Position numbers and translations under genes: made by a program. Shown piece by piece: positions 1 to 64,000 of a DNA stretch of 64,000 nt. Origin of the DNA: Enterococcus moraviensis ATCC BAA-383 (GTDB lineage Bacteria > Bacillota > Bacilli > Lactobacillales > Enterococcaceae); contig NZ_ASWB01000005.1 of NCBI RefSeq assembly GCF_000407445.1, forward strand, positions 124,001 to 188,000, in the 5' to 3' direction. The notes under the pieces were generated by a model that was not told the DNA's origin, made no database searches, and saw only the letters and a program-made list of their open reading frames with translations. How positions within the stretch are numbered: position 1 is the stretch's first letter; the number at the start of each line of letters is the position of its first letter.

Positions 1-63
1 CATCATGCAATCGAAGAGCGTTATCGTTTCTTTAGCTTTGGAGATGCAATGTTTGTAAAGTAG
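1..63 (+). CDS. queA: QueA C-terminus (partial, 5' end outside window)
   Basis: Only the last 20 codons are present, ending in YRFFSFGDAMFVK and a TAG stop. This tail is characteristic of S-adenosylmethionine:tRNA ribosyltransferase-isomerase, which transfers the ribosyl group of SAM to preQ1 in tRNA to make epoxyqueuosine. In many Firmicutes queA sits directly beside tgt. Here tgt lies about 31 kb downstream, and a third queuosine gene, queH, lies between them. The identification rests on a short but distinctive C-terminal motif. Confidence 0.85.
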   Translation, partial: HHAIEERYRFFSFGDAMFVK

Positions 64-73
64 TATAAGTGAT

Positions 74-181
74 AAAAAAACTCATTCTAATTCTAACTGA
101 ATTAGTGGGGATAAATGAGCTGTTTCTTTTACAGAGTACATTTATCTTCCACATTCAGGTGAGAAACGAATGAGTTTTTTT
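74..181. terminator. Branched bidirectional terminator between queA and spx
   Basis: The outer arms 74-87 and 168-181 are a perfect 14-bp inverted repeat with A and T runs, so it can terminate transcription on both strands. Inside are a 6-bp hairpin (88-93 with 99-104) and a longer arm (105-117 with 139-152) capped by CTGT/ACAG (120-123 with 131-134). The fold is a three-armed structure rather than a simple hairpin. Confidence 0.7.
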
Positions 182-213
182 GATTAAGTTTTTTTAAATC
201 GAGGTATTAGTAA

Positions 214-612
214 TTATAAGCCACTTAAAAGCAAAGTTTGAGATAATTCTCGTTTACGAACTGATCTTGGCAAGAAGCAACGGATTTCATCTTCATTAAA
301 GCCAATTTGTAATCTTTTTTCATCGATCATAATTGGACGACGTAGTAAACTTGGATTATCTTGGACTAGTTCTAATAAAACATGTAAAGGGAGTTCGTTA
401 ATATCTATGTCTAATTTTTGGAAGACTTTGGAGCGGATTGAAATAATATCCTCAGTGCCTTCTTCTGTAAGGATTAATATATTTTTTAGTTCATCTAATG
501 TAATAGGAGTAGTGCCAAAATTCTTTTCTTCAAATGGAATATCATGATCAACAAGCCATCTCCGTGCTTTTCTACATGATGTACAGCTATTTGTCGTATA
601 TAATTTTAACAT
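214..612 (-). CDS. spxA: Spx/ArsC-family transcriptional regulator
   Basis: The 132-residue protein matches Spx in length and layout. It has a thioredoxin-like fold with a CTSC redox pair (C10, C13), the SIRSKVFQKL segment and the RRPIMIDEKRLQIGF signature. Spx binds the RNA polymerase alpha C-terminal domain and redirects transcription under disulfide stress; the CXXC acts as thiol switch. The start is supported by an upstream GAAAGGA ribosome-binding site. Enterococci carry more than one Spx paralogue and I cannot tell which this is. It converges on queA and is transcribed alone. Confidence 0.88.
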   Translation of the reverse strand: MLKLYTTNSCTSCRKARRWLVDHDIPFEEKNFGTTPITLDELKNILILTEEGTEDIISIRSKVFQKLDIDINELPLHVLLELVQDNPSLLRRPIMIDEKRLQIGFNEDEIRCFLPRSVRKRELSQTLLLSGL

Positions 613-969
613 ATTTTTTCAGATCCTTTCGAAAATATTGGTACATACCTCTTGATAACTATAATATACGAAAAGTGAAAAATTCACAAAATAAATGCTT
701 TGAAAATAAGGGTTTATTTCTATCGAAAGGTAAAAATAGCTATAAATTCACAAACTTTTGTTATTTTTGTTGAGGAAAGTAGCCTGCTGCCAATCTGAAA
801 AGCAAATCTTAATTGTTATATAAAATTTAGTGGGAATTTCTTGAATTAATCCTACGAACGGTGTACTTAAAACGGCAATTTGTTTCTTACTATGAAATTA
901 GTATAGTATTTTTCCTACTTTTTTATTATTATTATAAACAAGACAAACAATGGATAGGGAGAGAACACG
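613..969. other. Divergent spacer between spx and lanM
   Basis: No convincing gene lies here; the one open frame that enters it overlaps the spx start and has no ribosome-binding site. The right end carries a plausible lanM promoter, TTGTTT at 880-885 and TATAGT at 902-907 with a 16-nt spacer. The left end must hold the spx promoter, which I cannot place securely. Confidence 0.5.
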
Positions 970-3864
970 ATGATTGAAGAGTTGACCTATAGTTATGCTA
1001 CAACAATATCAGAAAGAATCCAGTGTTGGCAAGGATTGAAGCTAGAATCAGATGTTTATTTCAAACAATGGCAAGCACGAAAAAGCTTATTGAAAGCAGC
1101 TGATTATACGAAAATGCTTCAATGCTACGAGTTAGATGAAAAAACATTTGGTATTGGATTACTCCCTTTTACAGAAGAACGGGCACAATTGCTCTTGCCC
1201 ACAGTCGAGAAAAGTGAGTGGTTCCAATTGCATAGAACTTTGTTTAGGACGGAAGTTTCAATCAAAGAAGAATCTCTGAGTGCAGCTTTACGATTTCACA
1301 TCGATTATTATGAACGTCATATACGAAATCTATCGAAAAAATTCTCTAAGATCCGACTTTCAGAAAAAGCGATAGTTAAACTGATTGAGCAACTGACAGA
1401 CGAATTCCTTTTTATCGCCCAAAAAACATTAGTTTGGGATGTTCATCAAATGATTGAAGAATACCATTTACAGGCTGAAACAAAAGAAGAAGAGTTTACT
1501 AAATATATCGATGAATTTCTTGGAGATAAACAACGGACCTATCTTTTTTACGGAGAATACCCAGCCCTTGCTAGAGTCCTTGCTACTAGATTGCGTTTTG
1601 CATGTGAAATGATAGACGAATTTATGTCAGCAGTAAATGACTCGACAGAACAAATATCAAAGAGGTTTGCTCTCTCATCGTTAATGGATATTACCAAGAT
1701 TGAGGTGGGAAAAGGAGACAGTCATGATCGCGGAAAAACAGTGATTCAATTTCAAATTCAAGAAAAATCGTTGATTTTCAAATTTAAAAATTTGGAAATT
1801 GGTGAGCGATTTAATGCGTTATTGACCTATCTTGAAGGTCTAAATCCAGCATTGTCTTTTTATAAAATAAAACGAATTGTTCAGCCCACTTTTACAATTG
1901 AAGAAAGAGTAGCACATCAAGAATGTAAAGATGAGGAGGATGTAACGAAATTCTACCAAGAGTATGGTCAACTACTTGCAATCGTCTATTGGCTTGGTTC
2001 AACCGATTTGCACATGGAAAACGTGATTGCTAGTGGTGCTCACCCTGTATTGATTGATGTAGAAACGTTGATCCGTCCGGAAATGTTTAAGCAGACCAAA
2101 AAAACATCAAGACAAATTCGAATTGAAAAACAATCAGTGCTCGTAACAGGGTTGGTTCCACAGAAAAAGCAATGGAAACGCGTGTTGGAAATGGACGCAC
2201 TATCTGGCACCGAACAAAAATTACCAAAAAAAGTTCGAAGGTTAAGAAATGAACGCTCCAGTGAAATCGCGTTTCAATTAGAAGAGGCATATATGGATGG
2301 TGCTCAAAATATCCCATATTTAGCTGGAAAAGAAGTAGACTACCAACTTTATCGGCATGTGATTCAATCATCGTTCAAAAAGATGAATCAACTATTATTA
2401 AATAATAAGGTCGCATTTATCGAAAAAGTTAAAAAATTGTTTTCAAATACGGCGATTCGTTTGATTTATAGAGATACACAAGATTACGGGAATTTATTGA
2501 ATTTTACCTTACACACAGAAAGCATGTCGAATTACATTGAGCGGGAAAAGATCATTGAAAATTTATGGGCAAGTCAAATTATTCCAGAGGCATTGATTCC
2601 TTTTGAGATTCAAGCAATGTTAGACCATGATATTCCTTTGATCACAGCTAATACGTCATTAACCAGTGTATACACAAACGGTTATGAATTGCCTAACCTT
2701 TTAGCTAAGACACCTCTACAAGATACTGTAGAACACATGGAGAAAATTACAGAGAAAACGAGTCATTTTTCGTATCTTTTATTAAAAGAAAGTTTAGGAA
2801 CGTTAGAATACAAACTTCAGGAAATAACGATTGCAGAAAAAAATAGTTCAATGGACCAACCATTACTACAAAAAGCTGCTGATATTGGCGATAAAATCAT
2901 TGATCAAATTGACATAAACTATGACCTTGGTGAAGTGGATTGGATGAGTGTTCTTCCAGAGTCTGCTACTGAAATAGGTATCGGGTATCCAGATACAGAT
3001 CTATACGGCGGGAGTGCAGGAGTCTATTTATTTTTAGTCTATTTAAATTATTATGTTCCTAAAAAGAGTTATCAAGAAATAATCGCGTTATTAGAGAAAG
3101 ATATTTTTCTGATAAAGGAGGACATAAACACGTATGAAAGTGCCTTTTTTGCCGACGGAATGCGCGTGACGGTTGCTTTTTATGTGACAAAGTTGCTCAA
3201 AGATGCCAAACATCGTTCGTATATGGAAACGAGTTTACGCTCTTTAAAAGAAAGTCGAACTACTTCTGTAACGGTTGCGAATGAATGGTTATACGGTAAA
3301 GCCAGTTTAATCGCTATTTTAGCAACTGTATCTCAAGCATTTCATAATAAAGACGCATATGAGTTACTTTCACGCTATACACAAGAAATAACGCTGGAAG
3401 AAATGGAAGATAATAGTTTTGCTCATGGCTATGCGGGCATATGTTACGGGTTAAATAGTGCGAAGCAAGTTCTCCAATCATCAACTGTTGAAGAGAAACT
3501 GAAATGGTATCAACAAAGGTTTGAAAAACAGTTATACAAAGAAGATTCGTTAAACGTATCTTGGTGTCGAGGAATAACAGGAATCGAAGAAGTCTGTCAT
3601 GTATTGAATCGTTCTTTTCCAAATAAAAATATTATGGGGATTGAAGATGAAAGTAGAGAAGAATCTTGTTTGTGCCATGGAAGATATGGAAATGATGATA
3701 ATTATTTAAATAATATCTTTATATTATCGAAAAGTGTTATTAAATTGAAGACGGATATAGAAAGCACTCCGATAGGCTTATTCTGTGGCTTGGGGGGAAT
3801 CGGATATCAATTGCTAAGAGCGTATGATCCAGTCAATGTTCACTCCTTGTTATTTATTAAGTGA
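970..3864 (+). CDS. lanM: Class II lanthipeptide synthetase LanM
   Basis: This 964-residue bifunctional enzyme would dehydrate Ser/Thr in a precursor peptide and add Cys thiols to form (methyl)lanthionine rings. The N-terminal two thirds is the LanM dehydratase domain, with TDLHMENVIASGAHPVLID and ETL giving D346, H348, N351, D363 and E365. These positions are each one less than the catalytic residues I recall for the cytolysin synthetase CylM. The C-terminal third is LanC-like, with zinc ligands C866 (WCRG), C902 and H903 (CLCHG) and the FAHGYAGICYG and GLFCGLGGIGYQ repeats. All expected catalytic residues look present. A strong SD, GGATAGGGAGAG, precedes the ATG. The precursor gene follows 81 bp later; no LanT transporter or LanFEG immunity genes are nearby. 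Confidence 0.93.
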   Translation: MIEELTYSYATTISERIQCWQGLKLESDVYFKQWQARKSLLKAADYTKMLQCYELDEKTFGIGLLPFTEERAQLLLPTVEKSEWFQLHRTLFRTEVSIKEESLSAALRFHIDYYERHIRNLSKKFSKIRLSEKAIVKLIEQLTDEFLFIAQKTLVWDVHQMIEEYHLQAETKEEEFTKYIDEFLGDKQRTYLFYGEYPALARVLATRLRFACEMIDEFMSAVNDSTEQISKRFALSSLMDITKIEVGKGDSHDRGKTVIQFQIQEKSLIFKFKNLEIGERFNALLTYLEGLNPALSFYKIKRIVQPTFTIEERVAHQECKDEEDVTKFYQEYGQLLAIVYWLGSTDLHMENVIASGAHPVLIDVETLIRPEMFKQTKKTSRQIRIEKQSVLVTGLVPQKKQWKRVLEMDALSGTEQKLPKKVRRLRNERSSEIAFQLEEAYMDGAQNIPYLAGKEVDYQLYRHVIQSSFKKMNQLLLNNKVAFIEKVKKLFSNTAIRLIYRDTQDYGNLLNFTLHTESMSNYIEREKIIENLWASQIIPEALIPFEIQAMLDHDIPLITANTSLTSVYTNGYELPNLLAKTPLQDTVEHMEKITEKTSHFSYLLLKESLGTLEYKLQEITIAEKNSSMDQPLLQKAADIGDKIIDQIDINYDLGEVDWMSVLPESATEIGIGYPDTDLYGGSAGVYLFLVYLNYYVPKKSYQEIIALLEKDIFLIKEDINTYESAFFADGMRVTVAFYVTKLLKDAKHRSYMETSLRSLKESRTTSVTVANEWLYGKASLIAILATVSQAFHNKDAYELLSRYTQEITLEEMEDNSFAHGYAGICYGLNSAKQVLQSSTVEEKLKWYQQRFEKQLYKEDSLNVSWCRGITGIEEVCHVLNRSFPNKNIMGIEDESREESCLCHGRYGNDDNYLNNIFILSKSVIKLKTDIESTPIGLFCGLGGIGYQLLRAYDPVNVHSLLFIK

Positions 3865-3945
3865 CACAAACTGAAAAAATAACTTTACTTATCGGAGATA
3901 ACGTTTTATAATTTAGGTATTAACGCAAGGGGGAGAAATAATATC

Positions 3946-4116
3946 ATGAGAAAATTATCAATTGAAAAAATGGAAACTGAAAAAGATATCAAGAAATTAG
4001 ACAAATTTGTTGGTGCATCATTTGAACGAAATGAAGAAACTGATGAAATGTTTAACAGACTTGATGAGACAACACCTAATTCACTTGGTGGTTGGACTAG
4101 ATTGATTTGTTTCTAA
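3946..4116 (+). CDS. Lanthipeptide precursor peptide (cytolysin-like TTP core start)
   Basis: A 56-codon ORF with SD AAGGGGGAG begins MRKLSIEKMETEKD and ends TTPNSLGGWTRLICF. The front is a charged, Cys-free leader; the only Cys is residue 55. If cleavage follows E41, the 15-residue core starts TTP, as both cytolysin subunits do, and has T42, T43, S46 and T51 available for dehydration with one possible ring, most simply T51-C55. A double-glycine cut after LGG (residues 47-49) would leave only WTRLICF. Position right after lanM and before a strong terminator argues for a real substrate. The product, processing protease and activity are unknown. Confidence 0.8.
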   Translation: MRKLSIEKMETEKDIKKLDKFVGASFERNEETDEMFNRLDETTPNSLGGWTRLICF

Positions 4117-4153
4117 AAAGTAAAAGAGACCTTTAAAAGGTCTCTTTTACTTT
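4117..4153. terminator. Terminator shared by the precursor gene and the convergent membrane gene
   Basis: A perfect 17-bp stem (4117-4133 with 4137-4153) has a 3-nt loop and is A/T flanked on both sides. It overlaps the stop of the minus-strand gene. Confidence 0.85.
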
Positions 4154-4485
4154 ATGTTTTTCAAAATAAGTATCCCAATTGCTTCGACACCTGAAATAAC
4201 AAGAACGAAGAAATTTAATATCCAGTTAAAAGCTAAATGGCTTTTTGAGACAATTTCAAAAAGTGTTGAAAAGTTGTTCAGAATAGATATTAAGATTACT
4301 GTGATAATAAAAGAAATAAAACTTGCTGTTGAAATAATTTTCTTTCCACGTTCATCTTTACCTTCTTTGCTAAAGTAAAAATAAATTGAATAGACAATAA
4401 AAATTACTGATAATACAGCAATCACAATACTAGACCAATGATTTCTAGGCAAGTTATCAAAAAAAGATTTAAGTGATTCAGTCAT
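4147..4485 (-). CDS. Small membrane protein, possible immunity or regulator partner
   Basis: The 112-residue protein has three predicted membrane helices (about residues 18-38, 48-72 and 84-108) separated by a charged loop KEGKDERGKK. I do not recognise a family. It is the second gene of a two-gene unit after an XRE regulator, with a 19-bp gap and SD GGAAAGGA. XRE plus small multi-helix protein pairs are common in Firmicutes. Its convergent position against the lanthipeptide precursor makes self-immunity a possible role, but that is inference only. Confidence 0.7.
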   Translation of the reverse strand: MTESLKSFFDNLPRNHWSSIVIAVLSVIFIVYSIYFYFSKEGKDERGKKIISTASFISFIITVILISILNNFSTLFEIVSKSHLAFNWILNFFVLVISGVEAIGILILKNIK

Positions 4486-4504
4486 AATTTATCCTTTCCT
4501 TCCG

Positions 4505-4759
4505 TTAGTCGGTTTCTTCGTTTGTTTGCTCGTCTTCTGTTAATTTTTTGAAAGTGAAGATTTGTTCAATCGGCACTTCGAAAACGTCAGCTATGTCGTG
4601 AGCCAGTAAAAGGGAAGGATTGTACCTATTTCTTTCTAACTGAATAATTGTTTGTCTAGATACTCCCACCTTGTCAGCAAGTTCCTGTTGGGTCATGCGT
4701 TTCATGGCTCTGTAGACGTGAATGGAACTCTCAAAAGATGAGTTCTTCTTTTTTGGCAA
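4505..4759 (-). CDS. XRE-family helix-turn-helix regulator
   Basis: The product has 84 residues. The Cro/CI-type HTH is clear: [20 protein letters not shown] followed by [19 protein letters not shown]. The end is acidic ([12 protein letters not shown]). I place the start at a TTG (4757-4759) because GGAGGG lies 8 nt upstream; an in-frame TTG further out would put that SD inside the gene. This short YgzD/CopG-like XRE type usually pairs with a membrane protein, as it does here. It may autoregulate the pair or affect the lanthipeptide genes. Confidence 0.85.
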
Positions 4760-4853
4760 TGCAAATCCCTCCAATAGTCTAATTTATGTATTAAATAAAA
4801 AGCGCATAGTCAATATACCATATCTTACTTTCACTTACAAATATCTTGCAAAG

Positions 4854-5246
4854 AAAAAAGCCAAGCTTCTCGACTAGCTTGGCTTTCATTTACGGAAGGA
4901 ATCAGCGTATTGAACGATATTTTTTTTACTTTTCGCTATACATGTAAAGTAATTAGTTGAATTTCTTGTTCATAAACAAAAGGTTGTCTTCATTACAGTA
5001 TCTACATTTCTTTTTTAAAATTTTTTTTCAATCAAACTATCTTTATACGTGTTTTTTTGAGTTGCTTGGATTTTTGTCCGATATTTCACACATATTCACT
5101 ATTTTTTAAAGATGTTTTTATGATTTTTATACTTTACATATACGTCGTGATGAAAGGTGAATCGTGTTCTGCTAACAATTTTGTGTTTATTCATTTTCTA
5201 GCTTCGAGAAATTCTTCAATACAACTGATACTGCCTCCTTCCTTCT
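4854..5246 (-). ncRNA. Candidate CcpA-controlled small RNA
   Basis: On the minus strand a promoter TTGAAA (5276-5281), 17-nt spacer and TATTAT (5253-5258) is followed about 390 nt later by an 11-bp terminator stem (4857-4886) with a T run. A perfect-consensus catabolite-responsive element, TTGAAAACGCTTACT, overlaps the -35 box, implying CcpA repression. An AAGGAGG lies near the predicted 5' end, but only a TTG-initiated 10-codon frame follows it, so the transcript looks mostly noncoding. Existence and ends are inferred from signals only. Confidence 0.5.
4857..4886 (-). terminator. Terminator of the candidate small RNA
   Basis: An 11-bp stem AAAGCCAAGCT/AGCTTGGCTTT with 8-nt loop is followed on the minus strand by TTTTTTC. 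It faces leftward transcription and insulates the XRE gene. Confidence 0.75.
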
Positions 5247-5266
5247 ATAGTTATAATACCATTTTG

Positions 5267-5281
5267 AGTAAGCGTTTTCAA
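5267..5281 (-). promoter_or_regulatory. cre site (CcpA operator)
   Basis: The minus strand reads TTGAAAACGCTTACT, a full match to WTGWAARCGYWWWCW. It overlaps the -35 of the leftward promoter, a position typical of repression. Confidence 0.65.
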
Positions 5282-5377
5282 GTTTAATGCTTTTAATAAT
5301 TCTTTGGTTTTGATTAAACATCTTAGGGACAGGTTAAAAAGAAATGGAAAGAAAAAATGAAAAAGTAGCCATATTTA

Positions 5378-5407
5378 TTGAAGTTTGAAAAAAAAACATG
5401 GTATAGT
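5378..5407 (+). promoter_or_regulatory. Promoter of the P-type ATPase gene
   Basis: TTGAAG at 5378-5383 and TATAGT at 5402-5407 with an 18-nt spacer, about 50 nt upstream of the ATG. Confidence 0.5.
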
Positions 5408-5459
5408 GAATATAGATACTATAATAATAGAAGGAAAAATTTAAGAATGGGGGGATAGG

Positions 5460-8096
5460 ATGGAAGCATACAAACAACCTATCGAAACAATTATCAAAGA
5501 AGTGAACACAAATAAAGAGCATGGTTTAACGGGGGAAGAAGTAAAGAAACGCCTCGCTGAGCATGGTGCTAATAAGTTTCAAGAATCTAAAAAAGAGTCT
5601 GTATTGAAAAAGTTCCTTCATAGTTTATCTGATTTTACGACAATTATTTTATTGGTGGCAGCGGCTATTTCATTTTACACAGCCATCGCAACAGATCATG
5701 GAGATTATTTTGAAGGGATTTTAATTATTGCGATCGTGATCATTAATGCTGTTTTGGCAATTGTTCAAGAAGGGAACGCTGAAAAATCGCTTGCAGCATT
5801 ACAAGATATGAATAAGCAGAGTAGTTCTGTTTTGCGTGATGGCAAGGTAGAAACGATAGATGCAGAAGCTGTGGTCGTCGGAGATATACTTGTGTTAGAA
5901 TCAGGATCGATGATCACCGCAGACGCTCGTTTGATTCAAGCCTCACAACTTAGAGTGGAAGAATCTGCATTGACTGGAGAAAGTGAACCTATTGAAAAAG
6001 ATGCCGAGTACATAGGGGAAAAAGATGCACCAATTGGCGATCAAATCAATATGGTATTTAAGGGTTGTACTGTGTCAAACGGTCGTGGGCGAGCGATTGT
6101 TACAGCGACAGGCATGCAGACAGAGATGGGTAAGATCGCGGGGTTACTGAATGACGACGTAACACAGCAAACACCATTACAAAAGCGTTTAAATCAATTA
6201 GGTAAACGGATTAGTTTAATTGCGTTGGCTGCTGCAACACTTGTCTTTATCATTGGTGAGTTACAAGGTGAACCATTATTAGAAATGTTTATGACAGCAG
6301 TCTCATTAGCAGTTGCAGCCGTACCTGAAACATTAATGGTAATTGTAACCTTAACATTAGCTTATGGCGTACAAAAAATGGCTAAAAAGCATGCAATTAT
6401 TCGACGATTGCCTGCCGTTGAGACATTAGGAACTGCCAATGTGATTTGTTCCGACAAAACAGGGACATTGACACAAAATAAAATGCGCGTTAGACGTGTT
6501 TGGTCTCGTGGAGACGAAGTAACGGATACGGAAGACGCGATGACAGATGAAGCAATGGAAGTTTTAAAAATGGCTTCACTATGTACAGATGTTATTGTGG
6601 ACAAAGATGGGGATGACTTAGTTATTCAAGGGAATCCTACAGAAGCAGCAATTGTACGAGCAGTGGAAGAAAATTACCATACAAAAGCTGAATTAGAAGA
6701 AAAATACCCAAGAATTGGGGAAATACCTTTTGATTCAGAACGTAAGATGATGACAACTGTCCATAAAATGGGGAAAAAATATATTTCTGTAACAAAAGGT
6801 GCTTTTGATGTCTTATTGACACGTTTCCGTTTTGGCGATTTAGATCAGGCAGCTGTAGTAAATGACCGCTTTGGAAAACGCGCTTTACGCGTGATTGCAG
6901 TGGGGTATGCGATCTATGATGAGGAACCTACAGAAATCACTTCAGAAGCTTTAGAGAAGAATTTAAGGCTCTTAGGATTGATTGGTATGATCGATCCACC
7001 AAGACCGGAGAGTAAAGGTGCTATTGCTAGAGCGAAGAAAGCTGGAATCAAAACAGTCATGATCACAGGAGATCATGTGGTAACGGCAGGTGCCATCGCC
7101 AAAGAATTAGGTATTTTGACGGATAAGAGTGAAGCTTTAACAGGATCAGAATTACAAAAAATGACAGATGAAGAACTAGATTCAAGAGTAAAATCTCTTT
7201 CAGTCTATGCTCGAGTGACACCAGAAGACAAAATTCGTATCGTTAAATCTTGGCAGAGAACAGGTGCAGTTGTTGCTATGACAGGTGATGGTGTTAATGA
7301 TGCACCAGCCTTGAAAGCGAGTGATGTTGGCTGTGCTATGGGTATTACAGGAACTGACGTAGCCCAAGGTGCCGCAGATATGATTTTGACGGATGATAAC
7401 TTTGCAACGATTGTGGATGCAGTAGCGCAAGGGCGAGCGGTTTATCGAAATATCCGTAAAGCGGTAAACTTTTTACTAAGTTGTAACATTTCGGAGATTT
7501 TTATTGTACTGATTGCTATGCTGATGGGCTGGGGTGCGCCGTTTACAGCGGTTCAACTATTGTTTGTAAACGTTGTTGCAGATGGTCTTCCAGGGTTTGC
7601 CTTAGGAAAAGAACCAGCTGAAAAAGGCATCATGGATGAAGCACCGATTCCTAGAAATGAAGGGATTTTTGCGCGCGGTTTATGGCAAAAAATTGGAATC
7701 AACGCATTTGTCTTTACTGTAATTACGTTATTTGGTTTTTATTTAGGTGCGAATGTTGATTCTGTTTCTTACTTTTTTGAGGCGAGCCATGAAATTGGTC
7801 AAACTGTAGCATTCTTGATTTTGGCTTATTCATCTATCTTGCACGTTTTCAATGTAAGAAGCACAGAATCAATTTTTAGAGTAAAATTATCGACAAATAA
7901 ATCATTATTTGAAATGGCAGTACTGGCCGTTATTATTACCACAGTGATTGCGTTGTTGCCATTCACACAAGAGTTGTTTGGACTAGTTCCGATTGGCATC
8001 AATCACTGGTTATTAGTAATGGGATTATCGATTGTACCGATATTTGTAAATGAAATGATTAAATTCCATTATTCAACAGACGAAGATGAAGAATAG
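5460..8096 (+). CDS. P2-type cation-transporting ATPase (PMR1/PacL-like, probable Ca2+)
   Basis: The 878-residue protein has the full P-type layout. An N-terminal cation ATPase domain (residues 1-75) is followed by two helices, an actuator domain with LTGES, a PEGL-like segment here reading [11 protein letters not shown], the phosphorylation motif [10 protein letters not shown] (Asp near residue 332), [10 protein letters not shown], and six C-terminal helices ending near residue 865. It would couple ATP hydrolysis to divalent cation export from the cytosol. The E. faecalis orthologue is annotated simply as a cation ATPase; Ca2+ is the family default and Mn2+ is also possible. The start follows a strong GGGGGGATAGG SD. 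It is transcribed alone, with a terminator 17 bp downstream. Confidence 0.92.
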
Positions 8097-8112
8097 GATA
8101 ATAAGTAGACTA

Positions 8113-8152
8113 GTTAAAAGGCTAATTTCTTAATAGAAATCAGCCTTTTAAC
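8113..8152 (+). terminator. Terminator after the cation ATPase
   Basis: Arms 8113-8123 and 8142-8152 are complementary (GTTAAAAGGCT/AGCCTTTTAAC), with additional inner pairing and a downstream T-rich tract. Confidence 0.8.
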
Positions 8153-8345
8153 TGTTCTTTTTAGGAAATAGTTGGTGTTTGAAAGGACACTTTGAAAACA
8201 CTATTGAAATTATTTACATAAAAGGCTTGCTAAAATCTTAAAGGAGTATTATAGTTGTTATCGAAATCAGTTATTTTGATTTTTTTCTAATAGTTTTCAA
8301 TTAAATTATAAATCGTAACCGATATTTTTATTTGGACCTCCAAAT

Positions 8346-8443
8346 AAAAATCTTAGGGGAGTAGCAGCATAGATCATCTATGTTTTTAGATCAACAGCAA
8401 GTGTGTGAACACTGGTCTAAGAATGAAATTGCGAGACCTAAGT
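8346..8443 (+). promoter_or_regulatory. yybP-ykoY (Mn2+) riboswitch aptamer upstream of kup
   Basis: P1 is formed by CTTAGG (8352-8357) and CCTAAG (8437-8442). The conserved GGGGAGTAG (8356-8364), an ATCAACA loop segment and GCGAGACC (8431-8438) match the yybP-ykoY family, which senses Mn2+. The 3' P1 strand is shared with the following terminator, so ligand binding should favour read-through. A perfect 12-bp hairpin (8324-8351) sits just upstream. The family call is made by eye. Confidence 0.7.
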
Positions 8444-8475
8444 GTAAGGGCCAAGTGTCGTTTCACTTAGGTCTC
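8433..8475 (+). terminator. Riboswitch expression-platform terminator
   Basis: GAGACCTAAGTG (8433-8444) pairs perfectly with CACTTAGGTCTC (8464-8475) and is followed by TTGTTTTATTT. It is mutually exclusive with aptamer P1. Confidence 0.8.
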
Positions 8476-8647
8476 TTGTTTTATTTAAAAAAGGAAATCT
8501 GAACACTGTTTTTTTGTTGAAGCCAATTCAGGAACAGAGGCTTTTAACAACATCTAGCTTGGCACGCTAACGCATTAGAAAAGTGAGTACCATTTTTCTG
8601 TCAGCGTTATATCAGTTTGCTCAGCTTTTAAATTGGAGGAGAATCTT
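8476..8647 (+). other. Remaining structured leader of kup
   Basis: No gene. Two further hairpins are visible: 8514-8524 with 8539-8550, and 8564-8568 with 8603-8607 enclosing AGAAAA/TTTTTCT pairing. The SD GGAGGA (8635-8640) follows. Whether these stems are regulatory is unknown. Confidence 0.4.
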
Positions 8648-10657
8648 GTGGTAGAGAAGTCAAAAGTTTCGCATCATCAGAAATTGACTGCTGCTGGTCT
8701 TTTAGTAGCAATGGGTGTCGTTTATGGAGATATCGGAACAAGCCCGCTTTATGTAATGAAGGCAATCGTCGGAGATAATGGCGGTCTGCAGAATGTTTCG
8801 GAGAATTTCATTATTGGTGCGGTATCATTGATCTTTTGGACATTAACGATTTTAACGACGATTAAATATGTCGTGATTGCTTTAAATGCGGACAATCATG
8901 GTGAAGGCGGAATCTTCTCTTTATACACGCTTGTACGTAAAAAAGGAAAGTACTTGATCATTCCAGCAATGATCGGTGGAGCAGCACTTTTGGCTGATGG
9001 TGTTTTAACGCCTGCTGTAACCGTAACAACCGCAATTGAAGGGTTACGTGGTATTCCTGTTTTCTTTGATCGATTTGGAAGTGATCAAAACATTATTGTT
9101 ATGATTACCTTAGTCATTATTCTTATTCTATTTTCTGTTCAACGCTTCGGAACGGATGCGGTTGGTAAAGCCTTTGGACCGATCATGTTTGCTTGGTTTA
9201 CATTTTTAGGTGTGATGGGGCTGATTAATTTTGGCCAAGACTGGACGGTTCTTCGTGCGCTGAACCCATATTATGCAGTTCATCTATTGCTTAGTCCAGA
9301 AAATAAATTAGGGATTTTTGTTTTAGGGAATGTCTTTTTAGCAACAACTGGGGCAGAAGCGTTGTACTCAGATTTAGGACATGTTGGGAAACACAATATT
9401 CGTGCGAGCTGGCCATATATCAAAATTTGTTTGATCCTAAACTACCTTGGACAAGCAGCGTGGATTTTAAGCGCTAAAAATGATCCATCAATTTTAGCAA
9501 TCGAAAACCTTAATCCGTTTTTCCAAATGATGCCAAACAGCATTATGTTGATTGGCGTGGTTTTTGCTACTGTTGCGGCAGTCATTGCTTCTCAAGCCTT
9601 GATTTCAGGATCGTTTACGCTAGTATCTGAAGCAATTAAATTAAAGCTATTGCCAAGATTGAAAATTATTTATCCAGGTGCAAATATTGGTCAGATGTAT
9701 ATTCCAGCAGTCAATATGATGTTATGGATCGTGTGTTCATTGATTGTGATTACGTTTAGAACATCTACACATATGGAAGCGGCTTACGGTCTTTCTATTA
9801 CTGTAACGATGTTGATGACAACGATTTTACTAATGTTTTATCTCCTACAAAAAGGCGCGCCAAAATGGATCGCTTATCTTGTTACCTTGTTCTTTGGCAG
9901 TATTGAATCCATCTTCTTTGTCTCAAGTATTGCCAAATTTTTCCATGGAGGCTATGTTGCGGTTGGAATTGCTCTGTTGATTTTGGCGGTAATGTCTATC
10001 TGGGAATGGGGCAATATTATCAAAGAAAAAACATCTGATACAGTTCCACTTAAACAATATGTTGAACAGTTACGGATGCTAAAAGATGATACCACCGTGC
10101 CAAAATCTCAAACTAATGTGGTATTCATGACACCTGATACAATTGGAGATGAGATCGGACGTCAGATTATTTATTCGATTTTAGATAAACAACCTAAACG
10201 AGCAAATGTATATTGGTTTGTGAATGTGGAAGTGACGGACGAACCTTTTACGAAAGAATACTCTGTAGATATGATGGGGACAGATTTCATTGTTCAAGTT
10301 CAACTGTATCTTGGTTTCCATGTAGCGCAAGAGGTCAATGTTTATATTCGTCAGATCGTTTATGATTTGATGAAAGAAGGCCGTTTACCTAAACAACCAC
10401 AAAAATATTCATTGACACCAGGTCGTGAGGTTGGGGATTTCCAATTTATTATTATTCGTGAAGAACTATCGAAAGTAACGGAACTAAAAAAATGGGATCG
10501 TCAAATCATGCAACTGAAATTAGCAATCAAAAAGAGAACGACATCTCCAGAAAACTGGTTTGGGCTAGAATATAGTGAAGTTAAATATGAATCTGTTCCG
10601 TTGATCATTGGTGATGCACGGAAGACGAGATTAAGAGAAAGAAAAGCTTTATTATAA
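8648..10657 (+). CDS. kup: Kup/HAK-type potassium uptake protein
   Basis: The 669-residue protein opens with the family motif [14 protein letters not shown], has about 12 membrane helices in residues 15-450 and ends in a soluble domain with [12 protein letters not shown]. Kup imports K+ with H+. I place the start at GTG 8648, 7 nt after GGAGGA; the in-frame upstream TTG lies within the SD. The gene is preceded by a long leader containing a Mn2+-type riboswitch, an unexpected partner for a K+ transporter. A terminator follows, so it is monocistronic. Confidence 0.93.
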
Positions 10658-10661
10658 ATAG

Positions 10662-10698
10662 AAAATCTCTAAGACAGCCTATACGTCTTAGAGATTTT
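10662..10698 (+). terminator. Terminator after kup
   Basis: A 14-bp stem AAAATCTCTAAGAC/GTCTTAGAGATTTT followed by TGTTTTTG. Confidence 0.85.
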
Positions 10699-10782
10699 TG
10701 TTTTTGTGTGAATAGTTCCTATTCGCGCAATTTTGAAAGGACAAGTATAATAAACAGATAGAAGGAAAATGAGGTGTAAAAT

Positions 10783-12081
10783 ATGCTTGCAATAAATTTT
10801 TTCATATTATTTTTAATGATTGCCATTACGGCATTTTTTGTCGCGAGTGAGTTTGCTTTAGTGAAGATTCGTATGTCGAGATTAGAGCAGCTGAAAAAAG
10901 AAAATGTAAAAAATGCGGAATTAGCGATCCATGTAACGCATCATTTAGATGCGTATTTATCTGCTAGTCAATTAGGAATTACATTAACTGGATTGATTAT
11001 TGGGTGGGTCGGAGAAGGTTCGGTAGCTGCATTGCTACATCCGTTAATAGGAAATTTGCCGATCAGTGTTGCCTTGAGTCGGACTATTTCGGTTATTTTA
11101 GGCTTTGCGATCGTAACCTATGTTGATGTCGTTGTAGGGGAATTATTGCCGAAAAGTTATAGCATCGCTCAAACTGAAAAAGTGGTTTTGGCAATCGTCA
11201 AACCTTTGCATTATTTCTACAAAGTGATGTATCCTTTCATTTGGTTATTAAACCATTCTGCCGCAAGGTTAGGGAAAATGTTAGGGATAAAATTAGTTTC
11301 AGAAGGGGAAGAAACCTTAACCCAAGAAGAATTATTGTATGTAGCAGTTGATTCTTATAAAAAAGGTGAATTAACAAAAGAAGAATACCATTATATGGAA
11401 AATGTGTTTGAATTTGATGATACATTAGCCAAAGAAATTCAAGTAGATCGAACATCGATGGAAGTTTTTGAAGCAGATGAAACGGTAGAACAAGCTATCC
11501 AACATTCTTTAAAACGAGGCCATACTCGTTACCCCGTAATCGAAGAATCTAAAGACAACGTGTTAGGCTATGTGACGCTTCCAGCGTTGATCAAAGAATC
11601 ATTTATCAATAATCAAAAGAAAGTGAGTGAGTTGGTAGAAGAACCAATAGTCGCATTAACGACGATTCCAATCAAAAGCTTATTGACGATGATGCGAAAA
11701 GAAGGAAAACATATTGCCATTTTAAAGGATGAATACGGCGGTACGACAGGCATGGTCACTATCGAAGATATTTTAGAAGAATTGGTCGGAGATATCAGGG
11801 ATGAAACAGATTTAGAAAATGCCTTGATTGCTAAAGACTCTGAGAACACCTATATTGTGTCCGGGAAAATTACACTGGATGATTTTGAACGTTACTTTAA
11901 AGTGAAAATCCCAATATTTGAAACCTCTGAAATGTCCACTTTAGCAGGGCTAGTTATGGAGCAAAAGAACAATCAAATTGCTGTAGGGGATCAGATTAAA
12001 ATTGATCACTTTATGTTTGAAGTGATGGATTATGAACATGCGCATATTGATTATTTTAAAGTGACAAAAACAACTGAATAA
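10783..12081 (+). CDS. CNNM/CorC family membrane protein (hemolysin-like)
   Basis: 432 residues in the order DUF21 transmembrane domain (about 1-190, starting in an uncleaved hydrophobic segment), a CBS-domain pair (about 215-335, with GHTRYPVIEE and DEYGGTTGMVTIEDILEELVG) and a C-terminal CorC/HlyC domain (about 345-430). Members are linked to Mg2+ or Co2+ homeostasis, often as exporters; the old name hemolysin is misleading. The ATG follows GAGGTG with a 6-nt gap. It stands alone between terminators but clusters with other cation transporters here. Confidence 0.88.
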   Translation: MLAINFFILFLMIAITAFFVASEFALVKIRMSRLEQLKKENVKNAELAIHVTHHLDAYLSASQLGITLTGLIIGWVGEGSVAALLHPLIGNLPISVALSRTISVILGFAIVTYVDVVVGELLPKSYSIAQTEKVVLAIVKPLHYFYKVMYPFIWLLNHSAARLGKMLGIKLVSEGEETLTQEELLYVAVDSYKKGELTKEEYHYMENVFEFDDTLAKEIQVDRTSMEVFEADETVEQAIQHSLKRGHTRYPVIEESKDNVLGYVTLPALIKESFINNQKKVSELVEEPIVALTTIPIKSLLTMMRKEGKHIAILKDEYGGTTGMVTIEDILEELVGDIRDETDLENALIAKDSENTYIVSGKITLDDFERYFKVKIPIFETSEMSTLAGLVMEQKNNQIAVGDQIKIDHFMFEVMDYEHAHIDYFKVTKTTE

Positions 12082-12086
12082 CTAGT

Positions 12087-12121
12087 AAGACACGAAGAAA
12101 ATAAACCATTCTTTGTGTCTT
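12087..12121 (+). terminator. Terminator after the CNNM gene
   Basis: A 13-bp stem with one G-U pair (12087-12099 with 12109-12121) followed by TTTTAT. Confidence 0.75.
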
Positions 12122-12264
12122 TTTATAAAACAAAACTAAAGTTTAGGCAAATGATTATGATTGAAAAATGGTGTCTAAAAAAATCCACCAAAATTAAGCT
12201 AGCTATTCTGTCTTTTAAGCAGTAAAATAAAACGTATCGTAAGACAAAGTATGGAGGCAAAACA

Positions 12265-12987
12265 GTGATAAACTTGACAGAAATAACGGAGAAAATGTCA
12301 CCAAACCAAAAAATAAATTATGATCGTGTGTTACAAAAAGTCATCGCAGAATGGGAAAAATCAGCAATCCGACCTACGATTTTACTCCACAGTTGTTGTG
12401 CACCTTGCAGTACATACTCGCTGGAATATCTGACACGATATGCAGATGTTACGATATTTTTTGCCAATTCCAATATTCATCCACGGGCAGAATATCAACG
12501 TCGAGAAATCGTTCAACAGAAATTTGTAGAAGATTTTAATAAACAGACCAATAGCCAGGTTCAATTTTTAGCTGCGCCTTATGAGCCTAATAAATTCATC
12601 CAAATGGTGCAACAAAAAGAACTGACAGAAGAGCCAGAAGGTGGAAAGCGCTGCTCCGCCTGTTTTCAAATGCGCTTAGATATCGTTGCGGAAAAAGCAC
12701 AGGAATTAGAATACGATTATTTCGGCAGTGCGTTGACGTTATCACCGAAAAAGAATAGCCAATTGATCAATGAAATTGGTATTGATATCCAAAAGTTTTA
12801 CGCGACCAATTATTTACCAAGTGATTTTAAAAAAAATAATGGCTATAAACGTTCGATAGAACTGTGTAAGGAATATGATGTCTACCGTCAATGCTATTGT
12901 GGCTGTATGTTTGCGGCATCAAAACAAGGCGTTGATTTAAAAGCTGTAAACAAAGAAGCAAAAGAATTTTTAGCTGAACAAAAATAG
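12265..12987 (+). CDS. queH: Epoxyqueuosine reductase QueH
   Basis: The 240-residue protein carries the QueH (former DUF208) cysteine pattern: LLHSCCAPCS near the N-terminus, KRCSACF in the middle and RQCYCGCMF near the C-terminus. QueH reduces epoxyqueuosine to queuosine in tRNA, replacing the unrelated QueG, and uses an iron-sulfur centre bound by these cysteines. It starts at GTG with GGAGG 7 nt upstream. It completes the final steps of the queuosine pathway represented in this window by QueA and Tgt. Confidence 0.9.
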   Translation: MINLTEITEKMSPNQKINYDRVLQKVIAEWEKSAIRPTILLHSCCAPCSTYSLEYLTRYADVTIFFANSNIHPRAEYQRREIVQQKFVEDFNKQTNSQVQFLAAPYEPNKFIQMVQQKELTEEPEGGKRCSACFQMRLDIVAEKAQELEYDYFGSALTLSPKKNSQLINEIGIDIQKFYATNYLPSDFKKNNGYKRSIELCKEYDVYRQCYCGCMFAASKQGVDLKAVNKEAKEFLAEQK

Positions 12988-13114
12988 AAAAGGACGAGGT
13001 TGGGACAGAAATGTTTAACTCTGATGGTGTTACTTCTGCTTCTACGGTTCTCGTTTCACTCCGATCCTCGAAGCATCGAGGACCATTTGCTCCCACCGTC
13101 TATTCGGATACCAA
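12988..13114 (+). repeat. GAGGTTGGGACAG-type intergenic element
   Basis: No gene. The segment begins with GAGGTTGGGACAGAAATG, a sequence type I recall as recurring at transcript ends in enterococci and relatives, and continues with short self-complementary stretches such as TCCTCGAAGCATCGAGGA. Only one copy is in this window, so its repeat nature rests on memory. Confidence 0.4.
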
Positions 13115-13153
13115 GTGTCTGGGTCATAACTCACAGAGTTATGACCCAGACAC
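13115..13153 (+). terminator. Strong terminator before metE
   Basis: A perfect 18-bp stem with 3-nt loop (13115-13132 and 13136-13153) followed by GTTTTTTTT. Confidence 0.9.
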
Positions 13154-13176
13154 GTTTTTTTTAGTTACTGTTTTGA

Positions 13177-13193
13177 TATAGTTTAAAACTATA
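13177..13193 (+). promoter_or_regulatory. MtaR/MetR-type operator
   Basis: The perfect palindrome TATAGTTTAAAACTATA matches the MET box reported for the LysR-type regulator MtaR/MetR of streptococci and relatives. It lies 83 bp upstream of metE. Confidence 0.75.
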
Positions 13194-13275
13194 TTTATCG
13201 ATAGAAATTAAGTGTTATTCTATATTCCTTTCCCGTGGTAAAGTAGTTGAAATACCTTATTGAAGGAGGAATAGT

Positions 13276-15540
13276 ATGAAAACATCGATTATCGGGTTCC
13301 CGCGTGTGGGAGAGGTGCGGGAATTAAAATTTGCAACAGAAAACTATTTTAGAAATGAAATTTCAGCAGAAGAATTAGAAAATAAAGGAAAAGAATTACG
13401 GGATAAACATTGGAAGTTATTAGTCGATCAGGGAATCGACTTTATCCCTAGTGGGGATTTTTCATTTTTTGATACAACATTGGATGCTGCAGTGCTATTG
13501 AATATTGTGCCAAAAAAATACCAGCAATTAAAGTTATCACCATTAGAAACCTATTTTGCATTGGCTAGAGGCTATCAAGGCGAAGCAGGAGATGTTACAG
13601 CTTTAGCGATGAAAAAATGGTTTAATACGAATTATCATTATATGGTTCCAGAAATCGATGATGAGACAGAATTGAAACTTGTGGGTGATAGCCTGTTTAC
13701 AGCTTTTAATGAAGCGAAAAAAGCAGGAATCATTACACGACCAACGATAATAGGCCCATTTACTTTGTTGAAATTAGCGACGTATCACGGTACTAAGCAG
13801 GCAGCAGATTTTTACGAGGATGCAATCAACGCCTATGCGCAAATCTTTGATCGATTAGTTAAAGCAGGGTGTGAGTGGATTCAAATCGATGAGCCGGCAT
13901 TGGTCTTGGATTTATCAACAGCTGAAGTTCAACAATTCAAACAACTGTATCAAAAATTGTTAGCTAAAAAAGTCAATCTAAAGGTGTTGGTACAAACCTA
14001 TTTCGGAGACGTTCGAGATGTGTACCAAGAATTAATTGAGTTGCCATTTGATGGAATCGGTTTAGACTTTATTGAAGGGCGGAAAACAGTCAGCTTACTT
14101 GAAAAATATGGATTCCCAAAAGAGAAATTACTATTTGCAGGTATCGTAAATGGGAAAAATATTTGGAAAAATAATTATGAAGTAACACTTACGTTGCTTG
14201 AAAAAATTCAAACATTCGGTAATGTTGTGTTGAATACATCTTGTTCATTGTTGCATGTCCCTTTCACATTAGCTAATGAATCAGCACTAACAAAAGAAGT
14301 AACAAATTATTTTTCGTTTGCCGTAGAAAAATTGGCTGAATTAAACGATTTGAAGAAAATAAGTACGGACAAAGATGGAAATCAAGCGATACTAAATGCC
14401 AATACGGCATTATTCAAAAAAGAACGTTTTTCTAAAAACGAACAAGTCGCTCAACAGGTTGATTTACTAACAGAACAAGACTTTATCCGATTACCTGTTT
14501 TGGCAGAACGGGCAACGATTCAAAAAGACAAACTAAACTTACCGATTTTACCAACAACGACGATTGGCTCTTTCCCACAAACGAAAGAAGTAAAACAAAA
14601 TCGAGCAAAGTTTAAAAAAGGTGAAATTACTGAGCGTGAATATACAGCGTTCAATCAACAGAAAATTGCAGAGTGTGTGGCTTTTCAGGAAGAAATTGGG
14701 TTGGATGTTTTAGTTCATGGTGAGTTTGAGCGAAATGACATGGTAGAATATTTTGGTGAAAGCTTAGATGGTTATTTATTTACTGAAAAGGCTTGGGTGC
14801 AGTCGTATGGAACGCGTTGTGTAAAACCACCAATCATCTGGGGCGACGTTTCGCGTTCTCAACCGATCACAGTAGCCTATTCAAAATACGCCCAAACCTT
14901 GACGAACAAACCAATGAAAGGAATGCTAACAGGACCTGTAACGATCTTAAATTGGTCGTTTCCACGTGAAGATATCAGTTTAAGAGAATCAACCTTGCAG
15001 CTAGCATTGGCCATTCAAGAAGAAGTGTTAGATTTAGAAGCGAATGGTATTGAAATCATTCAAATTGATGAAGCAGCCTTGCGTGAGAAATTACCTTTAC
15101 GTCAAACAGATTGGCATTCTGAGTACTTGGATTGGGCGATACCGGCGTTTAGACTGGTTCATAGCAAAGTAAAACCGACAACACAAATTCACACGCATAT
15201 GTGTTATAGCGAATTTGCCGATATTATTCAAGATATCGATAATATGGATGCGGACGTTATTTCGTTTGAGGCTTCTCGTTCTAATTTAGATATTTTAGAT
15301 GCCTTAAAAGCAATTGATTTTCAAACACAAGTAGGGCCAGGTGTCTATGATATTCATTCACCTCGTGTTCCTTCAGTCAATGAAATAGAAGCAACCATTC
15401 ACAATATTTTAAATAAATTACCTATCGAAAAAATTTGGGTCAATCCTGACTGTGGGCTAAAAACACGTGGCGTACCAGAAACAGAAGCTAGTTTGAAAAA
15501 TTTAGTACTTGCAGCTAAAAAGGTACGTGGAGGGGTGTAA
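13276..15540 (+). CDS. metE: Cobalamin-independent methionine synthase
   Basis: The 754-residue, two-barrel enzyme transfers a methyl group from 5-methyl-tetrahydrofolate triglutamate to homocysteine. The N-terminus reads [16 protein letters not shown]. The zinc site is visible in the C-terminal half: HMCYSEF supplies His and Cys, [15 protein letters not shown] supplies Glu, and NPDCGLKTR supplies the last Cys. SD AAGGAGG precedes the ATG. It is immediately followed by metF, with no gap, and both are probably controlled by the upstream MtaR box. Confidence 0.96.
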
Positions 15541-16404
15541 ATGAGAACCGATTCCTTGTTCAAAGAAAAAACGGTCTTTTCCTATGAGATTTTCCCACCT
15601 AGACGAACAGCACCAATTGATACGATTTATCATACGTTGGAACGATTGAAAGGACAACAACCTGATTTTATAAGTGTGACATTAGGTGCGGGCGGAGCAG
15701 GAGCAAATTTGAGTACCGCAGATATTGCTCAAAAAATTCAAGAGGAACAATTTTTACCAAGTGTAGCTCATTTACCAGCTGTTAATTTCTCAAAAGAGGA
15801 AATTGTTGCTATTTTAGAGGAACTAAAACAAAAAAAAGTAGAAAATATTTTAGCTTTAAGAGGAGATATTTTACCAGATAAAACACCAAAGAAAGATTTT
15901 ATTTATGCAAATGACCTAGTAGCATTTATAAAAGAACAAGGCGATTTTAATATTATTGGTGCTTGTTACCCTGAAACGCATAGCGATGCAGAAAATTCGG
16001 TTGAAGATATTAGAAATTTAAAGCGAAAGGTTGATTACGGAACCAATCAATTGATTACGCAGCTGTTTTTCGATAATAACTATTTTTATACATTTAAAGA
16101 AAAATGTGATATTGCAGGAATTGACGTCCCGATTCAAGCAGGAATCATGCCTGTAGTCAACAAAAAGCAAATAGAACGCATGGTAAAAATGTCTAATGTT
16201 GATTTGCCAATAAAATTTTTAAAAATGATGGAGCGCTATGAGCACAATCCAGAAGCAATCCGAGATGCAGGTATTGCTTATGCAATCAACCAAATTGTAG
16301 ATTTAGTTGCGCAAGGAGCGGATGGGATTCATCTTTATACAATGAATAATCCATATGTAGCTCAAAAAATTAGAGAGGCGACGCGCAGTTTATTTAATGC
16401 ATAG
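15541..16404 (+). CDS. metF: 5,10-methylenetetrahydrofolate reductase
   Basis: The 287-residue FAD enzyme makes the 5-methyl-THF used by MetE. Family landmarks are FSYEIFPPR at the N-terminus, SVTLGAGG, LALRGD, GACYPE and the QLFFDN segment. The ATG directly abuts the metE stop, and its SD, GGAGGGG, lies in the last metE codons, so the two are a tight operon. A hairpin follows. Confidence 0.95.
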   Translation: MRTDSLFKEKTVFSYEIFPPRRTAPIDTIYHTLERLKGQQPDFISVTLGAGGAGANLSTADIAQKIQEEQFLPSVAHLPAVNFSKEEIVAILEELKQKKVENILALRGDILPDKTPKKDFIYANDLVAFIKEQGDFNIIGACYPETHSDAENSVEDIRNLKRKVDYGTNQLITQLFFDNNYFYTFKEKCDIAGIDVPIQAGIMPVVNKKQIERMVKMSNVDLPIKFLKMMERYEHNPEAIRDAGIAYAINQIVDLVAQGADGIHLYTMNNPYVAQKIREATRSLFNA

Positions 16405-16429
16405 GTAAAGGAATAAAATGAAAAAAGAT

Positions 16430-16468
16430 TACACGAGTCAAATGTCTTTAGACATGTTTGCTCGTGTA
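16430..16468 (+). terminator. Terminator after metF
   Basis: TACACGAG (16430-16437) pairs with CTCGTGTA (16461-16468), with inner pairing AAATGTC/GACATGTTT and a following T run. Confidence 0.75.
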
Positions 16469-16483
16469 TTTTTTTGTATATAA

Positions 16484-16904
16484 TCAAAAAAATGTGTACA
16501 AAACAGATTGTTTTATTTCATTTTTTTGTATTTATAAAATAACAATGTTTTTGATTATTTATTTTTTTGAACTGTTTTTGATAATATAAGATATTAAAGT
16601 TTTGGTAATATGTTTTTTAGTTTGTTTATCGGAAAAATTGCTCGTTAAAGCCGTTTTATAAGCGTTTTTTTGTGATTGGAAAAAGTGAGGTAAATTTTTT
16701 TCTATTTTAGTAAAAAGCATGAGAAAGAAAAAAACAAAAAACTATTGACACTAAAAATAACAATATGTATAGTTTGTGTAAGGGCGAAAAAGATATTATT
16801 TTGAACTATTTTTTATTTTTATAGTGGATTTATAAACTATTTTTTTATTGCAAGTAGAAGATCAAACCACGGATGAGATTTAATGAAATGAAAGGGGATT
16901 GTAT
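16484..16904 (+). promoter_or_regulatory. Promoter and AT-rich leader of the fibre operon
   Basis: No gene. A near-consensus promoter is present: TTGACA at 16745-16750, a 17-nt spacer and TATAGT at 16768-16773. The transcript would have a leader of about 125 nt. The 250 bp upstream of the promoter is strikingly T-rich with several poly-T tracts, possibly an upstream element or curved DNA. SD AAAGGGG precedes the sipW ATG. Confidence 0.65.
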
Positions 16905-17780
16905 ATGCCGAAAAAAACATCTGTACGAAAGCGTGTCCGTCCTAATGATGAAATGGCTAGACAAAGGGCTCCCAAAAAGCGTTCACGTGGTTATTCAGAA
17001 AAGGAAAGATATGAGCGACGTATAGCAAAACCCAAACCCAGATATGCAGATAGAGAGAATCGTGATCGTTTAACTGAAAATTTTAGACAAGCTGAGGACT
17101 CAAGATACCCACGCAATAGACGACCAACTCAAAAACGCAGATTGAAGGATGATTTTGATAGACGGGAACAGCAAGTACTGACTAGAAGTCCAGCTAGATT
17201 AGCTTTTTCTTTTTTTAGTAATTTAGTATTTTACGGTGTTACAATTGGCATTATTTTAATGTCGGTAATGTTTTCATTTAGTTCGAAATCAACAGCATCT
17301 ATTTTTGGTTATCGATTTTATACAGTTTTGACTAATTCCATGGTACCGCAAGAAGATGGACCAAAAGGCGGTTTTTATGCTGGGGATATTGTGATCGTTA
17401 AACTAATGGATGGAGACAAAGTGAAAAAAAATGATATCGTGACATTTTCTGTCGGTGATGGTTCACGTTACCTCACTCATAGAATGGTGGAACGCAAGGA
17501 TGAACTAAACGGAGAAAAAGGCGCATTTCTTATTACGAAAGGGGATGCCAATAAAAGTAATGATCCACCGATAACAGCTGATCGTGTGCTGGGAAAAGTG
17601 GTTATTGCAGTGCCGAAAGTTGGCAGTCTCATAGAATTTGCTCGAGAAGAATTTTGGGCTTGTTTAGTTTGCATCTTATCACTGTATGGTTTCTTCTTGG
17701 TGTTGAAAGCTTATCTATTTTCATCTAAAGATGAACCAGTTCGTAGAAAAAATAAAAATCGCCCAGCGTATAGCAGATGA
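16905..17780 (+). CDS. sipW: SipW-type (ER-like) signal peptidase I
   Basis: 291 residues. The catalytic Ser is in TNSMVPQ and the general base is His in YLTHRMVE, the Ser/His arrangement of SipW and eukaryotic/archaeal peptidases rather than Ser/Lys. KGDANKSNDPP carries the conserved Asp region. One membrane helix lies near residues 103-123 and a second near 245-268. The first 90 or so residues are unusually Arg/Lys rich (for example KKTSVRKRVRP), an extension absent from classic SipW. It should cleave the TasA-like proteins encoded downstream. The ATG at 16905 is preferred over an upstream TTG because of SD spacing. Confidence 0.9.
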   Translation: MPKKTSVRKRVRPNDEMARQRAPKKRSRGYSEKERYERRIAKPKPRYADRENRDRLTENFRQAEDSRYPRNRRPTQKRRLKDDFDRREQQVLTRSPARLAFSFFSNLVFYGVTIGIILMSVMFSFSSKSTASIFGYRFYTVLTNSMVPQEDGPKGGFYAGDIVIVKLMDGDKVKKNDIVTFSVGDGSRYLTHRMVERKDELNGEKGAFLITKGDANKSNDPPITADRVLGKVVIAVPKVGSLIEFAREEFWACLVCILSLYGFFLVLKAYLFSSKDEPVRRKNKNRPAYSR

Positions 17781-17855
17781 TATTACCACTTCGCCTTATT
17801 GACACAGGCAAGTGAGAATAATATATATTATAACTTTATAGGAGGAACAATAAGA

Positions 17856-19103
17856 ATGAAAAAGAACAAAAAGAAAAAGTTGGTGGCAGCGGCTTGTTTA
17901 GCAATGCTAGCTGCAGCAGCAGGTACCTTTGCATGGATTAACTCTCAAGATCAACGAATTAACCGTGTGAAATCAGCTGCTATCAAAGACGGTAGTGTCA
18001 GTGTAGAAGAAACGTGGAATCCAAAACCGATTGTTCCAGGTACAGAGGCAACAAAAGAAGTAGCAATTACGAATTCAGGAAATACACCAGTCTTTGTTCG
18101 TGTTTCGTATGAAGAAGTATTGAAGCATTTAACAGAAAAAGGAGCAGTTAGTACTAGAACTACAGGATGGAAGAGCAGTGCAACACCAGCTTTAACAGAT
18201 GATATCCCTGTTGAGTATGATGGTGAAAAGTATATAGATGCAGGAAGTGGTTATGTAGATATATCAAGTAAGGTCAAGGACAGTGCTAATGCCGATCTAC
18301 CATCAGGCGTTAAAGTATACGGTAAAGGTTCTGTGACAAAAGATCCTGTTACAGGAGACGAAAATACTACCTTTAGCTATTCTGCATTTTTCGAATATGC
18401 ACCTGATAAATATCAAGCAATGGAGACAGAGGTAGGGGTAAAAACAGGGAACACAGATGGAGCAGCCATTGAATCGTGGAGTTTCGAAATTTCTAAAGCT
18501 GATTACTTAGTCTATAAAGGCGGTTATAGCAATGTTGTAGCAAACTGGGCAGCTTCTTCTTTAGAAGGTGCTTCATCAGAAGCAACAGCAGCGAATGCTT
18601 CTTTACTAGGAAGCGCTGGGAAAAAATATGCTGTTGATTATGACTATACAGTGGCAACATTAGGGTTGAGCGCACTTCCAACAGCAACTCCAGCAACAGA
18701 AGCTGATCAAATTCCGATCGCTGATGCAGATAAAAAAGCTATTCAAACAGATAAAGATGCTTTAGGTGTTAGTGGAATCAATGTAGAGTACGGAACAGAT
18801 ATGGTTACAACAGCAACGATGGCAAATGATAAATGGGCATACAACAAAGAAGACGGGTATTTCTACTTCACAAGTCCAGTTGTTTCTGGGGCTACTACAC
18901 CGCACTTGTTGAAAAAATTAGTATTTACAAATAACGTCGGAATAGAATTTACAAATGCTACGTACGATTTAATTGTAAAAATGGAAGCAATTCAAGCGAC
19001 TAAAGCAGCATTGACTGATACGACTGGTTGGAATTTGAATGGAGCAGAAGGCTCAGAAACAAAAAAAATTACAACGTATCTAGATGGTCAAGCAGCAAGT
19101 TAA
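17856..19103 (+). CDS. SipW-dependent TasA/BsaA-like matrix protein
   Basis: 415 residues with a SipW-type signal: KKNKKKK, an alanine-rich hydrophobic stretch, then TFAWINSQDQRINRVK. The mature part begins with SVEETWNPKPIVPGTEATKE and TPVFVRVSYEE, a TasA/camelysin-like beta-sandwich pattern, and ends with a Thr-rich region. TasA forms extracellular fibres in Bacillus biofilms. It is the first and largest such gene in the operon and follows sipW closely, with SD AGGAGG. Codon use in the middle is richer in Ala/Thr than in the later paralogues. Fibre formation in this organism is inferred. Confidence 0.82.
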   Translation: MKKNKKKKLVAAACLAMLAAAAGTFAWINSQDQRINRVKSAAIKDGSVSVEETWNPKPIVPGTEATKEVAITNSGNTPVFVRVSYEEVLKHLTEKGAVSTRTTGWKSSATPALTDDIPVEYDGEKYIDAGSGYVDISSKVKDSANADLPSGVKVYGKGSVTKDPVTGDENTTFSYSAFFEYAPDKYQAMETEVGVKTGNTDGAAIESWSFEISKADYLVYKGGYSNVVANWAASSLEGASSEATAANASLLGSAGKKYAVDYDYTVATLGLSALPTATPATEADQIPIADADKKAIQTDKDALGVSGINVEYGTDMVTTATMANDKWAYNKEDGYFYFTSPVVSGATTPHLLKKLVFTNNVGIEFTNATYDLIVKMEAIQATKAALTDTTGWNLNGAEGSETKKITTYLDGQAAS

Positions 19104-19140
19104 TTTCTAGCTAAGAATAAGTAAATGGAAGGGGAAAACG

Positions 19141-19872
19141 ATGCAGCGACAATTAATGCGAAAACGTCTATCATTTCTGGTTTTATACAGTGTATTAAGT
19201 GTTTTTGTCACATTAACGAGTGGAACACTAGTAGTTGTTGCCAGTCAAACCCTTCCTCCAGGGGTGATCATTGGTGATGAGACAGGGATATCTGCTTCTT
19301 CAAAGGGAGATTACTTTGTTGATTTACCAAATGTTTTACCTGGAGAAAGTTACGAAAAAACAATTACGATTCGGGGGATGGATGTAAAAGAACCCTTTGA
19401 ATTAGGTGTTTTAGCGAAGCCGGAGTCTACAAAAGGAGTAATAGAGTTTGGCAAACAAATCAAATTAACTTTATCGATAGATGGCAAAAAATTGTATCAA
19501 GGTCCTTTACTAGGAAATGGAGAATTTGATTGGACAATAGAACCTTTGATCATAGGAACTTGTGAATATGGAAAGGATCAAATTTTGACTGCACTATTTG
19601 AAGTTGATAAGAATTTAACGAGTGAAGATTATAAAGAGGAAAGTCAACTCGTGTATCACTGGACATTCATTGCAACCAAAAACCAAACTAAATCATCAGA
19701 AACAAATGATAGCGATTCTTCTTCAGCGAAAGTAAAACCGAAAGGAAAATTTCCTATGACCGGAGAAGAAATCAGAAATATGATGTATAAAATACTATCA
19801 GGCTTGCTGTTAGTATTGATTGCAATTTTATTATGGAAAAAGCATAAAGAACAGCAAGGTGAAGTAGATTAG
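19141..19872 (+). CDS. Cell-wall-anchored surface protein of the fibre operon
   Basis: 243 residues: N-terminal signal (about 1-35, hydrophobic after RKRLS), a beta-rich domain (GDYFVDLPNVLPGESYEKTI), a Ser-rich spacer and a sorting signal FPMTGEE followed by a hydrophobic helix and the basic tail KKHKEQQ. The motif departs from LPXTG by FPMTG, which sortases of this group often accept. It could anchor the fibres to peptidoglycan, a role comparable to TapA or a pilus base, but that is inference. It sits between two SipW substrates. Confidence 0.75.
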   Translation: MQRQLMRKRLSFLVLYSVLSVFVTLTSGTLVVVASQTLPPGVIIGDETGISASSKGDYFVDLPNVLPGESYEKTITIRGMDVKEPFELGVLAKPESTKGVIEFGKQIKLTLSIDGKKLYQGPLLGNGEFDWTIEPLIIGTCEYGKDQILTALFEVDKNLTSEDYKEESQLVYHWTFIATKNQTKSSETNDSDSSSAKVKPKGKFPMTGEEIRNMMYKILSGLLLVLIAILLWKKHKEQQGEVD

Positions 19873-19888
19873 AGAAAGGGGTAGACGA

Positions 19889-20731
19889 ATGAGTAAAGGA
19901 AAAATAATATTGAAAACAATGAATCAAAACAAACCGTTTTTAGCCATGTTTTCTGTATGTCTAAGCCTATTACTTGTAGTAGGAAGTACTTACTCGTGGA
20001 TTACCTATAGTGATGAACAGATTAATCGAAACAAGCCAAATAGAAAAAAAATTTCTGCGATAATCGATGAGGTTTTTACACCTAATCTACAATGGGTACC
20101 AGGGAATGTGACTGAAAAAAAAGTAACAATAAAAAATGATGGACAAATTCCTGTAATCGTTAGAGTATCTCTATACGAATTTTTTGCACAGTTTGAACTA
20201 GATATGAGTGATGGAGTTGGCAACGGTAATCAAAAAATTGTGAAAAATTCAAATGGATATGACATGATAATGGATGACGTTAACACCTGGAAAAAAGGTA
20301 ATACATATAAAATTGCTTCTGGAAAGTATTATACGGCATCAGAAGTTTATAAAAGTGATAAATCAAATTCAAATACAGCTTATATTTACAAAGGAAGCAG
20401 GGATGTTGAGGCATTAAAATTCCTGAATATTCAATTTAATGACACTGCTATTTATGATGAAAATGATCGACCAGCGTTTGGAGTGAAGGATTATTGGTAT
20501 TATTCAGATGGCTATTTCTACTATTCGGAAGTAATACAACCAAAAGAAAAAACAGTACAACTAATCAAAAGTGTTAATTTGGATAAAGAGTTACCGAATA
20601 AGTATAAGAGTTCTTTATATCAATTAATTCCAATTATGGATGCTCATGATTGTACGAAATCTCTGATGGGCGATTGGAATGTTGCGACTGGTTCCTATCT
20701 GGAAGAGATGTATCGTGAAAAAGTCCAATAG
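19889..20731 (+). CDS. SipW-dependent TasA/BsaA-like protein
   Basis: 280 residues. The signal region ends STYSWITYSDEQINRNK, closely matching the corresponding segment of the first TasA-like protein. The mature start has FTPNLQWVPGNVTEKKVTI and IPVIVRVSLYEFF. It is therefore a divergent paralogue, and probably a minor or tip subunit. SD GAAAGGGG and a 16-bp gap to the previous gene support operon membership. Confidence 0.8.
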   Translation: MSKGKIILKTMNQNKPFLAMFSVCLSLLLVVGSTYSWITYSDEQINRNKPNRKKISAIIDEVFTPNLQWVPGNVTEKKVTIKNDGQIPVIVRVSLYEFFAQFELDMSDGVGNGNQKIVKNSNGYDMIMDDVNTWKKGNTYKIASGKYYTASEVYKSDKSNSNTAYIYKGSRDVEALKFLNIQFNDTAIYDENDRPAFGVKDYWYYSDGYFYYSEVIQPKEKTVQLIKSVNLDKELPNKYKSSLYQLIPIMDAHDCTKSLMGDWNVATGSYLEEMYREKVQ

Positions 20732-20744
20732 GAGGGAATTAAGG

Positions 20745-21365
20745 ATGAAAAAAAGCAAAAAAATAATTTATATCTTATGGATGTTACCTGTACTTTTTTT
20801 GTGTTTACTTATTGGTAGTGCAACTGTTTATGCAGCAATGACGGTAAGAGATGAAAAACAAAATCTTTTTCAGATTGGAAATCTTCAAACAACTATTGAA
20901 GAAATATTTACTGAAACAACAACGATTTTACCAGATAAGCCTGTTGAAAAGAGCGTAAGTGTCACAAATACAGGAACAGTTGATCAATTCGTTCGTGTAA
21001 TGCTTCAGCCTGAAATTTCTGTAGGAAATGACGAAGATAAGAGAGTATTTCCCTCGAAAATCGGTGAAGAAATGCTGTTAGACTTAAATGATACCGATTG
21101 GAAATTAGGGGAGGACGGTTATTATTACTACTTAAAAGTTTTGAAATCTGGTAAATCAAATCGGACTGAAACACTATTCACCCAAGTCAAATTAAAAAAT
21201 GGATTGGGACAGGAGTACGATAAGGCAGTTGCCAGCTTATTAGTTAAAGTGGAAGCTATTGGTTGTGTGAAATATACCTATCGTGATGCTTGGTGGCAAG
21301 GCGCTATTCCAACGGATGGGCAGCTTCAGCTGATTGACAATCAATTAGCGACTATAGCAGAGTAA
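20745..21365 (+). CDS. SipW-dependent TasA/BsaA-like protein, short
   Basis: 206 residues: MKKSKK, a hydrophobic core and a Val-Tyr-Ala-Ala-Met cleavage-type region, then EEIFTETTTILPDKPVEKSV and DQFVRVMLQPE, the same early beta-strand pattern as its neighbours. The Trp of the signal motif seen in the other two is absent. SD AGGAGGG lies 6 nt before the ATG at 20745. Confidence 0.78.
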   Translation: MKKSKKIIYILWMLPVLFLCLLIGSATVYAAMTVRDEKQNLFQIGNLQTTIEEIFTETTTILPDKPVEKSVSVTNTGTVDQFVRVMLQPEISVGNDEDKRVFPSKIGEEMLLDLNDTDWKLGEDGYYYYLKVLKSGKSNRTETLFTQVKLKNGLGQEYDKAVASLLVKVEAIGCVKYTYRDAWWQGAIPTDGQLQLIDNQLATIAE

Positions 21366-21480
21366 TCATGATTATGTGGTAGAAAATTGCTTTTTTCAAT
21401 GCAACTCAACACTCATGAAATGAGTGTTTCTAGTAGGAAAAGGTCATTGATTTGATGAGTATTGAAGAGAGGGATATTGA

Positions 21481-23703
21481 GTGAGAAAACAAAAGCGTAA
21501 ATTGAATATCAAAACAAAATTTATAGGAGTATTTTTGTGCATTACTTTAGTAGCCATAAGTTCTTACCTTATTTTTTATCAAGACAAGTTGACAGCGTCG
21601 ACTATAGTAGTGATGAGAGATTTTAGGTTGAAAGCTGAGAATAGATGGAGTGGTGACGATAAGAAGAGCTTTGCTTATTTAGAATGGGATAATGTAAAAG
21701 ATATAGATAAAACTGGTTATCAACTTTATCAATCTGAAGATGGCAACAGTTGGAGTGTTCGTTCTTTGAACTATGGAAAGGCCATAAAAGTTCTTAATAT
21801 TTATCCAGATCTTACTAGCTCAAATAATTTGAAAGTTTGGATGGATAGTTTAGATTTAAAAAATTCTAAGGGTGAAAAATTAATCAATGTTGATGCCAGT
21901 AGTCAAAGAGACTATAGTGCTAATCCAAATAAATATTTGAAAAATGCGCAAGGTGAATACCAATATGATGTGATTATGTTTGGTTCGTGGGACTATAATA
22001 ATCATATAGATATATCTGTTTCCGCTAGAAATGCCACACAAGCGTTTATTGATTCTGGAAGAGGAGTACTTTTTGGTCATGATACGATTACACCTAATGA
22101 TCGAAGTCATACGAATTTTAATAGTTTTGCTAGTCAACTAGGACTAAAACTACAGGCAAAATCATTTCAGCTTGGAAGTAGAAATGTAAAAATAACCAAT
22201 AACGGTTACTTGATGAAATATCCTTTTGAATTACAAAATGATTTGGATTTGACGATACCTCTAACACATACGTGGGGGCAAGGGATTTTACCGAACGCCA
22301 CAACAACTAAATGGTTAGAATTTAAACCGCCATATAATTGGAATAAACCTGGTGATGGTAGTGCAGATGCAACATTTTATTTGGCAACCAATAATAATTT
22401 AGGAATGATCCAAACTGGACACAGTAATGGTACTTCTACTCCGGATGAAAGGAAAATAATTGCGAATACACTGTATAACTTAGCCCAGGTTTCTTTCGAA
22501 ACAACCGCACAAGATCAAACAGTTAAAGATGATCAGGCACCATCACTAGCGACGGCCATTCAAAAACCAGGTGGAAGCATATTGAATTTTGATATAGAAG
22601 TTGATAGTGTGGATAAGGGAAAGGAATATCAATGGTTTATTGAAGCAAATACAAAATCAAATGGACTAAAGAGATCAGATATTGTAAAAGAAAATATTAC
22701 GAGTAACATAGCTGGTTATTTTTACACAATCGATACCTTGGCTACTTCTCCTTTAAAGGAAACCGTGGAAGGCTATAAGGATGCATTCGGTCGTATCTCT
22801 GCTAGCTTATTTGATATTTATATAGCACCAACAGGAGAGACAAATAGTGAAAGCCCAACGTATGATCCAACGAAAGATGCTAACTTGGTGAACTACAACA
22901 CTAAAGGAACGATCAAAGGGATTAATGGAATAACTGATTTAGAGAAGTACCTTCATATCGTGACGGTTGACCGTTCTAATAATGTTAGTGGAATCAAAAC
23001 AGTTAAAATCAAAGAGTTGATGAATGACTTTCGTGTCCTTGAACAATACGTTGATACTGAAGGTGCTAAAATTAAGCCAGATTCTTATCAAGATATTCAA
23101 AAAAATAATTCATATGAAAAAAAAATTGAAAGTATTGATAAATATGTAATAGATAGCTATAAAATCAACAACGAAAATAATATATCTGCAACATCAGATG
23201 GAAAAGTAATGATTGAACAGGTCAACGATCATCACACAGTGACTTATTATTACAATAAATTAATCCAATTGAATATTAGGCAAATAGTACTCACAGGCCA
23301 CAACGAACTTATCGTACCGAATAAAGGCTATGTTCAACTAGATAATGGCCAGATAGATAAAAAAAGTAATGTCTTTCATGTATCTGTGAATTCAGGTGAG
23401 GAGTCTGAAAATATTCCTTATTCTCCTATTCAATTTGCTAAAACGGGAAAGCATGATCAATTAGCAGTATCATTGATGATTCCTGAATATTATCGTTATA
23501 GCGGGTATATTATGACGGAAAATGATCGTCCGCATGACAGTATGAATAAAGTATCGGGCGAAATGAATATAGATATTAATGGACAAGGGAATTACTGGCT
23601 AACAATATACCTTGAACCGGCTATTGGCTTGGATACTTCTCCCACACCGTATAGTTGGAGCTACAAACAAAACCAATTAGGTGAAATTAGCCTTGATGAG
23701 TAA
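21481..23703 (+). CDS. Large secreted protein of the fibre operon (DUF5057-like)
   Basis: 740 residues, starting at GTG. An N-terminal basic segment and one helix (about 13-30) export it. Residues 150-330 resemble a glutamine-amidotransferase-like fold (DVIMFGSWDYNNH, DSGRGVLFGHDTI) as in DUF5057 proteins that accompany SipW clusters. Residues near 550-600 contain a MucBP-like strand pair (HHTVTYYYNKL). No sorting motif is visible. It may be an adhesin or fibre-associated protein; function is unknown. Confidence 0.65.
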   Translation: MRKQKRKLNIKTKFIGVFLCITLVAISSYLIFYQDKLTASTIVVMRDFRLKAENRWSGDDKKSFAYLEWDNVKDIDKTGYQLYQSEDGNSWSVRSLNYGKAIKVLNIYPDLTSSNNLKVWMDSLDLKNSKGEKLINVDASSQRDYSANPNKYLKNAQGEYQYDVIMFGSWDYNNHIDISVSARNATQAFIDSGRGVLFGHDTITPNDRSHTNFNSFASQLGLKLQAKSFQLGSRNVKITNNGYLMKYPFELQNDLDLTIPLTHTWGQGILPNATTTKWLEFKPPYNWNKPGDGSADATFYLATNNNLGMIQTGHSNGTSTPDERKIIANTLYNLAQVSFETTAQDQTVKDDQAPSLATAIQKPGGSILNFDIEVDSVDKGKEYQWFIEANTKSNGLKRSDIVKENITSNIAGYFYTIDTLATSPLKETVEGYKDAFGRISASLFDIYIAPTGETNSESPTYDPTKDANLVNYNTKGTIKGINGITDLEKYLHIVTVDRSNNVSGIKTVKIKELMNDFRVLEQYVDTEGAKIKPDSYQDIQKNNSYEKKIESIDKYVIDSYKINNENNISATSDGKVMIEQVNDHHTVTYYYNKLIQLNIRQIVLTGHNELIVPNKGYVQLDNGQIDKKSNVFHVSVNSGEESENIPYSPIQFAKTGKHDQLAVSLMIPEYYRYSGYIMTENDRPHDSMNKVSGEMNIDINGQGNYWLTIYLEPAIGLDTSPTPYSWSYKQNQLGEISLDE

Positions 23704-23797
23704 TATGGGATAGAGGTGGTCATAAAAACTCAATATTTTCTTTAGTTGAGTCTTGAAGAACAAAATATTTAGACCTAATAGAGAAGGGTGATGTAGC

Positions 23798-24037
23798 GTG
23801 TATTTGCTTTTAGTTGCCTTAGGGATAATTAGCTTTATCCACAGTCTACTATTCGTTTTTATTATTCAAAAAAATACAGATTTAATAAATAAAATCACTC
23901 GACTTGAGCAGGCGAACTTTTTTTTAAAATCAAATGGGCAGCGAGAAAGGGTATCAAAAAAAGAAATGAGAAAACCAAATCAGTTCAATACCGAAAGAAA
24001 GACGAAACCAATGAAACGAGGAAATAGACGACGATGA
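23798..24037 (+). CDS. Small single-helix membrane protein with basic tail
   Basis: 79 residues: an N-terminal membrane helix (about 3-24), a short coiled-coil-like stretch (NTDLINKITRLEQ) and a strongly basic C-terminal tail rich in Arg and Lys. It begins with GTG after AGAAGGGTGATG. Its stop overlaps the start of the next gene by ATGA, so the two are translationally coupled and probably work together at the membrane. I do not recognise a family. Confidence 0.65.
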   Translation: MYLLLVALGIISFIHSLLFVFIIQKNTDLINKITRLEQANFFLKSNGQRERVSKKEMRKPNQFNTERKTKPMKRGNRRR

Positions 24038-24741
24038 ATTTAGGCTATGCTCGTGGACATAAATTAGATCAGCAGTTTGATTTGTTAGAAGCCTATGAAT
24101 TAGATGAGATTTTTTCTGATAGTGATCTGAATTTTGATGTGCTTAAAGATCCAGAAAGTGATTATCGAAGGTTATTAGATTATGCGGAATCAGGAGATTG
24201 TTTAGTCATTTCATTTTTAGAAGTCATCTCAAGAGATTATCATCAATTATTGGATTTTATTAATGAACTTGAAACGTTGAAATTAGATTTAATTGTGTTA
24301 ACTTCACCAGAACTGACATTGATAAATTGGCGAGAAGTACTTTTTTGGGCAAGTCGAAATGATCAACTAGTACACCCTCGTTTGATTAAGTTAAAGTTGA
24401 AGCAAGAAAAAAATCGAAATAGAGAAACCTATTCTGTATTTACTAGAGACCCCGAAGCTAAACAAATGTACCGTGATATAGTATGGCGATTGCTTGGAAA
24501 ACAAAAATTACGAAAAATAGCGAAACAAAAGGGGATTCCAATTGAGACGGTTTATCGAATTCAACAAGAATTCAAACGATTGAAATTGGCTTTTATCTTA
24601 GCTATTTGTTTTATTTTAGCCATAACGACTATCAAAGTAACCGAGAACTTTTCAGATAATTTACTGATTCAGATTGGTGTTTGTGTGGTATCAACATTAG
24701 TTATTCTGTACAATACTTTATCAGATAGTGAACAATCTTAA
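24034..24741 (+). CDS. Membrane-anchored, catalytically dead serine-resolvase homologue
   Basis: 235 residues. Residues 1-105 align with the resolvase catalytic fold: LGYARGHKLDQQ against the usual YARVST, FSDSDLN, and GDCLVISFLEVISRDYHQLL against GDxLxVxxLDRLGRD. The nucleophilic Ser is replaced (His/Lys at residues 9-10) and the first Arg of the LDRLGR motif is Val; R7 and the later Arg remain. A helix-turn-helix follows (LRKIAKQKGIPIETVYRI, about 155-175), then two C-terminal membrane helices (about 186-203 and 210-228). It cannot recombine DNA by the known mechanism and is more likely a regulator. Confidence 0.8.
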   Translation: MNLGYARGHKLDQQFDLLEAYELDEIFSDSDLNFDVLKDPESDYRRLLDYAESGDCLVISFLEVISRDYHQLLDFINELETLKLDLIVLTSPELTLINWREVLFWASRNDQLVHPRLIKLKLKQEKNRNRETYSVFTRDPEAKQMYRDIVWRLLGKQKLRKIAKQKGIPIETVYRIQQEFKRLKLAFILAICFILAITTIKVTENFSDNLLIQIGVCVVSTLVILYNTLSDSEQS

Positions 24742-24743
24742 TA

Positions 24744-24793
24744 AAAATAGTTTTGCTTTTTCATCATAATAATGGAAAAAGCAAAACTATTTT
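24744..24793. terminator. Bidirectional terminator closing the fibre operon
   Basis: Perfect 19-bp arms 24744-24762 and 24775-24793 are flanked by A and T runs. They serve both the operon and the convergent aminotransferase gene. Confidence 0.9.
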
Positions 24794-24796
24794 AGT

Positions 24797-25948
24797 TTAA
24801 AAATTCATGTTTTGTATTCGATCAAAAGCTTCTTTCAAAACCGTGTTATTTTGTGTCGCAGCTAAACGTACATAGTCATCTCCAGTTGTTTCACCAAAGG
24901 CTTTTCCAGGAATCATTAATACGTTTGTTTCTTTTAATACTTTTTCAACAAAAGGAACAGAGGTTAGTCCTGTTTTGGAAATGTTGATGAACGCGTATAT
25001 ACTGCCTTTAACTGGATGCAGTGAAAGAAATGGAATCGTAGCGATACGTTCTTCTATATATTCTAGCCGCTCTTTAAAGACTGAGACTACGTCAGGTACT
25101 AAAGCGTCAGCGTGATTTAAAGCATAAATACCAGCCTGTTGAGAAGGACTTGGAGCAGAGTAAGTAATACTTTCATTGATTAGTTTTGCTGCATCATTAA
25201 TATAGTCGGGCGCAACCATATACCCAATACGCCAACCAGTCATCGCAAACGCTTTAGAGAAACTACTGAATGTAATTGTATTTTCAGGCGCAAAAGTTGC
25301 CATTGGGACAAAATCGTCATAAAAACAAAAAGCCTCATAGACTTCATCAGAAAGAATATAAAAATCATGTTCAATTGCTAATTCTGCAATGGCTTTGAAT
25401 GTTTCTGGTGAGAATACAGCACCTGTTGGGTTATTTGGTGAATTGATAATAATGGCCTTTGTTTTATCTGTGATCGCTGCCTTTAGTACATCAATGTTAA
25501 TTTGAAAGCCATCTTTTTCATAAGTTGGGATAAAGACAGGTTTTCCACCAGCGAAAATTACTTGATCTTTGTATGGTGAAAAGTAGGGTTCATGAATAAT
25601 TACTTCATCTCCTGGATTTAGCAATACTTGTAAAGTTAAGTACATACCATGCAATGCACCCACTGTTGCACGAACTTGGTTAGGCTCAAAGGATAAATCA
25701 TATTGTTTTTCATAAAACTCAATCACCGTATCGATAAATTCTTGACTGCCGCCGGATGCAGTGTATTTAGTATGCCCGTTTTTGACATCTGTAAAGGCTG
25801 CTTCAATAATTCGCTCGTCTGTGATCAAGTCAGGGTCACCGATTGATAAATCTAGTAGATCAGGTACTTGTTTTGCTAAAGTAGCAATATCCATTAAAAT
25901 ATTTTCTGCTGGTTGCTGATGTTTTTTTGCGATAGTTGAACGATCCAT
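24797..25948 (-). CDS. PLP-dependent class I/II aminotransferase
   Basis: 383 residues of fold-type I. The PLP lysine is in FSSFSKAFAMTGWRIGY, the phosphate-binding and cofactor Asp/Tyr region is in NSPNNPTGAVF and SDEVYEAF, and RLAATQNN near the C-terminus contains the substrate carboxylate Arg. Relatives include aromatic, aspartate and alanine transaminases (AraT/PatA type); I cannot fix the substrate. SD GGAGG precedes the ATG by 7 nt. It lies next to a glutamine-type ABC transporter in the same direction, as in E. faecalis. Confidence 0.9.
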   Translation of the reverse strand: MDRSTIAKKHQQPAENILMDIATLAKQVPDLLDLSIGDPDLITDERIIEAAFTDVKNGHTKYTASGGSQEFIDTVIEFYEKQYDLSFEPNQVRATVGALHGMYLTLQVLLNPGDEVIIHEPYFSPYKDQVIFAGGKPVFIPTYEKDGFQINIDVLKAAITDKTKAIIINSPNNPTGAVFSPETFKAIAELAIEHDFYILSDEVYEAFCFYDDFVPMATFAPENTITFSSFSKAFAMTGWRIGYMVAPDYINDAAKLINESITYSAPSPSQQAGIYALNHADALVPDVVSVFKERLEYIEERIATIPFLSLHPVKGSIYAFINISKTGLTSVPFVEKVLKETNVLMIPGKAFGETTGDDYVRLAATQNNTVLKEAFDRIQNMNF

Positions 25949-25998
25949 GTTGTTACCTCCTATTACTTAATACACTATTCATTCTATACTATTTTTTT

Positions 25999-26038
25999 AA
26001 GAGGGCAAAGCAAGTATCCAAACTTGCTTTGCCCTCTT
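25999..26038. terminator. Hairpin between glnQ and the aminotransferase gene
   Basis: Perfect 17-bp arms (25999-26015 and 26022-26038). On the minus strand the stem is followed by TTAAAAAAAT, not a T run, so termination there may be weak. Confidence 0.65.
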
Positions 26039-26045
26039 TACATTT

Positions 26046-26768
26046 TTACAACACTTTTCTTAAAAAGTCTTGAGTTCTTGGGTTTTTCGGTTGTCCAAAA
26101 ATTTCTTCTGGTGTTCCTTCTTCTTGAATGATTCCTGCATCCATGAAAATTACACGATCTGCAACTTCACGAGCGAAGCCCATTTCATGTGTTACTACGA
26201 CCATGGTCATACCTTCAACAGCTAATGCTTTCATAACTGATAACACTTCTCCAACCATTTCTGGATCTAGTGCAGAAGTTGGTTCATCGAAAAGCATTAC
26301 GTCTGGATTCATTGCTAAAGCGCGAGCAATTGCTACCCGTTGTTGTTGCCCACCCGATAAGCTTGAAGGATAGCTTGTTGCTTTGTCTTTCAAGCCAACT
26401 TGTTCTAATAAGGAAAGAGCTTTTTCTTTTGCTGCTTCGGTTGTTTCTTTTTTGACCTTGATTGGGCTGATTGTTAAGTTATCTAAAACTGTCTTATGAG
26501 GAAATAGATTGAAGTTTTGGAATACCATGCCCATCTTTTGACGAAGTGCATCGATATCCGTATCTTTATCTAATAAATTTTTTCCTTCAAATTCAATGAG
26601 TCCATCTGTAGGTTGTTCTAATAAGTTTAAACAACGTAAGAAAGTACTTTTCCCACTTCCGGAAGGACCGATGATTACGACCACTTCTCCAGCGTTTACG
26701 TCTAGGTCGATACCTTTTAATACCTCATTTTTCCCGAAGGTTTTGTGTAAGTTTTTAATATTAATCAC
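26046..26768 (-). CDS. glnQ: Glutamine-type ABC transporter ATPase
   Basis: 240 residues with Walker [11 protein letters not shown]-loop, signature LSGGQQQR, Walker [14 protein letters not shown] and the H-loop VVTHEM. It powers polar amino-acid import with the fused binding protein/permease encoded just upstream. The start is a GTG that overlaps the stop of that gene by 8 bp (GTGATTAA), so translation is coupled. Confidence 0.93.
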
Positions 26769-28224
26769 TAGTACTCATTCTCCTTTCAGCAACACCCAAT
26801 AGGCGAGAAATAGTAAAGGTTAAAACAAAGTAAATCAATGATACAACTAAATATGGTAAGAACGGCTTAAAGCTGGCACCTTGAACATTACCGGCTTGGA
26901 AAATCAACTCGGATACTCCGATAACAGAAACAACAGAGGATTCCTTGATTACAGTTACAAATTCATTTCCTAAAGCAGGCAAAATATTCTTGATTGCTTG
27001 TGGCAAAATGATAAAACGCATTGCTTGCGGTTGGTTCATTCCAAGAGAGCGAGCAGCTTCTAACTGTCCTTTGTTGACAGCGTTGATGCCGGCACGGACG
27101 ATTTCAGCTACATAAGCACCACTGTTTAAAGCTAGCGCGATACACCCAGCAGCGATTTTTGATAAATCAAGCCCTAGAACGCCTGTACCAAAATAAACGA
27201 TAAAAATTTGTACTAATAATGGAGTACCACGAACATATTCAATATAACAGATGGCGATTCCACGCAAAATCTTAGATTTAGATAATTTCATTAATGCTAG
27301 TAAACCACCTAAGATGGCACCGAATAATACACCCATAAAGGCTAGGAAAATGGTGTATCCAGCACCACTGATATAAAATTTACCATATTTACCAAGGAAG
27401 CTTTCGTCATCCGTAAACATCAATTTCCCGGCTTCCTTTTTATACCCCTCTAACAAATTATTGTCATTGATTGTTTTGATTGAGGCATTAACTTTTTGTT
27501 CTAACACTGAAGCATTTTTTGGAATGGCAACGGCTGCATCTTTTTCACCTTGTTCAAAGGTAACATCAGCAAATGCCAGTTCTTTATCACGGTCTACGTA
27601 TGCTTCGGCAACAGGGCCTTCTAAAACTGCAGCATCAACTTTTTTGTTTTTTAAGTTCATGATGATGTCGGGTACTTTTTGCAAAGAAGTTGGAATGGAC
27701 CCAACGAGTTCAGTTTTTGCCAATTCTTCTTGCGTTGTTTGTTTTTGAACACCGACTTTTACGCCATCAAAATCTTTAGTTGATTGGAATTTATCTGTGT
27801 CGTCTTTTCTTACAACAACTTTTTGTTGGACAGTCATATAAGGTGTTGAAAAATTAACTTCTTGGAGACGTTCTGGTGTGGGAGCCATACCAGAAATGAT
27901 CAAATCGATTTTACCAGTTTTTAATGCACCTAATAATGCATCAAAACCCAATTCTTCGATTTTCAATTTTACCCCTAAATCATCTGCGATTTTCTGAGCG
28001 ATCGAGATGTCAAAACCAACAACTTGATCTTTTCCATCAACATCTGCATGAAATTCATAAGGTGCATAATCAGCAGATAACCCGACGATCAGTTCTCCTC
28101 GTTTCATGATACTGTCATAGACAGGATCTTTTTCATCTGCAAATGCTGTAGTTACAGGTAGAAAAGTAAGTAGTACTAGTAATACAGGAATAATAAGTGC
28201 TAAGGTTTTTTTACATAGTTTCAT
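26761..28224 (-). CDS. glnP: Fused substrate-binding protein and permease of a glutamine-type ABC importer
   Basis: 487 residues: signal peptide (1-28, ending FADEKDP), one family-3 solute-binding domain (about 40-270), and a permease domain (about 285-480) with the EAA loop [20 protein letters not shown]. The fusion is the GlnPQ arrangement of lactic acid bacteria, though GlnP of Lactococcus has two binding domains and this has one. I choose the ATG at 28224 because AGGAGAAA lies 6 nt before it; a longer frame to 28287 lacks a signal. Confidence 0.92.
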
Positions 28225-28456
28225 TTGTTTTTCTCCTTTATAATAGAATGGTAGAGAGTGGATAGATCTTTTTATCTTCATTCCCATTTTTTCAATAAAT
28301 ATTCTAAAAAACGTGTATATATGTATAAAAATTTATTGTTTTTGGATGTGTTTTATCATATCATAGATTAAGGGAAAGGAAAAGTGAATTTTATCAAAGA
28401 ATTTACAAAATTTCACTTTTGCATAAAAATTAGTAAAAAATGAAAGGTCGAGAAGA

Positions 28457-29542
28457 ATGAATCAATCATTGATAGTAAGAGGAGCGCCACAAGAGTATGA
28501 ATGTAGAGTAGGGGCCTGGGATGATTTAGAAGAGCACTTAAATAGAAGAAAAATCAAACGAGTGATGATTTTACATGGAAAAGAGTCATGGGAAGCAGCC
28601 AAACCATATTTTCCTACATTAATGAATATAGAAAAATGCTCTGTTTATTATGGCGGAGAATGTACAGATGAGAAGACAGCGGAATTAAAGCAGATAGTTG
28701 AACAAAAGCACTTAGAAGGAATTGTAGCTGTTGGCGGTGGTAAAATTGCTGATTTAGGAAAAGCAATAGCAAACCAATGTGACAAACCTATTTTGATTTT
28801 ACCAACATTGGCTGCAACGTGTGCTGCTTATACACCGCTAAGTGTGATCTATAAAACAGATGGTTCTATGGATCGCTATGATGCATTTCCACAAAGTAAT
28901 GCGTTGGTTCTAATTGAACCTAGAGTGATTTTATCTTCACCGATTGAATTGATGATTGCTGGGATCGGTGATACTGTAGCCAAATGGTATGAAGCAGATG
29001 CCATGATCTCACAATTAGAGATACAGCCAATTGAAATTCAAGTATCAGCATTTGCGGCGAAAAAATGTCGAGATGTTTTACTTTCTGACAGTCAAGAGGC
29101 GCTTAATGCTATGAAAGAAAAAGAACTCAACCAAGCTTTTTTAAATGTTGTTGAAACGAATATTTTACTTGGCGGAATGGTTGGCGGATTCGGTGATGAT
29201 TATGGTCGAACAGCAGGTGCTCACTCTATTCATGATGCATTGACGATGTTACCTGAGAGCCACCAGCAACTGCATGGGAATAAAGTTGCTTACGGTGTTT
29301 TTGTTCAGTTAGTGATCGAAAATAAGTGGTCTGAAATTGAACGCTTGCTTCCGTTTTATCGTAGTCTTGATTTACCAACATCTTTAAAAGAAATGAACAT
29401 GGTTTTATCTGATGACGAGTATATGAGAGTTGCTGAACGTGCTTCAGAACCTCATGAAACGATTCATTATATGAAAGAAAAGATTACACCAGAAGTAGTA
29501 AAAGATGCAATGAAAGAACTAGAAAAATTCAATAGAAAATAA
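28457..29542 (+). CDS. gldA: Iron-containing alcohol dehydrogenase, glycerol dehydrogenase type
   Basis: 361 residues. The nucleotide-binding loop is AVGGGKIADLGKAIA, followed by LPTLAATCAAYTPLSV typical of GldA. Metal ligands are Asp in AGIGDTVAKWYEAD and His residues in AGAHSIHDAL and LHGNKVAYG. The reaction would be NAD-linked oxidation of glycerol or a similar diol; some relatives act on other polyols. ATG after AAAGGTCGAGAAG. It is divergent from the ABC transporter operon. Confidence 0.82.
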   Translation: MNQSLIVRGAPQEYECRVGAWDDLEEHLNRRKIKRVMILHGKESWEAAKPYFPTLMNIEKCSVYYGGECTDEKTAELKQIVEQKHLEGIVAVGGGKIADLGKAIANQCDKPILILPTLAATCAAYTPLSVIYKTDGSMDRYDAFPQSNALVLIEPRVILSSPIELMIAGIGDTVAKWYEADAMISQLEIQPIEIQVSAFAAKKCRDVLLSDSQEALNAMKEKELNQAFLNVVETNILLGGMVGGFGDDYGRTAGAHSIHDALTMLPESHQQLHGNKVAYGVFVQLVIENKWSEIERLLPFYRSLDLPTSLKEMNMVLSDDEYMRVAERASEPHETIHYMKEKITPEVVKDAMKELEKFNRK

Positions 29543-29623
29543 AAATCACACAAAATGTTTTTATTTACTCTTTTAATGATAACTATTTTATGAGAAAATC
29601 TATCTACAAAGGAGGAAATAAAA

Positions 29624-30856
29624 ATGAAAAAAATAATAAGTGTTTTGGTATTAATCAGCTTGATTAACTTTTACCCTACTTGGGCATTTGCTGAGGTGAC
29701 AACTAGCAGTCTTGGAGAGATAGAACCGACAGAAGAAACGATTCAAAGTGAATCTGGATCTGAACATACGGAAATTCAACGTGTAGTAACAAAGATATCA
29801 TCTGAAGAAATGACAGCTTCGAGTGATGATGAGACGGCGAATCCAATGAGTGAAGAAGCTGAACCTATGGAAAGAGATTCAATCATAGCTGGTGGCTGGT
29901 CTACTCCACATATCGTCTATAAAACATATGTGCAGGATTTAGGTTGGCAAAAACTTGTCACTGATGGAGCAACAAGCGGAACTGTCGGTAAAGGAAAAGC
30001 AATACTAGGTAAGGACATGTATTTCCATGGTGGGGGACCAGGAATCAATCAGTGGATAGAAACAGGTTTTCATCTTGCGGATTATGGCTGGGATTCAGAC
30101 CGAGCTATATATGAAGAAGTACTAGGACAAAGGTTCAAAAAACGTTTAGAAGCTGTTCACTATACATTAGTGGGTACGACTTTAAGTCGATATAATCTTT
30201 ATTATCGAGTTCATGTGCAGAACTTTGGTTGGATGGGATGGGCAAAAAATGGTGAACCGGCAGGCACTGAAGGCTATGGCTACCGAGTAGAGGCAATGCA
30301 GGTCTGTTTTGTACCCAAGAATAAACCCGCTCCTGGAAGCACAGCCAATGCGTTCAAAAAAATGCCAAAACTTAATTATCGTGCAAATATTCAAGGAGCA
30401 GGTTGGCAAAATTACGTTCGTAATGGTAAAACGAGTGGAGCGGTTGGCCGAGGTCTTCGTATGGAAGGTCTTCAGGCGAAGATAGCAGATTATCCGTCCA
30501 CGGGTTCTGTTGAATACCAAGCATATATTCAAAATACTGGTTGGCAAGGCTGGAAAGCAAATGGAGCAACAAGTGGGTCTGTTGGAAAGCAATTACGAAT
30601 AGAAGCTGTTCGTTTTCGTTTAACGGGGCGACTAGGTGAGGAATTTGATATCTATTATCGAGTATATGTAGAGGGAACGGGCTGGTTGGATTGGGCAAAA
30701 AATGGTGCAGCTGCTGGTACTAAAGGCTTTGCCTACCGTTCAGAAGGTATTCAAATTAAGCTTGTCAAAAAAGGAACCACAGCTCCTGGAAAAACGCAGA
30801 GTTCTTTTTTTGAGCGAATAGCGTCAGAACGTTATTTTCCTAAGGACGTTCATTAA
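29624..30856 (+). CDS. Secreted ChW-repeat protein
   Basis: 410 residues: a signal peptide ending WAFA near residue 25, a Ser/Thr/Glu-rich linker (about 26-95), then about six hydrophobic-W (ChW) repeats, recognisable by QNFGWMGW, QGAGWQNYVRNG, QNTGWQGWKANG and EGTGWLDWAKNG, each with a downstream Gly-rich GTxGxGxRxEAxQ strand. ChW domains occur in secreted proteins of clostridia and lactic acid bacteria and are thought to mediate surface or glycan binding. No enzyme domain or sorting signal is seen. SD AAAGGAGG. A related shorter protein is at 58457. Confidence 0.85.
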   Translation: MKKIISVLVLISLINFYPTWAFAEVTTSSLGEIEPTEETIQSESGSEHTEIQRVVTKISSEEMTASSDDETANPMSEEAEPMERDSIIAGGWSTPHIVYKTYVQDLGWQKLVTDGATSGTVGKGKAILGKDMYFHGGGPGINQWIETGFHLADYGWDSDRAIYEEVLGQRFKKRLEAVHYTLVGTTLSRYNLYYRVHVQNFGWMGWAKNGEPAGTEGYGYRVEAMQVCFVPKNKPAPGSTANAFKKMPKLNYRANIQGAGWQNYVRNGKTSGAVGRGLRMEGLQAKIADYPSTGSVEYQAYIQNTGWQGWKANGATSGSVGKQLRIEAVRFRLTGRLGEEFDIYYRVYVEGTGWLDWAKNGAAAGTKGFAYRSEGIQIKLVKKGTTAPGKTQSSFFERIASERYFPKDVH

Positions 30857-30900
30857 TAAATAGGGCTACATTTAATGCCTCTAACGTAAATATTTACAAA

Positions 30901-30939
30901 AACCTAAGATAAAACGAAATATAGACGTTATCTTAGGTT
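30901..30939 (+). terminator. Terminator after the ChW protein gene
   Basis: Stem AACCTAAGATAA/TTATCTTAGGTT followed by TTTTTAT. Confidence 0.85.
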
Positions 30940-31080
30940 TTTTATATGCAGTGCAAGATTTAATTCATTTAATAACCTGTTGTTAAAAATTGTTAGGCTC
31001 TATTGTTTCAATTATAGTCTAGTACTATCCCTCAATTATTAAAAAACACATTGAATCCATAGTTGGAAACGGTTCAGGTC

Positions 31081-31109
31081 TTGCAAATACAAACAAAAAA
31101 AAGTATGAT
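31081..31109 (+). promoter_or_regulatory. Promoter of tgt
   Basis: TTGCAA (31081-31086), 17-nt spacer, TATGAT (31104-31109), about 40 nt before the ATG. Confidence 0.6.
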
Positions 31110-31148
31110 GAGGAAAGTGTAAAATTGTAAAAGAAAGTAGGGAAATGA

Positions 31149-32294
<1,146 letters not shown>

Positions 32295-32316
32295 AAAAGT
32301 GATCAAAAGACTAGTG

Positions 32317-32345
32317 TTGTACGTGAAATTTTGTTACAGTAAACT
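32317..32345 (+). promoter_or_regulatory. Promoter of yajC
   Basis: TTGTAC (32317-32322), 17-nt spacer, TAAACT (32340-32345), upstream of SD AGAGAGGTG. Confidence 0.5.
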
Positions 32346-32376
32346 AGTGATTACACGATAGAGAGGTGAATAGATA

Positions 32377-32739
32377 ATGGGCGGAGGACTTTCGTTTATT
32401 TTACCATTAATTCTTTTAGCGGGAATGATGTTTTTTATGACACGTTCGCAAAAGAAACAACAAAATGAACGTCAAACACTTTTAGATGCAATGAAAGTGG
32501 GCGATGGCGTTGTAACGATTGGCGGATTACATGGTGTGATCTCTGAAATCGACAGCGAAAAAAGAACTGTACTAATCGATTGTGAAGGAATTATCCTTGA
32601 ATTTGATCGTGCAGCAATCAAAACTGTAAAACCAGGAACTGTTGTTACAAATGACAGTGATGTAACAGTTGTTGAAACAGAGGAAATAACTGTTGAAGCA
32701 CCAACAACAATTTCTGAAAACGATGAAACGAAAGAATAA
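32377..32739 (+). CDS. yajC: Preprotein translocase subunit YajC
   Basis: 120 residues. One N-terminal membrane helix (about 5-21) is followed by the family motif RSQKKQQNERQTLLDAMKVG and DGVVTIGGLHGVI. YajC associates with SecDF and the SecYEG translocase. The C-terminal 25 residues are acidic and Thr rich. ATG with SD GAGGTG. A hairpin directly after the stop separates it from the next gene. Confidence 0.94.
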   Translation: MGGGLSFILPLILLAGMMFFMTRSQKKQQNERQTLLDAMKVGDGVVTIGGLHGVISEIDSEKRTVLIDCEGIILEFDRAAIKTVKPGTVVTNDSDVTVVETEEITVEAPTTISENDETKE

Positions 32740-32759
32740 ATTCCAGCTTGCTGGAATTT
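32738..32759 (+). terminator. Terminator after yajC
   Basis: Short stem AAATTCCAG/CTGGAATTT with 4-nt loop followed by TTTTCTTTC; it overlaps the yajC stop codon. Confidence 0.75.
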
Positions 32760-32822
32760 TTTCTTTCTAATAGCAACTAAGTAAATAGACATAGATTATT
32801 CTTTGGAAAGAGGGGGAGAACC

Positions 32823-33104
32823 ATCGAAAAGTTATCATGGCACCAAAAATTCTTATTAAAAAAAGAATTAAAAATCACTTGCCGATCTTTTCAGCAAATG
32901 GGCTATTCATCAGTCAATGAAACAGAATTGATGAACTACCTCGTTTCTTATCGTTGGAAAAAGAACGCTCCATCATCGATCAAAGCATGTCGTGAAGACA
33001 TTTTACATATTGAGCCAAATGAATTTTTTGATTATCAGCAGTTGATTGCACAAACAAGTAATCTAACGATTAAGGATTGGCATGATTTAACGGATCTATT
33101 CTAG
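32823..33104 (+). CDS. comN: ComN-like post-transcriptional regulator, apparent AUC start
   Basis: 93 residues if begun at ATC 32823. The frame upstream of the first ATG (32898) encodes conserved-looking sequence, LLKKELKITCRSFQQMGYSS, then NETELMNYLVSYRWKK, which fits the ComN/YrzD family (LWxYLxxxKWK). The only good ribosome-binding site, GAGGGGGAG at 32810-32818, lies just upstream of ATC; the ATG at 32898 has none. No other ATG, GTG or TTG lies in frame between. B. subtilis ComN aids localisation and control of comE mRNA and is likewise found near yajC. Start codon choice is inference. Confidence 0.7.
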   Translation: MEKLSWHQKFLLKKELKITCRSFQQMGYSSVNETELMNYLVSYRWKKNAPSSIKACREDILHIEPNEFFDYQQLIAQTSNLTIKDWHDLTDLF

Positions 33105-33135
33105 TTTAGGATAGGTTCTTTTTTCTTTTTACTAG

Positions 33136-33150
33136 ATAAAAACGCTTACT
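33136..33150 (-). promoter_or_regulatory. Possible degenerate cre site upstream of adhE
   Basis: The minus strand reads AAGTAAGCGTTTTTA, two mismatches from the CcpA consensus. Weak evidence, but its position upstream of a fermentative gene is sensible. Confidence 0.3.
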
Positions 33151-33179
33151 TTAAGAGGATAGATAAAAAAACGATTTAA

Positions 33180-33195
33180 TGTGAAAAAAATCACA
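33180..33195 (+). promoter_or_regulatory. Rex operator upstream of adhE
   Basis: TGTGAAAAAAATCACA is a palindrome fitting the Rex consensus TTGTGAnnnnnnTCACAA, 9 bp upstream of the -35 box. Rex senses NADH/NAD+ and is known to control adhE in Firmicutes. Confidence 0.75.
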
Positions 33196-33204
33196 ATAAA
33201 ACTA

Positions 33205-33233
33205 TTTACAACTGAAAAATAATGTTGTATGAT
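33205..33233 (+). promoter_or_regulatory. Promoter of adhE
   Basis: TTTACA (33205-33210), 17-nt spacer, TATGAT (33228-33233), about 55 nt before the ATG. Confidence 0.7.
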
Positions 33234-33292
33234 ATGTATGTGAAATAGTTAACAAACAAAAATAAATAACTTATTTTTCTAGGAGGATCACA

Positions 33293-35890
33293 ATGGCTAA
33301 AACAATGAAGAAAGAAGATACCAAAACGACTGATGTATCAGCAATGATCGATGAGTTAGCAAAAAAAGCAAACGTTGCTTTAAAAGAAATGGAAGACTTC
33401 GATCAAGAAAAAGTTGACCACATTGTGCACCAAATGGCAATGGCGGCATTAGACCAACATATGCCTTTAGCAAAAATGGCGGTTGAAGAAACTGGCCGTG
33501 GAATTTACGAAGATAAAGCAATTAAAAATATGTATGCTTCTGAATATATTTGGAACAGCATCAAACACGATAAAACAGTCGGTGTGATCAATAAAGATGA
33601 CCAAACAGGATTGATCGAAATCGCTGAACCAGTTGGGGTTGTTTGTGGGGTTACACCAACAACGAATCCAACTTCAACAACTATTTTTAAAGCATTGATT
33701 TCAATCAAAACACGTAACCCAATCGTATTCGCGTTCCACCCAAGTGCGCAAAAATGTTCTGCTGAAGCTGCTCGTATCGTTCGCGATGCTGCCATCAAAG
33801 CAGGGGCTCCTGAAAACTGTGTACAATGGATCGAACAACCTTCTTTAGAAGCAACTTCAGGTTTGATGAATCATCCTGGAATCGCGATTGTTTTAGCTAC
33901 TGGTGGTAGTGCCATGGTTAAATCAGCGTATTCAACTGGTAAACCAGCGTTAGGTGTTGGACCAGGTAATGTTCCTTCATATATTGAAAAAACAGCTAAA
34001 ATCAAACGTGCAGTAAACGACTTGATCGTGTCTAAATCATTCGATAATGGTATGATCTGTGCTTCTGAACAAGCTGTGATCGTAGATAAAGAAGTTTATG
34101 CAGCTGTAAAAGCTGAATTTGAAGCACACCAAGTATACTTCGTTAAACCAAACGAATTACAAAAACTTGAAGATGCTGTGATGAACGAAGGAAAATATGC
34201 AGTAAATCCAGCAATCGTTGGGTATTCTGCTGAACATATCGCAGATCTTGCTGGAATCAAAGTACCAAAAGGAACGAAAATTCTAATTGCTGAACTTGAA
34301 GGAGCAGGAGCTGAATACCCACTTTCTCGTGAAAAATTATCTCCAGTTCTTGCAATGATGAAAGCAAAAAATACAGATCATGCTTTTGATTTATGTGAAG
34401 CAATGCTTGAATTAGGTGGCTTAGGACATACAGCAGTGATCCATACAGAAGATGAAGACCTACAAGTGAAATTTGGTTTACGCATGAAAGCTTGCCGTAT
34501 CTTAGTAAACTCTCCATCTGCTGAAGGCGGAATCGGTAATATCTATAACGAAATGATTCCTTCATTAACATTAGGCTGTGGATCTTACGGTAAAAATTCA
34601 GTCTCTAAAAACGTATCTGCTGTTAACTTGATCAACGTCAAAACTGTAGCGAAACGGAGAAATAATATGCAATGGTTTAAATTACCGCCAAAAATTTTCT
34701 TTGAAAAAAATTCATTACAATATTTACAAAAAATGGAAAACGTTGAACGTGTCATGATTGTTTGTGACCCAGGAATGGTTCAATTCGGCTATGCGGATAC
34801 CGTACGTAAAGAATTACAAAAACGTAAAAACGATGTTCAAATCGAAGTATTCTCAGCTGTAGAACCAAATCCATCTACTAATACAGTCTATGCTGGAACA
34901 AAAGTCATTGTTGACTTTGAACCAGATACAATCATCGCTTTAGGTGGGGGATCTGCAATGGATGCGGCTAAAGGAATGTGGATGTTCTACGAACACCCAG
35001 ATACAGAATTCTTTGGCGCTAAACAAAAATTCTTAGATATCCGTAAACGTACGTACAAAATTGAAAAAGCTGTTAAAACACAATTTGTATGTATCCCAAC
35101 AACATCAGGTACGGGTTCAGAAGTAACACCATTTGCGGTTATTACAGATAGCGAAACACATGTTAAATACCCATTAGCAGATTATGCATTGACACCAGAT
35201 GTTGCGATCATTGATCCTCAATTTGTAATGTCAGTTCCAGCTTCTGTAACAGCAGATACTGGTATGGATGTCTTAACACATGCAATCGAGTCTTACGTTT
35301 CAGTTATGGCTTCTGATTACACGCGTGGATTAAGTTTACAAGCAATCAAATTAGTCTTTGAACACTTAGAAAACTCAGTGAAACGTCCAGATGCTGAAAG
35401 TCGTGAAAAAATGCATAATGCATCAACAATGGCTGGTATGGCTTTTGCCAACGCATTCTTAGGAATTTGTCACTCAGTAGCACATAAAATTGGTGGAGAA
35501 TATGGGATTCCTCACGGACGTACAAATGCGATTTTATTACCGCATATCATCCGTTACAATGCCAAAGATCCTTCAAAACATGCAATGTTCCCTAAATATG
35601 ACTACTTCCGTGCAGACACAGATTACGCTGATATTGCGAAATTCTTAGGTCTTAAAGGAAAAAATACAGCAGAATTAGTGGATGCATTAGCAACAGCTGT
35701 TTACGATTTAGGTGTATCTGTTGGAATCGACATGAACTTGAAAGCACAAGGTGTGACACAAGAAATTCTTGATTCAACTGTTGATCACATGGCAGAATTA
35801 GCGTATGAAGATCAATGTACAACAGCAAATCCAAAAGAACCGTTGATCAGTGAATTGAAACAAATCATCATTGATGCCTACAATGGTTAA
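33293..35890 (+). CDS. adhE: Bifunctional acetaldehyde-CoA/alcohol dehydrogenase
   Basis: 865 residues, the usual AdhE length. The aldehyde dehydrogenase half (about 1-440) has the catalytic Cys in FDNGMICASEQ. The iron alcohol dehydrogenase half (about 455-860) has GGGSAMDAAKGMW for NAD, DVLTHAIESYVS, and metal histidines in GICHSVAHKIGGEYGIPHG. It converts acetyl-CoA through acetaldehyde to ethanol, reoxidising two NADH, and assembles into spirosomes. The codons are strongly biased toward preferred triplets, as in highly expressed genes. SD AGGAGG; a Rex operator lies upstream. Confidence 0.97.
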   Translation: MAKTMKKEDTKTTDVSAMIDELAKKANVALKEMEDFDQEKVDHIVHQMAMAALDQHMPLAKMAVEETGRGIYEDKAIKNMYASEYIWNSIKHDKTVGVINKDDQTGLIEIAEPVGVVCGVTPTTNPTSTTIFKALISIKTRNPIVFAFHPSAQKCSAEAARIVRDAAIKAGAPENCVQWIEQPSLEATSGLMNHPGIAIVLATGGSAMVKSAYSTGKPALGVGPGNVPSYIEKTAKIKRAVNDLIVSKSFDNGMICASEQAVIVDKEVYAAVKAEFEAHQVYFVKPNELQKLEDAVMNEGKYAVNPAIVGYSAEHIADLAGIKVPKGTKILIAELEGAGAEYPLSREKLSPVLAMMKAKNTDHAFDLCEAMLELGGLGHTAVIHTEDEDLQVKFGLRMKACRILVNSPSAEGGIGNIYNEMIPSLTLGCGSYGKNSVSKNVSAVNLINVKTVAKRRNNMQWFKLPPKIFFEKNSLQYLQKMENVERVMIVCDPGMVQFGYADTVRKELQKRKNDVQIEVFSAVEPNPSTNTVYAGTKVIVDFEPDTIIALGGGSAMDAAKGMWMFYEHPDTEFFGAKQKFLDIRKRTYKIEKAVKTQFVCIPTTSGTGSEVTPFAVITDSETHVKYPLADYALTPDVAIIDPQFVMSVPASVTADTGMDVLTHAIESYVSVMASDYTRGLSLQAIKLVFEHLENSVKRPDAESREKMHNASTMAGMAFANAFLGICHSVAHKIGGEYGIPHGRTNAILLPHIIRYNAKDPSKHAMFPKYDYFRADTDYADIAKFLGLKGKNTAELVDALATAVYDLGVSVGIDMNLKAQGVTQEILDSTVDHMAELAYEDQCTTANPKEPLISELKQIIIDAYNG

Positions 35891-35902
35891 TTAAAAAAGT
35901 AC

Positions 35903-35928
35903 GAAGAGTAACTGAAAAGTTGCTCTTC
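35903..35928 (+). terminator. Terminator after adhE
   Basis: An 11-bp stem with one G-U pair (GAAGAGTAACT/AGTTGCTCTTC) followed by TTTTTTTG. Confidence 0.8.
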
Positions 35929-35979
35929 TTTTTTTGTTTAGAGGTATAATAAAGTCAAAATAAAAGGGAGTGATACAAA

Positions 35980-36411
35980 ATGACCATTAGAGAAGCAAAA
36001 ATAGAGGATATCGAAGCGATTAATCAGTTAAATACGTTTCCGTCGAATCATGAATACCCATTAGAAGAGGCCAAAAGACAGTTACATTACTTATTATCTT
36101 CGCCGACGAATAAATTATTTGTAAGCGTTATAGATACAAAAGTCGTTGGCTACATTCAGTTAAGTGAATATGTTTGTACGTATGGTCCGAAACTGATGAA
36201 CATTTTGGCACTTGTCGTAAATGAAAACTTTCATGGTCAAGGAATAGGCAAATCATCACTGACGCATGCAGAAGTATGGGCTAAAGAAAACAATGCTGAT
36301 GGTATCCGGCTGAATTCAGGTGTTGAAAGAACGGAAGCACATAAATTTTATGAACATCAAGGATATAAAAGAGTTAAAAACCAAGTGAATTTCAGAAAAT
36401 TATTTGATTAA
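35980..36411 (+). CDS. GNAT-family N-acetyltransferase
   Basis: 143 residues with the full GNAT core: an N-terminal IREAKIEDIEAI, motif A LVVNENFHGQGIGKSSLTHA for acetyl-CoA binding, and the C-terminal EAHKFYEHQGYKR motif. Substrate unknown. SD AAAGGGAG. It stands alone between adhE and the rtcB leader. Confidence 0.88.
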   Translation: MTIREAKIEDIEAINQLNTFPSNHEYPLEEAKRQLHYLLSSPTNKLFVSVIDTKVVGYIQLSEYVCTYGPKLMNILALVVNENFHGQGIGKSSLTHAEVWAKENNADGIRLNSGVERTEAHKFYEHQGYKRVKNQVNFRKLFD

Positions 36412-36451
36412 AGAAGAGATAAATAGCTGTCGTAATGAATAAAAATGTCTA

Positions 36452-36481
36452 TTGACAAAGTAAATTATAAAATGATACCAT
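36452..36481 (+). promoter_or_regulatory. Promoter of the rtcB leader
   Basis: TTGACA (36452-36457), 18-nt spacer, TACCAT (36476-36481). The -35 is consensus and the -10 is weaker. Confidence 0.45.
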
Positions 36482-36515
36482 AGAAAAATAATAAAAGAAG
36501 AAAGGAGGGAGCAAA

Positions 36516-36629
36516 ATGATAATGAATCAATTTATGCGAATGAATAATCAAAAATGGGATGTTACGTATTATCTTAGATTGAGACAACAGCAGGAATCAT
36601 GTTTTTTTGCTCTCTCTTTCAGTATATAG
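36516..36629 (+). CDS. Leader peptide upstream of rtcB (37 residues)
   Basis: The ORF starts MIMNQFMRMNNQKW and ends ESCFFALSFSI with an excellent SD, AAAGGAGGGAG. It is followed by a small hairpin (36629-36648) and then a terminator. This peptide-then-terminator layout suggests translation-coupled attenuation. No homologue comes to mind, and the product may matter less than its translation. Confidence 0.55.
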   Translation: MIMNQFMRMNNQKWDVTYYLRLRQQQESCFFALSFSI

Positions 36630-36660
36630 GACTATTTGAGTATAGTTCTTTAAAAGATAA

Positions 36661-36686
36661 ACCGTCGATCATTTTTGATCGACGGT
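36661..36686 (+). terminator. Attenuator-like terminator in the rtcB leader
   Basis: Perfect 11-bp stem ACCGTCGATCA/TGATCGACGGT with 4-nt loop and TTTTT tail, between the 37-residue leader ORF and rtcB. Confidence 0.8.
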
Positions 36687-36717
36687 TTTTTGTGGAAATT
36701 TCTTGGAGGTGAACCCA

Positions 36718-36753
36718 ATGAGTGGAAGAAAAGGAAAAAATCAAACCGGCTAA
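36718..36753 (+). CDS. Second leader mini-ORF upstream of rtcB (11 residues)
   Basis: MSGRKGKNQTG with a strong SD, GGAGGTG. It stops 54 nt before rtcB and is followed by a hairpin GGAATGCA/TGCATTCC. Short, basic and well spaced for translation; role unknown. Confidence 0.4.
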   Translation: MSGRKGKNQTG

Positions 36754-36807
36754 GGAATGCAGCCGACATTTTGCATTCCAACAATAAAAAAAGAACGAGG
36801 AATCAGA

Positions 36808-37989
36808 ATGTTAACAATCAAAGGAAAATATAACGAAGCACAAGTATATACAGATATGTTAGAGGATAGTACGATTGGGCAAATCATGTCTTTATGCAAT
36901 CAAGAGTTTGCAAAAGAAAGTCAAATCAGAATCATGCCGGATACTCATAGCGGCTCAGGGTGTGTGATTGGCACAACGATGACGATCAAAGACAAAGTAG
37001 TTCCTAATATAGTCGGAGTTGATATCGGCTGTGGCTTGCATGTTGTGAAATTAAACAAATCGATTAAAACAAATTTTGATAAATTAGATCGAATCATTCG
37101 TATCAGAATCCCTAGTGGTTCTAAGTCACATGATAAAAAACAACATGAGTTTGAACTAGGAAATATCCATGCGCCGATCCACAAAGGTTGGGCTTTAAGA
37201 AGTTTAGGGACACTTGGTGGTGGCAATCATTTTATTGAAGTGAACGAAGGAACAGATGGTTTATATTTAGTGATCCATAGCGGCAGTCGTGTTTTAGGTA
37301 AGGAAATCGCTGAATATCATCAAGAAGTAGCCTATCAAAAACTATCGCAACAACGAAAAGAGTTAAAAATTGCTGCAACTCTGGCGAAACAAAATGGGGA
37401 TACAAAAAAAGCAGCAGAACTGAAGGCAGCACGAGAAGCGATAAAAGTCCCTTATGAGTTATCGTATGTATCAACAGATGATCTAACTAAATATTTAGCG
37501 GATATGAAAATCGCTCAAGAATATGCAGCTATGAATCGCAAAATCATGGCAGAAACCATTCTTAAAGGAATGAAGTGGAAAAAGGCGGTCATAGAATCAT
37601 TCGATTGTCCTCATAACTACATTGATTTAGACAGTAATATTTTAAGAAAAGGAGCTGTATCTGCCAAGCTTGGGGAAAAAATCATTGTGCCCTTGAATAT
37701 GAAAGACGGTAGTATTTTAGCAACGGGTAAAGGCAATCATGATTGGAATCAATCAGGTCCTCATGGAGCAGGAAGGGTATTGAGTCGTTCCCAAGCAAAA
37801 GCAAAAATCAGTTTAGAAAGTTATCAGCATGCGATGAAGCATGTTTGGACGACCTCTGTTTCAAAGAAAACAATCGATGAAGCACCAAAAGCTTATAAAC
37901 CAAAGAAACAATTAATAGAAGATATGAAAGACACAATGGATATAAAAGAAGTGATTCGCCCCATTTACAATTTCAAAGGGGAATCATAA
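36808..37989 (+). CDS. rtcB: RtcB-family RNA ligase
   Basis: 393 residues. Motifs are PNIVGVDIGCGLHVVKL (metal Cys), GTLGGGNHFIE, FDCPHNYID, and GPHGAGRVLSRSQAK with the His that is guanylylated. RtcB joins 2',3'-cyclic phosphate or 3'-phosphate ends to 5'-OH ends using GTP and Mn2+, in RNA repair. I start it at ATG 36808 (SD ACGAGGA); a longer frame to 36757 would have to begin inside the leader hairpin. The peptide/terminator leader suggests inducible expression. Confidence 0.88.
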   Translation: MLTIKGKYNEAQVYTDMLEDSTIGQIMSLCNQEFAKESQIRIMPDTHSGSGCVIGTTMTIKDKVVPNIVGVDIGCGLHVVKLNKSIKTNFDKLDRIIRIRIPSGSKSHDKKQHEFELGNIHAPIHKGWALRSLGTLGGGNHFIEVNEGTDGLYLVIHSGSRVLGKEIAEYHQEVAYQKLSQQRKELKIAATLAKQNGDTKKAAELKAAREAIKVPYELSYVSTDDLTKYLADMKIAQEYAAMNRKIMAETILKGMKWKKAVIESFDCPHNYIDLDSNILRKGAVSAKLGEKIIVPLNMKDGSILATGKGNHDWNQSGPHGAGRVLSRSQAKAKISLESYQHAMKHVWTTSVSKKTIDEAPKAYKPKKQLIEDMKDTMDIKEVIRPIYNFKGES

Positions 37990-38088
37990 AAGAGTTGAAT
38001 AGTGTTAAAACGATTGGATTATCTATATAATAAGAGCTAGAACAACTTTACTTGAAAAATCAGTTTGATTAAGAAAGGAAGATCGAAT

Positions 38089-38949
38089 ATGTCAAAATTT
38101 TCTCCATGTTTATGGTTCGACGGAAAAGTTGAAGAAGCTGCAGAGTTTTATGTGAACGCATTTGAGCAAAGTAAAATCAATAAAACGGATTACTACGTCG
38201 ATAGCGAACATCAACCCAAAGGTTCAGTATTGACTATAGCGATGACACTTGCAGGACAAGAAGTTATTTTACTAAATGGCGGACCAGAATTTGATTTTAC
38301 ACCGGCAATTTCGTTTTTTGTGGAATGTGAAACTGAGGAACAAATCGATCGATTATGGGAAACATTAAGTCATAATGGCGAAGTATTGATGGCATTTGGT
38401 TCATATCCTTTCAGCAAAAAGTATGGTTGGTTAAAAGATCAGTATGGTGTTTCATGGCAATTAGTTTTATCTGAAACGCTACAGTCTATCTCACCTAGTT
38501 TCTTATTTTCTGGGGAACAATTTGGAAAAGCAGAAGAAGCGATGAATCAATGGATTGAAATTTTTGGTGATGGTAAGGTAGAATATATGCAAAAAAATCC
38601 TGATGGATCGGTTGCACAAGCATTATTTACAATGCATGGACAACCCTTTAGAGTGATGGACAGCGGAGAATCACATGATTTTACGTTTACGATGGCGACT
38701 TCATTTTATGTCTATTGTAAAGATCAGGAAGAAATTGATCGGTTATGGAATGCTGTTACTGCCAAGGGGAAAGAGTGGCCATGTGGTTGGATGGAAGATG
38801 AGTATGGGGTGTGTTGGCAAACTGTTACAGTTGATATGGATACGCTATTTGATAACTCAGATCCTGAAAGAGCCTATCGGGTAATGCAGGAATTGTATAA
38901 GATGAAACGGATCGATATAGCTGCACTGAGAAAAGCATACGAAGAATAA
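38089..38949 (+). CDS. PhnB-like VOC protein with two tandem domains
   Basis: 286 residues made of two related halves (about 1-135 and 140-285). Each holds the PhnB/VOC pattern: FSPCLWFDGKVEEAAEFYVN and SFFVECETEEQIDRLWETL in the first, FLFSGEQFGKAEEAMNQW and SFYVYCKDQEEIDRLWNAV in the second, with YGWLKDQYGVSWQ and GWMEDEYGVCWQ. The fold hosts glyoxalase-like and methyltransferase-like activities; no reaction can be assigned. ATG 38089 follows GAAAGGAAG. Confidence 0.83.
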   Translation: MSKFSPCLWFDGKVEEAAEFYVNAFEQSKINKTDYYVDSEHQPKGSVLTIAMTLAGQEVILLNGGPEFDFTPAISFFVECETEEQIDRLWETLSHNGEVLMAFGSYPFSKKYGWLKDQYGVSWQLVLSETLQSISPSFLFSGEQFGKAEEAMNQWIEIFGDGKVEYMQKNPDGSVAQALFTMHGQPFRVMDSGESHDFTFTMATSFYVYCKDQEEIDRLWNAVTAKGKEWPCGWMEDEYGVCWQTVTVDMDTLFDNSDPERAYRVMQELYKMKRIDIAALRKAYEE

Positions 38950-38955
38950 AGTAAA

Positions 38956-38985
38956 AGAAGATTGAGCATTTAAGCTCAATCTTCT
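38956..38985. terminator. Terminator between the VOC gene and idi
   Basis: A 12-bp stem (38956-38967 with 38974-38985) in a convergent gap, flanked by A- and T-rich sequence. Confidence 0.75.
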
Positions 38986-38989
38986 CTCT

Positions 38990-40036
38990 TTATTTACTTC
39001 TCTTAGCAAACGGCTGATAAGCAATCCCACGACTTTCACACCAATGAATGATCTCACCAGAAAAAATAATATCCGTTGTTGTAAGTTCACTTGTACTTTT
39101 TTTCCCAAGCAATGTATACAACATTTTAAGTTCTGCTTCCCATTGTTGAACAAGTGCGATCGTGTCATCCACACCATTTGTCATTAGGTTGTTTAAAATG
39201 GTTCCCGCAACCCCCACACTTTTGGCGCCTAAACTAAGTGCTTTTAGAATATCTAAAGATTGACGAACACCACCAGAGGCTAAAACAGTCAAGTCACGTT
39301 GCCAATTCATCGATTCTAACAAGGAAAGAACCGTTGATTGTCCCCAGTCAGTTAAAAAAACTAATTCTCTTTTTTTACGGCGAGCATTTTCGATTTGAGT
39401 AAAACTAGTGCCACCTTGACCACTGACGTCAACAGCTTTTACACCCCGCCAAACTAATTGTTCAATTGTTTCACTACTCATACCAAAACCAACTTCTTTC
39501 ACGATTACAGGTACGGATAGGTTTGAGACAATATCTTCAATATTGTCTAGCCAGCTATGAAAATCACGATCTCCTTCTGGCATGACTAACTCTTGTGGAA
39601 CATTTACATGGATTTGCAATCCATCCGCTTGAAAAAGATCGACTGCTCTTTTTGCCTCTTCTAAAGCAAGTCCAGCCCCAATATTAGCTAATAGTACACC
39701 ATCGGGATTTTCTTTGCGCATGATCTGATATGTTTCAGCCAAATTAGGCTCTTTCAAAGCAGCACTTACCGATCCTGTTGCCACCATCACACCAGTTTCT
39801 CTGGCTACTATGCCTAACTGCTGATTGATGTCCTTCGCTCGCTCGCTACCACCGGTCATGGCATTGATATAAAATGGTTGTTTTAAGGAAAATCCAAGAA
39901 CAGATGTTGAAATATCAACTTCATCCATCGCTATTTCTGAGAACGAATGATGAACGAAACGAATTTGATCGAAATCATTGCTTTTTTCTTTATGAAAGGC
40001 TTTCGCTAAAGAGATGTGCTCATCTTTTCGATTCAT
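38990..40036 (-). CDS. fni: Isopentenyl-diphosphate isomerase, type 2 (FMN)
   Basis: 348 residues with [10 protein letters not shown] at the start, [18 protein letters not shown], the FMN-binding [20 protein letters not shown] and [15 protein letters not shown]. It interconverts IPP and DMAPP using reduced FMN and NADPH. ATG 40036, placed by AAAGCAGGAAAAAG, lies inside the 3' end of mvaK2 (17-bp overlap). Last gene of the mevalonate operon. Confidence 0.94.
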
Positions 40037-41117
40037 CTTTTTCCTGCTTTCCGTAAAAATATACATGTAATGGTAAAGGTGTTATCCCTTCTTTTTCCCA
40101 TGAACTCATTAAAGGTAGAATGCCGGATTTTTGTTTGAATAAAACAATTCCACAATCGCCGCCGCCAGCACCCGAGGATTTAGCTGCACCACCATATGTT
40201 TGTGCTAAATTACATAATTTTTTAAGAGCAGGGGTTTCGATTGTCACTCCTGTGAGGGAGGTTAATTGTTGAAGTAGTTTTCTATTTTTTCTGATTTGTG
40301 TTTGGATCAAAGAGATATTCTCTGAATGAAAACCTGCAATCATGGTTTCAACACATGCTTTACTATCCTCTAAAAACTGTTGATAGGCTGTTTCTTGTAC
40401 CTCTTTTGACTCGTTGACTTGATCAACTAAATCAGAAGTAGAAGCTGGACTACCGGTCCAACCAATCAACAAACGTAATTTTTTAGGAACCGTCAACGGC
40501 TGAATCATTAGTTTTGGCCAAGTTGCATCAAGTAGTGTAGTTAGAGTTTGCTTTTTAGCTTGATCGTTGACCCATTGGTGATCAAACGTTGAAAAAGCGA
40601 TCCAACCACCATAACAACTTGCCGCGATGTCTCCACAAGAACCGTTGCCTTGCACTTCTAAATGTGCTAGCGCAGAAAGTTTGAAGATGGCTTCTTCACT
40701 TAGCTCTAAACCATAAAAAAGACTTAACGCTTTTACTGTTGCTACAGTCACAGCACCACTAGAACCTAGACCATATTTTCGACCATTAGAATTATCTAGT
40801 TCGCTCGTCACTTTCAGATGATAGAAAGACAACTCTTTGTGTTGTTCTTGTGCATATTTTTCAGTCAAACGGATTGCAGCTAGTACGTAATGAAAAGGAT
40901 TTTCTCGAATGTCTAAGACTAGTTCATTATTTCGTCTTGTCCAACGTACAGGAAGTGAGCTGTATTGGGCAGACTGGATACTACCAACATTTTCAGCAGA
41001 GTCAAGAGTGACCGTTACAAATTGATCTACGGCAACGATGATTGCTGGATGTCCGGGCTCAACAACAGCATATTCTCCCGCTATAAATAGTTTGCCTGGT
41101 GTGGAAACTTCTATCAT
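40020..41117 (-). CDS. mvaK2: Phosphomevalonate kinase
   Basis: 365-residue GHMP kinase: [20 protein letters not shown] at the N-terminus, ATP loop [13 protein letters not shown], and [14 protein letters not shown] near the C-terminus. It phosphorylates mevalonate 5-phosphate. Its ATG overlaps the mvaD stop (ATGA). Confidence 0.94.
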
Positions 41118-42112
41118 AATTCTTCCGACCTTTCTACAGGAATTCCTTCAATTCCTGGTCCTGCGTATGCTGTAATCAGCTGTTCTTTTGAAAAATGTTC
41201 TGATAAAAAGAGTTTTAAAGCAGGTAAATTTTTCTTTTCTACTAAGATTTTAACATTTGGACCAGCGTCCATCGTAAAGTAGCAAGGCAATCCTTTTTGG
41301 CGAGCCAAACGTACTAACTGCATGACTTTTAAGCTGTCTGGTGACCAATAAGTAAAAGGAGGTACAGCAGCTAAAGTAGTACCATGCATGCGTAACCCAT
41401 TTGCTTCAGTCACTTGACCAAGCTTGTTAAAATCTTTTTCTTTGATTGCTTGTTTAGCCACGGCTAAGTCAGCTTCAACATTATCTAGCCACCCAGAATA
41501 AAAACTAGAGGTATCAACTGTTCGCTTCATCCCGTCACGACTGGAAATGTCTTTCATTCCGTCATCGACTAGAACAAATAACATAGCTAATTCGTTTTCC
41601 CAATTATCAGAGGGGACCGTTTGAGCAAAGGAAGTCTGATCGGAGTCTCCTTTTTGCCATTCAGCAAAGCCGCCAAAAATACTACGGCAAGCAGAACCAG
41701 AGCCGCGTCTTGCTAGACGAGATAATTCTGTTTTTGTTAATTGTAAATTCAATGCGTCACTACAGGCGCCAGCTAGAGCTGCTAAACCGCTAGCGGAAGA
41801 GGCCAACCCAGCTGCAGTAGGTACAAAATTTTTACTGTCTACCTTAGCAAACAAAGCCAGGTTTTGCTGTTGTCGAACAAGATCTAAGAATTTAGAAATC
41901 TTAGCGGTTTGTTTAGAATCTTGCTGTTTCCCATCTAAGAAGAAGCTATCTTCTGTCAGCGTTTCATCAAAATAGACACTAGTTTCGGTATAAAACGCAT
42001 CTAAAGTTAAAGAAAGACTACTGTTCATAGGGAGTATCAAGTGTTCATCATTTTTACCCCAATATTTGATCAATGCAATGTTTGTATAGGCTCGTGCTTT
42101 TCCAGCGTACAT
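41114..42112 (-). CDS. mvaD: Diphosphomevalonate decarboxylase
   Basis: 332 residues beginning MYAGKARAYTNIALIKYWGK, with GLASSASGLAALAGA and RRGSGSACRSIFGGF, both diagnostic. It makes IPP from mevalonate diphosphate using ATP. Start at 42112 overlaps the mvaK1 stop (TAATG) and uses GGAGTG inside that gene. Confidence 0.95.
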   Translation of the reverse strand: MYAGKARAYTNIALIKYWGKNDEHLILPMNSSLSLTLDAFYTETSVYFDETLTEDSFFLDGKQQDSKQTAKISKFLDLVRQQQNLALFAKVDSKNFVPTAAGLASSASGLAALAGACSDALNLQLTKTELSRLARRGSGSACRSIFGGFAEWQKGDSDQTSFAQTVPSDNWENELAMLFVLVDDGMKDISSRDGMKRTVDTSSFYSGWLDNVEADLAVAKQAIKEKDFNKLGQVTEANGLRMHGTTLAAVPPFTYWSPDSLKVMQLVRLARQKGLPCYFTMDAGPNVKILVEKKNLPALKLFLSEHFSKEQLITAYAGPGIEGIPVERSEEL

Positions 42113-43056
42113 TATTTTTTCACTCCTAATGATTGAATCCAAGTGGCTACAGCTCCTGCTGACTCTATAGCGGCTGCAATTTTTACCGCCTGTTCGTTAG
42201 AATCTGCTAAGGCGATCATACAACCGCCACGGCCTCCACCTGTTAATTTAGCTCCTAAAGCACCATGCTCACGAGCGGTAGTAACCAGTTTATCTAGTTG
42301 CTCATTGCTAACAGTCAAGGCTTTAAGTTGTTCTTGTGCCTGATTCATAATAGTTCCTAATGTATAGACTTCATCTGCTAAAATAGCTTTTTTAGCGAGC
42401 TTAGTCAAGCGTCCCAACTTTGTAATCTGTTGTGAAACGCTTTGTTTATTCAACTCAAATAGATGAGCTACATCACTAACAGCTTCTCTAGTCTGACCTT
42501 TGATGCCAGTGTCTGCTACAATCAAAAAAGCATCCGAAACGTTCATTGGGAACGTTTCTAATGGATGACCTTTGATGAAAAATAAGGGTTCATTGCCACT
42601 GGTAGCTGCGGCATCAATGCCACTAGGGTTCCCGTGAGCAATTTTTTCTGCTCGGTTGACTAAAGGAAGCAATACTTCTTGTGTACATGGAATGTTAAAA
42701 TAATCAAATAGCCCCCGTACGATAGACACTGCTGCTGCGGCACTTGATCCCATACCGCGTTCTGCAGGAATCGTACTAGTAATCGTAATTTTTAAAGTTG
42801 TATTTTCTTTTTTGAGCAAAGTCAATGTTTGGCTAATAACTTCTTTAATACTTTTCAATTGTGGAGGAACATTTGAGAGTTCTCCCGAAAAGTAATGACA
42901 ATCAACTATCATAGTAGAATTAGCTTCAACTTGTGTTGAAATGAAGGTCTCCTGAAAAGGAAAAGCAATCGCGGGCTCACCATAAACGACGGAATGTTCA
43001 CCCATCAATATAATTTTTCCAGAAGCTTGACCATGACCAGTTTTTTCTTTATTCAT
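42112..43056 (-). CDS. mvaK1: Mevalonate kinase
   Basis: 314-residue GHMP kinase with ASGKIILMGEHSVVYGEPAI, ERGMGSSAAAAVSIVRGL and KLTGGGRGGCMIAL. It is the first committed kinase of the mevalonate route to isoprenoids used for undecaprenyl phosphate and quinones. It follows the tctA-like gene by only 17 bp. SD AAAGGAC. Confidence 0.95.
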   Translation of the reverse strand: MNKEKTGHGQASGKIILMGEHSVVYGEPAIAFPFQETFISTQVEANSTMIVDCHYFSGELSNVPPQLKSIKEVISQTLTLLKKENTTLKITITSTIPAERGMGSSAAAAVSIVRGLFDYFNIPCTQEVLLPLVNRAEKIAHGNPSGIDAAATSGNEPLFFIKGHPLETFPMNVSDAFLIVADTGIKGQTREAVSDVAHLFELNKQSVSQQITKLGRLTKLAKKAILADEVYTLGTIMNQAQEQLKALTVSNEQLDKLVTTAREHGALGAKLTGGGRGGCMIALADSNEQAVKIAAAIESAGAVATWIQSLGVKK

Positions 43057-43073
43057 TTTAATAAACAGTCCTT

Positions 43074-44432
43074 TTATTTAAATATCAAATGCGTAGTGAT
43101 CCAAGGTGCTGCATAAAGAATCATAAATTGAACGCCATAATTGACCCCCATTTTATTAAGAGTACCACAAACGATTCCCACCAGCAAAACACCAAAAATA
43201 TTGATCAATCCGGCATCCATATAAGCTAACAATAATATAAATCCAATAAACAAACCTAGTATTGCTTCATGAGGAATCTTTTTCAAGACAAATGACGTCA
43301 TCTGACGCGCATATTTCATCGCAATAAAATAAGTAATGATAGAGGAAAGTAAACCAGCAAATAAAATCGCAAAAACAAACTCGCTTCTACTTAATAGATG
43401 ATGGAGATTATGATCTAGTGTGTAAACAGGCGGAGCATTGAATAAGGCATTGGCTGGTCCCACAGCTACTGGAGATAAGGGAATCCCTAATGCAATCAAT
43501 GGAATGATCACTCCTGAAAGATATGTAGCATGAGATAAAGCACTCATTGAAGTAATTGCCATACTGGCTTTTTTTACAGGATCCTTTTCTTTATTTGCGA
43601 CAGCTTCGCCAAATAATATAGTCAAACCAACAGGGCTTAAAAAGAATAGGAAGTTTGATAGCAAAGAGACAACAGCGCTAGTTCCAGCTTCTTTTTTTGA
43701 GATTGTGTGAAATGGTTGGAATGTTGTTTGCTTTTTATCTGCCGCCTGGAGCTTGATTTCATTTTCTTCAAATCGAGGTAAAGTCTCACGATTTTGTTTA
43801 TTTAATAACCCTAGAAGTGAAACAAGTAAAGGACCAATGGTGATGCCAAGAAAGAAAGAGACCGTCACGTTTTTGTCTTGTGGAACAGCTCCGATGCTCC
43901 AATAAAGGGAGCGCAATCCTTGAAACAGCAAAGCAAGTGGCACAATACTGATTAGAGCAAGTAGTTTATTTTTACCAATCAAAGATAAAAAGACCGCACC
44001 GAAAACAAATAATAAAGGCGCGTATTCTTTTACTGAATCAGAGAAAGGTGCCAAAATGTTGGCTAAAAGTAAACTTACAGGTATCGCAACGGCTGTTCCA
44101 ATAATCGAACCTGTCGCCATTTTCTTTATGCTAGTAGCAGCTAAGCCACGCTCTTTTAAATACAATGCGTGTTCGATCATTGGCGTTGACAGCACACCAC
44201 CAGGTAAACCAACCAAAGCGGTGGGGATAGCATTCATTAAATTCAACGTAATGATTGCTGAGATAAAAAACGTCAAAACAACGATGGGTTGAACTCCAGC
44301 TAAAACGACTGCCAAGGTAACAGGCATTAAAACGGACGTTTCGTCTGTTCCAGGCACAAATCCAATGAATGTATATAAAACGATTGCTCCTAATACGGCT
44401 AGAAACATTTGAAAGAGTAGTCCAGTATCCAT
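43074..44432 (-). CDS. TctA-like permease heading the mevalonate operon
   Basis: 452 residues with about 11 membrane helices. The N-terminal TFIGFVPGTDETSVLMPVTL and ALVGLPGGVLSTPMIEHAL segments resemble the repeated GxxPG motifs of the TctA tripartite tricarboxylate transporter permease, but the protein is shorter than the usual 500 residues and no TctC binding protein is encoded nearby. The ATG overlaps the stop of the small gene upstream (TAATG). Its place before mvaK1 suggests shared regulation; the substrate is unknown. Confidence 0.72.
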   Translation of the reverse strand: MDTGLLFQMFLAVLGAIVLYTFIGFVPGTDETSVLMPVTLAVVLAGVQPIVVLTFFISAIITLNLMNAIPTALVGLPGGVLSTPMIEHALYLKERGLAATSIKKMATGSIIGTAVAIPVSLLLANILAPFSDSVKEYAPLLFVFGAVFLSLIGKNKLLALISIVPLALLFQGLRSLYWSIGAVPQDKNVTVSFFLGITIGPLLVSLLGLLNKQNRETLPRFEENEIKLQAADKKQTTFQPFHTISKKEAGTSAVVSLLSNFLFFLSPVGLTILFGEAVANKEKDPVKKASMAITSMSALSHATYLSGVIIPLIALGIPLSPVAVGPANALFNAPPVYTLDHNLHHLLSRSEFVFAILFAGLLSSIITYFIAMKYARQMTSFVLKKIPHEAILGLFIGFILLLAYMDAGLINIFGVLLVGIVCGTLNKMGVNYGVQFMILYAAPWITTHLIFK

Positions 44433-44659
44433 TAGTTATCGTTCTCCTCAATCACCGTTCGTTTTGGTTTGATTAAAAAAGCACTGATGATAAAACCTGT
44501 GACAGCTCCACCAAGTCCAAAAAATAATTGTTTTGTTGTATCTGTTGCAGGTGCTAAAAAGAAACTCCCCATTGTTGTAACACTGCAAATCGCAATCGCC
44601 AAAATTAAATCTTTTAAATCAACTAGGTCTCCCCAGATTTCAACAAGATTCTTTTTCAT
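44432..44659 (-). CDS. Small two-helix membrane partner of the TctA-like permease
   Basis: 75 residues with two membrane helices (about 17-34 and 43-63) and a charged tail. Size and position recall a minimal TctB-like small subunit, but sequence alone does not prove it. Translationally coupled to the next gene. SD GGAGGT; the operon promoter must lie in 44660-44780. Confidence 0.65.
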   Translation of the reverse strand: MKKNLVEIWGDLVDLKDLILAIAICSVTTMGSFFLAPATDTTKQLFFGLGGAVTGFIISAFLIKPKRTVIEENDN

Positions 44660-44837
44660 TTAAAAACCTCCAATATAAAGGTACTGACTGTTCTTAACCT
44701 ACACTAGTTTACCAAAAAAGTGTCCTAAGTGAAATTTATAGTTTCTATATTAAGGAAAAAATTAATTTCTCATTAATAATTGAAAGCAAAAAGAAAGCTT
44801 AGAAGTGTAAATACCAAGCTTATCTCAAAATTTAATG

Positions 44838-45473
44838 TTAGTCTTCAATAACTAAGCCTAATCCTGAAGCAATCGTAAGGGCCTGTTCTTGATTTACTTT
44901 TAATCCTGTTAACAATTCTTGTGAGAAAGCGATTTTCTCGAAAGTGCTTTTAGTTAGGTCAAGATTAGCTAATTTTGTGTGGAACCAATTACTTCCAGTT
45001 AAAGAGCATTGGTCAAATAAAAGATTATTCCAAGTGACATCCACAAATTCAGTGTCATTTAAGCTGGTTTGATCATACTGAACGACTTTTTGATTGGTTG
45101 AGCTGAAGGAAGTATAGTCTGCTAAACAATCTTCAAAGAAACAATCACGTAGATAACTTTCTGCAAAGTTTGTTCCAGTCAATTTACATTGACGAAAATG
45201 AACTTGGTGAAAACTAGCGCCGATCCATTCTGTATTAGACAGGTCACAATGATCAAAAATCACATTGCTACATTCGAATCGTTCAAGATGGTTTCGATTC
45301 ATTGTAATTTTTTCAAAACGACATTCTCTAAATACTAAGTTACGAACATCTTGATAACTAAGATCTTGCTCTTTTAAAACAATTCCTTCAATAATAAGTT
45401 CATCATCAATAGAAACGAAATCTGTTTCAGTGAGTTGAGGCAAGAGTGGTGCAATTGGCTTTTTGATTTTCAT
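44838..45473 (-). CDS. qnr: Qnr-like pentapeptide-repeat protein
   Basis: 211 residues, the same length as the chromosomal E. faecalis Qnr. Residues 50-175 are pentapeptide repeats (FRECRFEKI, SNVIFDHCDLSNTEW, CKLTGTNFAESYLRDC) forming a right-handed beta-helix. The C-terminus GLKVNQEQALTIASGLGLVI matches the family's end. Such proteins mimic DNA and protect gyrase from quinolones. SD GGAGG. Probably cotranscribed with the FUSC gene 38 bp upstream. Confidence 0.85.
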   Translation of the reverse strand: MKIKKPIAPLLPQLTETDFVSIDDELIIEGIVLKEQDLSYQDVRNLVFRECRFEKITMNRNHLERFECSNVIFDHCDLSNTEWIGASFHQVHFRQCKLTGTNFAESYLRDCFFEDCLADYTSFSSTNQKVVQYDQTSLNDTEFVDVTWNNLLFDQCSLTGSNWFHTKLANLDLTKSTFEKIAFSQELLTGLKVNQEQALTIASGLGLVIED

Positions 45474-45511
45474 AAATGAACCTCCGCATTTTTAAGATAG
45501 AGTCGCTATCA

Positions 45512-46570
45512 TTATTCTGTTTCTTTATCTAAATTTTCATTTAACTGATAGGCACGATTATAAAATTTCAAGCAAGTCGTTAATACAAAAGCGCCCAATA
45601 AACCTAAGAGACTACCTAAAACGATACCGATCAATCGATAATTCAGTAAACTTATTAAATATTGGTGACGGGCTAGATTTGCTAACAATAAAGACATGGG
45701 TGTTGTAAAAAAATTTGCAATTGTATAATTTCGTTTAATGAAAAATTCTACAGTTAAAAAGAAAAAACAAATCAGAAAAATCATTTCTAAAGAAGTAAAC
45801 GAAATACTTAATAGAAGTGCGGCAATCAATAAACCGATCATGGTACCTAAAATTCTTTGAATATTTCGATGCATAACAGCACGTAAATTGTCACCTTGCA
45901 AGACAGCTGCACATGAAACAACCATCCAGTAAGCGTTCGTTAAATGCAGAGATTGACTGATATACGTTGCTAAAAATAAAATAGCAGCATAGTGTAATGC
46001 ATCAAGAAGAGCTGCGGGGTCTGTATAAAGTCGTTCTTGTAAAGAGACTTTCTTTTCGGGTTCTACGGTTTCCCCTTCAATAAAAAACAAGAGAATCGCT
46101 ACCGCAAGAGAAGTCAACACGCCTAGTAGAACATAACTCATCATTGCAGGGACTCTTTCCAAGGGGATTTTAGTCCCACTGCCCATAGCGGTTACCATGA
46201 CAATAAAAAAAGCCCCAGGCTTCGCAATTCTGTATAACCTAAAAATAATTCTAGCCAAAAATGCAATCAACGCAATTGTGATTGGAATAACCCAAGGGAT
46301 GTGGGTACTAAGAACACCTAACAGATTTCCCAAAAGTAAAAAGCTACCAATTGAACTTAAACGAATCAGCAATTGTTTTAATGGAAGTGTTTGGTAATAC
46401 AGGAAAGTAAAGATTCCCAGTGAACCAAAACTACCAATTAGCAAATTATTAGAAAAATAGCCAATGAACAATGGCACAGCCATACAAATACCAGCACCAA
46501 TCAAACGAAAAGGGGCTTTTTTAGGTTTATGAAATGTAGTTAATTCTTTGAAAAAAGATGAACGAAGCAT
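45512..46570 (-). CDS. FUSC-family (aromatic acid exporter-like) membrane protein
   Basis: 352 residues with about 10 helices in two bundles. The second half has HLTNAYWMVVSCAAVLQGD and QRILGTMIGLLIAALLL, characteristic of the FUSC/YccS type. Relatives export aromatic acids or other toxic small molecules. ATG 46570 is chosen by AAGGAGTG; a longer frame would begin far upstream without SD. Confidence 0.8.
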   Translation of the reverse strand: MLRSSFFKELTTFHKPKKAPFRLIGAGICMAVPLFIGYFSNNLLIGSFGSLGIFTFLYYQTLPLKQLLIRLSSIGSFLLLGNLLGVLSTHIPWVIPITIALIAFLARIIFRLYRIAKPGAFFIVMVTAMGSGTKIPLERVPAMMSYVLLGVLTSLAVAILLFFIEGETVEPEKKVSLQERLYTDPAALLDALHYAAILFLATYISQSLHLTNAYWMVVSCAAVLQGDNLRAVMHRNIQRILGTMIGLLIAALLLSISFTSLEMIFLICFFFLTVEFFIKRNYTIANFFTTPMSLLLANLARHQYLISLLNYRLIGIVLGSLLGLLGAFVLTTCLKFYNRAYQLNENLDKETE

Positions 46571-46894
46571 CTGATCACTCCTTACTATTATTATTAAGAT
46601 AAAAAACTTTTTTTTATTAATTTTAATGGACAAGCACAAACTCGTTCCACGCATGTCTGATTCTTCCATTATTAATCTAACATACTTTTATATAAGAAAA
46701 CAGTCGCTTTTATGGCTATTTCTAAGAAATCACTTCTAATGAAGAGATAATTCCATGATGTAAGTATTAAGAAAAAATAAGATTTTTCTTGATTTTTTAA
46801 TTTAAAAATTGTAAACTATACCTCAGTACAATAAATAATTATTAAATTCTGATTTTTCAGAAAATACTTTGGGTCTTTTAGGGAGGAAAATAGA
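46571..46894. promoter_or_regulatory. oppA promoter region with candidate TldR target
   Basis: No gene. The oppA promoter is TTGATT (46789-46794), 17-nt spacer, TAAACT (46812-46817), so transcription should start near 46825. Just downstream, on the minus strand, TTTAA (46846-46842) is followed by TAATTATT (46841-46834), which matches the candidate guide at 54969-54976. A protein bound there would block the start of oppA transcription. SD AGGGAGG precedes oppA. Confidence 0.55.
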
Positions 46895-48571
46895 ATGAAG
46901 TTAAAGAAGTCATTTGCTTTTGGATTCATCACTTTATTTAGTTTAACATTAGCAGCATGTGGTAACGGCGGTACAAAAACAGACGATTCAGGCAGCTCAA
47001 AAGCAGCCGATGGTAAACCAAGCGGCGAGCAAGTTTTCCGTGTCAATGTTTTACAAGAAATGCCAAGTGCCGATTTATCGTTAGCGACAGACGTTATCAG
47101 CTTTACTGCACTAAACAACGTATATGAAGGAATCTACCGTTTAAACTTAGATAATAAACCAGAACCAGCCGGAGCTAGTGAAGAAGCTGAAGTCAGTGAA
47201 GATGGTACTACTTATAAAATCAAACTGAACGAAAAAGCTAAATGGTCAGACGGCAAACCCGTAAAAGCAGAAGACTATGTCTATGGATGGCAACGTACAG
47301 TTGATCCAGCGACAGCTTCAGAGTACGCTTACCTTTATGAATCTGTAAAAAATGGTGCAGATATCGCAGCAGGTAAAAAAGACAAAGCTGAATTAGGAAT
47401 CAAAGCGACAGGTGATTATGAATTAGAAATTACATTAGAAAAAGCAACACCTTATTTTGATTATCTATTAGCCTTCCCGTCATTCTTCCCACAAAGAAAA
47501 GACATCGTGGAAAAATATGGTAAAGACTATGCTTCAAATAGTGATAACTCAGTTTATAATGGTCCATTTGTATTAGATGGTTTTGATGGAGCAGGAACAG
47601 ATACTGAGTGGTCATATAAGAAAAATAAAGAATATTGGGATGTAGATTCTGTAAAATTAGATGAAGTAAAAACGAACGTCGTGAAAGAAGCACCTACTTC
47701 ATATAACTTATTCCAAGATGGACAAGCTGATGATGTAACCTTAACTGGTGAATTAGCACAACAAGCAGCTAATGATCCAGCTCTTGTAATTCAAAAAGAA
47801 GCATCAACTCAATATATGGAATTAAATCAAATCGACGAAAATTCACCATATAGAAATGAAAATTTAAGAAAAGCAATCTCTTATTCAATCGATCGCAAAT
47901 CTTTAGTTGAAAAAATCTTAGGGGACGGATCAGTTGAACCTAAAGGATTAGTTCCAGCGGATATGGCTAAATCTCCAGACGGAAAAGAAGACTTTACAGA
48001 AGCAGCAGATGATAAGATTGCATTTGATAAAGAAAAAGCAAAAGAATATTGGGACAAAGCGAAGAAAGAATTAGGCATTAAAACATTAGATATCGATATC
48101 TTATCTTCTGATGCAGATTCTTCTAAGAAAACAGTTGAATATATCCAAGGAGCAATTCAAGAAAACTTGGAAGGAACTAAAGTAACTGTTAGCCCAGTAC
48201 CGTTCGCTGTACGTTTAGATCGTTCTAATAAAGGGGACTTTAAAGCTGTTATCGGCGGTTGGGGAGCTGACTATGTAGACCCAAGTAGTTTCTTAGATTT
48301 ATTCCAAACAGGTGTACCATATAACCGTGGACACTACAGCAACCCTGAATATGATAAATTAGTAAAAGAAGCGTCAACAACAAACGCTAATGATCCTGAA
48401 AAACGTTGGGAAAATATGGTTGATGCAGAGAAAACAATCATGGGTGACATGGGTGTGATCCCGCTTTATCAAAAAGCTGAAGCTCACTTGCGTGCTGAAA
48501 AAGTCAAAGATGTTGGTTTCCATCCAGCAGGTGCTCAATACGATTACAAATGGACATACATTTCAGAATAA
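46895..48571 (+). CDS. oppA: Oligopeptide-binding lipoprotein OppA
   Basis: 558 residues. Lipoprotein signal with lipobox LTLAAC (Cys 22), Gly/Ser-rich linker, then family-5 solute-binding domain: YEGIYRLNLDN, KWSDGKPVKAEDYVYGW, ISYSIDRKSLV and GWGADYVDPSSFLDLFQT. It captures peptides for the OppBCDF importer. Codon use is highly biased, implying abundant expression. A nested hairpin and a minus-strand gene separate it from oppB, so its level can be set apart from the permease genes. It may be the TldR target. Confidence 0.95.
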   Translation: MKLKKSFAFGFITLFSLTLAACGNGGTKTDDSGSSKAADGKPSGEQVFRVNVLQEMPSADLSLATDVISFTALNNVYEGIYRLNLDNKPEPAGASEEAEVSEDGTTYKIKLNEKAKWSDGKPVKAEDYVYGWQRTVDPATASEYAYLYESVKNGADIAAGKKDKAELGIKATGDYELEITLEKATPYFDYLLAFPSFFPQRKDIVEKYGKDYASNSDNSVYNGPFVLDGFDGAGTDTEWSYKKNKEYWDVDSVKLDEVKTNVVKEAPTSYNLFQDGQADDVTLTGELAQQAANDPALVIQKEASTQYMELNQIDENSPYRNENLRKAISYSIDRKSLVEKILGDGSVEPKGLVPADMAKSPDGKEDFTEAADDKIAFDKEKAKEYWDKAKKELGIKTLDIDILSSDADSSKKTVEYIQGAIQENLEGTKVTVSPVPFAVRLDRSNKGDFKAVIGGWGADYVDPSSFLDLFQTGVPYNRGHYSNPEYDKLVKEASTTNANDPEKRWENMVDAEKTIMGDMGVIPLYQKAEAHLRAEKVKDVGFHPAGAQYDYKWTYISE

Positions 48572-48592
48572 TCTGAACTAGTTCTAATAAAA

Positions 48593-48728
48593 AAGTGGCC
48601 GATACAGAAGCAAACAACTCCAACGAACCGAATGGTTTAAGGGAATAAAAAGAAATTCACGAAAATTGGGTTTCCAATTTTCGTGAATTTCAACTTATTT
48701 CTAAAGGAGCTGCTTCTGTTTCGCCATT
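48593..48728. terminator. Nested long hairpin after oppA
   Basis: A perfect 18-bp inner stem with 4-nt loop (48652-48669 and 48674-48691) lies within outer arms 48593-48612 and 48705-48728 (GATACAGAAGCA versus TGCTTCTGTTTC). There is no strong T run after the inner stem. It may terminate, or stabilise oppA mRNA. Confidence 0.65.
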
Positions 48729-48795
48729 TATTCAGATTTAGGGCAAGTTAGCAAAAATCAGAGAATTTTATATTTCTCTCTCTTGCTATCTGTGC

Positions 48796-49143
48796 TTATA
48801 AAAAGTAAAATAATAAAGAAACAATAGAGACGATCAGTAACATACCTCCAGTTTCAAGCCAGTAAAGCTGATGTGCTTTGCCAATCTCTGAAAATGGAAT
48901 AAATTCTTTCGGCTCGTTCTTCTTTCTAAAACGAAAATGCATTTTCATAAAACGTTGGAAATTATCAAAGAATCCTGAGGACATGATCCAAAGGGCTAAC
49001 CCGATAATCAGAAAGAATAATGAAACAATGAAGAAGGTATCAGATACAGAACGGATAGTGAGTGACTGCTTCATTAATAGGTAAATGAAAATACCGATGC
49101 TTGAGACCGCTGAGGTGATCAAAGGCCATTTTAATTTTTTCAT
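48796..49143 (-). CDS. DUF3899-family membrane protein
   Basis: 115 residues from ATG 49143 (AAGGATG upstream). Three helices (about 7-25, 35-54 and 93-113) and the SGFFDNFQRFMKMHFR segment fit DUF3899. Function unknown. It is inserted antisense between oppA and oppB, breaking the usual operon. Confidence 0.72.
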   Translation of the reverse strand: MKKLKWPLITSAVSSIGIFIYLLMKQSLTIRSVSDTFFIVSLFFLIIGLALWIMSSGFFDNFQRFMKMHFRFRKKNEPKEFIPFSEIGKAHQLYWLETGGMLLIVSIVSLLFYFL

Positions 49144-49225
49144 GTGCTTCATCCTTACTTAATTTTCTATCCTTACTTTATCGAAAAACACTGATGAAGT
49201 CAAAATAATCTCGGAGGTGTCATTC

Positions 49226-50167
49226 TTGAACAGTTTTGGAAAATATTTTCTTAAACGAGTTTTCTTTATGATCATCACATTGTGGTTGATCGCAACGATT
49301 ACGTTTTTCTTAATGCAATTATTACCAGGTACTCCTTATACCAACCAAGAAAAACTTAGTCCAGAAACAATTGCTATGTTGAATAAACAATCTGGATTGG
49401 ATAAACCAGTCATCGTTCAATATGGAATTTATTTAAAAAATCTTCTAGTTGGTGACTTTGGTATTTCATTCCAATTCAAAAACCAACCAGTAGCGAAACT
49501 TTTAGCTGGCCGTATTGGACCATCAGTACAATTAGGTGGACAAGCAATTATCTTTGGTACCTTAGTAGGTATTTTGCTAGGAATCATTGCAGCAATGCGT
49601 CAAAATACATGGGTCGATACATTGGCTACTTTAATGGCAATTTTAGGACGTTCAATTCCTAACTTCGTCTTTGCGGTATTATTACAATATATCTTTGCTA
49701 TGAAATTAAAAGTATTGCCAATTGCAATGTGGAATGGTTTTGCTTATACGATTTTACCGACAATCGCATTAGCTATGAGTCCAATGGCCGATTCCGCTAG
49801 GTTTATACGAACAGAAATGGTTGAAGTTTTACATAGTGACTATGTAGAGTTAGCGCGTGCTAAAGGCTTGAGCCGCTGGCAAGTGGCCGTTAGACACGGA
49901 CTTAGAAACAGTTTGATTCCATTGATTACGTTGTTAGGACCACTAGCAGTTGGTTTGATGACAGGATCATTAGTTGTAGAAAATATTTTTGCTATCCCGG
50001 GTATCGGGGAGCAATTCGTAAAATCAATCATGACAAATGACTACCCAACAATCATGGCAGTAACAATTTTATATTCTGCATTATTAGTTTTCGTAATCTT
50101 GATCGTTGATTTACTTTATGGATTGATTGATCCAAGAATTCGTGTTTCAGGAGGTGCCAAAGGTTAA
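49226..50167 (+). CDS. oppB: Oligopeptide permease OppB
   Basis: 313 residues. N-terminal helix then FFLMQLLPGTPY, the EAA loop LARAKGLSRWQVAVRHGLRNSLIPL, and EnIFAIPGIGEQFVKSI, all typical. The start is TTG 49226, 8 nt from GGAGG; GTG 49217 overlaps the SD itself. Membrane channel half with OppC. Confidence 0.93.
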   Translation: MNSFGKYFLKRVFFMIITLWLIATITFFLMQLLPGTPYTNQEKLSPETIAMLNKQSGLDKPVIVQYGIYLKNLLVGDFGISFQFKNQPVAKLLAGRIGPSVQLGGQAIIFGTLVGILLGIIAAMRQNTWVDTLATLMAILGRSIPNFVFAVLLQYIFAMKLKVLPIAMWNGFAYTILPTIALAMSPMADSARFIRTEMVEVLHSDYVELARAKGLSRWQVAVRHGLRNSLIPLITLLGPLAVGLMTGSLVVENIFAIPGIGEQFVKSIMTNDYPTIMAVTILYSALLVFVILIVDLLYGLIDPRIRVSGGAKG

Positions 50168-51219
50168 TGGAAATAGTTGACGTAAACAATGTCCCAGACA
50201 AAATTAAAGAAATACCAGCAGATGAATTCCAACCTTTGGATACATCAACAACAAAAGAACGTGAGCGAATTGCAACACCGTCATTAAGCTTTTTACAAGA
50301 TTCTTGGCGTCGATTGAAAAAAAATAAAGCTGCCGTGATTTCTTTGATCCTTTTAGGAATCATCATCTTTATCTCAATTATCACAATTTGGGTTTCACCT
50401 CATGACCCAACACAACAAAATGTTGCTTATATTAACTTACCACCACGTATTCCGTTTTTAGATAGTATCAACGGGTTTAACGGTACAGCAAATGTAGCTG
50501 GTAAAATGGTCGATAAGTATGCGCAAGCAAATGTTCCTGATAATGTGAACTTTTACCTTGGAACAGATGGTTTAGGACGTGACGTCTTAAGTCGTTTATT
50601 TATGGGAACACGTATCTCATTATTGATTGCATTTATCGCGGCATTACTTGATATTACGATCGGTGTAACATACGGTTTGATTTCAGGATTATTAGGCGGA
50701 CGTGTGGATACAGTAATGCAACGTGTTTTAGAAGTTCTTTCTGGAATTCCTAACCTTGTTGTAATGATCTTGATGCTGACTGTTTTTGATCCAGGTATTC
50801 TTTCTATCGTATTAGCGATGGTTATTACCAACTGGATTTCAATGGCTAGAATCGTTCGAGCTCAGACCATGAAATTAAAAGATCAAGAGTTCGTTTTAGC
50901 TGCCCAAACATTAGGTGAATCTCGTTTGAAGATCGCCATCAAACATATTTTGCCGAATATCTCAAGCGTGATCATCGTTCAAATGATGTTCAGTATCCCG
51001 TCGGCAATTTTCTTCGAAGCGTTTCTAAGTTTCATCGGTTTAGGATTAAGACCGCCGACCGCTTCACTTGGAACATTATTAAATGAAGGATATAAAACGT
51101 TCCGTTTCCTTCCATATTTGATGTGGATTCCTGCCGTAACCTTGTCAGTCGTAATGATTTGTTTCAACTTGTTAGCTGACGGACTACGTGATGCCTTCGA
51201 TCCTAAGATGAAAGAGTAG
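50167..51219 (+). CDS. oppC: Oligopeptide permease OppC
   Basis: 350 residues: cytosolic N-terminus, helix near 57-77, large external loop, GTDGLGRDVLSRLFMGTRIS, EAA loop LAAQTLGESRLKIAIKHIL, and FLSFIGLGLRPPTASLGTLL. ATG overlaps the oppB stop (TAATG). Confidence 0.94.
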   Translation: MEIVDVNNVPDKIKEIPADEFQPLDTSTTKERERIATPSLSFLQDSWRRLKKNKAAVISLILLGIIIFISIITIWVSPHDPTQQNVAYINLPPRIPFLDSINGFNGTANVAGKMVDKYAQANVPDNVNFYLGTDGLGRDVLSRLFMGTRISLLIAFIAALLDITIGVTYGLISGLLGGRVDTVMQRVLEVLSGIPNLVVMILMLTVFDPGILSIVLAMVITNWISMARIVRAQTMKLKDQEFVLAAQTLGESRLKIAIKHILPNISSVIIVQMMFSIPSAIFFEAFLSFIGLGLRPPTASLGTLLNEGYKTFRFLPYLMWIPAVTLSVVMICFNLLADGLRDAFDPKMKE

Positions 51220-51224
51220 AGTGA

Positions 51225-52286
51225 ATGACTATGGAAAAAGTATTAGAAGTAAAAGACTTACAGATTTCTTTTGATACGTTTGCTGGAAAAGTAAATGCTA
51301 TTCGTGGTGTGAGCTTTGAATTGTTCAAAGGGGAAACTCTTGCGATCGTAGGAGAATCTGGTAGTGGTAAATCAGTAACTACTAGAAGTATTATGCGATT
51401 ATTGAGCAGCAATGCAAACATCGATAATGGAGAAATTCTGTTTAAAGGTGAAGATATCGTACACAAAACGGAAAAACAAATGCAAACCATTCGTGGGAAA
51501 GAAATTGCGATGATTTTCCAAGACCCAATGACGTCATTGGACCCAACAATGCCGATCGGTAAACAAGTTGCTGAATCGTTGATCAAACACAATAAAGTGT
51601 CGAAAAAAGAAGGCTTAGATCAAGCTTTAGAATTATTAAAATTAGTAGGAATTCCAAACGCTGAAAAACGTTTGAAAAATTACCCACACCAATTTTCAGG
51701 TGGTCAACGTCAACGTATCGTAATTGCGATTGCTTTGATTTGTTACCCAGAAGTTCTAATTGCGGATGAACCAACAACGGCCTTGGATGTAACGATTCAA
51801 GCACAAATTTTAGAACTATTAAAAGATTTACAACAAAAAATCAGCACATCGATCATCTTTATCACCCATGATTTAGGTGTAGTAGCAAATGTTGCGGATC
51901 GTGTAGCAGTTATGTATGGCGGACGTTTAGTAGAAGTGGGAACATCAGAAGAAATCTTCTATAACCCACAACATCCATATACATGGGGTCTACTTGGCTC
52001 AATGCCGACAATGGAAGGAACCGAAGATAAGCTATATGCGATTCCTGGTTCACCTCCAGATTTGTTAGATCCACCAAAAGGAGATGCATTCTATCCGCGT
52101 AATGAATTTGCAATGAAAATCGACGCAGAAGAAGCACCACCGTATTTTGAAGTATCACCAACTCATAAAGCTGCAACGTGGTTATTAGCACCGCAAGCAC
52201 CAAAAATTACCCCTCCAGCTGAAATTGTAAGACGTTGGGCGATTTATGCTGAACGCCATAATACGACTGCAGGAGGCGTTAAATAA
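51225..52286 (+). CDS. oppD: Oligopeptide transporter ATPase OppD
   Basis: 353 residues: Walker [24 protein letters not shown], signature FSGGQRQR, Walker B LIADEPTTALD and the C-terminal oligopeptide/dipeptide domain GSPPDLLDPPKGDAFYPRN. It hydrolyses ATP with OppF. Six nt after oppC; SD is weak. Confidence 0.95.
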   Translation: MTMEKVLEVKDLQISFDTFAGKVNAIRGVSFELFKGETLAIVGESGSGKSVTTRSIMRLLSSNANIDNGEILFKGEDIVHKTEKQMQTIRGKEIAMIFQDPMTSLDPTMPIGKQVAESLIKHNKVSKKEGLDQALELLKLVGIPNAEKRLKNYPHQFSGGQRQRIVIAIALICYPEVLIADEPTTALDVTIQAQILELLKDLQQKISTSIIFITHDLGVVANVADRVAVMYGGRLVEVGTSEEIFYNPQHPYTWGLLGSMPTMEGTEDKLYAIPGSPPDLLDPPKGDAFYPRNEFAMKIDAEEAPPYFEVSPTHKAATWLLAPQAPKITPPAEIVRRWAIYAERHNTTAGGVK

Positions 52287-53245
52287 TGAGTGAAAAAAGA
52301 AAAGTACTTTTAGATGTTAAAGGACTAAAACAATATTTTAACGTTGGACGCCCTGACGAAGTTAGAGCAGTAGACGATATCAGTTTTCACATCTATGAAG
52401 GTGAAACTTTCGGATTGGTTGGAGAATCTGGTAGTGGTAAATCAACTACTGGTCGTAGCGTGATTCGTTTATATGATCCAACAGGTGGCGAAATCATCTT
52501 TGATGGAGATGACATCAGTAAAATTCGTTCAAAATCAGCGATGCAAGCATTTCGTCGTGAAGTGCAAATGATCTTCCAAGATCCTTATGCTTCGTTGAAT
52601 CCTAGAATGAAAGTGAATGATATCATTGCAGAAGGAATCGACATCAACCATTTAGCAAAAGATGCAGCTGAACGTGAATCAAAAGTCAACGAGTTGTTAA
52701 AAGTCGTTGGTCTTGATCCAAGTCATGGAACACGTTATCCACATGAATTTTCAGGTGGTCAGCGTCAACGTATCGGGATTGCTAGAGCATTAGCTGTTGA
52801 TCCACGCTTTATCATTTGTGATGAGCCAATCTCAGCATTGGATGTTTCGATTCAAGCACAAGTAGTCAATTTATTGCAAGATTTACAAAAAGATGCTGGG
52901 TTGACGTATTTGTTTATTGCCCATGATTTATCAATGGTAAAACATATTAGTGACCGTATCGGCGTTATGCACAGCGGAAGATTATTGGAAATGGGTTCTA
53001 GTGATGATGTCTATAACTTTGGTGTACATCCGTATACTGAAAGTTTGTTATCAGCTATTCCATTACCAGATCCAGATTACGAACGTACTCGTAAACGTAT
53101 TGTGTATAAACCAGAACCAGAAGACAATAAAGAACGTAAACTAAGAGAAATCACACCAGAACATTATGTGTATTGTTCTGAAGATGAAGTTGACGGTTAT
53201 CGTAAAAAAATTGAAGAAAAAAAAGCTAGAGCAAACCACGAGTAG
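52286..53245 (+). CDS. oppF: Oligopeptide transporter ATPase OppF
   Basis: 319 residues: [59 protein letters not shown], and the C-terminal [25 protein letters not shown] overlap with oppD. It ends the opp operon at a terminator; the TldR gene follows downstream. Confidence 0.95.
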
Positions 53246-53260
53246 TTTTGGCAAATGAAA

Positions 53261-53299
53261 TACTAGCTAGGAAAAAGTAGTGCTTTTTCTTAGCTAGCA
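53261..53299 (+). terminator. Terminator after oppF
   Basis: A 17-nt arm pair with one mismatch and one G-U-type change (53261-53277 and 53283-53299) followed by TTTTTAAA. It separates opp from tldR transcription. Confidence 0.75.
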
Positions 53300-53364
53300 T
53301 TTTTAAAAATTGAAATGAAAGAACAAGTTTTCATTGTGACGTAATCATGTTTAAGAAGATTCGT

Positions 53365-53713
53365 GGGCTAGTCTCTCGGAAAAAGATAAAATCTGCCTGT
53401 AACAAAAAACGTTACAAACATATTTTCCTATTTTTCAGTCGAGACTAAGCGAGCCCGCTCAGCTTTTTATCTAATCTAGCTTTATGAGACAACTCTCTCG
53501 ACAAGTAGACAAATAGAGTGAAAGATAGAAACCATCTTTAAATCTATTTCCTAACTTGCTCAAGAGCTAGGCGTCTTACTCAGCTTTTTATTCAATCTAG
53601 CTTTACGGGCTAGTCTCTCGGAAAAAAGATAAAATCTGCCTGTGACAAAAAGCGTCACAAACAGATTTTCCTATTTTTCAGTCGAGACTAAGCGAGCCCG
53701 CTCAGCTTTTTAT
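53365..53713. repeat. Three tandem palindromic units between oppF and tldR
   Basis: Copies at 53365-53470 and 53607-53713 are nearly identical; a diverged unit lies between, giving a period of about 121 bp. Each copy folds into one long hairpin with GGGCTAGTCTC pairing with GAGACT and AGCCC. The inner stem differs compensatorily: TGTAAC/GTTACA in the first copy and TGTGAC/GTCACA in the second. No gene is present. Confidence 0.8.
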
Positions 53714-53730
53714 TGGTAGGGTGGTATTTT

Positions 53731-54855
53731 ATGAAGGTGTTAAAAGCGTATAAATATAGGCTTTACCCTACTTCAGTACAAGAAGAGTTTATAAAAAAAA
53801 CATTTTCTTGTGTTCGGTTGGTGTATAATCTTCTATTGCAGGAAAGAGTCCAATTGTATAAAGAATTGAAAGAAAATCCTGATTTAAAAGTTAAATTGCC
53901 GACACCTGCTCAGTATAAAAAAGAGCATCCTTGTCTAAAAGAGGTAGACAGTTTAGCGTTGTCAAATGCACAAGTATATTTAGATCGCGCATTTAAAAAA
54001 TTTTATAGAGAAAAATCAGTTGGATTTCCTAAATTAAAGCAAAAAAAGGATTCAGTTTCCTCTTATACAACGAACAATCAAAATGGGACAGTTAAAATTA
54101 TTGACGAAAAATATTTAAAAGTACCCAAATTGAAATCATTGTTGAAAATGAAGATGCATCGTCCAGTAATAGGGAAAATAAAGTCAGTAACGATTTCTTT
54201 AACTAAAAGCAATAAGTACTTTGTTTCAATCTTGTGTGAGGAAGAAATTCCAATAATAGAGAAGACTCATTCGGCAATCGGGATAACCTTAGGGGCTTCA
54301 GAATTTGCTGTATTATCAAATGGAAATCGTATCGATAATGATAAATACACAAAGGAATTTGAACAACGGATCACTCGAGAAGAAAGAAAATTGCAGAGGC
54401 GTAAAGAAATTGCAAAGGTAAAAGGAACAGATCTTTCACAGCAAAAAAATTACCAAAAACAAAAGCTTAAAGTTGCAAAAATGCGAGAAAAATTAATGAA
54501 TCAACGAGTCGATTTTCTTAATAAGATCACTACAGAGATTATTAGAAAGTATGATTTGATTTGTATTGAAGACATCCACCAAGCAGATGTTTATAGAAAT
54601 AATAAATTGTATCGTGGTGTTTCAGATGTTTCTTGGGCTTTATTTGTTTCAAAGTTAGAATACAAAGCATCCTGGTATAACAAGAGATTAATCAAAGTTT
54701 CAGCATGTGGAAAATGTTCTGAACATTCAGATAATACACAGGTAAGTCAAATGTTCACACAAGATATCAATGAGCAAAAAGGATTACATGATCCAGAAAC
54801 CGCAGCAAGTATTCAAGTATTGATAAAAGGACTAAAAGAAACCACACGTAAGTAA
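53731..54855 (+). CDS. tldR: TldR: nuclease-dead TnpB homologue, probable RNA-guided repressor
   Basis: 374 residues with TnpB architecture: N-terminal OrfB HTH (KAYKYRLYPTSVQEEF), wedge region, RuvC core and a zinc-ribbon remnant. RuvC-I GITLGASEFAVL has Thr186 where active TnpB has Asp. RuvC-II E280 (ICIEDIH) is kept. RuvC-III HDPETAAS has Glu356 for Asp. Only one zinc CxxC pair remains (C326, C329). Cleavage should be lost while RNA and DNA binding could persist, as in TldR proteins, one group of which is known beside oppF in Enterococcus. No tnpA or transposon ends are seen. ATG 53731 follows TAGGGTGG. Confidence 0.9.
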   Translation: MKVLKAYKYRLYPTSVQEEFIKKTFSCVRLVYNLLLQERVQLYKELKENPDLKVKLPTPAQYKKEHPCLKEVDSLALSNAQVYLDRAFKKFYREKSVGFPKLKQKKDSVSSYTTNNQNGTVKIIDEKYLKVPKLKSLLKMKMHRPVIGKIKSVTISLTKSNKYFVSILCEEEIPIIEKTHSAIGITLGASEFAVLSNGNRIDNDKYTKEFEQRITREERKLQRRKEIAKVKGTDLSQQKNYQKQKLKVAKMREKLMNQRVDFLNKITTEIIRKYDLICIEDIHQADVYRNNKLYRGVSDVSWALFVSKLEYKASWYNKRLIKVSACGKCSEHSDNTQVSQMFTQDINEQKGLHDPETAASIQVLIKGLKETTRK

Positions 54856-54859
54856 TAAA

Positions 54860-54984
54860 GAAAACTGTAGGAACTACAGGGTTAGCCTAGGGTATATAAG
54901 ATAGAGATAGCGTTCAGTCGATCATTTGTCTTTTTCTAGGAAATTTCTAGTTACTAGAAATAGTTCACTAATTATTAGTTAATG
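54860..54984 (+). ncRNA. TldR guide RNA (omega-RNA-like), 5' end uncertain
   Basis: Directly after tldR are a CTGTAG-GAA-CTACAG hairpin (54865-54879), CCTAG/CTAGG segments able to pair as a pseudoknot (54886-54890 with 54936-54940), and a perfect 8-bp hairpin ATTTCTAG/CTAGAAAT (54943-54961). Then comes AGTTCAC (54962-54968). TnpB guide RNAs end in such a right-end hairpin plus TTCA-type linker, with the guide immediately 3'. The guide would begin TAATTATTAG at 54969. The scaffold probably extends back into tldR. Confidence 0.65.
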
Positions 54985-54999
54985 AAAAATAAAAAGTTT

Positions 55000-55059
55000 A
55001 ACTTTATTCTATTTAGACAAGCAAGAAATTGTTTTTCTAAAATAGAGTAAAGTTTTTTT
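55000..55059 (+). terminator. Terminator of the tldR/guide transcript
   Basis: Arms 55000-55016 and 55037-55054 pair over about 17 bp with one G-U and one bulge, followed by TTTTTTT. Confidence 0.8.
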
Positions 55060-55120
55060 CTGATTTTACTAAGAAGTATAGTACAATGGACAGTAAGTTA
55101 AGTCAAAAAAAGGGGGAGCC

Positions 55121-55906
55121 ATGAACACGTATAAAGCACTTGTCTTCTTTGATTTAGATGGAACATTACTAGATAAAAATTCCATGATCCCAAAAGAAAA
55201 TCATCAAGCGATTTTACAGTTAAAGAAGAATAACATTTTGCCACTGGTTGCTAGTGGACGCTCACCAAAAGAAATCAAGCAAATCACAAAGGGCACACCG
55301 ATTGATTCTTATGTCAGTTTAAATGGACAGTTCAATGTAGTGAAAAATGAAGTTGTTTCAAAACATGCAATACCGCTAAACGCGATTCAAAAGTTGATGG
55401 CATTTTCTAAAGACTTGGGTCATTCATTAGCTTGTTATACAGAAGAAGAGTATGCAACATGTTACCAGAATGAAAGCATGAAAAAATTGTATCATTTAGA
55501 TCATGCACCGCTGCCACAAATTTCTGCACATTTCCATAAGGAACATGAGATTTATATGCTTTATCTTTTTTCAGAAGAAGAAGCAAAGGATTCATTGTAT
55601 CAACAAGAATTCACTGACACATTTACTTTTTTTAGAGACAGTCCGTATTCATTAGCTGTTGTATTAAATGGTCAGTCAAAAAAATCGGGTATTCAACAAG
55701 TAATCAAAGGCTTAGGTTTGAGCCATGTATCGACATACGCTTTTGGTGATGGAAACAATGATTTAGGGATGTTTGAAGCAGTGCATACAGCTATTGCAAT
55801 GGCCAATGCTTCAGACTATGTCAAAAGACACGCTGATTTTGTTACAAAGTCACATATGGATGATGGGATTTGTTTTGGGTTAAAACATTTTGGATTACTA
55901 AACTGA
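55121..55906 (+). CDS. HAD-superfamily Cof-type phosphatase
   Basis: 261 residues. Motif I FFDLDGTLLDKNS, motif II Ser in LVASGRSPKE, motif III Lys in GQSKKSGIQQVI and motif IV FGDGNNDLGMFE; the C2-cap lies between II and III. Cof-type enzymes act on sugar phosphates, PLP or flavin phosphates; substrate not assignable. SD GGGGGAG. Confidence 0.9.
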   Translation: MNTYKALVFFDLDGTLLDKNSMIPKENHQAILQLKKNNILPLVASGRSPKEIKQITKGTPIDSYVSLNGQFNVVKNEVVSKHAIPLNAIQKLMAFSKDLGHSLACYTEEEYATCYQNESMKKLYHLDHAPLPQISAHFHKEHEIYMLYLFSEEEAKDSLYQQEFTDTFTFFRDSPYSLAVVLNGQSKKSGIQQVIKGLGLSHVSTYAFGDGNNDLGMFEAVHTAIAMANASDYVKRHADFVTKSHMDDGICFGLKHFGLLN

Positions 55907-55920
55907 AAGGAAATAGAAAA

Positions 55921-56721
55921 ATGACAATTAAAATGATTGCAGTAGATATGGATGGAACATTTTTGAATAGTCAACAAGACTATGACCGAGAAAAGTTTAA
56001 TGAATTATACCAAGAAATGAAACGACAAGGCGTTCGGTTTGTGATTGCTAGTGGCAATCAATATTATCAGTTAAAATCTTTTTTTCCAGGAATTGAAGAT
56101 GAATTATCATTTGTAGCGGAAAACGGTGCGTTTGTTGTAAGTGAAGGAAAAGAAGTATTTACTGGTGAAATCAATCATAACGTAATACATGAAGTCCTAA
56201 CTATTTTAGCAGATTTTGATCAAGGTCATACGATTTTATGTGGAAAAAACAGTGCTTATATTGCTGAAAATGAGCCTGCTTCATTTGTTGATCACGGCAA
56301 AAAATATTATCATCGATTAAAAAAAGTTCCGAGTTTGTTGGATGTACAAGATGATACGTTGTTTAAATTTGCATTGAGTTTTCCTGTTGAACAAGTGACA
56401 GACGTACTAAAACAGCTACATGCGGCATTGGGGGATAAAGTCATCCCAGTGTCTAGTGGTCATGGTGATGTGGATCTCATTATTCCTGGAATTCATAAAG
56501 CGCATGGTCTAATGAAATTACAAGAGCTGTGGGGAGTCAAAAATCATGAAATCGCTGCGTTTGGTGATAGTGGAAATGATTTGGAAATGTTGAAACATGC
56601 TGGCTATAGTTATGTCATGAGCAATGGCCATCCCACTGTTAAAGTCGCTGCAAAAGAAATTATTTTGTCGAATGATGAAAATGGGGTATTGATAAAAATA
56701 GAAGAGCTAATTGGAAAGTAA
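55921..56721 (+). CDS. HAD-superfamily Cof-type phosphatase (SupH-like)
   Basis: 266 residues: AVDMDGTFLNSQQDYDREKF, FVIASGNQYYQLKSFFPGI, KAHGLMKL and AFGDSGNDLEML. The ASGNQYYQL segment is typical of SupH/YbiV sugar phosphatases. Starts 14 bp after the previous HAD gene (SD GAAAGGAAATAG), so the two form an operon. Confidence 0.9.
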   Translation: MTIKMIAVDMDGTFLNSQQDYDREKFNELYQEMKRQGVRFVIASGNQYYQLKSFFPGIEDELSFVAENGAFVVSEGKEVFTGEINHNVIHEVLTILADFDQGHTILCGKNSAYIAENEPASFVDHGKKYYHRLKKVPSLLDVQDDTLFKFALSFPVEQVTDVLKQLHAALGDKVIPVSSGHGDVDLIIPGIHKAHGLMKLQELWGVKNHEIAAFGDSGNDLEMLKHAGYSYVMSNGHPTVKVAAKEIILSNDENGVLIKIEELIGK

Positions 56722-56789
56722 AATATAAAAAGAACAGCAGTCAACACAGAAGTAATCAGGTGGTTGGTTCTGTGTTGGCTAAAAAAGTA

Positions 56790-56818
56790 TTGACAAAAGA
56801 AAAAAAATATCATATACT
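56790..56818 (+). promoter_or_regulatory. Strong promoter of infC-rpmI-rplT
   Basis: Consensus TTGACA (56790-56795), 17-nt spacer, TATACT (56813-56818). Confidence 0.85.
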
Positions 56819-56824
56819 AATAAA

Positions 56825-57020
56825 GTTGAGAAATGAAAGCAGAAGCACCCGCTTCTCGCCTTAGCTGACAGTGTCACTGGGCTAGATATTGGAGTTCTTA
56901 TATTATTCGATATAAGTCCAAAAATCGCGGGATCTGTATGCAGAGCCTGTTTTTTATTGTGTTTTTCACAATAGCAGACTTTGGAGAAAAGAGTTTCAGC
57001 GATGATTTTCTCTTAAAAAA
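56825..57020 (+). promoter_or_regulatory. L20-type leader with attenuator upstream of infC
   Basis: A leader of about 200 nt contains AGAAGC-ACCC-GCTTCT and AGCTGACAGTGTCACTGGGCT stems. It ends in a terminator-like hairpin GGATCTG/CAGAGCC (56930-56936 with 56941-56947, one mismatch) followed by TTTTTT (56950-56955). In Firmicutes this operon is controlled by L20 binding to its leader and premature termination; I infer the same here. Confidence 0.65.
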
Positions 57021-57031
57021 CTTGGAGGTGA

Positions 57032-57553
57032 ATGACCATAGCAAAGGATATGATGGTGAACGACGGCATTCGTGCACGCGAGTTACGTTTGATCGGACAA
57101 GACGGAGAACAATTAGGAGTAAAAACAAAAGTAGAAGCATTACAAATTGCTGAAACTGCCAATTTGGATTTAGTTCTAGTAGCACCTACTGCGAAACCTC
57201 CTGTTGCGCGAATTATGGATTACGGTAAATTCCGTTTCGAAACGCAAAAGAAAGAGCGTGAAGCTCGCAAGAAACAAAAAGTGATCAACGTTAAAGAAGT
57301 TCGTTTAAGTCCAACGATTGACGTAAATGACTTCAATACAAAACTTCGTAATGCACGTAAATTCTTAGAAAAAGGCGACAAAGTGAAAGCTTCGATCCGT
57401 TTCAAAGGCCGTGCCATTACCCACAAAGAAATTGGTCAGAAAGTTCTTGATCGCTTAGCGGAAGAAACTGCAGATATTGCTACAGTGGAACAAAAAGCGA
57501 AAATGGACGGACGCAGCATGTTCTTAACGCTGGCACCGAAGAATGAAAATTAA
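57032..57553 (+). CDS. infC: Translation initiation factor IF-3
   Basis: 173 residues: [38 protein letters not shown], linker, then [16 protein letters not shown]-3 prevents subunit joining and proofreads start codons. The ATG at 57032 is only 1 nt from GGAGGTG, whereas an in-frame ATA at 57038 has a 7-nt gap. IF-3 genes classically use rare start codons for autoregulation, so ATA may be the true start (171 residues). Confidence 0.95.
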
Positions 57554-57664
57554 GCTAACAAGCTGATAACTAGTTAATCAAATTTTTTTAGGATGCTAGT
57601 TCAACTTTTTTTACTAATTTGGTTGAACGGTATGCGAAATGAAAATGTAGGAGGAAAATTAGTC

Positions 57665-57865
57665 ATGCCAAAACAAAAAACACACCGCGGATCAGCAAAA
57701 CGTTTCAAACGTACTGGTAACGGCGGGTTAAAAAGATTCCGTGCGTTTACAAGTCACCGTTTCCACGGTAAAACAAAAAAACAACGTCGTCAATTGCGTA
57801 AAGCAGGAATGGTTTCATCAGGCGATTTCAAACGTATTCGTCAACAATTAGCAAGAATGAAATAA
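57665..57865 (+). CDS. rpmI: Ribosomal protein bL35
   Basis: 66 residues, [20 protein letters not shown] to [10 protein letters not shown], basic throughout. ATG 57665 follows TAGGAGGAAAA. Lies between infC and rplT in the standard operon. Confidence 0.97.
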
Positions 57866-57959
57866 AAAGCTAGCTCATGAAGCTCGCTGAAAAATTCTTG
57901 TCACAACTTAGCAATTAAAATAACTCATAGAGACAACAGATATTTAGGAGGAATTAACC

Positions 57960-58319
57960 ATGGCACGTGTTAAAGGTGGCGTAGTAAGCCGTAAACGTCG
58001 TAAAAAGATCCTTAAATTAGCGAAAGGCTATTACGGATCAAAACATACTTTATTTAGAACAGCAAAAGAACAAGTAATGAAATCTTATAGTTATGCATAC
58101 AGAGATCGTCGTCAAAAGAAACGTGATTTCCGTAAATTATGGATTGCACGTATCAACGCAGCAGCTCGTATGAATGGCTTGAGCTATTCTAAATTAATGC
58201 ACGGTTTGAAATTGGCAGAGATTGATATCAACCGCAAAATGTTAGCAGAATTAGCTGTTAACGATGCAGCAGCATTTACTGCATTAGCTGACCAAGCTAA
58301 AGGTGCTTTAGCTAAATAG
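57960..58319 (+). CDS. rplT: Ribosomal protein bL20
   Basis: 119 residues, [20 protein letters not shown] start and [20 protein letters not shown] near the end. Large-subunit assembly protein and, in Firmicutes, the likely repressor acting on the leader of this operon. SD AGGAGG. Confidence 0.97.
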
Positions 58320-58324
58320 TAACT

Positions 58325-58360
58325 AAAAAACATTCTTTTCTCATGAAAAGAATGTTTTTT
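58325..58360 (+). terminator. Terminator of the infC operon
   Basis: Perfect 16-bp arms AAAAAACATTCTTTTC/GAAAAGAATGTTTTTT with a 4-nt loop. Confidence 0.9.
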
Positions 58361-58456
58361 TATACATATTTTTGATTATTAGTTATATTCTAATATAGCT
58401 AAATGATATAATCGATATGATTAGAAAAAAATTATAAAAAGAAAGCTGGTTTTAAA

Positions 58457-59179
58457 GTGAAAAAGAAAATGTTTGTGGTAACTGCTCTTGTTTTTGGTAT
58501 TTTGTTTTCATTTGGGGTGAAAACAGAAGCTGCATCAATTACAAATCTACGATTTGGTTCACATATTCAAGATTATGGCGATACTGGTTTTAGTAGAGAT
58601 AAGCGATTGAGAACGATAGGTGAGATGGGGCCAACTGGTACAGGTAGTGGGTCAGTGCGGGAATCAAAACGAATGGAAGCAATGTTCATTAAAGGCACAA
58701 GTGAGATCACGATCAATACGCATGTTGAAAATATTGGTTGGTTATCTGAAAAGTTAACAGAAAACGAGAAGAATGCTGGAGTTTCTAAGCGTAAGATAAA
58801 AGGACGCAATACAACCATTTTTTATCAGGCTGGACGTGGTGGAACTGCTGGTGGTGCTTTGCGAGTTGAGGCAGTCGAGTTTACCTTGAAAGGGCAATTG
58901 GCACAGCAGTATGATATGTATTATTGTGTGCATGCCCAAGACTATGGTTGGTTAGGTTGGTCAAGAGCAAAAAACAAAGCAGAGGATAGCAAATCAACGG
59001 CGCATAAAGCCGGCACAGCTGGGGTATCAAAACGGTTAGAAGCCTACAAAGTAGTCCTTGTACCAAAAGGTGGCCCAGCGCCTCGTAGCTTTAGTGGACA
59101 GAAGCATTACCAATATGTAGCAAAAGATTCATTAGGCCGAGTTTATGCTTACAAAGATGGGAAACGAGTTGCTAAATAA
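58457..59179 (+). CDS. Secreted ChW-repeat protein, short
   Basis: 240 residues starting at GTG: signal peptide ending KTEA near residue 25, then about three ChW-like repeats (HIQDYGDTGFS, VENIGWLSEK, AQDYGWLGWSR) with RxEAxxxxL strands. The C-terminus SGQKHYQYVAKDSLGRVYAY is not ChW. It shares VLVPKGGPAP with a similar VPKNKPAPG stretch in the protein at 29624. Surface binding is inferred. Confidence 0.8.
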   Translation: MKKKMFVVTALVFGILFSFGVKTEAASITNLRFGSHIQDYGDTGFSRDKRLRTIGEMGPTGTGSGSVRESKRMEAMFIKGTSEITINTHVENIGWLSEKLTENEKNAGVSKRKIKGRNTTIFYQAGRGGTAGGALRVEAVEFTLKGQLAQQYDMYYCVHAQDYGWLGWSRAKNKAEDSKSTAHKAGTAGVSKRLEAYKVVLVPKGGPAPRSFSGQKHYQYVAKDSLGRVYAYKDGKRVAK

Positions 59180-59283
59180 GAAATCCATTCTGATTATTTC
59201 CAAATTTATTTTACTAAGTAACGCTGCTCTGATATCATAAAATAGTAGACAAAAATATTTTATGTGAAAAGGAGAGTAATGGA

Positions 59284-59952
59284 ATGGTATATGTGAAAAG
59301 GTTTTTTGTTTTGATTGGTTTATTTTTAGTCAGCCAAATTGCTATGACAGTATTTGGTTTTGCAAAAGGTGCCTCGTTAGCGATGGGGAATGCACAGTTA
59401 TCTTTAGTAACATCAATTCTATTGATGTTAATGGTTATCGGCAATATTTGGTTATTACTATTTTTAGGAAAGAAGCTAGGGTTTTTGAACTTAAAATTCG
59501 ATTTTTTGACTAAAAAAAATATTGGAATTATTATTGGTGGTTTTATTTTAGCTAGAGTGATTGCAATTGGTGGAACACTTTTACTGAATACTCAAGGTGC
59601 TGAAAGCACTGCAAATGATGCTGCGATTCAAACGATCTTCACAGGAGAAAATCCTTTATTGATTATATTATTGATTGGTGTTTCTGCACCGATTATGGAG
59701 GAAATCGTTTTTAGAGCGGGGATCATTGGTTATTGGTTGGAAAAATTCCCGATAATCGCCATTGCAATTAGTTCAATCGTATTTGGATTGCTTCATGGCC
59801 CCACGAATCTTATTAGCTTTTTGATTTATGGCTTGATGGGCTTGATCATGTCGTTGGCTTATTATAAAACACAACGTTTGGAAATCAGTATATCGATTCA
59901 CTTTTTAAATAATATATTTGCGGCAATCGTGATTGCTTTTGGAATGATTTAA
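59284..59952 (+). CDS. CPBP-family intramembrane metalloprotease
   Basis: 222 residues with about 7 helices. CPBP motifs are present: PIMEEIVFRAGIIG (Glu-Glu and Arg), FGLLHGPTNL (His) and HFLNN near the end (His, Asn). Homologues act in prenyl-protein-like processing or bacteriocin self-immunity. No bacteriocin gene is adjacent. ATG 59284 is 8 nt from AAGGAGAG. Confidence 0.88.
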   Translation: MVYVKRFFVLIGLFLVSQIAMTVFGFAKGASLAMGNAQLSLVTSILLMLMVIGNIWLLLFLGKKLGFLNLKFDFLTKKNIGIIIGGFILARVIAIGGTLLLNTQGAESTANDAAIQTIFTGENPLLIILLIGVSAPIMEEIVFRAGIIGYWLEKFPIIAIAISSIVFGLLHGPTNLISFLIYGLMGLIMSLAYYKTQRLEISISIHFLNNIFAAIVIAFGMI

Positions 59953-59961
59953 GAAAATAGG

Positions 59962-59998
59962 AAAAAGCGAAAAATCAGTTATTGATTTTTCGCTTTTT
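59962..59998. terminator. Terminator between CPBP and TraX genes
   Basis: 16-bp arms AAAAAGCGAAAAATCA/TGATTTTTCGCTTTTT with T run, in a convergent gap. Confidence 0.9.
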
Positions 59999-60010
59999 TT
60001 AATGGTGACA

Positions 60011-60745
60011 TTAGAGCATGCTGCGTAGTAAGATAAGCACAATCATATGAACTGGATAGAATAAGTAAAACCCCCATTTAACCCAATTAGGTGAATAGCC
60101 ACGTTTCCCATTGTAATTCAAAAGCAGTGGAATAGTTCCAAGTATACCAAAGCCTGAGAACAATACGTATAACGGTACTGAATCTGGAGAAATGAAATAA
60201 ACAATCAACATCAATAAAAACAGAAAAAGCGTAGCATAAATCGGTGGGATAATTTTCTTTAGTTTAACATTTTGAATCCGATAAAATCCAAAAATAATCA
60301 ATACGCCAATTAAATTCCAATCAGACATCACTGTTGCAAGGGAAAAGAAAAGGACCAATACAATATGAACAGCTGTATTTTTGGTTCTATCATATAAAGT
60401 AATCAAAATAAGACCCATTAAAAGTGTAAAGAATATATTATTGACTAACTCGGTCCAACTAAACGGATACCCTGGATAGAACAAGGCATGAAATGGATAG
60501 ATTGAAACAAGCCAAAAGAAACCAAGTCGAGCAGCATATTTTTTTACATTCCGTGTATAATGAAATCCTTCTACCAACAAGTAGGCCATTATCGGAAATG
60601 TTAGTTTGCCTATAAATTCTGTAAAGAAAAATAACTGATCTGAATACTCATATAGCTTAAATCCATTACCTATATGGTTGATCAACATAGCAACGATCGC
60701 AATACATTTTAAGTGAAACCCATCTAATCTTTTGTTCATAAACAT
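60011..60745 (-). CDS. TraX-family membrane protein
   Basis: 244 residues with about 8 helices; LKCIAIVAMLINHIGNGF, FIGKLTFPIMAYLLVEGFHY and NYNGKRGYSPNWVKWGFYLF are hallmarks. TraX of F plasmid acetylates pilin; chromosomal homologues are acyltransferase-like of unknown role. Two ATGs (60745, 60739) lie near GGAGG; either may be used. Confidence 0.85.
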   Translation of the reverse strand: MFMNKRLDGFHLKCIAIVAMLINHIGNGFKLYEYSDQLFFFTEFIGKLTFPIMAYLLVEGFHYTRNVKKYAARLGFFWLVSIYPFHALFYPGYPFSWTELVNNIFFTLLMGLILITLYDRTKNTAVHIVLVLFFSLATVMSDWNLIGVLIIFGFYRIQNVKLKKIIPPIYATLFLFLLMLIVYFISPDSVPLYVLFSGFGILGTIPLLLNYNGKRGYSPNWVKWGFYLFYPVHMIVLILLRSML

Positions 60746-61048
60746 AATTCCTCCAAACTTTATACTTTAAAAATAACATACGTGATCCTAAAATGCTTGG
60801 GGCTTTAGTTGTATTCATTACTCAAATTCTTCCATTAACATTCTAAACAATCGTATGTGTGGCATGTTTTAGACCAGTATTTTCAGATTTAGATTTTTAC
60901 ATCGTGTAAAAAAAATGATATATTATTCTTATAGAGAAAGAGTAGCAAATGGTTTAGACAGACGGATACAACAGTATTGTGTTATCTAGTTTTATTCGCT
61001 AGGCTTTGAACAAAATGGTTCAGCTCTTGAAACGAAAGGAGGACGAAA
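60746..61048. promoter_or_regulatory. Divergent spacer with psiE promoter
   Basis: No gene. TTTACA (60896-60901), 17-nt spacer, TATATT (60919-60924) gives a good promoter for psiE with a leader of about 115 nt. The TraX promoter should lie at the left end but is not clear. Confidence 0.55.
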
Positions 61049-61498
61049 ATGAAAGAAGATCAGAGATTTGGCATCATGAAAAAATATGTCAACTGGGTGT
61101 TGGATGTTGTTTTGGGCGTACTTGCTCTACTTATTTTAGTTTTTATGATTCGGCAATTGATAGATATCAGTACGTTTATCAGTAAACCAATGACACCTAA
61201 AAATTTATCGATCGTAATGCAGGAAGTTGTGGCATTTTTTATGTTATTTGAATTTATTATGATGGTGATTCGTTATATTCAAGAAGGTCATCATATCCCA
61301 ATTAGGTATTTGATCCTGATTTGTATTACGGCTATTTTAAGACAGTTGATGGTATTGCATGGAGATGCAGTTCAAACGTTGCTATTATCTGTTTCGATTT
61401 TATCATTGGTGATTGTGTTATTTGTACTTAATTTAAGTGGAAATAAATCTTATGTAGGGTTTAAATCCCATGTTGATGATAAACAAGAGATCAAATAA
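61049..61498 (+). CDS. psiE: PsiE-family membrane protein
   Basis: 149 residues with four helices; the motif FFMLFEFIMMVIRYIQEGHH and IPIRYLILICITAILRQLMV match PsiE, phosphate-starvation-inducible protein E of unknown function. SD AAAGGAGG. Confidence 0.87.
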   Translation: MKEDQRFGIMKKYVNWVLDVVLGVLALLILVFMIRQLIDISTFISKPMTPKNLSIVMQEVVAFFMLFEFIMMVIRYIQEGHHIPIRYLILICITAILRQLMVLHGDAVQTLLLSVSILSLVIVLFVLNLSGNKSYVGFKSHVDDKQEIK

Positions 61499-61570
61499 AA
61501 TAGATCCAAAGCACAGAGAATAAGTGATCGCGTTCTGTTGGTATTACAATAGAACTGTTACTTTCACATA

Positions 61571-61607
61571 AAAAACCAGCCAAGAAGCAAAATCTTGGCT
61601 GGTTTTT
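61571..61607. terminator. Bidirectional terminator between psiE and yeiH
   Basis: 14-bp stem AAAAACCAGCCAAG/CTTGGCTGGTTTTT with 9-nt loop. Confidence 0.9.
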
Positions 61608-61682
61608 ATGTTCACCTTTATACGGCTGGCTATTTAAACATCACCTCAAAACAAAGCCGAAGACATCCTTTTTCTTCATAGA

Positions 61683-62729
61683 TCACAGCCCTAATAAAAA
61701 GATCAAACCGATAGCTAAAACGACTTGAATAATTCCGACTGATAGTCCGTAAATCAAGAAACGTTTTCCTTCTTTGAAGAATTTTTGAAAATCTAAACGC
61801 AGTCCGATTGCGGCTAAAGCAGTGATTTCGAACCAACCGCTAAAGAAGTGAGCAGTTTGACTTAATTCAGCAGGTAAATGAACCAGACTATTGATGATGC
61901 AAAATAGTACAAATCCTACAACGTACCAAGGTAATGCGGTATTCTTTTTTTGTGGAACAGTTTCCGTAGCTGTTGAAGTCGGGAATTGTTGTTGTTTAAA
62001 CTTACTAAACAGATAAACAACAAAAACGAGTAACATGATTCGCATGATTTTGAATAGCATAGCAAGCTCCACAACTTGCCCATTGATCATGCTGGCACTT
62101 GCAACGACTTGTCCGACTGATTGCAACGTTCCACCAATCAAAGCACTTTTGGTTAGGATGTCAGTTCCATAAACGATAGCGCCAATAATTGGCAACAACA
62201 GCATCAAAATAGTCCCCAATAAATTAACTAATGTAATGATTTGTCCTTTCTCTTCTTCTTTTGCATGAATAGCAGGCGCGATTGAAGCAATCGCTGAAGA
62301 GCCACAAACGGCATTTCCTCCAGCCATCAATAAGGACATATTGTCTGAAAACTGCATTTTTTTACCAAGTACGTACGACGCAACTATTGTTAGCCCCATT
62401 TGCAGAAGAACGAAAATACCACCTTTAAGGCCAATCTGAGCAATTGTTTGAAAGGTGACAGTCGCACCCAACAATACAACAGAAAATTCTAATAGCTTAC
62501 TTTCTGCTATTTTTGTTCCTTTCTCTAAAATTGGGTTTTTCAAAAAAGTATTACCAAGCAAAATACCAAGTAAAATAGCAATAGTTGCTGCCCCTAAAGT
62601 GGGGAGCCAAATTGCAACGACCTTACTAATCACAGCAACAATGAACGCTGTTAACAAGCCAGGTAAAATGACCTTCACGCTTGTAAAATAAGTTTGTTTT
62701 GTATGAGTATCTTTCACTAGATTATTCAT
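61683..62729 (-). CDS. yeiH: YeiH-family (UPF0324) putative sulfate exporter
   Basis: 348 residues with about 10 helices; [33 protein letters not shown] (the conserved CGxSA loop) and [21 protein letters not shown] are diagnostic. Implicated in sulfate or sulfonate-related anion export. Divergent from the LysR gene, which probably controls it. Confidence 0.88.
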
Positions 62730-62839
62730 CTTCTTTCTTTAGTTATCTATCTCTGAATCAAGTATAACGAAATAATTTGCATTTGAGAAATAAATAGTTA
62801 GAATAATATTTATAACGAAAACGTATGGAAGGGGTCTCT

Positions 62840-63664
62840 ATGTTTAAATTACTGAAAACATTTCGAGTCGTTTATGAAACAAAAAATTTTTCAAAAGCTG
62901 CCGTTCACTTATTTATTTCCCAACCAGCCGTTTCCAATCAGATAAAGCAGTTAGAAGAGGAGCTAGATATTCAATTATTTGTTCGTAATGGGCGTCAAGA
63001 GGTTATCACGACGAAGCAAGCAGATATTTTGTATCATCATTTACTTAATTTATCTGATGACTGGGAAGATGTCTTACAAGCATTACGGGTTCAAACGCTT
63101 CCCAGAGAAACCTGTCGAATTATCGCCTCGAATTCTTTTGCTGTATATTATCTACCTGAATTGATGGTTCAATTAATTCAACAATTTCCGCAAGTATCGT
63201 TTGTTTTAGAGATGGATAACTCCGAACAAGTATTAGATAGAATTGAAAAACATCAAGCGCATTTTGGGTTTATTGAAAAACCGTTGATAACAGATTCGAT
63301 ACTTCGAGAAGAAATCATATCGGATGAATTAGTCCATGCTGGGGATTTTTCTACGGCGTTGTGGTTGGTTCGAGAAGATAACTCTGGTGTATTTCATTAT
63401 ACGGAGCGCTATTTTTTAGAACATAACTTAAATCCTCAAAAAATGATCATCAAAAATAATGAGATGATCGTCAGATGTTTAGAACAAGGAATTGGGCAGT
63501 CTATTATTTCAAAAAAAGCACTAACTAAGAAAATAAAATGGCAGTCATTAAGTCAGGAGTATCAACGGAGTTTTTATTTTATTAAGCGACCGCATATCGA
63601 ATCAGTTCAATTACGTAAAATCGATGGGTATATCAAGCAATACTATAAGAATAAAGTGAAGTAA
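62840..63664 (+). CDS. LysR-type transcriptional regulator
   Basis: 274 residues. N-terminal HTH FKLLKTFRVVYETKNFSKAA and FISQPAVSNQIKQLEEELD, then a periplasmic-binding-like effector domain. Start ATG 62840 has GGAAGGGG 5 nt upstream; an earlier in-frame ATG has none. Pairing with yeiH matches the YeiE/CmbR arrangement known for sulfur regulation. Autoregulation from the shared 110-bp spacer is likely. Confidence 0.9.
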   Translation: MFKLLKTFRVVYETKNFSKAAVHLFISQPAVSNQIKQLEEELDIQLFVRNGRQEVITTKQADILYHHLLNLSDDWEDVLQALRVQTLPRETCRIIASNSFAVYYLPELMVQLIQQFPQVSFVLEMDNSEQVLDRIEKHQAHFGFIEKPLITDSILREEIISDELVHAGDFSTALWLVREDNSGVFHYTERYFLEHNLNPQKMIIKNNEMIVRCLEQGIGQSIISKKALTKKIKWQSLSQEYQRSFYFIKRPHIESVQLRKIDGYIKQYYKNKVK

Positions 63665-63821
63665 AACAATAGTAAAAGTTAGTGATACAAATATAATAGA
63701 CGTTTTAATGGAAAAAAATGGGTTGCGTGTGCTATCTTAATAGAAGATAGTAATAGAAACCGATTAGGTAGCTACTAAAAGCAAAAGTATTTTAACGGTT
63801 GTATGAGTAGGAGGAAATAGT

Positions 63822-64000
63822 GTGGATGCGTTTTTATGGAACATTCAGTTAAAAGAGTATGTTGCGACAGTAGACCAAACAATCAAGATCGATCAGGAGT
63901 TTATAGATTATTACCAAGATTTATCAGAAGAAGCAAATCGGTTAGTTGAAAAAATAAATGCAGAAACATTGGCTTTGACCTTACCTAAATTGATGGCAAT
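63822..64000 (+). CDS. Unidentified protein, N-terminal part only
   Basis: GTG start with strong SD AGGAGG (9 nt). The visible 59 codons begin MDAFLWNIQLKEYVATVDQ and are helical and acidic (EFIDYYQDLSEEANRL). I do not recognise the family. The frame is open to the window end. Confidence 0.7.
   Translation, partial: MDAFLWNIQLKEYVATVDQTIKIDQEFIDYYQDLSEEANRLVEKINAETLALTLPKLMA

Follow-up and report, generated by a model that had tools for sequence, protein, structure and literature searches.

A nuclease-dead TnpB homologue behind oppF in Enterococcus moraviensis as a probable RNA-guided repressor of oligopeptide uptake

The founding paper on TldR proteins is that of Wiegand et al. in Nature 2024, and an oppF-linked group from Enterococcus reportedly belongs to this family. 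The proteins of that group are TnpB-like and nuclease-dead, and are encoded behind oppF with a guide RNA downstream. The locus described here is arranged likewise; its gene lies behind oppF in Enterococcus, which places its product in the oppF-TldR subgroup. Putative sites before livJ, a dppD-like gene and dtpT are proposed here, as a regulon that may be new to the literature. In the literature searched, no paper joining TldR, TnpB and oppF was found. Another example is the fliC TldR of Enterobacter prophages, likewise a RuvC-dead TnpB with a guide RNA, for which repression at a promoter region and the sufficiency of a short guide, of 6 nt, have been reported in a follow-up paper (PMC13418256). 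That protein is phage-borne and aimed at flagellin, whereas the present one is found beside opp across a family and appears to be aimed at peptide uptake; the main text of PMC13418256 contains no word beginning 'enterococc'. The nearest active relatives in our tree are the TnpBs of ISEfa4-type IS200/IS605 elements (the name ISEfa4 is taken from a record's annotation), which have in common with this locus the scaffold end AGTTCAC and the TTTAA of the left edge, but differ in their active RuvC motifs, TnpA partner, multiple copies and insertion-specific guide. Sequence and fold are also shared with the TnpB of ISDra2 (8exa, 8bf8). Finally, the Rfam family RF02841 (Ref70), whose match covers the scaffold discussed below, is described by Rfam as a sRNA only, and is read here as the guide RNA of a TldR.

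The window (the whole 64-kb stretch of DNA analysed, from a 3.6-Mb genome) contains the opp operon followed by the gene in question. The best-supported reading of this gene is that of a nuclease-dead, exapted, oppF-linked TnpB that would act as an RNA-guided repressor, where it is the repression itself that we infer. The features on which the argument depends are the following.

46789..46817, plus strand: oppA promoter, read by eye from sequence and conservation (-35 TTGATT at 46789-46794, 17 nt, -10 TAAACT at 46812-46817).
46834..46846, minus strand: putative target in the oppA promoter, TAM TTTAA (46846-46842) plus the 8 nt TAATTATT (46841-46834), from guide match and conservation.
46895..48571, plus strand: oppA, which encodes the oligopeptide-binding protein and opens the putative target operon (open reading frame and profiles).
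49217..53245, plus strand: oppB, oppC, oppD and oppF (open reading frames and profiles; names follow the gene order of an annotated opp1 operon).
53263..53297, plus strand: terminator-like hairpin 3' of oppF (terminator scan).
53365..53713, no strand assigned: dispersed repeat of about 110 bp, two copies between oppF and tldR (repeat search).
53731..54855, plus strand: tldR, nuclease-dead TnpB homologue of 374 aa (open reading frame, profile and structure comparisons).
54862..54968, plus strand: scaffold of the putative guide RNA, four helices, ending in AGTTCAC, inside the Ref70 match (Rfam and covariation; boundary from the right ends of active elements).
54969..54977, plus strand: guide TAATTATTA (by its position after the scaffold end).
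55000..55059, plus strand: probable intrinsic terminator of the guide-RNA transcript, a long hairpin with a T run (fold of -21.7 kcal/mol for 54995-55062).

The tldR frame extends from an ATG at 53731 to a stop codon at 54853-54855, that is, 374 codons (a mechanical list of open reading frames starts it at an upstream TTG, giving 380), and the gene is present in a single copy in its own genome. Its product matches HTH_OrfB_IS605 (E 3e-18) and OrfB_IS605 (E 2e-16) of Pfam, as well as guided_TnpB (E 5e-65, above cut-off) and IS200_TnpB (E 1e-98, below cut-off) of NCBIfam, and its residues 5-326 align with ISDra2 TnpB 8bf8 (E 3e-50); these matches and the open frame bear out the preliminary description, made from the DNA letters, of a TnpB-like protein encoded by 374 open codons. 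The AlphaFold model suggested there as a check has a moderate mean pLDDT of 69, and its closest structures are indeed TnpBs (best 8exa, E 7e-18, rmsd 13.6). In all three kinds of comparison (Pfam, ISDra2 alignment and model), the homology spans the RNA/DNA-binding part of the protein. The cleavage site is different. Opposite D191 and E278 of 8bf8, catalytic residues of ISDra2 TnpB, stand Thr186 and Glu280, and the RuvC-III Asp is replaced by Glu356, so that the intact D-E-D triad expected of an active TnpB endonuclease, and present in 8/8 active TnpB loci of the same alignment, is not found in the window protein. This loss is shared by its relatives, which fall into two clades. In clade 1 (356-375 aa; 21 loci from the genus of the window and one from an E. 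faecalis-like genome), the RuvC-I position is Thr, Ser or Cys (18, 3 and 1 of 22 loci) and never Asp, while the RuvC-II Glu and a Glu at the RuvC-III position are each found in 22/22. In clade 2 (51 loci from other genera; a shortened C terminus and a length of 305-361 aa, apart from one broken frame of 228), the RuvC-I Asp is absent from 51/51 loci, the RuvC-II Glu is kept in 34/51, and the RuvC-III region is missing from 51/51. The Thr at RuvC-I and the Glu at RuvC-III named in the preliminary description thus stand, and the loss of the RuvC triad that it also mentions has to be corrected for RuvC-II: since its Glu is retained throughout clade 1, two of the three catalytic residues are lost, not three. 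The claim of a half zinc ribbon was accurate, as one CxxC of two remains, and this one is not conserved among relatives.

Directly 3' of the tldR stop codon, positions 54859-54980 match Ref70, an Enterococcus sRNA, with 119.9 bits against a gathering cut-off of 115. Among nine other loci scanned, the cut-off is reached in one (the E. faecalis-like one), and eight clade-2 loci fall below it; Ref70 by name was not found in the literature searched. The scaffold is supported by covariation in clade 1, where 25 pairs, 11 of them with compensatory changes, were detected among 22 sequences and none of 500 shuffles reached any of five measures. The consensus fold of clade 2 is weak (four pairs, one with compensation), and the fold of the single window sequence (54700-55020) is not more stable than those of shuffled copies (z -1.3). 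The element CACTAATTAT, composed of the scaffold end and the first seven guide bases, lies 3' of tldR in 71/73 loci, and hence these seven bases are fixed; downstream of the two other homologues (L175 and L196, both away from opp) no guide-RNA motif was found. The guide-RNA alignments (A3 and A4) comprise 66 distinct sequences in which CACTAATTAT was required, and leave out the two loci without it, L190 (whose scaffold overlaps the stop codon), duplicates and out-of-range loci. In clade-2 guides (L149-L200) a conserved GATAAACCA-like tail follows the 7-nt seed; it was matched to no target. A comparison of the guide-RNA region with plasmids gave no match, and the hairpin at 55000..55059 was not listed by a simple terminator scan.

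Active ISEfa4-like elements provide the boundaries. Their right ends read AGTTCAC followed by unrelated flanks in 20/20 copies, and their left ends begin with TTTAA in 15/15 (the next base being C in 14 and T in one) behind unrelated flanks. Because the right ends stop there, the guide is read as starting directly after TTCAC; and because of how IS200/IS605 elements insert, TTTAA is most simply interpreted as the TAM and not as the element's own end. The guide of a mobile element would change at every insertion, whereas the first seven bases of the tldR guide do not vary. Accordingly, the earlier statement that no transposon end is present needs one amendment, since the guide RNA preserved behind tldR descends from the right end of the transposon and is a key part of the locus; otherwise it was right.

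The opp promoter contains the sequence that such a guide would be expected to recognize. In the window, TTTAATAATTATT (TAM plus eight guide bases) occurs once, with 0.03 occurrences expected, and begins 16 nt behind the -10 of oppA, a promoter that a consensus scan did not list. The match is short (8 nt) and AT-rich, and the strand of the target is ambiguous because TAATTA is palindromic; a 9-nt guide match on the plus strand at the same site was rejected as target for want of a TTTAA TAM. A one-genome k-mer comparison of the guide RNA with the oppA upstream region gave nine shared 9-mers, in AT-rich DNA. Since six guide bases are enough for the fliC TldR, an address of 7 nt is plausible. The clade-2 opp promoters have the TAM with 6-7 guide bases on the opposite strand, between the -35 and the -10. 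Across the Enterococcaceae, TTTAATAATTA (TAM plus six guide bases) is present at most 150 bp before oppA in 60/60 testable tldR loci (13 of the 73 were not testable), and together with its reverse complement it constitutes the most shared 11-mers in front of these genes; of 19 alternative orders of these six guide letters, none is present in more than 12/60 loci. Site and gene are also absent together: the best oppA promoter carries TTTAATAATTA in 0/15 genomes without an oppF-linked tldR, although 13 of these belong to one genus and are thus not independent events, and the oppA used for G003 and G092 may not be the orthologue. In G028, from the genus that supplies the 13, both tldR and site are present. 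TnpB matches of transposon type occur in some of these 15 genomes, the check covering motifs in G024 and IS right ends in G035 and G039.

From this evidence we consider it very probable that the oppF-linked TldR with its Ref70 guide represses opp in an RNA-guided manner, in the style of CRISPRi. The TnpB of an ISEfa4-like IS200/IS605 element would have lost RuvC cleavage while keeping RNA and DNA binding, and the transcript behind the tldR stop codon would yield the guide RNA. The resulting complex would scan for the TAM TTTAA, and the fixed short guide would pair with the opp promoter through its first 7-8 nt, TAATTAT(T). Bound to uncut DNA, the complex would block RNA polymerase and lower oppABCDF transcription, and in loci whose tldR lies directly behind oppF this would close a negative feedback loop. 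Complex formation, binding, repression as the direction of the effect, and feedback are what we infer. The distance from the end of oppF to the start of tldR is 485 bp in the window, 40 bp in the E. faecalis-type locus and 54-896 bp in the rest of clade 1, and has a median of 22 bp in clade 2 (41 loci), which suggests that clade-2 tldR is co-transcribed with opp under negative feedback. For the window, tldR had been assigned its own transcription unit after a terminator closing opp. The terminator-like hairpin at 53263-53297 agrees with the second part of that claim; a separate unit is not established, because no plus-strand promoter was found between oppF and tldR by the consensus scan and tldR lies close behind oppF in many relatives. 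The same interval holds no open reading frame of at least 80 aa, and therefore no transposase partner. Its two repeat copies (53365-53470 and 53607-53713) contain hairpins and match 59 places in the 3.6-Mb genome, several adjoining one another; these repeats are not part of the mechanism.

Alternatively, TldR might bind as proposed but activate or merely tune opp, or might still nick DNA by means of Glu280, Glu356 and Asp354. In fact, Glu280 and Asp354 are invariant in 21/21 proteins of alignment A1. The RuvC-I Asp, however, is replaced in all clade-1 loci, and the sites are placed on core promoter elements or just behind them, so that a complex bound there should act as a block; we regard this alternative as improbable. 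Quite improbable, too, is the possibility that Ref70 is an ordinary antisense sRNA acting on the oppA leader mRNA, and that the TnpB remnant merely supplies or stabilises it. Rfam catalogues Ref70 as a sRNA, and the near-palindromic clade-1 site lies behind the -10, in a probable leader, as antisense pairing would have it. Nevertheless, the clade-2 site between -35 and -10 is not transcribed from that promoter, the TldR protein is under purifying selection, and the TTTAA known from the left edge of active elements is conserved beside the site, although pairing would not need it.

Guided repression by TldR may extend to other importers. In the 3.6-Mb genome of the window, TTTAATAATTAT (TAM plus seven guide bases) occurs only three times (the control, six), before oppA, before a gene for a branched-chain amino-acid binding protein (livJ in this text) and before a dppD-like gene. 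In 18/22 genomes of the genus the livJ site is conserved at a nearly fixed place behind the -10, also in G003 though it has no tldR. At G000:C1:905274-905286 (L229) it consists of the TAM and an 8-nt guide match. Just upstream of the livJ site there is a CodY-like box. The dppD-like gene was found in 18/22 genomes, with an 8-base site in seven, a 6-base site in two more and none in nine. Genus-wide, 50 exact TTTAATAATTATT 13-mer sites were counted against 49 reversed-control sites in the 22 genomes; since numbers are not enriched, we rely on site position and conservation. By a simple ORF call, 47 of the 50 are intergenic, and among those not before oppA orthologues the proportion is 26/29 vs 7/30 of the control sites (30 of the 49 were classified). 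Fourteen of the 29 precede dppD-like genes (7), livJ (4) or paralogues of oppA (3, one of them judged from sequence likeness alone), and 15 lie before other genes, before no gene or inside one; these counts are not independent, because orthologues recur. The 13-mer is also seen 33-50 bp before the same 445-aa open reading frame in two species of the genus (L311 and L312).

Another example is dtpT, coding for an oligopeptide:H+ symporter (TIGR00924, E 4e-129), whose promoter contains TTTAATAATTAT in 17/25 clade-2 genomes (upstream regions L399-L425; G072, with only 195 bp upstream, is not fully testable). In these genomes no 12-mers before dtpT are shared more widely than TTTAATAATTAT and a word that overlaps it; upstream of dtpT in G000 and G022, TTTAATAATTAT was not found. 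In one genus the site overlaps a TATAAT word, and the dtpT matches L403 (G057) and L404 (G046) have one stop codon each. A six-genome scan gave 19 sites outside the window's genome: five before oppA, three before dtpT and 11 elsewhere (four inside genes). In the E. faecalis-like genome, the oppA site is the only one in a promoter. This pattern points to a small regulon of uptake genes, addressed by a guide whose working length would be 7 nt. We lean towards viewing TldR-Ref70 as a small global regulator with a fixed guide, of which TAATTAT would be the working part, that controls opp, liv and dpp-like ABC importers in the E. faecalis-like clade, and opp and dtpT in other enterococci. Promoters would join or leave this regulon through gain or loss of TTTAATAATTAT, and between the clades the target in opp would itself have moved. 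An ordinary explanation of the promoter block, as the site of a conventional DNA-binding regulator or a promoter element whose likeness to the guide is coincidental, is highly improbable. The block is certainly AT-rich, near-palindromic and close to -10 elements and CodY-like boxes; however, its place relative to the -35 and -10 differs among clade-1 opp, clade-2 opp, livJ and dtpT, the word consists of the transposon's TTTAA followed by guide sequence, and it is missing where the oppF-linked tldR is missing.

If RNA-guided repression by TldR is correct, a domesticated transposon nuclease and its guide RNA serve throughout the enterococci as a resident transcription factor for core nutrition, an sRNA listed by Rfam without a function can be read as a guide RNA, and TldR is provided with a concrete list of targets. 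Should the regulon indeed span several promoters, its evolution under an RNA-guided factor with a 7-nt address would resemble that of regulons under protein repressors. Enterococcal Opp systems also import signalling peptides, so that a TldR switch could affect more than nutrition.

Regarding its distribution, tldR is present in 21/22 genomes of the window's genus, one copy each, and a second, separate scan has E. caccae, E. ureasiticus, E. plantarum and E. rivorum among its named carriers. Some TnpB/TldR match was obtained in 82/105 genomes of the family; from these matches, though not from every one, 60 stretches were taken (52 TldR-like and 8 active TnpB), and an OppF of at least 70% identity adjoins 42 of the 52 tldR loci outside the genus, extending the synteny with opp beyond it. 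The window protein is 51-55% identical to two active TnpBs vs 36-43% to most of clade 2, which had suggested that the two clades were exapted independently at a single locus. This was rejected, since FastTree (108 sequences, 324 columns, SH-like supports) places the two TldR clades together (0.919), next to the TnpBs of Enterococcus IS elements (0.925), when rooted at a TnpB; with midpoint rooting, TldR clade 2 branches first. The tree, which the preliminary description had proposed as a check, is therefore consistent with one exaptation. The comparison of dN/dS with neighbouring genes, also proposed there, indicates purifying selection on tldR: its median pairwise dN/dS is 0.069 (26 pairs of 8 loci), between oppF (0.022) and oppA (0.102), and is approximate because the median dS, 1.33, is near saturation. 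That tldR is a decaying, functionless transposon remnant, as the loss of two catalytic residues and half a zinc ribbon might suggest, is barely credible and was rejected on this dN/dS and on conservation (21/22 genomes, a covarying guide RNA that is kept, and synteny beyond the genus), in agreement with the original view of the gene as exapted. In E. faecalis the locus is ordered opp1ABCDF-tnpB-infC, and its TnpB is annotated as 'RNA-guided endonuclease TnpB family protein'. Another E. faecalis record, of 747 kb and labelled 'plasmid' (NZ_CP143580.1, L370), carries opp1, tldR, infC, rpmI and rplT, which have the look of core chromosomal genes. Finally, an unverified 66-kb E. faecalis 'phage' record (OR846599.1, L371) contains a tldR of 57.9% identity, the same value as for an opp-linked E. 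faecalis copy; the assembly of this record possibly includes host DNA.
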